From Desulfonatronovibrio magnus (GTDB taxonomy: Bacteria > Desulfobacterota > Desulfovibrionia > Desulfovibrionales > Desulfonatronovibrionaceae), in contig NZ_KN882187.1 of assembly GCF_000934755.1 (NCBI RefSeq), positions 12,525 to 53,956 of the forward strand: a DNA stretch of 41,432 bases. Reading direction: 5' to 3'. Position numbers and translations under genes: made by a program. The notes beneath the pieces are model-generated. The model saw nothing but the letters and a program-made list of their open reading frames with translations, was not told where the DNA came from and did no database searches. This document shows, one piece after another, positions 1 to 41,432 of the stretch. The number at the start of each line of letters is the position of its first letter. Within the stretch, counting starts at the first letter, position 1.

Positions 1-89
1 TCAGGAGACAGGGATCAGGGATCAGGAGACAGGAATCAGGGGCAGGGGACAAGAGTCAGGAATCAGTGGTCAGGAAGCAGAAATATAAT
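1..89. repeat. Low-complexity degenerate CAGG-rich tandem repeat
   Basis: The first ~90 bases are made of short, imperfect units such as GGATCAGG, GGAATCAGG and GGAGACAGG repeated head to tail. There is no open frame of note across them. The array probably continues to the left of the window. Its role is unknown; the rest of the stretch up to base 422 contains only one palindromic repeat and no gene I can support. Confidence 0.7.
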
Positions 90-255
90 AATCAGGGATG
101 GAGAAATGGTTGTGGGTTATTGATCATACTGCCAAGCATGCGGCCAACTTTTTGTGATAAAAGTGAATCTTGAGCATGTGGTTCTTACTGATATATTGAC
201 AATCCTTTGCAAAATCCAAGGCTGAGTCTGTTTCGTTGTTTTTTCCATCACAAAA

Positions 256-326
256 TGTGGAGGCGGCTTCCAGCCGCCTGGCATTAAATAGCCTGCAGGA
301 TGCAGGCTCCACTTTAAAGACAGTTA
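256..326. repeat. Dispersed palindromic repeat, copy 1
   Basis: A ~70-base unit with two hairpins: GGCGGCTTCCAGCCGCC, then an A/T linker, then GCCTGCAGGATGCAGGC. A second copy lies at 2062-2131 with the same linker and only a few changes. It lies in non-coding DNA 100 bases before the Rpn gene. Looks like a non-autonomous intergenic repeat. Confidence 0.75.
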
Positions 327-422
327 CATGCAGGTTCGGTCCCGGCCCGCCCGGAAGCAGCGCTCGCAAGCAACTCACAGTGAAACCTTGCATTATGTTC
401 AACCTTTGATTAAAATATTCAA

Positions 423-1493
423 ATGACTACATATTATATAACCATCGATGATTATGACGGCCCATGGAAAGAGGGTATGGATATCTATTTCAAGGAGCTG
501 ATGGAATTTTATTTTCCTGAAATTGCTGCCAAAATTGACTGGAAGCAAGGTTATGAGTTTTTGGACAAAGAGTTACAGAGTTTTGTCCGGGATGCTGATA
601 TCGGCAGGCGTCATGCTGACAAACTGGTCAAAGTATGGTCATTTGATGCCCAAGTTCTTTATGTTCTGATTCACATTGAAGTTCAAAGTGACAAAGACCT
701 TGATTTTTCCAGACGAATGTACATTTACAATTATCGGATCTTTGACAAAAGCTACCTTCCAGTGACCATTCTGGCTATTCTTGGTGATGACCATCCATCC
801 TGGCGCCCGGGACCATATAGTTTCAAGCAGTGGGGCTGCGAACTTCATTTTCAGTTTCCCATGGTCAAGCTTCTTGATTACAACGACAGAATCGATGAAT
901 TGCTGAAGCAGTCCAACCCATTTGCCATTATAACTGCTGCTCACCTGAAGACAAAAACCACCAAAAACAATCCGGAGGAGCGCTATTCGTGGAAATGGTC
1001 CATTGTTATGGCCCTTTATGAAAGAGGATTTTCAGCTGCTGATATTTTGCAGCTATATAGATTGATTGACTGGTTAATGATCTTACCAGAAGATTTGTCC
1101 CAGAGATTTACTGACAACCTTGTGGAATATGAGGAGGATAAAGAAGTGACATACGTAACAAGTGCTGAAAGACATGGGATTAAAAAAGGCAGGATTGAAG
1201 GTATTGAAATAGGCAGGGGTGAAGGTATTGAAATAGGCAGGGGTGAAGGTATTGAAATTGGCAAGATTGAAGGCGTTGAAATAGGCAAGGGTGAAGGCAT
1301 GTTATCCCAAGCACGTGAAATGGTCCTTGACGCATTAGACACAAAGTTCAGTTCAAATATTCCCTCAGACATTGAGGAAAGAATCAAAAAAATGACCAGC
1401 AGGATGATGCTGAAACAACTGCTACGCTCCGCCATTCAAAGCAGCGACATAGATAGTTTCAGGAAATCCATTGATAAGTTGACGTCTGAATAA
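423..1493 (+). CDS. Rpn family recombination-promoting nuclease / putative transposase
   Basis: A 356-residue protein of the Rpn (COG5464, YhgA-like) family, DNA nucleases with a PD-(D/E)XK-type fold that stimulate RecA-independent recombination. Family landmarks visible are the ADKLVKVW segment (~65-72), the HIEVQS strand carrying the E-x-Q catalytic pair (~87-92), the RMYIYNYRIFD block, AILGDDHPSW, NPFAIITAAHL and the late IDWLMILP and TYVTSAERHG motifs. After the nuclease core come five copies of an octapeptide of the type GIEIGRGE (about residues 252-291), then a helical tail. Length and order are normal for the family. No clear Shine-Dalgarno precedes the ATG. Members are often multi-copy and mobile-element-like; no inverted repeats mark it as a transposon here. 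Confidence 0.85.
   Translation: MTTYYITIDDYDGPWKEGMDIYFKELMEFYFPEIAAKIDWKQGYEFLDKELQSFVRDADIGRRHADKLVKVWSFDAQVLYVLIHIEVQSDKDLDFSRRMYIYNYRIFDKSYLPVTILAILGDDHPSWRPGPYSFKQWGCELHFQFPMVKLLDYNDRIDELLKQSNPFAIITAAHLKTKTTKNNPEERYSWKWSIVMALYERGFSAADILQLYRLIDWLMILPEDLSQRFTDNLVEYEEDKEVTYVTSAERHGIKKGRIEGIEIGRGEGIEIGRGEGIEIGKIEGVEIGKGEGMLSQAREMVLDALDTKFSSNIPSDIEERIKKMTSRMMLKQLLRSAIQSSDIDSFRKSIDKLTSE
1176..1295 (+). repeat. Five tandem 24-bp units inside the Rpn gene
   Basis: Units start at 1176, 1200, 1224, 1248 and 1272, each 24 bases and in frame, encoding GIKKGRIE, GIEIGRGE, GIEIGRGE, GIEIGKIE and GVEIGKGE. Units 2 and 3 are identical, which indicates recent slippage or duplication. Such Gly/Glu octapeptide runs are common near the C-terminus of Rpn proteins and can vary in number. 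Confidence 0.9.
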
Positions 1494-2700
1494 CCGGTAG
1501 ATTCTTGCCGTCCGTAATCCTCTGCCAGTCGGAAGGCTTGTCAAACAGCATATACAACTTGCTCTTTGAAGCTCCCTGCACTTACTTTGCTGAAGCGGAC
1601 CTTATTTATGATTCATTGTTTGAACCCTTCCTGGATTCATCCGGTTAGAGCGTACTTTTGAAATTGATCAGTAACCTTCAAAGATGGATTGTCTAGTAAA
1701 TTTCTTGTTGTTCCGTCATAAATCCTTATGCGGATTTTGGATCAGGCTCAGATAATTCGGCCGCGGGCCCGGCAATGACGAGGAAGTTAAGCCTTGACTC
1801 AGAACCAAGAATACTCTTTTTTTATTAGCCTTCCAGCGTTGAACTGGGAATGTCATTATTCAATCATGGCAGTCTCTGCAGTATGTTGAATAGATACCAA
1901 ATCCCATAACTTTCCTGCAGAACATGGTTGCAGCGCTACATCTATACAAGAAAAATCTTCCATCCAAAATCAGAACTTTGTGCCTGGCACAGCTTCCTGC
2001 CCGGAGGCTTACAGCCCGGAGAGGGACTGTCCCAATTTCCAAATATGGGACTGCTCTTCAATGTGGAGTCGGCTTCCAGCCGCCTGGAATTAAATAGCCT
2101 GCAGGATGCAGGCTCCACTTATCAAGACAGTCGCTCTCACGTTCAGTCCCGGCTCACCTGGGTGAGACGCTTCTATATGAAATTTTTGCGGTATCATATT
2201 GTGTGGAGTAGATGTTTATCCGGCCTTAACCTCTTTCACAACCTCAACTAAATTTTATCAAGACAAAAAACACTCAATTACTGCGACACTGAAGCGTGAG
2301 ACTTTGCTCTGCATAAAAGATCTTGAGTAATCCATATAAACACATTACCATGACTTTTGTTACTTAGGCAGTTTGCGGTCATTCTTAGAGAATCATTATG
2401 TACATTATGCTATAATTATATTTACTGAATACGATTAAAAATAACTACAGAAAACAGCCTGATCCATTAAGGGTAGAGGCGACCAGAAAGCCATCAGTTA
2501 TCCTTTCCAGGCACACCAAGAGTGGCACAACGACACTTTGTGTATATTATAGCCTCGGCCACCCGGGACAGGCATTTTTGCAGACTTCAGACATCAAAAC
2601 AGCCGGACTATCCGGCAGCAAAACAGCCAGTCCTCTTCCATCTTCAATAAAAGTGTCGCTGTAGTGCTATGACAAACCAACTCTTTACACTGGAGGATCA
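1494..2700. other. 1.2-kb stretch without an intact gene
   Basis: No complete gene is supported. Bases 1499-1648 are open in one frame for 50 codons without a start (ending near YDSLFEPFLDSSG) and may be the tail of a lost gene. A copy of the dispersed palindromic repeat lies at 2062-2131. The last part holds the promoter region of the ADP-ribosylglycohydrolase gene. Confidence 0.5.
2062..2131. repeat. Dispersed palindromic repeat, copy 2
   Basis: Second copy of the unit at 256-326, with the same two hairpins and A/T linker (GGAATTAAATAGCC against GGCATTAAATAGCC). The two copies are in the same orientation. Confidence 0.75.
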
Positions 2701-3468
2701 ATGATCGGAGCCATAGCTGGAGATATAGTCGGGTCAGTTTACGAATGGGACAACATTAAGACAAAAGATTTTATCCTGTTCACCCCTTACAACAAGTTTA
2801 CAGATGATACTGTTTTAACGGTAGCCCTGGCCGACTCCATTCTGACAGGCAAGCCGTATGATGAAAACATGAGACAGTTTTATGCCTGGTATCCAAATTC
2901 CGGATATGGAGGCAGCTTCAGGAAATGGGCAGGTAATCCTGAGTCTGGTCCATACAACAGCTGGGGCAATGGCGCAGCTATGCGCATCAGCCCTGTGGGA
3001 TTTGCTTATGATGACATGGACACTGTTCTGGAAAAAGCCCGGGAATTTTCAGAATTCACTCATAATCATCCAGAAGGAGTAAAGGGTGCTCAGGCTACAG
3101 CTTCAGCAATATTGCTATCCAGACTTGGCAAGGGCAAAGAAGATATCAGAGAATATATTGAAGCTCATTTTGGCTATGATCTAAAAAAACATGTAGATGA
3201 AATCCGTCCATCCTATACATTTGATGTGTCATCTCAGGGTACTGTCCCTCAAGCTATCCGTGCATTTATTGACTCGGCAGATTGTGAGGATGCATTGCGC
3301 ACTGCTGTGTCTCTTGGGGGCGACAGTGATACTCTTGCGTGCATTACCGGAGGCATTGCGCAGGCATTCTATAATGGCGTGCCAGAGGGAATTGAGTCCA
3401 GGGTTTATGACTATCTGGATGCTCGTTTAAAAGATATCACTTTGAAATTTATGGACAGATTTTTCTGA
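2701..3468 (+). CDS. ADP-ribosylglycohydrolase (DraG/ARH family)
   Basis: A 255-residue all-alpha hydrolase of the ADP-ribosylglycohydrolase family (Pfam PF03747), which removes ADP-ribose from modified proteins or nucleic acids using a di-metal centre. The metal ligands are visible: the N-terminal GAIAGDIVGS, the FTDDTVLT motif (~residues 37-44) and the C-terminal GGDSDTLACITGGIAQA (~residues 202-218). Length matches bacterial stand-alone members. A strong GGAGG lies just before the ATG. No ADP-ribosyltransferase or macrodomain partner and no nitrogenase gene is in the window, so its substrate is unknown; it stands alone between long non-coding stretches. Confidence 0.9.
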   Translation: MIGAIAGDIVGSVYEWDNIKTKDFILFTPYNKFTDDTVLTVALADSILTGKPYDENMRQFYAWYPNSGYGGSFRKWAGNPESGPYNSWGNGAAMRISPVGFAYDDMDTVLEKAREFSEFTHNHPEGVKGAQATASAILLSRLGKGKEDIREYIEAHFGYDLKKHVDEIRPSYTFDVSSQGTVPQAIRAFIDSADCEDALRTAVSLGGDSDTLACITGGIAQAFYNGVPEGIESRVYDYLDARLKDITLKFMDRFF

Positions 3469-3909
3469 AATAATTCAATACACAGGAAAGTTGGAACGCA
3501 TTAACTGTGAAACACAAGTCAGCATGCTTTGAGGGTAAGAGTGATGAGTCGTTGTATTTTTTCAAGGTGTAACTGGACAGTCAAAAGTTCTTGTGCAACC
3601 CCTTGAATTTATTGTCATTTTACAAGCTTTAGTAACTTACCGTTTCAACCCTGTAGAAAAAACAAGAAATTAATTTAACCTTGAAAGAGCAATGATGCCC
3701 AGGATCCTTATTCTTCAGCCTTCAGTCTTCAGCCTGAAAAGTAAGGTTATCGCCCAAACTTAACTATTCTGGTTAGATTGGGTTTTGGGCACAGCCCGCA
3801 TTAGATATCCAGACGTTTTCAAAGCCTAACTATTTGAAATCATAATGTTTTTTTTGTTCAACTAATAACGATTAACTGATAACTTTTAACTCTCAAGGGA
3901 TTAATTGTT
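3469..3909. other. Intergenic stretch, no gene seen
   Basis: 440 bases without a supported gene on either strand. It holds short CTTCAG-type repeats around 3714-3735 and A/T-rich sequence before the nfeD start, presumably the operon promoter. I see no clear terminator. Confidence 0.5.
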
Positions 3910-4368
3910 ATGATATTTCCTGCTTGGCTGATCTGGTTTATTCTAAGTGTTGTAATTGCATTTTTAGAACTATATTTACCTGGTTTTATATTGCTTTTTT
4001 TTGCAATAGGCTGCCTGTCAACAGCTGCAGCCCTGCTTGTTCTGGATATAGGTCTGACTCAGCAGATACTGATATTTTTGATAACCTCAATCACCTCCCT
4101 GTTATTCTTGAGGAAATGGATGATTCGGACCTTTAGAGGAACATCTTCTTCTAACAATGACGATGATTTTGATGATTTCCCTTACGGGGTTCAGGTTCAG
4201 GTGTTGCAGAAAATCTCACCCCGGAAAGCAGGACGAATTCAATACCGGGGAACTGCCTGGGATGCGGTTGCAGATGAAAGCATTGAGCAGGGGGAAACTG
4301 CAGAAATAGTCAGTTTTTCAGGCAATTCCAAACAATCATTTGTTGTTCGAAAAGTTAATCATATATAA
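3910..4368 (+). CDS. NfeD-like membrane protein
   Basis: A 152-residue protein of the short NfeD (YbbK type) family. The first ~70 residues form three hydrophobic membrane segments (including FILSVVIAFLELYLPGFILL); an acidic linker with NDDDFDDF follows; the C-terminal ~60 residues are the small OB-fold domain (GRIQYRGTAWDA, then EIVSFSGN). Short NfeD proteins are nearly always encoded next to an SPFH/stomatin gene and act with it in membrane microdomain or quality-control functions. Here the SPFH gene starts 12 bases downstream, which fixes the assignment. A weak purine-rich RBS (CTCAAGGG) lies upstream of the ATG. Confidence 0.88.
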   Translation: MIFPAWLIWFILSVVIAFLELYLPGFILLFFAIGCLSTAAALLVLDIGLTQQILIFLITSITSLLFLRKWMIRTFRGTSSSNNDDDFDDFPYGVQVQVLQKISPRKAGRIQYRGTAWDAVADESIEQGETAEIVSFSGNSKQSFVVRKVNHI

Positions 4369-4380
4369 GGAGTAAAGATC

Positions 4381-5319
4381 ATGGAAGCTTCTCTTATCGC
4401 TATTTTAGTTTTAGCTGTTTTTGCTGTAGTGGTCATAGTAAAGTCAGCTGTAGTCATTCCTCAGAAGAGTGAGTATATTGTCGAGCGTCTCGGAAAATAC
4501 AGCAGAACTCTTGGAGCTGGTTTTCATATTCTGATTCCCTTTCTGGATAAGGTAGCTTACAGATATTCCACCAAGGAAGAGGTCTTTGATATCCCCAGTC
4601 AGACATGTATTACCAAAGACAATGTAACAGTTGAAGTTGACGGATTGATTTATCTCCAGGTTGTTGACAGCAAATTATCCGCATACGGCATCAACGATTA
4701 CCTTGTAGCTGCCTCGCAACTGGCTCAGACCACACTTCGTTCCTGTGTGGGCCGTATTGATCTGGACAAGACTTTTGAGGAACGCGAAACCATCAATATG
4801 CAGGTTGTGGAATCCATTGATCAGGCTGCCCAGGCCTGGGGTGTAAAAGTGCTGAGGTATGAGGTTAAAGATATTGTACCTCCGGAGTCAGTTAAAAAGG
4901 CTATGGAGGCCCAAATGACTGCAGAACGTGAGAAGAGGGCGGAAATTGCACGCTCTGAGGGTGACAGGCAGTCTACAATCAACCGGGCTGAGGGAGATCG
5001 TCAGGATGCTATTCTGCGCTCTGAAGGTGAGAAACAAAAAGTAATTAATGAAGCACAGGGAGAGGCTGAAGCAATTCTGGCTGTTGCCCGGGCTACTGCA
5101 GAAAGTCTCGCCCTTATAGCCGAGCAGCTGAAAGCACCCGGAGGTCAGGATGCAGCAAGTCTGCGGGTAGCAGAACAGTATGTTGGTGAATTTGGAAGGC
5201 TGGCAAAAGAGTCAAACACCCTGGTTATCCCTGGCAATATTGCAGATTTGGCCAGCATGGTAACGGCAGCCATGACTTCTTTGCAGAAGGTTACACTAAA
5301 GACTAATCCGGGCAGTTGA
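4381..5319 (+). CDS. qmcA: SPFH/Band 7 membrane protein (stomatin / QmcA type)
   Basis: A 312-residue stomatin-like protein. It begins with one N-terminal membrane segment (residues ~4-27), then the SPFH/Band 7 domain (VIPQKSEYIVERLGKYSRTL, GFHILIPFLDKV, SRTL-type signatures, and the ending YEVKDIVPPESV) to about residue 170. A long charged coiled region follows with repeats of the type RAEGDRQ, SEGDRQ and SEGEKQ. Such proteins oligomerise into rings on membranes. It has a GGAG RBS, follows nfeD by 12 bases and overlaps the next small gene at TGATG, so the three genes form one operon. Confidence 0.92.
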   Translation: MEASLIAILVLAVFAVVVIVKSAVVIPQKSEYIVERLGKYSRTLGAGFHILIPFLDKVAYRYSTKEEVFDIPSQTCITKDNVTVEVDGLIYLQVVDSKLSAYGINDYLVAASQLAQTTLRSCVGRIDLDKTFEERETINMQVVESIDQAAQAWGVKVLRYEVKDIVPPESVKKAMEAQMTAEREKRAEIARSEGDRQSTINRAEGDRQDAILRSEGEKQKVINEAQGEAEAILAVARATAESLALIAEQLKAPGGQDAASLRVAEQYVGEFGRLAKESNTLVIPGNIADLASMVTAAMTSLQKVTLKTNPGS

Positions 5320-5528
5320 TGCCAAAAATCTCTAATCTTCAGGATACCTATGGCTTTATTGAGTGCAAGCTGTTCAGCATAAACCTTTTCTTTCATAAAG
5401 AGGAATTGAAAAACATAGAGTTTGAAAAACTAATGATTGGAGATACCGTTGAGTTCATCCTGGGCGAAAACTACGATGGAATCTGTGCTGTAGCATGTAA
5501 CAAATTGTTCGCCCCTAAAAGACTATGA
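5319..5528 (+). CDS. Small cold-shock-domain-like protein
   Basis: A 69-residue protein whose ATG shares bases with the stop of the SPFH gene (TGATG), showing translational coupling. The sequence resembles a cold-shock (CSD) beta-barrel: YGFIECK for the first strands, LFFHKEEL for the RNP2-like motif, then IGDTVEFILGEN and GICAVAC. It is divergent from CspA (the RNP1 aromatic pattern is only partly kept), so nucleic-acid binding is an inference. The earlier TTG at 5316 is a less likely start. A CSD-like gene fused to an NfeD-SPFH operon is unusual, and the coupling suggests co-expression rather than chance. Confidence 0.7.
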   Translation: MPKISNLQDTYGFIECKLFSINLFFHKEELKNIEFEKLMIGDTVEFILGENYDGICAVACNKLFAPKRL

Positions 5529-5641
5529 ATGACATTTCGAGAGTTCGAAACCAGGAACAGATAGTTGATGTCGTGAATCTGGCTCGCGAGATTTGGACTG
5601 AGCACTATGTATGCATTTCAACCTCTCATGCTGGACGATAA
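5525..5641 (+). pseudogene. Truncated N-terminus of a GNAT acetyltransferase
   Basis: A 38-codon frame whose ATG overlaps the stop of the preceding gene (ATGA). The peptide IVDVVNLAREIWTEHYV matches the first helix typical of GNAT-family N-acetyltransferases (LA..IW.EHY). The frame then ends at TAA after SHAGR, and no acetyl-CoA-binding motif follows before the convergent gene at 5661. I read it as the stump of a fourth gene of this operon, cut off by a deletion. Confidence 0.6.
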
Positions 5642-5660
5642 TGGTCAACAGCATGGCAGG

Positions 5661-6758
5661 TCAACTTGCCTTTGCGTTGCAGCAGTCCTGTTGTGATGCG
5701 ATAACCATATGCACCATCCTCAGCTTTTCAATAGCAAGACTGGAAAGAACAAAGGGATAGACATGATCATGGCCCATGCTTCTGTTCAGACAGTTCAGGG
5801 CATAGGTCAATGGAAACCAGTGCTCAATGAGGGATTGAAAATCTGTCTGTACGTAGGGATCAAAACCGGCCTCAGCTCTCAGGTGATCATCGCTTCCAGC
5901 CCTGGGACTGACCCTCAGGCCGTACTCATAAGCCGTCTCCATGGTGTCAACAATGTGCAGAAAGTGAGCCCATGACTCTGCCCAGTCCTCCCATGGATGG
6001 GTGCTGGCATACGCGCTGACAAAATACAGGGGCCAGTCGGCTGGCGGACCGTTTTCATAATGGCGCTGCAATGCATGAGCATAATCAAGGGTCTCGTCTC
6101 CCATCAGTGACCTGAAAGGCTCAAGCCACTTGTTGTCCCTTACTATCCTGTCCCAATAGTAGTGCCCGGATTCATGCCGAAAATGGCCTAAAATGGTTCT
6201 GTACGGTTCAGACATGTCATCCTTCATCTTTTCACGTGTTACAGGATCGGCCTCAGCAATGTTGATAGTAATTAAGCCTTCGGAGTGACCAGTGAGAACC
6301 CGGCCTGATTCATTGAATCTCGGCTCGCTGTCAGCAAGAAAATCAAATGCCAGTCCCGCAGGATCACTCATTTGCGGGACTACAGGCAGCCTCAGCCTGA
6401 GCAGACTGTAAACCAGCCTGCGTTTCTCAGTCTCAAGCCTGCTCCAGAGCTCAATATTGCCGGGAATGCTCAGGTCCGGAATGGTTCTGTTGAGCTGGCA
6501 TGCTAAGCATAACTCGTTTGGGTCCATTGCCGGAACCATCCAGTTGCAGACCTGTTGTTCAAAGCGGTTGGCGCAGTGCCTGTAAGACAAACTGTCTAAC
6601 CCTGCTCCTGCCATTCTCCAGGTTCCGTCAATGTCTTCTTCCAGGGTCTCAAGGTACATATTTTCAGGAACAAAACCCAGAACCGCTCCACAACGAACAC
6701 ATGAAAAATTTTCAAAAAATACAAGCTGATCACAGCTCTTGCACACAAAAAGACGCAT
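5661..6758 (-). CDS. Zinc-ribbon putative zinc-binding metallopeptidase
   Basis: 365 residues from the chosen ATG, which follows GGAGGAGTCA; an upstream in-frame ATG lacks such a site. The N-terminus is a zinc ribbon (CKSCDQLVFF and CVRCGAVLGF), with a second Cys pair, CLACQ, near residue 80. The catalytic region has HFRHESGHYYWD, an HExxH-like zinc site, and a downstream HPWEDWAESWAHFLH that supplies the third ligand. The order and length fit the putative zinc-binding metallopeptidase family (Pfam Peptidase_Mx type). Substrates of this family are not known to me. It lies convergent to the NfeD-SPFH operon. Confidence 0.85.
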   Translation of the reverse strand: MRLFVCKSCDQLVFFENFSCVRCGAVLGFVPENMYLETLEEDIDGTWRMAGAGLDSLSYRHCANRFEQQVCNWMVPAMDPNELCLACQLNRTIPDLSIPGNIELWSRLETEKRRLVYSLLRLRLPVVPQMSDPAGLAFDFLADSEPRFNESGRVLTGHSEGLITINIAEADPVTREKMKDDMSEPYRTILGHFRHESGHYYWDRIVRDNKWLEPFRSLMGDETLDYAHALQRHYENGPPADWPLYFVSAYASTHPWEDWAESWAHFLHIVDTMETAYEYGLRVSPRAGSDDHLRAEAGFDPYVQTDFQSLIEHWFPLTYALNCLNRSMGHDHVYPFVLSSLAIEKLRMVHMVIASQQDCCNAKAS

Positions 6759-7057
6759 TGACTCCTCCAGTGGGTGTAATAATTCTGGCAATAATAATTA
6801 TATACTCATAAGCTTGAGATAATCAATAGATTTATGAGCAAAGCCAAACCGACAACTACCTTTGGACATTGTATTTTTAGCTCAGTCTCTTCTTGGAATA
6901 ACCTCCTCCATCCCGCCAACCAGAGTAAATTTACGCTCATCCTTGAACCCCAGCAAATGCTGAACCTGGTCAAATATTCACCTCGTAAAGTTTCTTTCCA
7001 TTTTACTTGGGCCTCTTGAACAAAGACTTTTCCGCATTTTTAAACCAATCAACCACC

Positions 7058-7477
7058 TTATTCATCCACATCCATACCTGGAATTTTACCAGGACAGGTC
7101 AGGATAAGGGCGTGGTTGTATTTTAATGATGCGCATTTTCCTGCAAGAACTGATTCGTCAAATTCTATTCTTGCAGGCTCTTTATGGTTCTTTTTCCTTG
7201 TGACCCTTTCCTTGGACAGCTTTGCGTCATGCTCTGCTCTGATTGCCATTATCTGCTGGTGTATAGCTTCGCTGAACTGAGGCAGCCTTGAGACAATCCG
7301 TCTTTTGACCAGGGGCAGGGGAGACACTACCTTTCCGGTATCCAGGCTGCGTAATTCTTTACCTTCGGCCTTGAGAAATGAAGTCAAAACTCCTTGCAGG
7401 TAATACATGTCCCTGCATTGCCGAATATTAAACTTGATTTTCCTGAGTCTGTACAATCCTCGAATGTAGTTGATCAT
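7058..7477 (-). CDS. Small basic protein of unknown function
   Basis: A 139-residue, lysine/arginine-rich protein that I do not recognise. A strong GGAGG precedes the ATG. The N-terminal half (INYIRGLYRLRKIKFNI) is helical and basic, and the middle has a charged stretch (AEHDAKLSKERVTRKKN). There is no signal peptide or membrane segment. It is downstream of, and in the same direction as, the short dnaE paralogue (gap 241 bases), so co-transcription is possible. Its charge would suit nucleic-acid binding, but this is inference only. Confidence 0.6.
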   Translation of the reverse strand: MINYIRGLYRLRKIKFNIRQCRDMYYLQGVLTSFLKAEGKELRSLDTGKVVSPLPLVKRRIVSRLPQFSEAIHQQIMAIRAEHDAKLSKERVTRKKNHKEPARIEFDESVLAGKCASLKYNHALILTCPGKIPGMDVDE

Positions 7478-7718
7478 GGTGACCCTCCTCTTTGCAATGG
7501 CTATATTTTTTGGGGTACATTTTATTCAGGATTTTCCTGGATATTTCGAACCAGCATGTTTTTTCATCTTATGATAAAATCATACTGCCACATAATAGTC
7601 AGAAAGACACTGAAATTTTTTAAAACGTAGCCAGAAAGTGTACTTTCCGTGATGTTCAGTGTCTTCCGTGGGCAAAACCTTCTTGTCTTTACTCGGTTGC
7701 GGGCGGAGTCCGCGATAA

Positions 7719-10058
7719 TCACTGCTGCCCCAGTGCAATCTCCCCAGCCTGCTGGAATTCTTCCGGGAAATGAGCCTTGAGGAACGCTGTCTGGTAAGCA
7801 ATCGTGGCGTAAGCAATGCTGTGAGCTTTGAGAAAGGTGTATGAAGCTGCCATTTCAAGAGCCCCAAATATCTGTTCTGCTGTTTCAAGAGAAAGATTTA
7901 TTTGTGTAGCCCCTTTGATAAACTTTTCTTTCTGCTGCATCAGCACATCCGGCTTTCGTATGCTCAGGTCTCTTCGAAAAATTTCCGCGTCTTCAAGGGA
8001 ATATCCAGCAATTTTATGAGCAATTTCCATCACCTGCTCATGATATATTATCATGCCATGGGTTTCCTTAAGAATATTATCTACTTCTGCATGAAAATGT
8101 TCAGCCGGACTCCGGCCATGCCTGAGCTTAATAAAGTCACTCATCATTCCGCTCTCCAAAGGTCCCGGCCTGTAAAGGGCAAACATAGCTGCCAAGTCTT
8201 GCATACGTTCAGGCTTTAACTCAATCAAGCATTGCCGGACACCATCGCCTTCCATTTGGAATGCCCCGTCTGTGTGACCCTGCTCTATAAGGACAAAGGT
8301 CTTTGCGTCATCTAATGGCAATTTATCCAGGTCTGGAGCTTGTTTTTGGCTGGCTTTGATCAGATCCAGGGTGCGGCTAATCAGGCTCAGATATTTCAGG
8401 CCCAGCAAATCAAACCCTGGGAAGCCCAGCCTTTCCAGGTCGTTATAGTCATATTGAGCAATAAGTTCATGGTTTCTGCCCCTGTATAAAGGCAGATAAT
8501 CCTGTAAATTTTCATTGGATATCACTATTCTTGCCGCATGGCTGGTAATATGACGTATCAACCCTTCAAGCCTTGTGCAGATATCAAAACACCTCTGCAT
8601 CTTTTCATTGTCATTCATTATGCTGCGCAAAGCTGGTTCCATTTCCATAGCTTTACTGATGGTCATGCGCGGTTCCTGGGGAATAAGCTGGATAATCCGT
8701 TCTGCCTGTTCGGGACTTATTCCTATAACCAGGCTCACATCTCTGAAAACTGCTCTGGCTCTCATGCATATAAAAACAGAAATGTATACCACACTGTTCT
8801 GACCGTATTTTTCAAACACATAATCAAAAACTTCTTCCCGGCGCTCCTGACATAAATCCACATCAATATCCACAACACCTGCTCGTTTAGTATTACAAAA
8901 TCTTTCAAAATGAAGTTTATGCAGAATAGGGTCAATGCCGGTAATCCCAAGGGCATAAGCTGTCATGGAGCCCGGAGCTGAACCCCGGCCAGGCCCAACA
9001 GCGATACCCCTGCTCTTTGCCCATGCAACATAGTCATAAACCACAAGAAAATACCAAGACTTGCCTTGTTCGCAGATAATTTTCAATTCTTTATCAAGCC
9101 GGGTGAAATACTTTTCTCTGTCAACCGCGTAAGGCAGACTGGCCAGCTTTTCTTCAAGGCCGTTGCGGGCCAGAGCAATAATTTCCTTATCAAGGGTATC
9201 TTCAGCAGATGGCGTATAATGTGGCAGGTGTCTTTTCGAGAAACCCAGATCAAGATTGCATTGCTCAACGATTGTCTGGACATTTTCCAGGGCGGCGGGA
9301 CAATGGGAGAACTCCTTTTCCATTTCTTCTGGCGACTTGAAATACAGCTCTTTTGTATCCAGGTTATCCAGGTCTTGTTCATCAAGACATTTAGCACTTT
9401 TGAAGCATTTTAATACTGCATGGGCTTCAGCATCCTGAGGAGTGAGATACCTGCAGTCATTGGCAGCCACCAGGGGCAAGCCGGTCTTTTCGGACATTTC
9501 CATAAGTCTCTCATTAACCTCTGCCTGTTCTTCAAGTCCGCTTGCCTCAAGCTCAAGATAGAATCTGTCCGGATAAATCCGGGCATATTGCATTGCTGCT
9601 TCAAGGCCTTGATCAAAACCTTTTGCGCGAAGCAGATACTGGACCTCTCCTTTCAGGCAGGCTGAAAGAGCAATTATGCCCTCTGAATATTTCTGAAGCA
9701 TATCCTTATCTACCCTGGGCTTGTAGCAAAAGCCCTGCAACCAGCCGGCACTGACCAGTTTGACCAGATTATGGTATCCACGCAGATCCATGGCCAGCAG
9801 CACCAGATGATAATTAAATCCGTCCTGGTCAGTAATTTTGCCGGGAACCAGGTTGATCTCACAGCCTATGATGGGCTTTATGCCGTATTCCCGGGCCGCT
9901 GAGTACAATTTCATGGCCCCAAAAAGGTTGCCGCTGTCAGTAATGCTTACAGCAGGCATTTTATATTCAGCAGCTTTGGAGCAAAGCTCCTCAATCCTTA
10001 TGCATCCTTCAAACAGACTGTATTCCGTATGACAATGCAGATGTGCAAATCCTGACAT
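7719..10058 (-). CDS. dnaE: Short DNA polymerase III alpha (DnaE) paralogue, C-terminally reduced
   Basis: 779 residues against about 1,160 for a housekeeping DnaE. The N-terminal PHP domain is present (HLHCHTEYSLFEG, ~6-18; ITDSGNLFGA, ~39-48, where TDHGN is usual). The polymerase core is intact: GPGRGSAPGS (~355-364), the palm motif VVDIDVDLC (~395-403) with its aspartates, and the FDLLGLKYL segment with the third. The fingers end in TFLKAHSIAYATIAYQTAFL, and the protein stops ~20 residues later. The helix-hairpin-helix, beta-clamp-binding, OB-fold and tau-binding parts of DnaE are absent. No continuation is seen in any frame downstream. GGGAGGT precedes the ATG. Either a specialised minimal polymerase or a decayed copy; the core residues favour a functional protein. 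Confidence 0.9.
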   Translation of the reverse strand: MSGFAHLHCHTEYSLFEGCIRIEELCSKAAEYKMPAVSITDSGNLFGAMKLYSAAREYGIKPIIGCEINLVPGKITDQDGFNYHLVLLAMDLRGYHNLVKLVSAGWLQGFCYKPRVDKDMLQKYSEGIIALSACLKGEVQYLLRAKGFDQGLEAAMQYARIYPDRFYLELEASGLEEQAEVNERLMEMSEKTGLPLVAANDCRYLTPQDAEAHAVLKCFKSAKCLDEQDLDNLDTKELYFKSPEEMEKEFSHCPAALENVQTIVEQCNLDLGFSKRHLPHYTPSAEDTLDKEIIALARNGLEEKLASLPYAVDREKYFTRLDKELKIICEQGKSWYFLVVYDYVAWAKSRGIAVGPGRGSAPGSMTAYALGITGIDPILHKLHFERFCNTKRAGVVDIDVDLCQERREEVFDYVFEKYGQNSVVYISVFICMRARAVFRDVSLVIGISPEQAERIIQLIPQEPRMTISKAMEMEPALRSIMNDNEKMQRCFDICTRLEGLIRHITSHAARIVISNENLQDYLPLYRGRNHELIAQYDYNDLERLGFPGFDLLGLKYLSLISRTLDLIKASQKQAPDLDKLPLDDAKTFVLIEQGHTDGAFQMEGDGVRQCLIELKPERMQDLAAMFALYRPGPLESGMMSDFIKLRHGRSPAEHFHAEVDNILKETHGMIIYHEQVMEIAHKIAGYSLEDAEIFRRDLSIRKPDVLMQQKEKFIKGATQINLSLETAEQIFGALEMAASYTFLKAHSIAYATIAYQTAFLKAHFPEEFQQAGEIALGQQ

Positions 10059-10545
10059 GGTTCTACCTCCCTTTTGCGTTTAGACAATAATTTTGATCCT
10101 TCCAGTTTGTGCGTACTTGCTTGAAAAAAAAAGAATATCTCACGCCCGGCCTAAGAAGGCCTTGAGCCGCCCCGGTGAAATCCGCTACGCTGAGACTGCG
10201 TCTATTTCACTGGGCAGGCAGAGCAAGGCAGGAGTAAGAGTTTCAACGTTCATATCCACCGAGCCGGTGTATATGGATTGCAGGCTCCCCCCCCGGGGCG
10301 GAGGACCTTTTTCATTACTGCGCTTCGCAGAAATGAAAAAATGACTTCTCTTCTCAGCGCCCTCGGCGACTCAAGCGAATCTTCGAGCGGGCGAGAGACA
10401 ATAATTTCTTATGCCTTGGCTCAAACATACATTCAGCATGAATTGAAGCCTTTTTCCGGCAGCGTACGCTTTAGACGGATGATCCATAATTTTGATCCTG
10501 GCTGTTATATATGATTTGCAAAAAAGCATAAGTGCTCAGGACTTT
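10059..10545. other. Intergenic stretch, no gene seen
   Basis: Nearly 490 bases without a supported gene. It contains an imperfect inverted repeat with arms CCCCGGTGAAAT (near 10174) and ATTTCACTGGG (near 10204), similar to arms found inside the palindromic element at 20882-21070, and a run of C then G near 10290. It ends where the duplicated MNT-HEPN segment begins. Confidence 0.45.
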
Positions 10546-10627
10546 TGGTACTGAGTACCCAGCCAGCATTTATTCACTGAGAAAAAATCCATTGCTTCCT
10601 TGCTTGGGGCTGAGTATAACAGGCAGG

Positions 10628-10646
10628 TATGACAAAAGTGGTCATA
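10628..10646. promoter_or_regulatory. Operator-like palindrome TATGAC-N7-GTCATA (site A)
   Basis: Perfect 6-base arms with spacer AAAAGTG, 51 bases before the MNT start. The context CAGGCAGG before it and ATTAA after it are shared with sites D and E. An extended TTGGGG 18 bases upstream of TATGAC could be a -35, placing the left arm over a -10-like hexamer. Confidence 0.6.
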
Positions 10647-10696
10647 TTAATTTTTTTTGGAGAATTATTGTTCAAAACTTTTAGACTGGGGTTTTG

Positions 10697-11074
10697 ATGG
10701 ATATTATCAGTTCCTCCGACATGGAGATTTACCGGCAATCCGCCAGAAAAAGACTGCTGGCTGTCCAGGAAAGCAGGCGCATCCGGCATGAACACGCCTG
10801 GGATGTGGCTCGCAGGGCTGCATCTCTGTTAAGAGAGCACTTTGCAGCTTCTCGTGTTGTAGTGTTCGGTTCCCTGTTACGTCCGGAGGTATTTGATGAA
10901 CGTTCTGACGTGGATATGGCGGTCTGGGGAGTGGCAGATGAAAAGTACCTCCGGGCGGTGGCCGCAGTAACCGCCCTGGACAAAGAAATCAGTCTGGACC
11001 TGATCAAGATGGAGCCAGGACTTCAGAGCAATGTTGCCATCAGCAGTCAGATAGAAGCGGGAGTGGAGATATGA
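10697..11074 (+). CDS. mntA: MNT nucleotidyltransferase-domain antitoxin
   Basis: 125 residues from the ATG (the TTG three bases before is in frame but redundant). The first ~45 residues are helical; then comes the minimal nucleotidyltransferase (MNT) domain with VVVFGSLLRPEVFDERSDVDMAVWG, i.e. the GS...DxD signature of polymerase-beta-type nucleotidyltransferases (~residues 55-78). In characterised MNT/HEPN pairs the MNT protein neutralises the HEPN RNase, in at least one case by AMPylating it. The partner HEPN gene overlaps its stop (ATGA). A decayed second copy lies at 23359. Expression probably depends on the palindrome at 10628-10646. Confidence 0.85.
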   Translation: MDIISSSDMEIYRQSARKRLLAVQESRRIRHEHAWDVARRAASLLREHFAASRVVVFGSLLRPEVFDERSDVDMAVWGVADEKYLRAVAAVTALDKEISLDLIKMEPGLQSNVAISSQIEAGVEI

Positions 11075-11565
11075 AGTTAGAGATCGGCCCTTACCAGGCC
11101 CTGGCGGGACGATTGGAAATGAGGATACAGGATGTGGGCCGAGTGGTGCAGAGGGTTTCCCTTTTAATGAAAAAGGCTGAAGAAACCGCTGATGATGGCT
11201 ACCTGGACGGAGTGGCCCTCAATCTACACAGCTTTTATACCGGGATGGAATCATGCTTTGAGGAGATTGCCCGCACAATTGATGGGGCTTTACCTTCCGG
11301 ATCCAATTGGCATCAGGAATTGCTTCAGCAGATGTCCGCCGACTTGAGGGAGTTGCGTCCTGCGGTTATCAGGCGCAGCACCAGAGATTGCTTAGACGAG
11401 TACCGGGCTTTTCGCCATCTGGTCAGAAACGTCTACACTTTCAACCTCAAGCCGGAAAGGCTGAAATATCTTGCTTCAGATGCAGGGACATGTTTTGAAG
11501 ACTGCAAGCAGGATATAGAGAGCTTTTTAAACTTTCTACGAGCTTTATCTCAACAATCTGATTAG
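11071..11565 (+). CDS. hepT: HEPN-domain RNase toxin (HepT-like)
   Basis: 164 residues, all-alpha. The C-terminal EYRAFRHLVRNVYTF (~residues 110-124) corresponds to the R-x4-6-H type HEPN motif of HepT-like ribonucleases; the RH..RN.Y form is usual for this subgroup. The N-terminal part has LNLHSFYTGMESCFEEIA, typical of HEPN partners of MNT antitoxins. The ATG overlaps the mntA stop, so the pair is translationally coupled. This is the only intact copy in the window; the second copy is cut after 54 codons at 23892. Confidence 0.85.
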   Translation: MKLEIGPYQALAGRLEMRIQDVGRVVQRVSLLMKKAEETADDGYLDGVALNLHSFYTGMESCFEEIARTIDGALPSGSNWHQELLQQMSADLRELRPAVIRRSTRDCLDEYRAFRHLVRNVYTFNLKPERLKYLASDAGTCFEDCKQDIESFLNFLRALSQQSD

Positions 11566-11609
11566 CAGCTTGCAAGTATCACTACAGCGACCCTTTATTG
11601 AAACTGAAA

Positions 11610-11681
11610 GGGGACTGACTCTTTTGCTGCCGTGTAGTCCGGCTGTTTTGTGGTTTGAGGTCGGCAAAAGTGCCTGTCCCC
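11610..11681. repeat. Inverted repeat with GGGGAC/GTCCCC ends, copy 1
   Basis: Arms GGGGACTGACTCTTTTGC and GCAAAAGTGCCTGTCCCC, separated by ~36 bases. A related element with the same outer arms but different inner stem sits at 25564-25647. Both are just beyond the 3' end of a PUA-like gene copy, so they could serve as terminators or be part of the duplicated locus. Confidence 0.65.
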
Positions 11682-11752
11682 AGTGGCCGATGACGCTCCG
11701 CATGAGCGACTGGCAATGAAGCTTAGCGTATGTCATTCCCCAGTTGATGTGG

Positions 11753-12073
11753 TTATGTGCTTATTTCAAGGTATGTTTTCAACTCTTTTGCTAAATTTTC
11801 AGCCTCATCTTTTGTGAGATATGGAACCTTGATTGTCCGAGCCCAGAAAAAACTCTTTCCTGTAATTTCACAGACCTTCCCAAACGGCATAGCCCTTATA
11901 GCTTGTCCTTTCTTTGGAACTGATATGATGAATTCAACATCCCGATACGAAGTTGCGTCGTCCGGTGACTTTATGCTTCCATTCTTAACTCGGCCGGCAG
12001 CGACAAGACCTGTCCATCTGTGTGAAAAGAAAACGATATCACCGGGGTAAACGTATTCTACAAACCGTTTCAA
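11753..12073 (-). pseudogene. Truncated C-terminal copy of the PD-(D/E)XK/PUA-like gene
   Basis: About 105 codons nearly identical to the last third of the gene at 25674-26687 (RFVEYVYPGDIVFFSHRWTG ... KVPYLTKDEAE). Identity ends abruptly at KRF, and the sequence upstream is unrelated A/T-rich DNA with no in-frame ATG or RBS; only a TTG opens the frame. It therefore encodes at best the isolated PUA-like domain and is most simply a remnant. It sits just after the intact mntA-hepT pair, whereas in the other locus the pair is decayed and this gene is intact. Confidence 0.85.
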
Positions 12074-12343
12074 ACTTCCCCTTACTTAATTCAAGTTTAT
12101 ATAACATTATTTGCCCCACTTCTTACATTTTCAAAAATCATGTTTCTCTCGTTATAATGTGATTCCAATATTTAATTAGAAGTTGTTTATTCAGACATCT
12201 TAGACATTTGGCCAAAAAAGTTTAATAGATGACACAAGGAAAATATAAATTTCTTTAGTGCATAAATTATTATTCTAATTTGTTCGCGTTTTTATTTTTT
12301 GGTTTCCCCTCTCAATTTCCCAAAGCCAACGTACTGTCCGTAC

Positions 12344-13315
12344 TTACTGATATTTTGAAACAAGCTTGGGAAATGTCTGCATTTCTTCCGCAAATTCTCG
12401 GGCATACAGAACATGCTCAGTGAGCATTTCCTGAGATTCTGCCCAGAAAGTCATTCTGCTTATAATTTCCTCTTTATTTTTTCTCATCCATTCCAACTTC
12501 AAAAAACCGTAATAAGCTAAAGATGGTCTGAATTCAAAATTCATATTTTCAAAAACAAACGATACCCCCTTCTTCTGCAGAACAATCATGTATGCTTTTC
12601 TTGCAAGCCAGAGATCAAAGCCCGGGAAATGAGGCACTCCATTAGGATGAGTCAGCGCAATTTTTTCTATAAGCGACAGATCTTGCCCATACCGGCCTGC
12701 ATAGACCAGAGCAAAATATACAGCTGGGAATAGGTCATAAAACCTGTCCCACTCTTCATCGCTTATGTCTTCAATGGGATCACATACGCCTGTTTCTTCC
12801 ATTTTTTTGTTCAGATCATTTTTCTTCTGATCCTGCCCAACCAGCCACCAGGAGTGGTAAAAATGCAGAAGCTCACTACACTGCTGCAGCAAATTCTCCT
12901 GGGATAAAAAACCTGACCACTTGTCGTGGGCAAAAACAAACTCAGGGCTGTACAAAAAGGTCAAGGAAGAACAAGGAAGGCGGTTCTTGATTACTGTGGG
13001 GTTAAATCTTGAACTGATAAATTTCTGATAGGCATGGTAATGCTTGACCAGGGTCATTTGAGGCAAGCTGCTCTTCATTGCTGAATCCGGCCTTACAGCA
13101 ATCTCTTCTAAGGCCCGGCAATGCAGAATGTATAGAACCTCCTGCTCCATCTCCAGGTTACGGGCATATTTAAGGCTGTGCATCAGGAAATTGGTTTCCT
13201 GCGCATAAGGCTCAAGAATCATTGCATCATCCTGGTCCATCTGGGCTGGGGATCCGGAGATAACCTCTTGCCCCAAAAGGTCGAACATGACTTTTTCTAT
13301 ACAATATCCGCACAT
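12344..13315 (-). CDS. Protein of unknown function (323 aa)
   Basis: I do not recognise this protein. It is predicted soluble, rich in aromatic and helical segments (LHFYHSWWLVGQDQKKN, FYDLFPAVYFALVYAGRYGQ, HFPGFDLWLARKAYMIVLQ). The N-terminal MCGYC is a possible metal or redox pair. No signal peptide or transmembrane segment is evident. A purine-rich AAGGGGA lies upstream of the ATG. It heads in the same direction as the following minus-strand genes but is separated from them. The uninterrupted 323-codon frame and codon use suggest a real gene. Confidence 0.6.
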   Translation of the reverse strand: MCGYCIEKVMFDLLGQEVISGSPAQMDQDDAMILEPYAQETNFLMHSLKYARNLEMEQEVLYILHCRALEEIAVRPDSAMKSSLPQMTLVKHYHAYQKFISSRFNPTVIKNRLPCSSLTFLYSPEFVFAHDKWSGFLSQENLLQQCSELLHFYHSWWLVGQDQKKNDLNKKMEETGVCDPIEDISDEEWDRFYDLFPAVYFALVYAGRYGQDLSLIEKIALTHPNGVPHFPGFDLWLARKAYMIVLQKKGVSFVFENMNFEFRPSLAYYGFLKLEWMRKNKEEIISRMTFWAESQEMLTEHVLYAREFAEEMQTFPKLVSKYQ

Positions 13316-13399
13316 TGTAGGAATCCCCTTGCCTTAAACTGATTTCATTACATAAGATTGGTGTTGAACTGCAAATGAAAAAGCAGAATATCAGGTTGG

Positions 13400-13418
13400 T
13401 ATGACGTTTCTGGTCACA
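13400..13418. promoter_or_regulatory. Operator-like palindrome TATGAC-N7-GTCACA (site B)
   Basis: Same layout as site A, with spacer GTTTCTG and one changed base in the right arm. It is preceded by ATATCAGGTTGG and followed by TTAAAA, and lies 41 bases before an ATG with a GAGGA RBS that opens a truncated 18-codon frame. Confidence 0.55.
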
Positions 13419-13459
13419 TTAAAATTGGTATATGAAAAATATTTTAACGAGGAATAATA

Positions 13460-13516
13460 ATGGCTCTGGTGATTAAAAATGAGTCTGTTCAAAGCAAAGT
13501 TATCTACTACGCATGA
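13460..13516 (+). pseudogene. 18-codon remnant behind site B
   Basis: An ATG with a GAGGAAT ribosome site opens MALVIKNESVQSKVIYYA and then hits TGA. It has the look of the first residues of a longer protein: the E-V-Q-S-K-x-I-Y pattern resembles the start of ORF6N-domain (phage antirepressor-like) proteins, but the piece is too short to be sure. The convergent gene ending at 13546 occupies the downstream DNA, so the body has been lost. Confidence 0.35.
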
Positions 13517-13545
13517 TAGATCTCATTGGCCGGATAAAGCTGACC

Positions 13546-14325
13546 TTAAACCAGTTTTTCCACATATCCGTTTTCTGGAACAGAAGTGAGACTTGTGAGC
13601 ATATCTTTAAGCATTTTGAAAATGTCAACACCGCTCAGTTTCAATTTATTTCCATGAGGCAGAACATAGTCAGACACCCCATCATCAAACCGGGCTGCAT
13701 CGCCATACCTTGGCCAGTCCCGGTAACCAGGGGAAGTATATGAGTATATTCTTTGCAGCATTTCTGAAAAAAACAGAGGCTGAATTCTTGAAATTTTGCT
13801 TTTGCCTGACGACCTCAACTCAAGCATCTTAAGCCGGGAATAAGCAACAGCCAAGGCCTCTTCAGTCATTGAGTCAAACTTGCTGCCGAAGAGCTGCCGG
13901 AATACATCACAGCTGAAATGAAACAGCTCATGCCACCAGACTTTTAGAACAACTAACTCGGCAGAATGCTTAAGATCATTTTTGGATACAAATATATTCC
14001 TGTTAGCCAAAAGGACTTCATTTACAGCACGCCAGAAAAAATTACGTATATTATTCTCATACAAAGCCACGATGCCCGGGCTATGCATTGGCGTATATGA
14101 TCCGAGTAGAATTCGATGCTCTATGGGATATTCAGAAACTATATCTACCGGCTGATCAAGAAAGTCCTCCAGTAACTTTTCCAAGTTGCCATGGCCAAGA
14201 ATAGTATCGATCATTCTGTGGTGGACAGCATCTGAGTAAGGGCCATCATAATCAACGTCATCTCTTATTGCGATTTGATCAATTTCTTTGTGAAGAATTT
14301 TTGTCATGTCTTTTTCAATGGTCAT
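13546..14325 (-). CDS. Putative zincin metalloprotein (HELFH)
   Basis: A 259-residue protein with WWHELFHFSCD (HExxH at residues 132-136) followed ~20 residues later by MTEEALAVAYSR, giving the HExxH...E arrangement of gluzincin-type metallopeptidases. The helix carrying HExxH is preceded by LVVLKVWW, as in ImmA/IrrE-like and related small zincins. No signal peptide. The N-terminal 120 residues and the C-terminal 90 show nothing I recognise. It is part of a run of minus-strand genes. Peptidase activity is inferred from the motif only. Confidence 0.7.
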   Translation of the reverse strand: MTIEKDMTKILHKEIDQIAIRDDVDYDGPYSDAVHHRMIDTILGHGNLEKLLEDFLDQPVDIVSEYPIEHRILLGSYTPMHSPGIVALYENNIRNFFWRAVNEVLLANRNIFVSKNDLKHSAELVVLKVWWHELFHFSCDVFRQLFGSKFDSMTEEALAVAYSRLKMLELRSSGKSKISRIQPLFFSEMLQRIYSYTSPGYRDWPRYGDAARFDDGVSDYVLPHGNKLKLSGVDIFKMLKDMLTSLTSVPENGYVEKLV

Positions 14326-14406
14326 AATTACAGCGATCCTTTACTTAAGTATTGTAGAAGGTAGAATTGCACTACAGCATCAGTTTGGATAATTCGGGTT
14401 TTGATT

Positions 14407-14832
14407 TCAGATTTCCCATTCATGGCTGGGATCAGGAATATAGGTCAGATCAAGCCCAGTACCCCCTTCAAGTGGAGAATATGAAGGCTTTGTAGTCAGG
14501 AACTCCTTCACGATCCAACCCTCAGGAACCTTCAGTCTTTGTAGAATCAACTTGTAATTAGGATTACTTGTGGTATTTACATTTTCCCAACAAACATCAA
14601 ACTCTAAATCATGCCAGACATTGTGAGCATCAGGAAAAAAAATGATGGAAGATCTTGTAAATTGCCTCCCTTTCACAAACAAATGCCTTAACAGCCAACC
14701 TCCATGGACTTTTTTAAAATATGACCTCTCATATGAGGTTGTATGACAAAAAATATCCCAGAACTTATCCTGAGTGTAACATGGTCTTTTGTGGTTTAGG
14801 TTTTGATTTTTGACTGAATTGATTAAGCTCAT
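14407..14832 (-). CDS. Protein of unknown function (141 aa)
   Basis: I chose the ATG at 14832 because GGGGGAC lies upstream and because the longer frame would run into the preceding gene. The protein is basic and aromatic-rich (KFWDIFCHTTSYERSYFKKVHGG then GWLLRHLFVKGRQFTRSSIIFF), without membrane segments. It follows the PD-(D/E)XK-like gene by ~40 bases, so the two are likely one transcript. No family recognised. Confidence 0.55.
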   Translation of the reverse strand: MSLINSVKNQNLNHKRPCYTQDKFWDIFCHTTSYERSYFKKVHGGWLLRHLFVKGRQFTRSSIIFFPDAHNVWHDLEFDVCWENVNTTSNPNYKLILQRLKVPEGWIVKEFLTTKPSYSPLEGGTGLDLTYIPDPSHEWEI

Positions 14833-14873
14833 AATTGGGTCCCCCAAATCTTGAAAAAGGAAACATCTACAAA

Positions 14874-15716
14874 TTACAGAACTTGTGCGCATTTCCAAAT
14901 ATTTTCTGGCACAACTTCCTTTATATTTCCTATAGAATACATTTTAATTCCTGAGTATGCAGAATTATCTATTACCAGTTTTTTTAATCTCCCATTTTTT
15001 TGGTCCCTATCAAACCCAAAAATTAATAAAGTTACCTTATCATCAATAGTTTCGGGCTTAGGCAGAGATAAATTAAAGATATTATTGATTTCATCAACAT
15101 AATTAGCATATTCTGAAAGTATTGATATTTTACTTTTAGCTAACTGTGATTCATATCTATTAATCTGTCTTACCACCTTAGGAGTAGATTTTGACCATAT
15201 TTCTTTATTAGAAAAATGTTTTGCCTCAACAAACTGAAGTGATTTGGTATCAATATTAAACAATAGCAGATCTATCCTATCATGTGTATTATCATCTTCT
15301 GTTGATGAGAAAGAAATTTCAATATCCAAAACTACGACCTTACTATTGGATAAATAAGAATGTTTATGATATAATCTTGAAACACCTTCAGATTCGTAAC
15401 CTGAATAATTTGAACAATTCTCTTTAATTCTCTGATAATTCTCTTCGAAATCTGATGCCAGTTTGTAGTCTGATAATTCTTTTTCAGTCAAATAATCGCT
15501 CCCATTATGGGAAATGACCGAAGCATATTTCAAGTGAGTTTTAAAGCCCTTTCTGTCGTAGCCGAAAAGCTTTCCACCTTTGTGATACATATCAATGCGA
15601 TTGTCTCGTATAGCAAGAAAAACCTCACCATTTACACAATCCTGTTTAATTTTGTTCAACCATAAACTGCTTCCTGCCAAATTGTTTTTAATAAGCGCTC
15701 CTAATCGTCTCTTCAT
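14874..15716 (-). CDS. PD-(D/E)XK nuclease-like protein
   Basis: 280 residues starting at the second of two ATGs: GGAGGAT sits between them at ideal distance from the second. The core signature is DRIDLLLFNIDTKSLQFVEAKH (about residues 147-168), an Asp followed by E-A-K at the end of the next strand, typical of PD-(D/E)XK nucleases. An upstream LDIEISFSS strand fits the fold. The DNA is more A/T-rich than the genes at 5,000-10,000, consistent with transfer. With the downstream 141-residue gene it could be an orphan restriction-like pair, but nothing shows a methylase. Confidence 0.6.
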   Translation of the reverse strand: MKRRLGALIKNNLAGSSLWLNKIKQDCVNGEVFLAIRDNRIDMYHKGGKLFGYDRKGFKTHLKYASVISHNGSDYLTEKELSDYKLASDFEENYQRIKENCSNYSGYESEGVSRLYHKHSYLSNSKVVVLDIEISFSSTEDDNTHDRIDLLLFNIDTKSLQFVEAKHFSNKEIWSKSTPKVVRQINRYESQLAKSKISILSEYANYVDEINNIFNLSLPKPETIDDKVTLLIFGFDRDQKNGRLKKLVIDNSAYSGIKMYSIGNIKEVVPENIWKCAQVL

Positions 15717-15841
15717 GTTTTTATCCTCCATGATATTTCGATAATTTCAAAAAAATGCTCACATATCACTTAAGTAATTTTTAATTGACATGCCCTCTGT
15801 GCCATATTTTATTAGACAGTTATTCATCAAGAAAAATATCC

Positions 15842-17089
15842 TCACACCTCCCACCATTCACCATCACCATGCATTTCCACATTCCCAAATAGATCATGAT
15901 ACTTTTCAGGCATAAAGCTGTGAATTGGCACAACTCTGCCCGGATTAAGGGCCTGGACAAACGCTTTAAGGTCTGAAGGAGCAGCGTGACCGGAGGTATG
16001 GATGCTCTGTTTACTGATGCCATGGGTATTCAGCCAGTCCTTTACATAGTCATAATCACCCCGCTCCCAGTAGCCTTCCCATTGAGAATAGATATATGAA
16101 GCACCCTCCAGGCATTCTCCCCTGTTCAGATCCTTTATAAACAGGGGCCTGAAGAGCAAAGTGTATTTGTCCGGGCTTTGTTTTACTTTTTCCATGAAAA
16201 CCCGATTTGAAGAATGGCGCTTGAGTTTGTCAAACCAGGAATTTTTAAGGATTTGCACGCGCTGGGCATGGGGAACAAGCAGGGACATTTCCGGCCAATG
16301 TGACTGTGGAATGTTTTGATTTTGAGTGGCTTCAAGGATTACGGCAGTATAAAGATCAATGAGCAAAATACGATTACTTCTTTTGGATGCCCGCATAATG
16401 GAGACAACCCGGTCGACATTCTGCCCTGATGCATGGACCATGGCCAGTCCCTTGGTGTTTGAAAACGCTTCAACCAGTTCACTTTCAATATCAGTCTCTG
16501 ATGGAAAGCTGAGTCCCTGATCAATCCTGCCAAGGGTTGATCCTTCCATAAGTAAGGTGTCTATATTTCTTGGAGGCTTTGCTACAATGTTATTAAAAAG
16601 CTTGGCCTTACGGCCGTGTCCCCGGAAATCTCCACTATAAAAAATCTTTCTGCCACCTGCCTCAATAAGCAGGGCATAAGCATCATAAGCAGAATGATCC
16701 ACCAGATAAGGTGTAATCTTGAATGGACCTGCATAGAATGATTTCCAAGAATCATACTCCCAGCCTTGGGGAATTGGCGGAAATTTGTCAGGGAGGAAAG
16801 GCAAGGCTGCTTCCATTATTCTCCGTGCAGCAGGACCCAGTCCAACCTTAATTTCAGGGGATATGTGTTTGAGCAAACCAGTATGGTCAAGGTGGGTATG
16901 GGACAGAAAGACGCCCAAAAGGTCTGGGGCGCTGCCGTCAAGCCCTTTCACCACTGGAAGCAGGGACTTGTCATTGGATTCTGAGTCAAGGGGAAGGCCA
17001 ATGTCCAGAATAATGCGCTGACCATCCTGTTCAATTTCAACGCAGCTTCCACCTATCTGGTTGCTGCCCCTGTGAATGCAAATATTCAT
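15842..17089 (-). CDS. MBL-fold (RNase J-like, beta-CASP type) hydrolase
   Basis: 415 residues from the ATG preceded by CAGGAG; an upstream in-frame ATG lacks an RBS. Metallo-beta-lactamase motifs: SHTHLDHTG (~63-71, the HxHxDH metal site), GDFRGHGR (metal-bridging Asp, ~150), then beta-CASP-like elements (MVHASGQNVDRVVSIM, HTSGHAAPSDL) and a final PIHSF. The order matches the RNase J / CPSF73 type of RNA-processing nuclease, but it is shorter than RNase J (~550) and lacks its C-terminal domain. It may act on RNA or be a related phosphodiesterase. It stands between unknown accessory genes rather than in a housekeeping setting. Confidence 0.85.
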   Translation of the reverse strand: MNICIHRGSNQIGGSCVEIEQDGQRIILDIGLPLDSESNDKSLLPVVKGLDGSAPDLLGVFLSHTHLDHTGLLKHISPEIKVGLGPAARRIMEAALPFLPDKFPPIPQGWEYDSWKSFYAGPFKITPYLVDHSAYDAYALLIEAGGRKIFYSGDFRGHGRKAKLFNNIVAKPPRNIDTLLMEGSTLGRIDQGLSFPSETDIESELVEAFSNTKGLAMVHASGQNVDRVVSIMRASKRSNRILLIDLYTAVILEATQNQNIPQSHWPEMSLLVPHAQRVQILKNSWFDKLKRHSSNRVFMEKVKQSPDKYTLLFRPLFIKDLNRGECLEGASYIYSQWEGYWERGDYDYVKDWLNTHGISKQSIHTSGHAAPSDLKAFVQALNPGRVVPIHSFMPEKYHDLFGNVEMHGDGEWWEV

Positions 17090-17251
17090 ATAAACTCCTG
17101 GATATTTAAATAATGACAAAAAATCAAGAATATTGTAACTGATACAGTTAACAAAATGCCTTTAGGCGTTTAGCACAAATTTCAAACAAACATGTTGGTC
17201 GTTACGGCAATTGTAAGTGGCATAGCAGTCCGTTGCCCGGAAGGGGCCTAA

Positions 17252-17275
17252 TTTTCCGCGCAAGGTCGCGGAAAA
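17252..17275. terminator. 9-bp stem hairpin, possible terminator
   Basis: TTTTCCGCG, loop CAAGGT, then CGCGGAAAA. It is located between the end of the minus-strand gene at 17445 and the start of the MBL gene. The A/T flanks make it terminator-like, but no long T-run follows on the minus strand. Confidence 0.35.
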
Positions 17276-17329
17276 AGCCCAGTTACTTACTGCTGAAAGC
17301 TTGTAAGAAAAAAACAAGAAATTTTGAAC

Positions 17330-17410
17330 CACGAAGACGCGAAGGACATGGAGTTTAAAAGACAATGCTGCCTGTCTTCCTTTGCGACCTTTGCGCCTTT
17401 GCGTGAGAAT
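17330..17410. repeat. Imperfect palindrome with CACGAAGAC-type arms
   Basis: The left arm CCACGAAGACGCGAAGGACA and the right arm TTTGCGACCTTTGCGCCTTT form an imperfect, tandem-repetitive inverted repeat. Repeats of this type are common between genes in environmental bacteria. No coding function. Confidence 0.4.
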
Positions 17411-17444
17411 ATGATTTTGGGTTGCGGGCCAGGCCCGCATTGGT

Positions 17445-17912
17445 CTACTTGTGCCCTTTCCAGGCAGGATCCGGATCATCGTCATAGTCAACAGCCCACT
17501 CAAAATCCCGAGATTCATCAAAAGGAGTTTTGTCTCCTCGTCGGTGAAACTTTTTATTGTATAATATAAACGGCTCGCACAGTTCCTGCAGTTCTTTTAT
17601 GAGGTTCATGGCATCATGGGTACAGAGCAGATTTTTCTCAGATAAAAACTGCCTGCCTTCCTCAGTGCTGAACCTGGAAAATACCCACCAGCCATACTTA
17701 TAAAAATACGGGTTTGAATGCATATTTTGGGCATAGCTCATCATCCCTAGCCCCATTTCAGCAATTTGTTTTAAATTTTGATGGGAGGGTTCCTTAATAC
17801 CCTTATTCCTGCATTCACGATTTTTTTGTTCTTCAGGATATTCAGTCCTGTCATCCTGCAAATCTTCCTCAAAAAGATGATTCATTTCCTTGACCTGGTT
17901 GTCAGTAAGCAT
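17445..17912 (-). CDS. Protein of unknown function (155 aa)
   Basis: A soluble, acidic protein with a charged N-terminus, a central aromatic segment (NPYFYKYGWWVFSRF) and an acidic tail (EWAVDYDDDPDPAW). An AAGGGGG lies upstream of the ATG. I recognise no domain. The first residues, MLTDNQVKEM, happen to resemble the start of IstA in this window, but nothing else does. Confidence 0.55.
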   Translation of the reverse strand: MLTDNQVKEMNHLFEEDLQDDRTEYPEEQKNRECRNKGIKEPSHQNLKQIAEMGLGMMSYAQNMHSNPYFYKYGWWVFSRFSTEEGRQFLSEKNLLCTHDAMNLIKELQELCEPFILYNKKFHRRGDKTPFDESRDFEWAVDYDDDPDPAWKGHK

Positions 17913-17985
17913 AGCTTTGTTTTCCCCCTTTACTATGTCGAATAAATTTTTGCCTTCCCTATTATGAGAGTTGAAAGTTCTCCCC

Positions 17986-18065
17986 CGTCATGCCGGACTT
18001 GATCCGACATCCAGTCTTTTATCCTATTGAAAAGACACTGGATTCCGGCTTTCGCCGGAATGACG
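17986..18065. repeat. REP-pair (REPIN-like) element, copy 1
   Basis: Two hairpins in opposite orientation: a degenerate GTCATGCCGGACTTGATCCG half and ATTCCGGCTTTCGCCGGAAT, with outer arms CATCCAG/CTGGATT type. Same family as 23222-23305, 26926-27012 and 41311-41416, here in reverse orientation. Confidence 0.8.
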
Positions 18066-18279
18066 AACAGATAGAATCATGGTAAGTAAATACAAGTATT
18101 TAAGAGAACTTTTGGCTGTCCAGTTCTCTATATATATAAAAAGAGCCCGGATAATTTAACCGAAATTAAAAAACTCACTTATATAAGCATGAGGCTCAGC
18201 TTGGCTGAAAAATACTGCTGTTCAGTGCCGGTACTCATAAGGCCAACCAGACAAAATTATTTTTGAAATTTACTGAGAA

Positions 18280-18861
18280 TCACCGTTCAAGCATTCTTAT
18301 CTCGTTGATCAACTCGGTCATGGTTGCAGGGGAAATACCCTGCCTGATAATTCGGTCCGGCACAGGACTGCCCACAAGTCCTGATTTAAAACTGAAGGTT
18401 TGCCCTTTTGTCCGCAAAATCAGGCGGGCATTGATACTATCTTTTACATGCTTATAAGCATTCATTATCTGTTTAACATCTGGAAGGTTTTTGTGGCTAA
18501 TCTCCCTGCATTCATTGCAAATGCCTGCACAGCTGTTCGATCCAGACAATGGTGAGCCTTTTCCACTGAATAAATACAGGCTTCCTCCACAATGCCTACA
18601 TTCGTCCATGAAAATACCTTTTTCCCACAATTGCAGTAGAGATCCTATGGAAGCCTTGTGTCCACCAAGATAAACAAGACCGACAATAAAGGATTCCAGG
18701 TATGAGTAGTAATACCGAGGGGTGTTCATTATCAAACGAGAATTATCAAGGATTAAGGAGAAGTTCTCCTTAAACATTTCAGTTTCTTTTTTGATTTCAC
18801 TTTTTGACTGTCTCGGCAGGGTAATTATTTCTTCAATTGACCATGTATCACCTGATTGCAT
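18280..18861 (-). CDS. Zinc-ribbon protein of unknown function (193 aa)
   Basis: A GGAGGTGCAGTC precedes the ATG. The middle of the protein has CRHCGG and, ~20 residues later, CAGICNEC, a four-cysteine zinc-binding site. The region before it (YYYSYLESFIVGLVYLGGHK) is hydrophobic and aromatic but not clearly a membrane segment. The C-terminal 70 residues are helical. Family not recognised; a nucleic-acid or protein-binding role is only a guess from the zinc ribbon. Confidence 0.6.
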   Translation of the reverse strand: MQSGDTWSIEEIITLPRQSKSEIKKETEMFKENFSLILDNSRLIMNTPRYYYSYLESFIVGLVYLGGHKASIGSLLQLWEKGIFMDECRHCGGSLYLFSGKGSPLSGSNSCAGICNECREISHKNLPDVKQIMNAYKHVKDSINARLILRTKGQTFSFKSGLVGSPVPDRIIRQGISPATMTELINEIRMLER

Positions 18862-19337
18862 GACTGCACCTCCAGGAAAGCCTCCTTAAAAAAGTGACAA
18901 ATTTGATCATTATTTACTCAACATCAGTTTTGAATGACTGGCACTTATGAGACGCACCCCCAAATGGTAAAAAATATTTTTAAATTTGTGGGTCCTGTTT
19001 CAGCAGCAATAGAGATGGGCTTCTCTGCCGCCTGTAATCTCTTCTGATGGGCATATGCTCCTCCTTGGATTTGCTTTACAACCGGGAGCCTTTTATCGCA
19101 CACAGGAAGATATTGGTAATTGATTCCAAATTTGAAAAGGTATGTTTTTAGTTTCTGGGAGAGATTATCAGGTGAGTATGACGTTTCTGGTCACATAAAA
19201 AATATTTTTGAAAAGAATCATCAAAAAATTATAGATGGTATGAAGGATGAGTTAAAATAAGCAAGACGTTTAACTCGTCACGGAAAAATTCCAAGAAATC
19301 AACGGTAAATATTAAATCCCATGGATGTATTTTAAAC
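18862..19337. other. Intergenic stretch holding site C
   Basis: No complete gene. It contains operator-like site C at 19177-19195, directly followed by a short frame ending IIDGMKDELK that stops at 19260 and may be a gene remnant. Confidence 0.45.
19177..19195. promoter_or_regulatory. Operator-like palindrome TATGAC-N7-GTCACA (site C)
   Basis: Identical to site B in both arms and spacer (GTTTCTG), preceded by ATTATCAGGTGAG and followed by A/T-rich sequence. No intact gene follows. Confidence 0.55.
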
Positions 19338-20345
19338 TCAGTCACTGACATTTTTATAGTTATCAATGGCAATCTGTAAATCATTTAGCATCTCTTCTTT
19401 CAACTTTTCCGGCTTGACCACCAGAACCTCAGGTCCAAAACTCAGAAGCCATTTCTTGATATCGTACCACCCTGAGGTGGTCATCTTCAATGTCACGCTG
19501 CCGTCAGTGCTATCAATTATTTTCTGGTCTGGGGAAAATTTTCTCTCTTTGATATACTTAGCCTGGGCAGGACAAAAGATCACCTCAAGCTCGACAGGAT
19601 CGTCATAGACAAAATCAAAAGCCATGGACAGTTTCTCTGCCGGGTCAAAATCTTCTGGATACTCGAATGTTTCATCCAGCTTTTCCAGGGCCTCAATTCT
19701 CTCAACAGCCAAGATACGAATATTATTAAATCTGGTAGCCCTGATGAATATGTATAACCCGCCATTACTTTCAAAGAAATATAAAGGATCAATTCTAAAC
19801 TTCTTAACTTTGTCATCCACAAATGAGAAATAGCTCACCAGGCAGGTTTTGTTGTTTAGCATGGCTGTAGTCAGTAAATCGATAATTTCTTCTTTGCCCG
19901 AATAATCCTTGACCCATTTGCCAGATGGTACAAATAGCGACTTGAGCTTGTTGATCCCCACTTGAAAGTCTTTTGGGACAAATTGAGAAAGTTTGGAAAA
20001 AGTAAAATTGATCCTGCTCTCTATCTCCGTTCCTGAGTACAGACTGGATTCAGCCCTTAACAGATACAAAGCAATAATCTCCGAAAAATTAAGCCGAATG
20101 TCCGGAACTGTGATATTGGGCAGTTTTAATAAATATTCAGCATCAAGCTTCCAGAGTTTTTCCTTATTTGAACCTTGCTTGTCATCATACAGCGGGAACC
20201 CCAAGTCCTGGATAATATCTAAAAGTCTGTACACATTTCTGCGGTCTATACCCAATGATTCAGACATGCGGTTTATCGTAGTCCCTCCGGGTTGGCTTAA
20301 CATATCTACAGCCTTCAACATCTGAACAATATTTCTTCCTCTCAT
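19338..20345 (-). CDS. WYL-domain transcriptional regulator (YafY-like)
   Basis: 335 residues. An N-terminal winged helix-turn-helix (residues ~5-60; INRMSESLGIDRRNVYRLLD) is followed by a WYL domain (~145-240; CLVSYFSFVDDK, FRIDPLYFFESNGGLYIFIRA, RILAVERIEAL) and a C-terminal WCX extension (SGWYDIKKWLLSFGPEVLVV). WYL regulators such as BrxR and CapW repress phage-defence operons and bind palindromes in their own promoters. A strong palindrome lies at 20373-20395, between this gene and the divergent operon starting at 20466, so it probably controls both. No known defence genes adjoin it, but the three neighbours are unknown. Confidence 0.9.
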   Translation of the reverse strand: MRGRNIVQMLKAVDMLSQPGGTTINRMSESLGIDRRNVYRLLDIIQDLGFPLYDDKQGSNKEKLWKLDAEYLLKLPNITVPDIRLNFSEIIALYLLRAESSLYSGTEIESRINFTFSKLSQFVPKDFQVGINKLKSLFVPSGKWVKDYSGKEEIIDLLTTAMLNNKTCLVSYFSFVDDKVKKFRIDPLYFFESNGGLYIFIRATRFNNIRILAVERIEALEKLDETFEYPEDFDPAEKLSMAFDFVYDDPVELEVIFCPAQAKYIKERKFSPDQKIIDSTDGSVTLKMTTSGWYDIKKWLLSFGPEVLVVKPEKLKEEMLNDLQIAIDNYKNVSD

Positions 20346-20372
20346 CCAGCCCCTCCATAAAAAGAAATCACA

Positions 20373-20395
20373 TATATGACCATAAGTGTCATATA
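20373..20395. promoter_or_regulatory. Palindromic operator in the WYL promoter (site F)
   Basis: TATATGAC, spacer CATAAGT, GTCATATA: 8-base perfect arms, and nearly 12 if one mismatch is allowed (CACATATATGAC). It is 28 bases from the WYL start and 71 from the divergent gene. The inner arms TATGAC/GTCATA and the 7-base spacing equal those of sites A, D and E. Confidence 0.75.
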
Positions 20396-20465
20396 TATGC
20401 CATTATGATCAAGTATACGATTAAAAACAAGTTTTTCTAATTGAAGCAACAAGGAGGAAACGATT

Positions 20466-20882
20466 ATGACGGCAAATACCTTATCCAATGAACATCCTGA
20501 AGATCTTACCGACCCCAAAAGGCTCAAATGGGAACAACTGGCACGAGTTAATCACGGCGTCCTCTCTCCATTTGAAAAACTGAGCAGGTCCAGGTTGGGG
20601 GATGGATGGATAATTAAATATGAATTCTATGGTGGAAGTGTAAAATCTGGTTCAGCTTTGGCTTATGTTGATGATCCTGAGAACAAGTGGCAAAAAGAAG
20701 CCAAGCTAAACTCCAGAATCATTAACTTGCAACGTAACCCAAACCAGTATTTAGCAATAAGATGTTTTGACGCATTACCTGGCAAATTCTTGGCCATGGT
20801 CGGCGGCACAAAGCAGCGTTTCTGGAGTCAGCTGTTGTTTATCCCTGGGTCTAAAGAACGTCAGCACGAGCTTACGGGCTAA
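20466..20882 (+). CDS. Unknown protein, first gene divergent from the WYL regulator
   Basis: 138 residues behind a strong AAGGAGG. A soluble protein; the centre (GWIIKYEFYGGSVKSGSALAYVDDP) suggests beta structure. No family recognised. It lies first in a plus-strand set (20466-22597) whose promoter contains the WYL-type palindrome, so co-regulation is likely. A palindromic repeat of ~190 bases separates it from the next gene. Confidence 0.6.
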   Translation: MTANTLSNEHPEDLTDPKRLKWEQLARVNHGVLSPFEKLSRSRLGDGWIIKYEFYGGSVKSGSALAYVDDPENKWQKEAKLNSRIINLQRNPNQYLAIRCFDALPGKFLAMVGGTKQRFWSQLLFIPGSKERQHELTG

Positions 20883-21070
20883 CAGCTTGTTGAAAAAGTC
20901 CTTATTCTACTGGCTGTTCAAAAATTCCAAGTGTAAGGAACAAAAAAAGTTCAAGGTCAAAGTTTACCCCGTGAAACCTTCTTTTGTTTCACTGGGGCGT
21001 ATTTATGATACGTAAGAGTTTGAACTTTTTGCAGCGACGCAGCAATTGGGAGATTTTCAACAACCAGTTA
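20882..21070. repeat. Nested palindromic element (MITE-like)
   Basis: Three nested inverted repeats share one centre: CTTGTTGAAAAA with TTTTCAACAA, AAAAAGTTCAA with TTGAACTTTTT, and CCCCGTGAAAC with GTTTCACTGGGG. Total ~190 bases with no coding potential. It may fold into a long cruciform in the transcript between two genes. Confidence 0.65.
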
Positions 21071-21108
21071 AACTGCTTTTAATATCAATTTATAAATAAG
21101 GAGGACCA

Positions 21109-21816
21109 ATGCTTATCGAAGGTGAAAACTTCATGTTTTGGATAGCCCCTGAAGATCATAAATCTGTAGCACCCCTTAAAGACACTAACAAAATGTTTTC
21201 AAGAGTACTTGATCATTACCAGGCAGTTAACAGTAACTATCCTATAAACGAAGTGAAGCTAAAGACTCCTGATCTAAGACTTTTTGGCACTCAGGAGGAA
21301 ATGGAAAAAACAAATCCCAATGATAATTTCTGGGGAATGAAATGTATTGCCAAGATTAAAGCAAGTGGCTCATGCCATATTGACGTCACCCTACCTGAAA
21401 TAGGGGGTTTTTCCGTAGATATTGAGGATAAGAAAAATCTGTGCCCTGCTTTGGAAGACATAATCATGGCTATTATTTTTCAGGGAATAATTGGTTTTGA
21501 TTTGGCAGATTTTATGGCAGTTATGAAGTCAGAACATGCTGCCTGCAATACATTCCAATTGTCAGAATATCAAAATGGAGAAAAGAAGGAAAAAGTTATT
21601 AAAGAAGGAAGAACCTCTTTGATTGCTATTTTTTCTTTTGATGAAAATAGAACTGCCGACAAGGAGCCCATAGATGTTATTTCTGAATGGGCAGAAGCTA
21701 TTGAAAATTCTGGCACAATTGAAAATGTCTTTCTGGCAGGAATCATCAGGAAAGACAATCAACCAGACCGGGCAACTTTCCTGCATACGGCAAAGCAATG
21801 GGAATTGAATGATTAA
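21109..21816 (+). CDS. Unknown protein (235 aa), WYL-linked
   Basis: AAGGAGGACCA precedes the ATG. It is soluble, with alternating strands and helices; the segment FQGIIGFDLADFMAVMK (about 121-137) weakly resembles the C-terminal half of FtsZ/tubulin-like proteins (GLINLDFADV type), but no GTP-binding glycine motif is present, so I do not assign it. The stop overlaps the frame of the next gene, supporting an operon with the interrupted gene downstream. Confidence 0.6.
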   Translation: MLIEGENFMFWIAPEDHKSVAPLKDTNKMFSRVLDHYQAVNSNYPINEVKLKTPDLRLFGTQEEMEKTNPNDNFWGMKCIAKIKASGSCHIDVTLPEIGGFSVDIEDKKNLCPALEDIIMAIIFQGIIGFDLADFMAVMKSEHAACNTFQLSEYQNGEKKEKVIKEGRTSLIAIFSFDENRTADKEPIDVISEWAEAIENSGTIENVFLAGIIRKDNQPDRATFLHTAKQWELND

Positions 21817-21847
21817 TAAATCTTATCCAAGTAAAAAGAGGGAGTAC

Positions 21848-22597
21848 ATGTCTCTTAAAAAGGAATTTGTTGATTGGGCCTGTTCATTATCCGGTTGTGA
21901 TGGTGGGAATCCAGAGGCAGACATATGGGTGTCAGGCATTGAATGGGGAGGAGGCGATGAAAAATATTATTCAGAACTTCCCGACCATATAAATGAGGGA
22001 GAGCATATACCAGCAGGAAGGTATGACTGGAAGGACAGCCTGACATATACTTATGGACGAAATGTCGCCAAACTTGTTTCTGTTATCAAAGGCAAAAATG
22101 TTGAAGAATACCAGGAATATGCCAATAACGCCAAAGGTAATGAGTTATTCAGGCTGAATTAATATCCTATAGCATTTCGTAATACTGATGAATCTTTGTG
22201 GAAGCACTATCGTCTTGATAAAATTACAGGATTTGAGGAGAAGGAGTTATTCAGAACATGGTGCTTTCTGAACAGATTTCCTGCCATTGCAAAGATTGTT
22301 GCTGAGCAAAAAAAACCCAAAATTATTATTGGCACAGGGGTATCTTACCTTACGGATTTCTTTAGTTGTTTTGCTGGAAAAAATGGCATTAAAACTCATA
22401 TACACACAGCTAAAATACCATCTGACAGCTCCAAGCCATCTAATCAATACCAACGCAGGTACTATTGGGCACACATGGATAATGGAAGCACACTGTATGT
22501 AATTCCATTTTTCTCAGGTCAATACGGATTAAACAGCAACTATCTTATCCAGCAGATGGGTGAGATTATCAGAGACCAATATCTAAAAATAAAATAA
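21848..22597 (+). pseudogene. Gene interrupted by one in-frame TAA
   Basis: Start chosen at the ATG behind AGAGGGA. The frame runs 104 codons to TAA at 22160-22162 and then continues in the same frame, without any insertion or deletion, for another 145 codons. Across the break the peptide reads ELFRLN-stop-YPIAFRNTDESLW, so a single base change (for example TTA to TAA) explains it. The N-terminus has CDGGNPEADIWVSGIEWGGG and the C-terminal part IIIGTGVSYLTDFFSCF, which faintly recall uracil-DNA-glycosylase-like folds; I do not assign a family. Either a fresh pseudogene or read through at low level; reinitiation at ATG 22196 is possible. Confidence 0.8.
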
Positions 22598-23039
22598 CAC
22601 ACTATTTGTATTCATTGAATGCTGTGAGGCTTTCCCACTCTTTATACAAAAAAGAAGAGAAAGCCTCCCTGCCAAGATCCAGACTGAGCGCTGGGCAATG
22701 GGACTGTCCCGGTTTTAGGAAAAGTACATCTTCACACTTGGGTTACGGGAGTATCCCTCATTAGTGATTATCTGGAGTTTTACCAGCGAATCGAGGTAGC
22801 GTCACAGGCGAAGCAGGTTTTCATCATGGTAACGTTCACAATTTATCCAAAACGGTATATATAGATTTGTATAAATTTTCAATTTCATGTTCAAGACCAT
22901 TCTTTACTTCCGAAAATATGCTTTTTTCAAAACCAAGAGAAATTTTGGCTATCTGATTTGATCCTCAGCCAAAAGACCATCCCCTGACAATTTTCCGGAG
23001 GAAAGCAAGAATAGGACCTGCAGCGACGTTTTAGATAGC
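22598..23039. other. Intergenic stretch, no gene seen
   Basis: About 440 bases without a supported gene. A frame reading YLEFYQRIEVASQAKQVF near 22771-22825 could be an old gene remnant. The duplicated MNT-HEPN segment starts at its right end. Confidence 0.4.
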
Positions 23040-23124
23040 TTGGGTATTGTTACTCCCAGCCAGCATTTATTCACTGAGAAAAAATCCACTGCTACCTTGC
23101 TTGGGGCTGAGTATAACAGGCAGG

Positions 23125-23143
23125 TATGACAAAAGTGGTCATA
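23125..23143. promoter_or_regulatory. Operator-like palindrome TATGAC-N7-GTCATA (site D)
   Basis: Copy of site A in the duplicated locus, identical in arms and spacer (AAAAGTG). It is now separated from the mntA remnant by the inserted element. Confidence 0.6.
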
Positions 23144-23172
23144 TTAATAATTTTTTTTGGAGAATTATTGCT

Positions 23173-23342
23173 CAAAACTTTGTATCTATTCACCACATTT
23201 GCTATAAAACTATTAAAATACCCTGGATTCCGGCTTTCGCCGGAATGACGAAAAAGGGCAACTATTTGCTCTAACCGTCACCCCGGACTTGATCCGGGGT
23301 CCAGGTCTTCTTATTGATCTTGCTGAACAGTTACAAAACTTT
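23173..23342. repeat. Inserted REP-pair element flanked by 9-bp direct repeats
   Basis: Compared with copy 1 of the locus, ~161 bases are added here. They are bounded by CAAAACTTT at 23173-23181 and again at 23334-23342, while copy 1 has this word once. The inserted DNA carries two opposed hairpins at 23222-23305 (ATTCCGGCTTTCGCCGGAAT and CCCCGGACTTGATCCGGGG), with outer arms CCTGGA/TCCAGG. Confidence 0.8.
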
Positions 23343-23358
23343 TTAGACTGGGGTTTTG

Positions 23359-23734
23359 ATGGATATTATCAGTTCCTCCGACATGGAGATTTACCGGCAA
23401 TCCGCCAGAAAAAGGCTGCAGGCTGTCCGGGAAAGCAGGCGCATCCGGCATGAACACGCCTGGGATGTGGCTCGCAGGGCTGCATCCCTGCTAAAAGAGC
23501 ACTTTGCAGCTTCTCGTGTTGTAGTGTTCGGTTCCCTGTTACGTCCGGAGGTGTTTGATGAACGTTGACGTGGATACGGCGGTCTGGGGAGTGACAGTTG
23601 AAGAGTACCTCCGGGCGGTGGCCGCAGTAACCGCCCTGGACAAAGAAATCAGTCTGGACCTGATCAAGATGGAGCCAGGACTTCAGAGCAATGTTGCCAT
23701 CAGCAGTCAGATAGAAGCGGGAGTGGAGATATGA
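23359..23734 (+). pseudogene. Frameshifted MNT antitoxin (mntA copy 2)
   Basis: Near-identical to the gene at 10697-11074 until the nucleotidyltransferase signature, where two bases are missing (GAACGTTGACG against GAACGTTCTGACG). The frame then stops at once (GAACGTTGA), 69 codons in, before the DxD pair. Downstream sequence stays very close to copy 1 up to the normal stop. It cannot encode an active MNT domain. The same promoter palindrome is present, but the REP-pair insertion lies between it and the start. Confidence 0.92.
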
Positions 23735-23892
23735 AGTTAGAGATCGGCCCTTACCAAGCCCTGCCGGGACGATTGGAAATGAGGATACAGGATGTGGGCC
23801 GAGTGGTGCAGAGGGTTTCCCTTTTAATGAAAAAGGCTGAAGAAACCGCTGATGATGGCTACCTGGACGGAGTGGCCCTCAATCTACACAGC
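23731..23892 (+). pseudogene. Truncated HEPN toxin (hepT copy 2)
   Basis: The first 54 codons of the HEPN gene are kept, with one visible change (LPGR for LAGR). Identity ends after NLHS, upstream of the catalytic RH..RN motif. The following DNA belongs to an unrelated gene on the other strand, whose stop codon now lies inside this remnant. Confidence 0.9.
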
Positions 23893-24297
23893 ATGCCCAG
23901 GTAATTCCTTAATGAGGATTCTGTCTTTGGTAACAACAAAACTTACATCCACGATATCTTCATATTTCTTGTGACCGCCGTAATATGTTGCTCTGCACAT
24001 CAGCTCTATCGACTGGTCTACCGATTTAAGGCTTTCTTTAAAGCCTACCGCCGCTGATTTTACCAGTTGTGCGACTTCTTGATTCTCTCTATCGCTTTCT
24101 TCTCTTTTTACCTTCTCTGTAATATGAAACGCTATTAAGCCTGTTGCTATGGAGACAAAGATTATGAAAACGAGTGTTAACTCGCTGGAACTACCCATGC
24201 CAATTGAATTGACTAATAGTATCAAGACGACGCATCCCACTGCACATCCGGTAGCGCATGGAGTACTCGAGGGATCTTTGTCCATTTTTTTCGTCAT
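23884..24297 (-). CDS. Small two-segment membrane protein in cassette position
   Basis: 137 residues; after a Cys-rich start (TPCATGCAVGCVVLILLV) come two hydrophobic segments (~residues 18-33 and 40-57), then a charged helix (EKVKREESDRENQEVAQ) and a soluble C-terminus. No family recognised. It lies 41 bases downstream (minus strand) of an attC site, as expected for the first gene of the next integron cassette. Its last codons and stop fall in the hepT remnant, so the natural 3' end and the cassette's own attC have probably been lost in the rearrangement. Confidence 0.55.
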   Translation of the reverse strand: MTKKMDKDPSSTPCATGCAVGCVVLILLVNSIGMGSSSELTLVFIIFVSIATGLIAFHITEKVKREESDRENQEVAQLVKSAAVGFKESLKSVDQSIELMCRATYYGGHKKYEDIVDVSFVVTKDRILIKELPGHAV

Positions 24298-24337
24298 ATC
24301 TCAGGTTCTTTTTAGCTGCGTGCTTCGGGTTACATTC

Positions 24338-24438
24338 CCATAACGCCGCAGATGAGCGGAATTGAGGGACGGGCGCGGGGCTTGCGCAAGCAAGACCCGT
24401 GAACGGCCCTCAATTTCCGCTCGATCTGCTTGTTCGGC
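24338..24438 (-). other. attC recombination site of an integron gene cassette
   Basis: On the minus strand, GCCGAAC opens and GTTATGG closes a 101-base imperfect palindrome. Just inside them, GCAGATCGAGCGGAAATTGAGGG pairs with its counterpart except for two unpaired bases (C and A) on one arm, the extrahelical bases typical of attC. A central hairpin (CTTGC/GCAAG) forms the variable part. The closing core GTT starts the next cassette. The opening GCCGAAC is the exact complement of GTTCGGC at 25451-25445, the start of this cassette, which is the classical cassette hallmark. Confidence 0.85.
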
Positions 24439-25190
24439 GATTTTCTGATTTCGGAAGGCTTTGAAGATGCCTTTTGATCATTTCAATTCCTGCGTTTTTT
24501 GAAGATTCTACTTCTTTGCTGTCATCAACAACAGCATTCCACGATAGCCCTCGATCTTTAGGAGTTGTTGACAAATCGGTTTGAGCGATTCTATTATCCT
24601 TCAAGAACGGGAGAATGATTCCAGCCAACTTCACAATGTCTGTCTGAGTTTTTGCTTGTTCATATCCATCCTCACTAGATCCAAATCCGCTTTCTAGCTT
24701 TATTTCTATGAAAATCGCTTGCTTGCCTGATGTTATCATTACATCGGGTTTCGCATTGCAAAGCCACCGGCATCGAAATAGTTTTTTTTCAAGAATGTTC
24801 TCTGTAGTTTCAATTTCCTGGATTCCATTCTTGGCCCATTTGCCGGGGAACCACAATTTGGATTTCTTGATTGTTCCTGTCCAAAACATTCCATACTGGT
24901 CAATAAGATCGGGATTCAGATTCATGCAGGAAAAAAGTTCTCTCAAGAACGAAATTCGGCTGTTATGGGTTTCATCTGAATAAACTGCTTGGTCACCAAA
25001 AAGAGAACCAATAGTCGCGAAATAGCGCGACTTCAGCATATAGATTGAAATCCTGAGGGTCCAAGCTTATGCCCGTAACATCTTTGATCCTAGAAAAGGT
25101 CTTTGAGCGGAAATTCAAATCTCCCAAAATTAGCGTCTGAAAAAGAAATCCGAAGTGCCTTTCTTCTCTGTTCAAATTATAGAATTCCAT
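24410..25190 (-). pseudogene. Frameshifted PD-(D/E)XK-like cassette gene
   Basis: Two overlapping frames form one gene. The first (ATG 25190, behind TTGAGGATTG) reads MEFYNLNREERHFGFLFQ to LYAEVALFRDYWFS and stops; the second continues with LFGDQAVYSDETHNSRISFL to the end. The shift is near a run of T at ~25000. The nuclease core is in the second part: KPDVMITSGKQAIFIEIK, an Asp followed by E-I-K. The C-terminal RRTSRSSGN is encoded by the attC site itself, as often seen in cassettes. One base change would restore it, so it may be a recent mutation or a sequencing error. Confidence 0.65.
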
Positions 25191-25198
25191 TTCAATCC

Positions 25199-25423
25199 TC
25201 AACTTTGGCGCAAAACCTCATCGAGCTCCGGACTGATATTTGTCACACCAATTGAACCAAATCTATTCTTGAAGAAAGTCAGTTGTCCCGGTTGGTATAA
25301 AGCAACAATGTCAAAGTTGACCTCTTCTGACCTAATTTTTGGCTCTAGATTCCCGAGGGTAAACATTTCACCAGTTGTTTGCTTCTGAAAATCATCTTCA
25401 AAAAGAATCATGAGTCTCTTCAT
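25199..25423 (-). CDS. Small cassette protein of unknown function (74 aa)
   Basis: The AAAAGGAG ribosome site and ATG follow the cassette start GTTCGGC by ~20 bases, the normal layout in integron cassettes. The protein (MKRLMILFEDDFQ, VALYQPGQLTFFKNRFG) is not recognised. The next gene starts 9 bases after its stop, so the two are probably one unit, perhaps a small partner or immunity protein of the nuclease-like gene; that pairing is inferred only from position. Confidence 0.6.
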   Translation of the reverse strand: MKRLMILFEDDFQKQTTGEMFTLGNLEPKIRSEEVNFDIVALYQPGQLTFFKNRFGSIGVTNISPELDEVLRQS

Positions 25424-25444
25424 TTGTTTCTCCTTTTCATTTTC

Positions 25445-25451
25445 GCCGAAC
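25445..25451 (-). other. Cassette start (GTTCGGC core site)
   Basis: On the minus strand, GTTCGGC marks the upstream edge of the cassette; its complement GCCGAAC begins the attC at 24438. The flank upstream (25452-25560) shows no palindrome, so this may be a secondary insertion site rather than a junction between two cassettes. Confidence 0.7.
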
Positions 25452-25563
25452 CAGTTGTTACAAAGTTTCTATATATCATTCCAGCCGACATGATATACAT
25501 GATTTAAGTTCATTGAAGACTACGTGCATGTTCTGACAGAAGTCCAAAACTGCCAATTTTGAA

Positions 25564-25647
25564 CGGGGACTGGCTCTCCCAGCCCTTGATTTATTAAGTC
25601 TGTGTTTTACATCAACAACAAAACAAGGGCTGGGGTGCCTGTCCCCT
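25564..25647. repeat. Inverted repeat with GGGGAC/GTCCCC ends, copy 2
   Basis: Outer arms CGGGGACTGGCTC and GGGTGCCTGTCCCC with inner arms CCCAGCCCTTG and CAAGGGCTGGG. Same family as 11610-11681, again just beyond the 3' end of the PUA-like gene, where it could act as a terminator. Confidence 0.65.
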
Positions 25648-25673
25648 GCTTTCCTTAGAAAAGGGCTAAACTA

Positions 25674-26687
25674 TCACCTTATTTCAAGGTATATATTCAA
25701 CTCTTTTGCTAAATATTCAGCCTCATCTTTTGTGAGATATGGAACCTTAATTGTCCGAGCCCAGAAAAAACTCTTTCCTGTAATTTCAGAGACCTTCCCA
25801 AACGGCATAGCCTTTATAGTTTGTCCTTTCCTTGGAACTGATGTGATGAATTCAACATCCCGATACGAAGTTGCGTCGTCCGGTGACTTTATGCTTCCAT
25901 TCTTAACTCGGCCGGCAGCGACAAGACCTGTCCATCTGTGTGAAAAGAAAACGATATCACCGGGGTAAACGTATTCAACAAACCGTTTCGCACCCCCAAA
26001 GGCAGCCACCCGATTATTTTCCATCATGTACCAAATTGCATCCTCGTCCCAGCTCCTGTTGGTATCGAACAATACTCCCTTTACATGACCAGGATTAATA
26101 TGGCGATCATAAGGTAAGGTGAAAAACTCGAAATATTTCTCATCATTTATTTCATAAATTCTATACGGAAGAAACTTGATTGAAATGCCTTGATGTTTCC
26201 AGTAATCAACAGCATTGATCAGGTTATCGTCAGCGGCACTGCCAATTATGATCAGATGTTGTTTTTTGTTCAGTTCCTTTGCATCTAAGGGCTGCTCAAG
26301 CTTGAATGCCTCCTTATGCGCCAGGGGCAAGTCGCTGCTACTGTTGGAGTACTGGTTGAATTTTTGCTGAAGTGTAGAAAGCGTCCATTGTCCTGCATCT
26401 TGCGCATATCGCAAAGATTGATTAACTGCTCCTTCGCCTGCCGTACCCGTCTTTAATTCAAAAATAATGAGCTCACCTTTTTTGTTTAATGCGTAAATAG
26501 CAGCTTGATATTGTCGTTCCTGGAAAATCGGCATTAAGCCGCCATCTTCAAAAAGAACATCCAGAATGCTCTCGGCAATGAGCTCTTCCAGGTCTTTTTC
26601 TAAACTACCAAAGCTTGAAAAATCCTTGAATGCTACCGGGTCTATTCTGTCGAACTTGCCGTGGGTTGATCGTAGTTTGTATAGCAT
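25674..26687 (-). CDS. PD-(D/E)XK-like / PUA-like fusion protein
   Basis: 337 residues behind AAGGAGAAG. N-terminal ~110: a NucS/restriction-type fold with LEELIAES (~33-40) and AIYALNKKGELIIFELKTG (~63-81); E-L-K is kept, but the Asp expected in the preceding strand is Ala/Asn here, so activity is uncertain. C-terminal ~105: YVYPGDIVFFSHRWTGLVAAG, a PUA/EVE/ASCH-like beta-barrel pattern; these domains often read modified bases or RNA. A nuclease fused to such a reader suggests a modification-dependent restriction enzyme, by analogy with EVE- and SRA-type systems; this is inference. A truncated copy of the C-terminal domain is at 11753. Confidence 0.65.
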   Translation of the reverse strand: MLYKLRSTHGKFDRIDPVAFKDFSSFGSLEKDLEELIAESILDVLFEDGGLMPIFQERQYQAAIYALNKKGELIIFELKTGTAGEGAVNQSLRYAQDAGQWTLSTLQQKFNQYSNSSSDLPLAHKEAFKLEQPLDAKELNKKQHLIIIGSAADDNLINAVDYWKHQGISIKFLPYRIYEINDEKYFEFFTLPYDRHINPGHVKGVLFDTNRSWDEDAIWYMMENNRVAAFGGAKRFVEYVYPGDIVFFSHRWTGLVAAGRVKNGSIKSPDDATSYRDVEFITSVPRKGQTIKAMPFGKVSEITGKSFFWARTIKVPYLTKDEAEYLAKELNIYLEIR

Positions 26688-26803
26688 TGGTTATCTTCTC
26701 CTTATTAAACTTGAGATTTCAAATTTCCTGGCTCTTTGTTCCTGGCTTTAAGCTCCTCACCCGGGCGGCCCGGGACTGAACCTGTGAGTAACTTACACCA
26801 CTC

Positions 26804-26912
26804 GTTCCCAGGCTCCAGCCTGGGGACGTTTTTTTCTTGCGGCTCCAGCCGCTTCTTCAAAATGTGGCTGGAGCCACAAAAAAGTGGTGTCCCCAGGCTG
26901 GAGCGTGGGAAC
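26804..26912. repeat. Nested palindromic element with 24-bp terminal arms
   Basis: Outer arms 26804-26827 and 26889-26912 are inverted copies with one mismatch (starting GTTCCCAGGCTCCAGCCTGG). Inside are two more hairpins, GCGGCTCCAGCCGC and GTGGCTGGAGCCAC. Non-coding; MITE-like. Confidence 0.8.
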
Positions 26913-26925
26913 AAGAAAAAAACTG

Positions 26926-27012
26926 GATTCCGTCCTTCGCCGGAATGATGGCAAAAAGTAATAGTTTGCTTTAACCGTCACCCCGGACTTGATCCGGGGT
27001 CCAGTTTTTTTG
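26926..27012. repeat. REP-pair element, copy 3
   Basis: Opposed hairpins ATTCCGTCCTTCGCCGGAAT and CCCCGGACTTGATCCGGGG, with outer arms AAAAAAACTGGA and TCCAGTTTTTTT. It lies between the PUA-like gene and the 3' end of pnkp. Confidence 0.85.
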
Positions 27013-27101
27013 AAGTTGCTTGTCATAAATAAAGTCAATGAATTTAACCATACCTTGCCTGGCCCGAGAGACATGCTGACCAGTATGAACTCAAGGGTTG
27101 C

Positions 27102-29717
27102 TTAGAGCCTGGAGTCCACTGGTGTACTTTCTAAGGCCAGGATGCCGAAAACGCATTCGTGAATGCGATGGGAGGGTTCGCCGCTGACAAAGCGGTGCAG
27201 GGCTTCCAGGCTCAGGGCGTATTCACGCAGGGCCAGGGATCGTTTCATGGCCAGTGCGCGAGGCCGCAGACGTTCCAATTGGTCGGGCATGGTGTATTCC
27301 GGGCCGTAGATGATCCGCAGGTATTCCCGACCCCTGCATTTCAGTGCTGGTTGAACCAGGCCGCGTTTGCCCCGGACAACCCAGTCCAGCGGTTTGACTA
27401 CCATCCCTTCAGCGCTTTTGGAGGTAAGTTCCACCCACCATTCTGTAGCGCCCTGTTCCTGTTTCGGATCCCCAAGCTCCACGGTTTGGTGAGGTGTGAC
27501 TTGCAACAGTTCTTCGTCTGCTTTGCACAAATCGGCCAGGATATTCATGTGCCAAAGGTGGTCCTTATCGTCGTAAACACGTCCCTCGGTGGCCAGTAGG
27601 TGAAACGGTGCGATTTTCAGGTCACAGAGCTCCACCACGGGCCAGCAATAGTTGCCGTATGATTCCACGTAACTGGCAACGCACGCCCGTCGCTGTCGCA
27701 GTCTGTCCAGCAATACGTCACATTCCAGGCTGGAGGTGGAGGTTCTGCTCTGCATGGCCAGGACGGAGTGCATGGCCGCATTCAGTCCGGCCATGCCCGC
27801 TGCGCCGGTGGGAGCGTACTGGGTGAGTAAAAGCTCAAGGGCTTTGGCTGACCAGGGCATAATTTCCGCATCCAGGCAGATCCAGTCCGTTTCCAGGCGC
27901 TGCCAGAGCTTTGATTGATCCATGGCCTGGCGCAGCCGGTCCAGGACTGCTGCCTGTTGTGCTGGCTGGGAAAAAAAAGGTCTTCCCGTGCGGGTGTATG
28001 CCATACCCAGTCCAAAATGGGCTTCAGCTCCGGTTTGCGGTTCGGGCAGGCCAAAATGTCGCTGGCAGGCCTCATGGTTCCTGCATAGAATTATTACGGC
28101 ACGGGAGCCCATGTGCTTTTCCTGGCAAATGACTGTGGCGACACTTTGTTTGCGAAAGTAATTGAAACACTGACTGGGATGTTCCAGACAGTCGCCTTCG
28201 GGAGCGGTTTCCGGCGGCGACATGGTGGGTGGCAAATAAATCAGCCAGCGAGGGTGTACGGCGAACCGGCTGATTGTTTCCAGTGCAGCAGCGGCACTTG
28301 CCTCCAGGATGGTCACTCTGTTCATGATCCGGGAGGTGATGACCCTTTTGCCCAGCACGTCTGTAATGTCCAACAAGTCTTCCCAGGGGCGGTCTTTTTT
28401 GTTTACCAGGGATGTGTCATCATGCATTGGGCGGATTTGTTCACAGTGAATACGGTGGGTCGGAACCTGAACAATTTCCAGTTCGGGATAGCGCAGTGCA
28501 GTCAGCTTGCCGCCGAAAACGCAGCCCGTATCTATACAGATGGTGTTGTTGACCCATTTGGCGTGCACAACCGGTGTATGTCCGTAAACAACCCTGGCCT
28601 GACCGCGGTATGCAGCGGCCCAGTCAACACGTACCGGCAGCCCGAAGGTGTCTGTTGCTGTCATGGGCACGTCGGGCGTTTCCCCATACACGGCAACATC
28701 GCGCACCCTGGAGGAAGCCCGGCCCTGCAAATCTTCGCGCAGACCGGCATGGGCTACCACAAGCCTGCCCCCATCCAACAGATAATGGCTGATCAGCCCA
28801 TCCAGAAATTCTCTGATACGCTTCAGAAATTCCGGCGGCTCACGCTCCAGCTGCTCCAGAGTCTTGTCCAGTCCGTGGGTGATCTGGACGGTTTTGCCGC
28901 GCAGTTTGCGCAGCAGCTTCATTTCGTGATTCCCGGGCAGGCACAGCGCGGCTCCGGCATTGACCATGGCCATGACCAAACGCAGTACTGAAGGAGAGTC
29001 CGGACCCCGGTCCACCAGATCGCCCAGAAATACAGCCTTGCGTCCTTCAGGATGGCGGGCCGTGGGGTTTTGGGCATCGGCCTGAACATTGTAGCCCAGG
29101 GCGCTCAGCAGTTGAGTCAGCTCTTCAAAACAGCCGTGCACATCACCGATGACGTCGAAGGGGCCGTGATCTTGGCGGAGGTCAGTCCACAATCTTTGTC
29201 GCTGAATCTTCGCTGTTTGGACTTCTTCCGGCGTGGAAAGTATCGAAAAATACCGGAATCCCTCGCGCTTCAGACCGCGCAGGGAGCGCCGCAGACGGTC
29301 GCTTTGCCTGCGCACCACCCTGGGGTTCATGGTCCTGTCCGGACGCCGGGCGTTGCGCTCCAAGCAGATGCCCGGATCCAGGTCGAAAACAATGGCCACG
29401 GCAAAGGAATGGAATTCTCTGGCCAGGGTGACCAGTGCTTTTCGGTCTTCCGGACGGACATTGGTTGCGTCCACCACGGTCAGCAGACGCCTGGACAGAC
29501 GTTTGCGAACAATGGCATGCAGGATGTCAAAGGCATCCTTTGTGGCAGACTGGTCGGTTTCATCGTTGGCCACCAAGGCACGACAAAAGTCGGACGAAAT
29601 AATCTCTGATGGTTGAAAATGGGTGCGTGCAAAGGTGGACTTGCCGCTGCCGGACGCTCCCGCCAGGACAACCAGGGACTGTTCCGGAATAGTCAAATTC
29701 GGGTGTTTCAGGCGCAT
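27102..29717 (-). CDS. pnkp: Polynucleotide kinase-phosphatase-ligase Pnkp (RNA repair)
   Basis: 871 residues, the usual size. Three modules in order: 5'-kinase with P-loop GASGSGKST (20-28) and RNARRPDRTM; a metallophosphatase (2',3'-phosphatase) with FDVIGDVHGC (~187-196), GDLVDRGPDS and GNHEM; and a C-terminal adenylyltransferase with nucleotide-binding Lys in EKHMGSR (~Lys534). In characterised systems Pnkp works with Hen1 to heal and seal RNAs cut by ribotoxins, Hen1 methylating the repaired end to block a second cut. The start overlaps the end of hen1 by 10 bases: one operon. Nearby HEPN, VapC and zeta toxin genes give it plausible local targets, though that link is speculative. Confidence 0.95.
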   Translation of the reverse strand: MRLKHPNLTIPEQSLVVLAGASGSGKSTFARTHFQPSEIISSDFCRALVANDETDQSATKDAFDILHAIVRKRLSRRLLTVVDATNVRPEDRKALVTLAREFHSFAVAIVFDLDPGICLERNARRPDRTMNPRVVRRQSDRLRRSLRGLKREGFRYFSILSTPEEVQTAKIQRQRLWTDLRQDHGPFDVIGDVHGCFEELTQLLSALGYNVQADAQNPTARHPEGRKAVFLGDLVDRGPDSPSVLRLVMAMVNAGAALCLPGNHEMKLLRKLRGKTVQITHGLDKTLEQLEREPPEFLKRIREFLDGLISHYLLDGGRLVVAHAGLREDLQGRASSRVRDVAVYGETPDVPMTATDTFGLPVRVDWAAAYRGQARVVYGHTPVVHAKWVNNTICIDTGCVFGGKLTALRYPELEIVQVPTHRIHCEQIRPMHDDTSLVNKKDRPWEDLLDITDVLGKRVITSRIMNRVTILEASAAAALETISRFAVHPRWLIYLPPTMSPPETAPEGDCLEHPSQCFNYFRKQSVATVICQEKHMGSRAVIILCRNHEACQRHFGLPEPQTGAEAHFGLGMAYTRTGRPFFSQPAQQAAVLDRLRQAMDQSKLWQRLETDWICLDAEIMPWSAKALELLLTQYAPTGAAGMAGLNAAMHSVLAMQSRTSTSSLECDVLLDRLRQRRACVASYVESYGNYCWPVVELCDLKIAPFHLLATEGRVYDDKDHLWHMNILADLCKADEELLQVTPHQTVELGDPKQEQGATEWWVELTSKSAEGMVVKPLDWVVRGKRGLVQPALKCRGREYLRIIYGPEYTMPDQLERLRPRALAMKRSLALREYALSLEALHRFVSGEPSHRIHECVFGILALESTPVDSRL

Positions 29718-31159
29718 AATGTGAACACCCCCATCTGGGTCGGAGGGCCAAGATGGACATCCTCATGTCCGATACCGGCCAGGCCCACTGTATAGCCGTA
29801 GCGCCGGGCCACCTCTTGCGTCCAGTTCGCAAATTCGGCACGGGACCACTCGAAGCGATGATCATGATGGCGAAACTGTCCAGGAGACAGAGAGGGAAAG
29901 AGGGCGTTGTGGTCCGCGTTAGGCGTTGTTACGATCACCGCTTTGGGTCTGGCCAGGCCGAATATTGAACGCTCAAACGCTGCCAGCCGGTCAGGGTCCA
30001 GGTGCTCAATCACCTCCAGAATACAGGCTGCATCGAAGCCCTCAAGGCGCTTGTCCCGGTAGATCAGCGATCCTTGAAAAAGATTGATGCGCTCGCTTTG
30101 CCCGGCCGAGCCTTCATCTAAGCGCAGTCGTCTTCGGGCTCTATCCAGGGCTGACAGGGAAACATCCATGCCTGTGATGCGCTCAAATTCTCTTTCCATG
30201 AGCAAAGCCCGCAACAACCGCCCCTCCCCGCAGCCCAGATCCACGATCCGCCGCGCTCCCAGCTTCTTGAGCACGCCGACAACCGCGTCAATACGATGCT
30301 CGTTCAGGCTGATGCGCTGCTCCAATGCATCTTCAGCCTTACCGGAGATTGGGCGGTCCATATTCCGCTCCGGATCATCCCCAAAATGGATCTCGCTTTC
30401 CTTTTCGGGCGTCAGACTGGCCAGGGCCTGGCGGGACAACAGGCGCTGGTGTTTGAGATACCGAAGGGTAATCAGCTCCTGTTCCGGATGTTTCTCCAGC
30501 CAGCCCCGGGCATGTTCAATCAACTTCCCCAGTTCGTCCTGACCGACCCAGTAATGTTTTTCGTCGTCTATGACCGGGATCAGAACGTATAAATGACTGA
30601 GCAGTTCGCACAGCCGAAGCGTCCCGGACAGAGAAACCTGATAATGCCGCCCCTCGCCCCACTCGGGAAACCGCTCGTCCAAAGGCAAGGGACGCAGGGT
30701 GACATTGTAGCCCAACGGCTCGAACAACCTTTGCAACAGTCCCTCACCATCCCTGCACGGCAACACGGCAACTTCAGCCGAGAGCGGCAGTGCAGATTCG
30801 GCCAGCTCAGGCCGGTCTCGACATGTGCCCTTGAGCGCAGAACTGAAAACCCTGGCCAGGGCCACGCTCATCAACGAAGACGCTGCATAGGCCCGGTCCG
30901 TTACATATTGCCCAAACAGTCCCCCTTTGCTACTGGCAGGACCACCCTTAGCAATACGATCCGGACGACCACGCACCAGCCCCATCTGGTCAATATCTAA
31001 GAGTAATGCAGCAGTACACGAATCTTCGCGTGCTTCCGGAAAAAAAACGTGAGCCTGCCCAAAAGGCAGCGGAAAGGTTTGAAACCGATCCGGATGCTTT
31101 CCCAGCAGATAGCCCAGGTCAGTGGCAGGAACGTGGGTGGTGGTGATGGTCAGGAGCAT
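29708..31159 (-). CDS. hen1: 3'-terminal RNA ribose 2'-O-methyltransferase Hen1
   Basis: 483 residues. The N-terminal half (MLLTITTTHVPATDLGYLLG, HVFFPEA, CTAALLLDID) is the domain that activates the Pnkp ligase; the C-terminal half is the methyltransferase: VDLGCGEGRLL (~306-316, SAM site), LEVIEHLDPD (~381-390, metal-binding E..EH) and FRHHDHRFEW (~429-438). All metal ligands look intact. It methylates the 2'-OH of the terminal nucleotide before ligation, protecting the repaired RNA. It is the first gene of the hen1-pnkp operon; the IS21 element is inserted ~260 bases upstream of its start, with site E between them. Confidence 0.95.
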   Translation of the reverse strand: MLLTITTTHVPATDLGYLLGKHPDRFQTFPLPFGQAHVFFPEAREDSCTAALLLDIDQMGLVRGRPDRIAKGGPASSKGGLFGQYVTDRAYAASSLMSVALARVFSSALKGTCRDRPELAESALPLSAEVAVLPCRDGEGLLQRLFEPLGYNVTLRPLPLDERFPEWGEGRHYQVSLSGTLRLCELLSHLYVLIPVIDDEKHYWVGQDELGKLIEHARGWLEKHPEQELITLRYLKHQRLLSRQALASLTPEKESEIHFGDDPERNMDRPISGKAEDALEQRISLNEHRIDAVVGVLKKLGARRIVDLGCGEGRLLRALLMEREFERITGMDVSLSALDRARRRLRLDEGSAGQSERINLFQGSLIYRDKRLEGFDAACILEVIEHLDPDRLAAFERSIFGLARPKAVIVTTPNADHNALFPSLSPGQFRHHDHRFEWSRAEFANWTQEVARRYGYTVGLAGIGHEDVHLGPPTQMGVFTLCA

Positions 31160-31350
31160 TGTTGAGTAAAAATCCTGTTCAGTGCTGGTCTATGAAGTTA
31201 TGTACAGCGAAAATTTGCGGTGATTGCCTTATTACGCCGAGAGTGTGAATAACTAACGGATTTTATGTTCTGAGTTATGCACCTTGATCAGTGCCAATTT
31301 CATGGAAAAGGCCAGTTTTGTCTGGCTTGAGGGTGATAATATCAGGCAGG

Positions 31351-31369
31351 TATGACGAAAGTGGTCATA
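31351..31369. promoter_or_regulatory. Operator-like palindrome TATGAC-N7-GTCATA (site E)
   Basis: Perfect arms with spacer GAAAGTG, in the same context as site A (ATATCAGGCAGG before, ATTAAAA after). Whatever gene it once preceded on the plus strand is replaced by the IS21 element starting at 31417. It also lies in the upstream region of hen1. Confidence 0.6.
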
Positions 31370-31511
31370 TTAAAAAAAATTATTTACCATAAACAGGCAA
31401 CCTGCCTGGGGATAGGTGATGAGCGACAATTATAATTCCCCCCTGACGACAATTATTTTTCCCTGTTGATGAACAAGTGTTTATCCTCGAACTCCATACA
31501 GGAGGCAAAGG

Positions 31512-33002
31512 ATGATCACAGACAATCAAGTGAGGAAACTTATGAAGCTTTTAGGACAGGGGAAGACAATGGAGCAGGCATCGGCAAAGTGTGGCATGGA
31601 TGTAAAGAGTGCCCGTAAGTATAGGGATCTGGACAAACAGCCAAGTGAATTGCAGGCTGAAAGGAAACGGGACTGGCGTACCCGCAGTGATCCATTTATC
31701 AAGGAGTGGCCAATAGTCACAGCGTTTTTAGAGATCAATCCTGGTCTTGAAGCAAAGACTTTGTTTGAGCACTTACAAAGGCAGTATCCTGGTCGTTTTT
31801 CAGATGGCCAGCTTCGGACCTTTCAGAGAAAGATCAAGGGATGGCGGGCAACAGAAGGTCCAGCCAAGGAGGTGTATTTTCCTCAGGTTCACAAGCCAGG
31901 TCAACTGAGCCAGTCTGACTTCACTCATATGGGCGAGCTTGAAGTGACCATTGCTGGCCTGCCCTTTGACCATTTGATATACCATTTTGTTTTGACTTAT
32001 TCCAATTGGGAAGCAGGCATGGTCTGCTTTTCTGAAAGCTTTGAGAGCTTAAGTGAAGGGTTACAGCAGGCTTTACAAAAACTTGGTGGAGTCCCGGAAG
32101 CTCACCAGACAGACAGATTGTCTACGGCAGTGAACAAACCAGGGAACATGGAAGAATTCACAAGTCGTTACCAGGGGCTTTTATCGCACTATGGCCTTAC
32201 AGGTCGTAAAATTCAGGCAGCAAGCCCCAATGAAAATGGAGATATAGAGCAAAGGCATCATCGCTTTAAAAGGGCTGTGGATCAGGCCCTGATGCTGCGT
32301 GGCAACCGGGATTTTTCTTCGCGTAAAGAATACGATATTTTTCTAGAAAATTTGTTTATGCAGTTAAACCGCAATCGGCAGCAAAGATTCCAGGAGGAGC
32401 AAAGACTTTTACGTCCTCTGCCGGGCAAAGCATTACCATCGTGCAGCAAATTTACAGTTGTTGTCGGTCCGAGCAGCACCATAAGGATTAAGAAGAACGT
32501 GTATTCAGTTCATAGTCGTCTTATCGGTGAGCAAGTGGTAGTCCGTCTTTACGCAGAATACCTTGAGGTCTGGTATGGACAGAGGTTTATTGAGCAGATT
32601 CCTCGACTGCGTGGCGCAAGCAAGTCCCGCATTCAATACAGACACATAATTGACTGGCTGGTCCGCAAACCTGGAGCTTTTGCAAACTACCGCTACCATA
32701 GCGATCTGTTCCCAACGAGCCGTTTTAGGATGGCCTATGATGACCTGAAGAAAGTCCATGCTCTTTCCAAGGCTGCCAAGGAATACTTACAGATTTTAAA
32801 ACTTGCGGCTAAAGAAAACGAATTGGCGGTGGACGATGCTCTTCGTTATCTATACGAGCAAGGTCAACCAGTGTCCGCAGATACTGTCAAGAGCATTGTA
32901 TCTTCCGGCCAAAAGCCTCAACCGATAACTGATGTTGAAATTTCAGAAATTATTTTAGGTTCTTACGATCTTCTTCTGGATGCCCAGGAGGTGACACAAT
33001 GA
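31512..33002 (+). CDS. istA: IS21 transposase IstA
   Basis: 496 residues behind AGGAGGCAAAGG. The N-terminal helix-turn-helix reads MITDNQVRKLMKLLGQGKTM and SAKCGMDVKSARKYRDL. The DDE integrase core has QLSQSDFTHMGEL (first Asp), HQTDRLSTA (second Asp) and ASPNENGDIEQRHHRFK (Glu). The C-terminal part is the usual IstA beta-rich region. Full length for the family; no frameshift. The stop overlaps the istB start (ATGA), coupling translation. Confidence 0.95.
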   Translation: MITDNQVRKLMKLLGQGKTMEQASAKCGMDVKSARKYRDLDKQPSELQAERKRDWRTRSDPFIKEWPIVTAFLEINPGLEAKTLFEHLQRQYPGRFSDGQLRTFQRKIKGWRATEGPAKEVYFPQVHKPGQLSQSDFTHMGELEVTIAGLPFDHLIYHFVLTYSNWEAGMVCFSESFESLSEGLQQALQKLGGVPEAHQTDRLSTAVNKPGNMEEFTSRYQGLLSHYGLTGRKIQAASPNENGDIEQRHHRFKRAVDQALMLRGNRDFSSRKEYDIFLENLFMQLNRNRQQRFQEEQRLLRPLPGKALPSCSKFTVVVGPSSTIRIKKNVYSVHSRLIGEQVVVRLYAEYLEVWYGQRFIEQIPRLRGASKSRIQYRHIIDWLVRKPGAFANYRYHSDLFPTSRFRMAYDDLKKVHALSKAAKEYLQILKLAAKENELAVDDALRYLYEQGQPVSADTVKSIVSSGQKPQPITDVEISEIILGSYDLLLDAQEVTQ

Positions 33003-33757
33003 TAGAGCAAAAACACAGCACCCTTTCCGGCTATCTAAAAGATCTGTATCTGCCGTCTTTCCGCCAGAATTATCGTGGAGAAGCAGATTTGGCCCGTCAG
33101 GAATCTCTGGATCATGAGGAATATCTGCTTGAGCTAGCCAGAAAAGAGTCTGAAGGACGGGCACTCAAGCGAACCCAGAGATATCTTCGGGAGTCCAAGT
33201 TGCCAAATGAGAAGACTTGGGAAATGTTCGACCGGGAACGTTTGCCTGTCAAGGTAAACAGTCTGGTGCAAAATTTATTGGAAGGGTCTTTTGTTGGCCG
33301 CTTTGAAAATGTCCTGGCTTTTGGCAACCCGGGAAGTGGCAAGACCCATCTGCTTTGCGCTATCGGGCATGAGCTGATCCAGCAAGGACGCCGAGTATTG
33401 TATGCACCCTGCAGCCTTCTGGTTCAGGACCTGCTGGTTGCCAAGCGGGAACTTAGCCTGGCCAAACAACTGAAGAAGCTTTCCAGGTATCATGCATTGA
33501 TCATTGATGACATAGGATATGTTCAACAAGACCGGGAGGAAATGGAGGTTCTGTTTACCCTGCTTGCTGATCGCTACGAGCGTGGTACGGTCATGCTCAC
33601 GAGCAATCTGCCTTTTTCGAGATGGGAACAGATTTTCAAGGACCCTATGACTACGGCCGCAGCCATTGACCGGCTGGTTCATCACTGCATTATCCTGGAA
33701 CTTAATTTGCCAAGCTACCGTTTGGAAAAGTCCCGAGAGAAACGGGAAAAAGGGTGA
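32999..33757 (+). CDS. istB: IS21 helper ATPase IstB
   Basis: 252 residues of the DnaC-like AAA+ family that assists IstA. Walker A is FGNPGSGKTHLLCAIG (~106-121), Walker B HALIIDDIGYVQQD (~165-178), then sensor-like LTSNLPFSRWEQIF and the arginine-containing AAAIDRLVHHCIIL. The N-terminal basic helical domain (YLRESKLPNEKTWEMFD) is typical. The gene overlaps istA by 4 bases. Confidence 0.95.
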   Translation: MIEQKHSTLSGYLKDLYLPSFRQNYRGEADLARQESLDHEEYLLELARKESEGRALKRTQRYLRESKLPNEKTWEMFDRERLPVKVNSLVQNLLEGSFVGRFENVLAFGNPGSGKTHLLCAIGHELIQQGRRVLYAPCSLLVQDLLVAKRELSLAKQLKKLSRYHALIIDDIGYVQQDREEMEVLFTLLADRYERGTVMLTSNLPFSRWEQIFKDPMTTAAAIDRLVHHCIILELNLPSYRLEKSREKREKG

Positions 33758-33761
33758 AGAT

Positions 33762-33992
33762 ATGGAGCAAATAACCCGGACCAGGAAAGAGATCGAGGAG
33801 GTGGTTGTTTTCGTACGGCTTGAGTTGTACAACAAGGATTTGCCATGTGGCCCAGCCTCCATCAGAAAGAAAATGGAAAAATATGGTGAAGTTAAGATTC
33901 CGTCCGAAAGGACAATATCCCGAATTTTGGCCAGACATGGATTAACCCACAAAAGAACGGGTTGGTACGAAGGGGATGAACAAATTGGGTAG
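33762..33992 (+). CDS. Small helix-turn-helix-like protein at the end of the IS21
   Basis: 76 residues, starting 5 bases after istB. The part GPASIRKKMEKYGEVKIPSERTISRILARHGLTHKR resembles the helix-turn-helix of IS3/IS481-type transposases (PSxRTVxRILxRHGL). It ends soon after, so it is either a fragment of another transposase trapped in the element or a third IS21 gene with a DNA-binding role. It reads in the same direction as istA-istB and probably shares their transcript. Confidence 0.55.
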   Translation: MEQITRTRKEIEEVVVFVRLELYNKDLPCGPASIRKKMEKYGEVKIPSERTISRILARHGLTHKRTGWYEGDEQIG

Positions 33993-34049
33993 TAGGTGTC
34001 GGGAATAATCATTGTTGTCGATCAGTGGGGCAAAATGATGATTTTTTGC

Positions 34050-34085
34050 GCCCAGAGGAGGCCCCCCGGGGGGCCTCCTCTGGGC
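34050..34085. terminator. 36-base perfect palindrome inside the IS21 right end
   Basis: Starts GCCCAGAGGAGGCCCCCC and continues with its exact complement, 18 bases per arm with no spacer. It lies after the last frame and before the right terminal repeats, and could stop transcription out of the element. A perfect GC-rich palindrome without loop is unusual. Confidence 0.7.
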
Positions 34086-34286
34086 CTCCCTCTGAGCTCG
34101 TCCAAATAGACAACTAATCTTTGGACATGGAGGGTGATTGAAAGGGGATTATTTGGGAGTGGCTGATGGGAATTATAATTGTCGTTGACAGGGAAAAATA
34201 ATTGTCGTTGAACAGATAGGGTTTATAAAAGAATTTTTCAGCCACCCGCTGCGCTCGACGTAAAGGCAGACTGTAAGACAGACTGA

Positions 34287-34365
34287 CGCAGAAAGATATC
34301 ATGTGTCTGTCTTTTCAGTCTGGCTTACTGTCTGTGGCTAATAATTCTTTACCAGGCAGGGCTGA
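34287..34365 (+). repeat. 79-bp direct repeat, unit 1
   Basis: Starts CGCAGAAAGATATCATGTGT and ends in GGGCTGA; the second unit at 34488-34566 has the same length with only a few substitutions. They are 122 bases apart. No coding function seen. Confidence 0.85.
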
Positions 34366-34487
34366 CGGAAAGGTAGACTGAATAATTTCCTCCTGGCGAC
34401 TTGCCAGAAGGTAAGGATGCCATTGCATAGCGGCGAAGCAGAGAGTTGCACCGCAGGTGCTGACAGCTTTTCGGCGGGCAGGTCGCC

Positions 34488-34566
34488 CGCAGAAAGATAT
34501 CCTGTGTCTGCCTTTTCAGTCTGACTTACTGTCTGTGGCAAATAATTCTTTATCAGGTGAGGCTGA
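34488..34566 (+). repeat. 79-bp direct repeat, unit 2
   Basis: Partner of 34287-34365, in the same orientation. It starts CGCAGAAAGATATCCTGTGT. Confidence 0.85.
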
Positions 34567-34808
34567 GGTTAACCAAAATTATGGTAGTTTTTTACAAAGA
34601 ATATTGAAAAAAATTTTTGGTTACCACGATCATGCAGCTTCCAAATTTGGTCATTCCCCAGCTTGACTGGGTAATCCATGTCTTTGGATCTTCAGATAAA
34701 AATGGATTACCGGGTCCGATTGTCCCGGAGACCGATGCGCGGCCAGCCATGATAATATATGTGGCTTAAAAAAGGTAGGAAGGTCGCTAATATTGATTAA
34801 ATACTTAT

Positions 34809-35273
34809 TTAAAACTCTTGCTGATAAATCCGCCTTCGCCGTGGCTTCCTGCTCTGTGCTGCCAGTCTTTGCTCAAAAGCTATGGCAGCCATTTTTCTGT
34901 TCTGGAGTGAATTGACCCCATTTACGACAGGATTGTTTTCTTCTAACTTATCCAAGTATTCCAGTATTTTTTGTTTTTCGATATCATTGTAACTTTCTTT
35001 GATTGCAAAGGGGCATTTCTCTATAAGCCCAAGGGGTTTAACCGTTCCTAATGGCTCACCTGTGTCCCAGTGATATTCGATGAACAGATAGGGGCGTGGT
35101 CCGATTTTATACCTGGAAATGAGAAAGCCATTTTTACCTTTCAGCCAGACACCCGCATAAGCATTTCTTGCGTATATCTTGTAGACGTATTGGTCTTCCA
35201 GCTCATCAATCCCAAGATAGTCAGTGCTGTCCTGCATTTTTCTTATGAAATCAAGAAGGTTATTTTCATTCAT
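34809..35273 (-). CDS. Conserved-looking protein of unknown function (154 aa)
   Basis: The ATG at 35273 is chosen over an upstream TTG; no strong RBS is visible. A soluble protein with an aromatic beta-rich middle (YVYKIYARNAYAGVWLKGKNG, YLFIEYHWDTGEPLG) and a basic tail (QSRKPRRRRIYQQEF). No domain recognised. It stands alone between repeats and the decayed IS21 copy. Confidence 0.5.
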   Translation of the reverse strand: MNENNLLDFIRKMQDSTDYLGIDELEDQYVYKIYARNAYAGVWLKGKNGFLISRYKIGPRPYLFIEYHWDTGEPLGTVKPLGLIEKCPFAIKESYNDIEKQKILEYLDKLEENNPVVNGVNSLQNRKMAAIAFEQRLAAQSRKPRRRRIYQQEF

Positions 35274-35443
35274 GAGATGCCCAAACAAATAAATTAAGAA
35301 ATTATAAAATGAAATTATTCGCCAGCGACAGCGAACATTTCATTTTCTAAGTCCAAACGCCCGCGAAATGATGTTCCGGCTTCACTTTGCTTTCAACATT
35401 AAATTTTCTTTGGGCAGATGTGCATGGTGTTCATATTCAAGCT

Positions 35444-35758
35444 TTACATGCAGAAGATTGTGAAAATCTTGCAAGGAGTATGCTTCTTTTGGAAAAGAAT
35501 TTCTGTGATAGCCTTGAGATGAATCGTATTCTTGGATTCAAACAAGAATTCCACCTCCCAAACGAACCCCTCACTATCTCTAAATTGGGGTATGGCTGCA
35601 CTTAGAAAAACGAACCTATCCAGACCTGATCATTGGACAGGCGAATAATCTATACTGCTAAGCTTCAGCGTGACCGAGCCAGGGACCGGGAGTTGCGTCA
35701 GGTCGATTTCTTCTTCCTTGATCGGATAAGAGAAACCAGGCCTATGTTCGAGTTCCAT
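35444..35758 (-). pseudogene. Possible decayed small gene with strong RBS
   Basis: GGAGGT with ideal spacing precedes an ATG at 35758 that opens a 42-codon frame (MELEHRPGFSYPIKEEEIDL, then LKLSSIDYSPVQ) ending at TGA 35630. Immediately after, another frame on the same strand stays open with protein-like sequence (LDRFVFLSAAIPQFRDSEGF, VWEVEFLFESKN) until TAA at 35444. The two may be one gene split by a frameshift, or the first may be a complete tiny gene. I do not recognise either part. Confidence 0.4.
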
Positions 35759-35882
35759 GGCATGACCTCCAGTTGTTTTGCTTTTCTTCTGATGTTTATG
35801 TAAATATAAAAGAAAATAGTATTACGCATTTTTTGAAAACCAAAACTGGCTGTACTATGTTGAGCGTTATTACAATATCTGG

Positions 35883-36090
35883 TGATGAGCAAATTATTAT
35901 TATAATTCCCCCCTGACGACAATTATTTTTCCCTGTTGAGTAACGAATGATTATCCTTGAACTCCATACAGGAGGCAAAGGATGATCACAGACAATCAAG
36001 TGAGGAAACTTATGAAGTTTTTAGAACAGGGGAAGACATTGGAGCAGTCGTCGGCAAAGTGTGGCATGGATGTAAAGAGTGCCCATAAGT
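35883..36090 (+). mobile_element. IS21 left-end fragment (second copy)
   Basis: Starts TGATGAGC like the intact element, contains the same internal ACGACAATTATTTTTCCC repeat and istA ribosome site, and encodes the first ~30 residues of IstA (MITDNQVRKLMKFLEQGKTL and on). Identity stops at about codon 37 (SAHKY). The rest of the element is gone. Confidence 0.9.
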
Positions 36091-36107
36091 ACATCATAAG
36101 TACATAA

Positions 36108-36314
36108 TTGACTCAAGCAGGCCTTTCTCACCGTTGGGTGAGTATATGCTCCTGGCTTGAGACTCATCGGATTCAAACCACTTATCTTCCTAAAGGAGAA
36201 GGGGGTGTTATCTCAGTCAGAAACTTTACTGGCCCGACCTTTGAACAGCCAAAAGTTTATTCTGCCCTTGGGATAAGCAGCATTCCAATAAAGTCGAGGA
36301 AAACAATGACCTAA
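36108..36314 (+). pseudogene. Unassigned open fragment after the IS21 remnant
   Basis: A 68-codon frame opening with TTG, no RBS, reading QAGLSHRWVSICSW and YLPKGEGGVISVRNF then FEQPKVYSALGISSIPIKSRK. The composition is protein-like and it looks like the C-terminal end of a lost gene, but I cannot name the family. Its stop lies in CCTAAC, the type of sequence that begins attC sites. Confidence 0.3.
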
Positions 36315-36400
36315 CAAGAGTAGTGCCGACAAAACAAGCCAGAAATAAGATAGCATTTTGAAATAACAGAGAATTTCGCTTAAACATGCGGAAACTGGGG

Positions 36401-36931
36401 TTAGCGTTTTGGTTTGTACTGACTTATTATACTATTTAATATAGGGAGTCTACCTTGTGACTTATAGTAGCAACAAAGAAGGTATGTCTCTATTATCTCA
36501 GGTGGGAAATGTTCGTTTTCTGATTTTATTGGTATTGCGTAAACATTAAAATCGCCCATAGATATGACAGTATCAATAGGAGTTCCTATGACATTAGGAT
36601 CATTTGTCCATCGATGGTTCTTGAATTTTGGATCCCCTTTTTTCAATTCTTTACTATCATTTGCAATATTTTTCCAAATCCTTCCTCGTATTGATCCTAT
36701 AGTTTTACCTATATACCAAATTTCATTCATGTTTTCTGTTAGTGGAATGTTCCAGTCTGTTTCTTTACACTCGGAATAGATATATATTCCGCATTGGTAA
36801 TTTAACTCATAAAAAATATCTTCTCCTCGAAGAGGATTCCAAGGATCGCTATATGTAGCTTTTAATTTTATTTTTGAACCAAATAAATTATTGTATGTCT
36901 TTAAACATTCATCAATATCTTTAACGACCAT
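36401..36931 (-). CDS. GIY-YIG nuclease-like cassette protein
   Basis: 176 residues. CGIYIYSECK (GIY at ~48-50) and IWYIGKTIGSIRGRIW (YIG at ~73-75, followed by arginines), with a later EIIETYLLCCYY glutamate, match the GIY-YIG endonuclease layout, with a longer spacer between GIY and YIG than usual. The DNA is A/T-rich. The AGAAGGAG site and ATG come ~20 bases after GTTAGTG (36957-36951, minus strand), the closing core of an attC. Its stop lies in CGCTAAC, a near complement of GTTAGTG. It therefore looks like the gene of one integron cassette. Confidence 0.6.
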   Translation of the reverse strand: MVVKDIDECLKTYNNLFGSKIKLKATYSDPWNPLRGEDIFYELNYQCGIYIYSECKETDWNIPLTENMNEIWYIGKTIGSIRGRIWKNIANDSKELKKGDPKFKNHRWTNDPNVIGTPIDTVISMGDFNVYAIPIKSENEHFPPEIIETYLLCCYYKSQGRLPILNSIISQYKPKR

Positions 36932-36950
36932 ATATTATCTCCTTCTTTCT

Positions 36951-37091
36951 CACTAACGCCAAGCCTTAGCGGAGTGCGCCTTTGGCCAGTCCGCTAAGGG
37001 CGCATGTTTAAGGATAGAGATCGACCATGTCCATTCGGGCAAAGCGCCAACAATCATGGCTGATGGTCGACTTTATCCTTCTTGATTAGGC
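36951..37091 (-). other. attC-like site between two cassette genes
   Basis: On the minus strand it opens with GCCTAATC at the stop of the upstream gene (near complement of that cassette's start GTTAGGC) and closes with GTTAGTG. The inner 62 bases (36951-37012) are a good attC: AAC, six unpaired bases, stem CCTTAGCGGA, loop, TCCGCTAAGG, six unpaired bases, GTT. A second hairpin with AAGGATA/TATCCTT arms fills the rest. Total 141 bases, the upper limit reported for attC, or two sites fused. Confidence 0.65.
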
Positions 37092-38153
37092 TATGGCCTG
37101 TACAATGCACCCTATTGTACTTTCGAGTTGGTCAGCGACCTTCTTGATATCGCTTACTTCTTTTAAAAAGCCAAAATCAAATTCAAATAGAACATAAGTG
37201 CTCTGTTTGTAATGACGAGGAAACACGTTGACGAACGAAGGCCATACCACTTTATTGAGGCATCGCCAAACTGCATCGCGTACTGCCTGATCGAGTTGAT
37301 CATCATCCAATTTTAAATTTAAATTAAAATCCTCATTAATTTCCAAGTAAAAAGAGTTGCTGTTGATATTAAATATGCTTTTCCCAAGATGAGGTTTGCT
37401 TGAATCCCACATTTCCAGAAAATTGAGAACGGAATCATGCACAGGTGGAGACATACGAGGAACAGGGTATAATGAAACCTTTCCAAATTTCTTTGTTCTT
37501 TCAGACTCGTTCCATTCCGATGCTAAAGACGAAAATACAGGGAACGCTAGTTCTGGAGCACAGAATACAAATCGATTATTTGGAAAGTCGTTTTCACCAT
37601 GAAATGCAAGATATTTTTCTCGAAAAACTGAAAATTGCCGCAATAGCGAAAATGCATTTATTCGCTTATCACGCTCGATGCGCATAAAATGAATCCACTC
37701 TTGATATTCTTTTTTCCTTGGCAAATTGTATTTTAACGAATTCTCAACCAAATCTATCATTACATTTAGGCCGATATGCCTAAATCGCCCAGATCCTGCT
37801 CCTGCTTTGTATGGCTTTGTATAAAATTCCGATGTGCCGTAAGTAATAAATAGAAACTCTTTTTGCTCTTTCAAATAATGCAGAGATTCCGAAGTGGTAA
37901 CTATTCGGTTTGTTTGCCAATCCTGATTCCATCTTCCACTTTCATCTGAATCTACCTTAGTTTCTACTACAACTGAAAGATTCTCGAAAGTAAGCTCAAT
38001 GTCGAATGGTTTACGGCGCTGCGCATGTTCAAGGTTACCAAGAGGCGGAGTGCCGAAAGCACTTTCTACCACATCGAGTTTCCCTATACCATCCAGGTCT
38101 TCAACAAGCCATACTAACAACCAATCATGTGTTTGCTCATTTTTATAATTCAT
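37086..38153 (-). CDS. PD-(D/E)XK nuclease family cassette protein
   Basis: 355 residues. The core reads KPFDIELTFENLSVVVETKVDS (~48-69): Asp, then E-T-K at the end of the next strand, as in PD-(D/E)XK nucleases of the PDDEXK_4-like group. The rest (YQEWIHFMRIERDKRINAF, FVFCAPELAFPVF) matches no domain I can name. The start follows GTTAGGCGAAGAAGGAATATTCG, i.e. an attC core site followed at once by the RBS. The stop overlaps the next attC-like site. A stand-alone anti-phage or restriction-like role is possible but unproven. Confidence 0.7.
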   Translation of the reverse strand: MNYKNEQTHDWLLVWLVEDLDGIGKLDVVESAFGTPPLGNLEHAQRRKPFDIELTFENLSVVVETKVDSDESGRWNQDWQTNRIVTTSESLHYLKEQKEFLFITYGTSEFYTKPYKAGAGSGRFRHIGLNVMIDLVENSLKYNLPRKKEYQEWIHFMRIERDKRINAFSLLRQFSVFREKYLAFHGENDFPNNRFVFCAPELAFPVFSSLASEWNESERTKKFGKVSLYPVPRMSPPVHDSVLNFLEMWDSSKPHLGKSIFNINSNSFYLEINEDFNLNLKLDDDQLDQAVRDAVWRCLNKVVWPSFVNVFPRHYKQSTYVLFEFDFGFLKEVSDIKKVADQLESTIGCIVQAIA

Positions 38154-38169
38154 CGAATATTCCTTCTTC

Positions 38170-38211
38170 GCCTAACAATGTTACCGAGATTTAGATAACA
38201 TTTTAAATGGC
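38170..38211 (-). other. Short attC-like hairpin
   Basis: On the minus strand GCCATTTAA, stem AATGTTA, 12-base loop, stem TAACATT, then GTTAGGC. The closing core is canonical, the opening one degenerate, and the total (42 bases) is below the usual attC size, so it is either a shortened or a decayed site. Confidence 0.5.
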
Positions 38212-38215
38212 ATCG

Positions 38216-38746
38216 CTATATTTTTTTCATTTGCCTTTCTAGATCACGAATCCGTTTAACAACTTTGCTGTATGTTTTTATCAGGTCTGTAAGAAGATCC
38301 CTTGTGCTAAGATTACATTGTTTTTCATTAATATATCGCTTCAGAAAATCCTTTGCTGGTTGCTCTAACTCTTGTTCATGATCATCGATTATTTCTCGCA
38401 GCAGAGTTCTAGGAGTTGTTGTGAGCCGATTTACGATTTCTTCCTTGGCTTCTTCTATGACAACAGCAGCATCTTCTTCAGCCATTTTACGGTAATTTCT
38501 GAAAGCCCAAATCAAGTAATCAGAACCACCAGCTTTAGCTAAAGTACTCATCTGAGTATTAGACGCGGGCTCATAAGGGGCATAAACCTTTAAAGATTTG
38601 ACGTTTTCACCGAAAGTTCTAGTCTTCCATTGTTTAAAAGTTTCAGCTTTTTTACGATTAGGAATTCGTTCAAGTTCTTCTACCCAGCCTTCATCATCCT
38701 CGATGAGAATACCGTATTTCTTCAAAATCCTAAGGTTGCTACTCAT
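38216..38746 (-). CDS. Unknown protein (176 aa), cassette position
   Basis: A strongly helical, charged protein (MAEEDAAVVIEEAKEEIVNR, KTYSKVVKRIRDLERQMKKI) with a coiled-coil-like C-terminus. No domain recognised. GGGGG lies just before the ATG in GGGGGTTATAAATG; the GTTATAA there could be a cassette core site, though its complement at the gene end (ATTTAAAA) is poor. It ends 5 bases before the attC-like hairpin. Confidence 0.55.
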   Translation of the reverse strand: MSSNLRILKKYGILIEDDEGWVEELERIPNRKKAETFKQWKTRTFGENVKSLKVYAPYEPASNTQMSTLAKAGGSDYLIWAFRNYRKMAEEDAAVVIEEAKEEIVNRLTTTPRTLLREIIDDHEQELEQPAKDFLKRYINEKQCNLSTRDLLTDLIKTYSKVVKRIRDLERQMKKI

Positions 38747-38853
38747 TTATAACCCCCATAATTAGTTTCCATTTAGAAATGTTTAACAATCTGAAATTAT
38801 TCATTACACTGCAGTTGTGCCCAATCAAATTTATTACGCGATGTAGTCACAAA

Positions 38854-38974
38854 TCAACCCCCACAACAAATCCACCCCCAGGATAGTGCAGCTAGCTGAC
38901 CACCGGCAAAGGACTAACCTCTTGCAAACAGTTCTTATACGCTTCAAGCTGGCCGGTAAAGTCTAAAGACTTCT
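38854..38974 (-). repeat. 121-bp direct repeat, left copy (exonuclease 3' end)
   Basis: Nearly identical to 41058-41178 and of equal length. On the minus strand it encodes KSLDFTGQLEAYKNCLQEVS and on to LPVVS, then a stop, where the other copy reads through. It ends with GFVVGVDL. The toxin-antitoxin cluster lies between the copies. Confidence 0.85.
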
Positions 38975-39007
38975 GCTCGGGGGGGAGTCCTTTTCTGTGC
39001 CATTGGT

Positions 39008-39751
39008 TTAATCCTGCAATTCGGCAAATTTGTTCCACACGCCCGACTTAAACCATGCCGGAATGCGGTCTGTTTTCATGGTTAAGAGGCTGGCATCGGT
39101 GACTTCTGCAAGCCAGATTTGCGTCGGCCCGGAGTTGTCAAAAATGTAGGCTCGATTTGTATAACGAATAGCTTCCGGTAATAAATCCAGTGATCGGTAA
39201 TAGCGGGATGTCACTTTGTCATCAGGTACTGAATGCCCCCCAAGACGAACTCGGTTTCGTATACGGGAAATGTTGATAATAGGGTCATCGGTCGCTATGT
39301 AATACAAATAGGTGCGAAAGCCTCGCTGCTGGGCTTTTTTCAAAAAATCGACCTTGTCAGCGGAGGACATGACGGTCTCGAAAGTAAAAGAAGTTCCGCG
39401 TTCCAACAGTTTGCGCCGAAGAAAGTCAGCCGCCACCGAGGCAAAATAGGAGTTGACCACCACATCAAAAAAGCTCAGCTTGTCATCGCTAAACCGCAAA
39501 TAGGCCGCCTCATCCAGCAAGTTTGCCTTATCAAGGAGAACGGAATCATTGAAAAAGGCTAAGATTTCCGATTCGGTGGTCGCTACGCCAAACATTTTCA
39601 GATCCAGAAAATCATGACTCCTGATTGCCAGCTCGATCTCATCAGGGTTGATATAGACGCCAAGCAATTCAGGGCGAATCACAGATTTGAGCGTGCTCTT
39701 GCCGGAGCCGTTGGGGCCGGCAAACATGCGCAGACGAGGGATATGACTCAT
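39008..39751 (-). CDS. Zeta toxin-like P-loop kinase
   Basis: 247 residues. MFAGPNGSGKSTL (Walker A, ~11-23), YINPDEIELAI (~33-43) and GTSFTFETVMSSADKVDFLK (~118-137) are the motifs of zeta-toxin-type proteins, which phosphorylate UDP-N-acetylglucosamine or related sugars; RVRLGGHSVPDDKVTSRYYR (~166-185) is a common signature of the chromosomal group. The gene overlaps its small upstream partner by ATGA, the normal toxin-antitoxin layout. Intact. Confidence 0.85.
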   Translation of the reverse strand: MSHIPRLRMFAGPNGSGKSTLKSVIRPELLGVYINPDEIELAIRSHDFLDLKMFGVATTESEILAFFNDSVLLDKANLLDEAAYLRFSDDKLSFFDVVVNSYFASVAADFLRRKLLERGTSFTFETVMSSADKVDFLKKAQQRGFRTYLYYIATDDPIINISRIRNRVRLGGHSVPDDKVTSRYYRSLDLLPEAIRYTNRAYIFDNSGPTQIWLAEVTDASLLTMKTDRIPAWFKSGVWNKFAELQD

Positions 39752-39975
39752 TTCAGCACCCGTTTTTCCCCCACTCTTACGGGGGTGGGCGGGGCGATCT
39801 TTTTGACTATAGTGCGTGTACCGTCGGGGAACACCTCATAAACGATGCCGTTTTCACTCTGGAGCACGCTGTGGCCCGAAGCCAAAGTCTGCCAGTAGGC
39901 TTGTGTTCCAGCAGATTGAGCCAATTCAGGAATGTGTTCTTCTAAAAACTGCATACTTTTTTCGGAGATAGGCAT
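39748..39975 (-). CDS. Antitoxin partner of the zeta-like toxin
   Basis: 75 residues from the ATG preceded by AAAGGAAAACACC; an upstream ATG 21 bases earlier lacks a site. The sequence (MPISEKSMQFLEEHIPEL, VYEVFPDGTRTIVKK) is typical of the small proteins paired with zeta-like kinases, although not similar to epsilon of Gram-positive plasmids. Its stop overlaps the toxin ATG. Antitoxin function is inferred from position. Confidence 0.75.
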   Translation of the reverse strand: MPISEKSMQFLEEHIPELAQSAGTQAYWQTLASGHSVLQSENGIVYEVFPDGTRTIVKKIAPPTPVRVGEKRVLK

Positions 39976-40036
39976 GGTGTTTTCCTTTGTTATCATTCAA
40001 ATGGACTCGGATAGGGTAAAAGTTGCAATCCGCCTA

Positions 40037-40284
40037 TTACCGGGTCAGCCTTTTTACCGCCCATTCATTTTTACGAATATTGCTGACCCATTTGCTGCTG
40101 TCACTCATATCCTCACGGTTACGCCAGATCCCTACGAACGGCTCATCAGCAAGTTCAGGTTTTTTTTACTGCCGTTGCGTGCCCCATAGCGTGTTTTTAA
40201 GAAAGCTATGAAATCTGCAACTTGATGCTTGGCTTCGGGAGGTAAGGTGGAATAATCATGTAAAAAATTATCCTGTCTCATCAT
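40037..40284 (-). pseudogene. Antitoxin (DUF2281/VapB-like) with a -1 frameshift at A8
   Basis: GGAGTAAAG precedes the double ATG. The first frame gives MMRQDNFLHDYSTLPPEAKH and VADFIAFLK, the start of a DUF2281-type antitoxin, then stops early at residue 50. From a run of eight A (~40163-40170), the -1 frame continues with PELADEPFVGIWRNREDM and DSSKWVSNIRKNEW, the typical C-terminus of the same family, to TAA at 40037. Full length would be 82 residues. A single-base slip restores it, so it is either mutated or made by slippage on the A-run. No toxin follows it directly. Confidence 0.75.
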
Positions 40285-40315
40285 CTTTACTCCGCTTATA
40301 TTTTTTTTTCGGCGG

Positions 40316-40787
40316 TCACTGATATTCCTCACGATAAATCATTGATTTATCCGTTAATGGATTAATGACAATTAACCAGTCAAAGCCTTCAAAATCAGCC
40401 GTATTCACAGTATATAAGCCATTTATTCCATGATCTTTTAACGTTGCTGCCAATGCCACATCAAACATCTTTTTTCGGGTTGTCACGGTTTGTAAAAGCG
40501 TAAAAAAAGTCTGGATTTGTGTCTCTTTATGGGCGAGTACCCGAACGCCGGTATCAAGGTAATCTTGGACGATACGGCTCGCATCTCCTATGGAAAGAGG
40601 GTTTTGCAATGTATGTCTTGTCATTACACTCATAAACTCAGTGAGTACTTGCGTTGACAGGCAGATCGACAATTTCCCTTCGGCATTGTCATTATTGAAG
40701 ACATGTTCAATAAAATGTTTCGCCCGTTTGTGAAATTCAGCGTCTTTGTTATGCGTAAATTAACAGATTGGTGTCAATCGCAAACAT
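40316..40787 (-). pseudogene. vapC: VapC-type PIN toxin, frameshifted near the start
   Basis: The ATG at 40787 (behind GAGGATAACC) gives MFAIDTNLLIYA, the PIN-domain opening with the first catalytic Asp, then TAA. In another frame the protein continues NKDAEFHKRAKHFIEHVF, QVLTEFMSVM (Glu), FDVALAATLKDHGINGLYTVNTADFEG (Asp residues) to the end. Two bases are missing in TACGCATAAC relative to a normal YAHNKD. All other PIN residues are kept. Inactivation would release the cell from this toxin, and the antitoxin upstream is intact. Confidence 0.85.
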
Positions 40788-40792
40788 GATGG

Positions 40793-41005
40793 TTATCCTC
40801 GTTCCGCATAGATTTCGTCCCGGTCACAATGAACGTCTTGTCCTAAATTGAAACTACGAACTTGAAACGGCTTGCGTTGACGTACTTTTGGCATCGTTGT
40901 GGGCTGCATGTCGTGCTTTAATGACTGCAAAATATATTCTATGATATGAATTCGTTCTGAAATTGGGGCATTTTCGATTTTTATAAGTATTTCATTGGCA
41001 ATCAT
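40793..41005 (-). CDS. vapB: VapB-type antitoxin
   Basis: 70 residues behind GGAGGAACAACC. MIANEILIKIENAPISERIH and IIEYILQSLKHDM form the N-terminal DNA-binding/dimer part, and a basic linker and acidic tail follow (KPFQVRSFNLGQDV, DRDEIYAERG), as in antitoxins paired with PIN toxins. It ends 5 bases before the vapC start, so the two formed an operon; only this half is intact. Confidence 0.75.
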   Translation of the reverse strand: MIANEILIKIENAPISERIHIIEYILQSLKHDMQPTTMPKVRQRKPFQVRSFNLGQDVHCDRDEIYAERG

Positions 41006-41035
41006 GGTTGTTCCTCCCTGTCAATATATACTGAT

Positions 41036-41221
41036 TCAGAATTTACTTTTATTGCCCTCAACCCCCACAACAAATCCACTCACAGGATAGTGCAGGTAGC
41101 TGACAGCCGGCAAAGGACTAACCTCTTTCAAACAGTGCTTATACGCTTCAAGCTGGCCGGTAAAGTCTAAAGACTTTTGAACCGGGCTGTAATCCTCCGG
41201 ACAGACCCCGTGCCAAGCCAT
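41036..41221 (-). pseudogene. 3' end of an exonuclease/helicase-like gene
   Basis: The peptide SLDFTGQLEAYKHCLKEVS with YLHYPVSGFVVGV at the end resembles the last part of RecB/AddA-type PD-(D/E)XK nucleases (QLxAY...YLxYPV). Upstream, the frame soon loses similarity and a REP element follows, so only the terminal piece is here. The 121-base core is repeated at 38854-38974. The presumed parent gene is not in the window. Confidence 0.55.
41058..41178 (-). repeat. 121-bp direct repeat, right copy (exonuclease 3' end)
   Basis: Right-hand copy of 38854-38974 in the same orientation; the two bracket ~2.1 kb of toxin-antitoxin genes. Confidence 0.85.
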
Positions 41222-41310
41222 GATAAACCGCTTTTAACCCCAAAAAAGATGTGACAAACACATCAATTTTTTTAGTTGTCACAAACGCGTAATGCTCCTG
41301 CCTGTTTTTT

Positions 41311-41416
41311 CTGGATTCCGGCTTTCGCCGGAATGACGGTAAAGAGTATGCATCTGCTTTTAACGTCAACCCGGATCCCGAATCAAGGTCCGGGACAGGC
41401 TTTGATCCGGGGTCAA
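41311..41416. repeat. REP-pair element, copy 4
   Basis: CTGGATTCCGGCTTTCGCCG hairpin followed by a longer, degenerate second half (ACCCGGATCCCGAATCAAGG, then TTTGATCCGGGGTCAAG). Same family as the other three, with an extra insertion in the second hairpin. Confidence 0.75.
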
Positions 41417-41432
41417 GTATTTTGCATTTCGA

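Follow-up and report, generated by a model that had tools for sequence, protein, structure and literature searches.

A probable decayed chromosomal integron fragment with one complete gene cassette in Desulfonatronovibrio magnus

Introduction

A long palindrome trailing two small genes raises the question of whether this part of the Desulfonatronovibrio magnus chromosome carries an integron gene cassette and, if so, how the cassette came to lie there. The original prediction answered the first part in the affirmative, describing an integron-type cassette with a textbook attC and no integrase in sight. The window considered here, 41,432 nucleotides in length, belongs to a 54-kb contig (C126) of a draft genome of 134 contigs, and its features are collected in Table 1. 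Judged by an SPFH-type protein, a Desulfonatronovibrio MAG (97%) is the closest relative with a name. The minus-strand region from 25554 to 23893 is very probably a degraded chromosomal integron fragment, in which an attI-like site is followed by one complete cassette, closed by an attC, and by the beginning of another. It is of a known kind and needs no new mechanism, the one unusual point of the locus being a repeated attI-like block; the genome has several such remnants in different places, and this one appears to be real but unremarkable. No paper naming both Desulfonatronovibrio and integron was found in a literature search, and the locus adds a clear case of integron decay in Desulfovibrionales.

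Table 1. Features of the cassette locus and of related parts of the window (window positions)
Feature	Position	Strand	Remarks
attC	24338..24438	-	R'' GCCGAAC ... R' GTTATGG, 101 bases; attC model and folding
Start core GTTCGGC of the cassette	25445..25451	-	exact complement of R'' GCCGAAC
attI-like block, about 67 nt	25449..25515	-	ends at core GTT; relatives on C34 and C70
Part (39 nt) of a dispersed repeat, about 70 bp in full	25516..25554	-	outer part of the stretch matching C34
ORF1, 74 aa	25199..25423	-	first cassette; no family match
5' part of the second cassette gene	24993..25190	-	ATG behind GAGG; open to stop at 24993
209-aa ORF	24410..25039	-	PD...EIK motif, by eye
Start core GTTATGG of the next cassette	24338..24344	-	sequence
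137-aa ORF of the next cassette	23884..24297	-	last codons enter HEPN remnant at 23892
First MNT/HEPN pair (HepT-like_2)	10694..11565	+	Pfam; intact; reference locus without cassettes
Second MNT/HEPN pair	23356..23892	+	nucleotidyltransferase frameshifted; HEPN cut after CTACACAGC
Second attC, CTTAAAC ... GTTAGTG	36951..37012	-	model R1, 22.3 bits, E 0.0012; nearly symmetric, strand uncertain
176-aa ORF	36401..36931	-	start core GTTAGTG, AGGAG, ATG; no Pfam family
Core-like GTTAGGC	38170..38176	-	before RBS and ATG of 355-aa ORF 37086-38153

The attC site and the start of its cassette

Sequence and folding bear out the minus-strand palindrome with its opening and closing motifs, as well as the two extrahelical bases that had been placed on one of its arms: on the opening arm, the C at position 16 and one of the three A at 23-25 have no partner. 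Read on the bottom strand, these unpaired bases are G and T, 7 to 9 positions apart. Two such bases of attC sites, a G in L'' and, 6 to 8 nt away from it, a T, are called "particularly conserved" in PMC2727003, and the focal site has this pair (unpaired C16 and one of A23-25 in top-strand terms). The segment 24330-24445 was folded as single-stranded DNA in its inserted form. Its bottom (plus) strand folds better, at -40.8 kcal/mol (z -8.2), than its top (minus) strand, at -32.9 kcal/mol (z -5.9), and for neither strand did any of 200 shuffles fold as well. In the minimum-energy folds, GCCG pairs with the CGGC beside R' and leaves AAC and GTT unpaired, so that the R box is not formed in these folds.

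For an independent search, a covariance model (R1) was constructed from 11 attC sites at five loci around integrases of related genomes, none of them from D. magnus; the sites were chosen from a stem-and-core scan and by eye, and the model is our own build, not that of IntegronFinder. R1 matches the focal site on the minus strand at 21.9 bits (E 0.0015 for the contig searched, E-values being rough by the tool's own statement), and up to E 10 only this site and 36951-37012 were reported on the contig. The model does not ring everywhere, as no match up to E 1 was seen at four other integrase loci (L031, L032, L034 and L035). The expected attC model match was obtained, with a modest score; the minimum-energy folds speak against a textbook picture of the site. 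A search of the window against Rfam gave no family at its gathering score.

An inserted cassette carries its own R' at its start. The motif GTTCGGC at the upstream end of the unit is, as predicted, the exact complement of GCCGAAC; it occurs as a single copy in the 1500 nt upstream of the attC (0.04 expected) and is followed by GAAAATGAAAAGGAGAAACAAATG, containing the ribosome-binding site (RBS) and the ATG. The proposed arrangement of core, RBS and ATG for each unit is clear in this first one; in the second, the ATG stands 40 nt past the core with a weak RBS. As a chance control, hairpins of the AAC...GTT type with a stem score of at least 14 were sought, and the window contains three, each of which has its 7-mer complement no more than 1500 nt upstream. 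Besides the focal site, these are the plus-strand reading of 36951-37012 and, at 26906-27021, the palindrome of a dispersed repeat, which passes the crude stem-plus-core filter and was counted as a false positive. In 60 dinucleotide shuffles of the window, the mean was 0.07 such hairpins, none with a complement.

Further attC sites in the genome

The anticipated additional attC sites are present on several contigs, some of them weak. In all, at least 15 attC matches reaching 18.9 bits were obtained, spread over 8 contigs. The whole-genome search, in which 150 of 745 candidates were scored, did not report three sites (the focal one, 36951-37012 and C8:68436) that the same model finds at loci given directly, so the count is not a full census. 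The best sites of the genome reach 40-42 bits, compared with 21.9 for the focal one. Several matches are weak: at genome scale, C72:1045 has an E-value of 0.19 and the partial match C73:3961 one of 0.62, and the match on C26 opens with GAC instead of AAC. Beyond this genome, attC matches were obtained under strict filters in 24 of the 41 Desulfovibrionales genomes examined, its own included.

Fourteen sites were taken into the core test, with C70 left out, and six of them have an exact complementary core upstream followed by a gene (0.04 to 0.12 expected for each): the focal site, C73:3551, C73:5451, C34:10313, C8:68436 and C72:1045. Judged by eye, the cargo is arsenite-methyltransferase-like at C73:3551, HNH-like at C34:10313, a toxin-antitoxin-like pair at C8:68436 and ParDE-like at C72:1045. 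The other eight have no convincing core, two showing matches taken as chance and six none.

Integrase pieces

The search of the draft genome with the integron-integrase family TIGR02249 resulted in 28 matches, none over the family cut-off and none on this contig, which agrees with the predicted lack of an integrase. A complete integron would have an intact intI; here, pieces only were found in a draft of 134 contigs, in which an intact gene could be missed. The best of these pieces, a 141-aa frame on C8, covers model positions of about 153-280 with 137.5 bits (cut-off 265), positions 281-313 lying in a separate frame. C72 and C73 carry N-terminal pieces whose ends are alike and which fall below the cut-off; the piece on C73 is divergent from an attI-like site followed by a core, a gene and the matching attC. 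A recombinase beside an IS91 transposase (C8:66712-67509) was also considered as the integrase and rejected, having 181.9 bits versus 265 and a match that skips model positions 182-239. Fourteen control genomes gave integrase-family matches at a similar level, none over the cut-off, and 9 of 150 related genomes have an integrase match at E 1e-60 or better.

The focal unit is an integron cassette: the attC model match, the exact core complement and the other attC matches and integrase pieces of the genome together uphold this part of the original prediction. The draft genome yielded no integrase gene in intact form, so that the cassette has probably been left stranded, in a displaced and decayed fragment that is probably immobile at present.

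The attI-like block

Upstream of the cassette, a block ending at the GTT of the core has two clear relatives in the genome, and only these two, at C34:11214-11283 (87%) and C70:4847-4900 (81%). In a BLAST comparison of the cassette region with the fetched genome stretches, C34 matched outward from the core GTT for 106 nt at 85% and then ended; the alignment with C70 ends at GTT in one comparison and some nucleotides beyond the core in another. The three blocks lead into distinct cores, namely GTTCGGC at the focal locus, GTTAGCT and GTTATGC. The cassette behind the C34 block is complete, closed by AGCTAAC. On C70, no R'' matches the core GTTATGC, nor does the next attC (25.9 bits), and a short inverted-repeat element breaks up the block. 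This element, around 4847-5060 on the minus strand of C70, has inverted ends and apparently a short target duplication.

No copy of the block adjoins an integrase, so its putative identity as attI derives from its repetition and position. A second kind of attI-like site, in two copies, stands on C73 beside the N-terminal integrase piece and resembles the 67-nt block loosely, best near the core. The surroundings, C73:2014-5527, form an integron remnant of their own. Apart from the truncated intI, it holds an attI-like site, an arsenite-methyltransferase-like cassette and another copy of the attI-like site, which has a cassette to itself. It seems rather unlikely that copies of the block of about 67 nt have spread over the chromosome and provide, or once provided, separate cassette landing sites for a trans-acting integrase, the integron being scattered instead of forming one array; the three related blocks with distinct cores do permit the testing of several landing sites on one chromosome. 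The dispersed repeat adjoining the focal block is bounded roughly by GAAGACT and AGTCTTC; with 40 of 108 candidates scored, the 40 listed matches put it at no fewer than 21 other places.

Cargo of the cassettes

The cargo had been described as a PD-(D/E)XK-like protein with a 74-residue partner. The 74-aa ORF is present, and its comparison was with family libraries only; the nuclease frame looks frameshifted and not like an intact gene. The 209-aa frame overlaps the 25190-24993 frame from 25039 onwards, its own ATG has no clear ribosome site, and the two frames probably represent one gene, with its start at 25190, that has suffered a frameshift. The PD-(D/E)XK-like label comes from a motif read by eye and is therefore putative: no match was found in Pfam or NCBIfam, the best in PADLOC had only E 0.045, and structure prediction from the single sequence gave a mean pLDDT of 31.8.

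Searches for relatives of this main cassette protein found none in 149 relatives, in plasmids or in phages, nor in another 394 genome slots from the phylum, which partly repeat the same genomes. Scans of the species genome collection and of viral contigs, which need an exact shared peptide, gave none either. At the DNA level, the focal attC has no second copy in its own genome and a single weak 39-nt match, in one of the 149 relatives. With the protein found in none of these 149, the relatives gave no sign of an ordinary conserved locus.

Downstream of the next cassette's 137-aa ORF, neither a matching R'' nor an attC was found. The protein has no match in plasmids and a single weak one in the 149 relatives, where 74 aa align at 36% within a frame of 765 codons. 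Outside the cassette, the 337-aa neighbour at 25674-26687 matches a candidate defence family (PDC-S11, E 6e-18), and a putative defence role of the cassette is possible.

Origin of the locus

A single locus is present twice, at 10558-12071 and at 23055-25989; the two align with gaps, and 23330-23892 is 97% identical to 10670-11232. At this point the copies part: 23893-25677 in the second occupies the place of 11233-11759 in the first, and the cassette block stands in place of the 3' part of the HEPN gene, where the second cassette is also cut off. The 137-aa ORF ends inside the HEPN remnant with no attC after it, which suggests that some process not involving the integrase relocated or shortened the block. 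The duplicated locus has, in addition, an EVE/NucS-like gene (EVE by eye), and each copy is broken differently.

The probable sequence of events begins with an integron-integrase that would have acted on the bottom strand of attC in its folded form and joined the cassette circle to attI at the G/TT point of the core. The block would later have been brought by other recombination into the duplicated MNT/HEPN locus, and the 3' end of the HEPN gene and the tail of the second cassette would have been lost with this relocation.

This history has to be weighed against another, in which a trans-acting integron-integrase inserted a single cassette at a non-attI site (attG-type) and the 137-aa ORF is no cassette. 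Such insertions are in print, as mentioned in parts of PMC12901181 and PMC12444791, and the locus has one complete cassette only and no integrase nearby; however, the sequence upstream of the cassette has two relatives in the genome, the three leading into distinct cores, and unselected targets would not be related, which makes this origin improbable.

Less credible still is a reading of the palindrome as a transcription terminator or REP/MITE-type repeat whose core match arose by chance. The genome is indeed rich in palindromic repeats, several of them nearby, that at 26906-27021 passes the crude filter, and the R box is absent from the minimum-energy fold. Against this, a DNA search finds no other genome copy of the focal site, the attC model matches it, its unpaired bottom-strand G and T stand in the expected places, and the exact core complement lies 1 kb upstream. 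The degraded chromosomal integron fragment draws together the model match, the core complementarity, the repeated block, the broken integrase pieces and the junctions of the duplicated locus.

Relation to known systems

With a sedentary chromosomal integron cassette, the focal unit shares the order of core, RBS, gene and attC, the complementarity of core and R'' and the unpaired bottom-strand G and T; it differs in that no working integrase was found in the genome and the main gene is probably frameshifted. The original prediction also invoked the term CALIN. The attC has no integrase nearby (none of the 28 TIGR02249 matches is on C126), but the IntegronFinder 2.0 default, as given in PMC9024848, needs at least two attC. 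The focal locus has one, the next being 12.5 kb away, so each of the two attC of the window counts by this default as a single orphan attC and not as a CALIN.

As described in the relevant sections of PMC12444791, decayed Xanthomonas integrons have an inactivated intI, remaining cassettes and attC clusters away from the platform. The inactivated integrase, the leftover cassettes and the attC lying off the platform are shared here; relative to what those sections describe, the difference is the repeated attI-like block that accompanies cassettes at three loci. In the Delta-attI cassettes of class 1 and 2 integrons, treated in part of PMC12901181, a partial attI replaces attC downstream of the gene; that work also mentions cassettes preceded by a partial attI, which cannot be excised. 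Both cases have additional attI sequence beside cassettes; here, the block is upstream and attC is present.

The second attC of the window

Read on the minus strand, the second attC has no complementary core within 1500 nt. It is flanked on both sides by cassette-like genes (36401-38153), and the attC-like site at the far end of the 355-aa ORF opens with CTTAAAC and not with GCCTAAC, the match to the core-like GTTAGGC. A dispersed palindrome, also present on C8, adjoins this attC at about 37013-37085, and minus-strand sequence near 36385-36412 resembles a deleted attC. Elsewhere in the window, 31512-33757 holds an IS21-type transposase pair, formed by an rve/Mu C-terminal protein and IstB.
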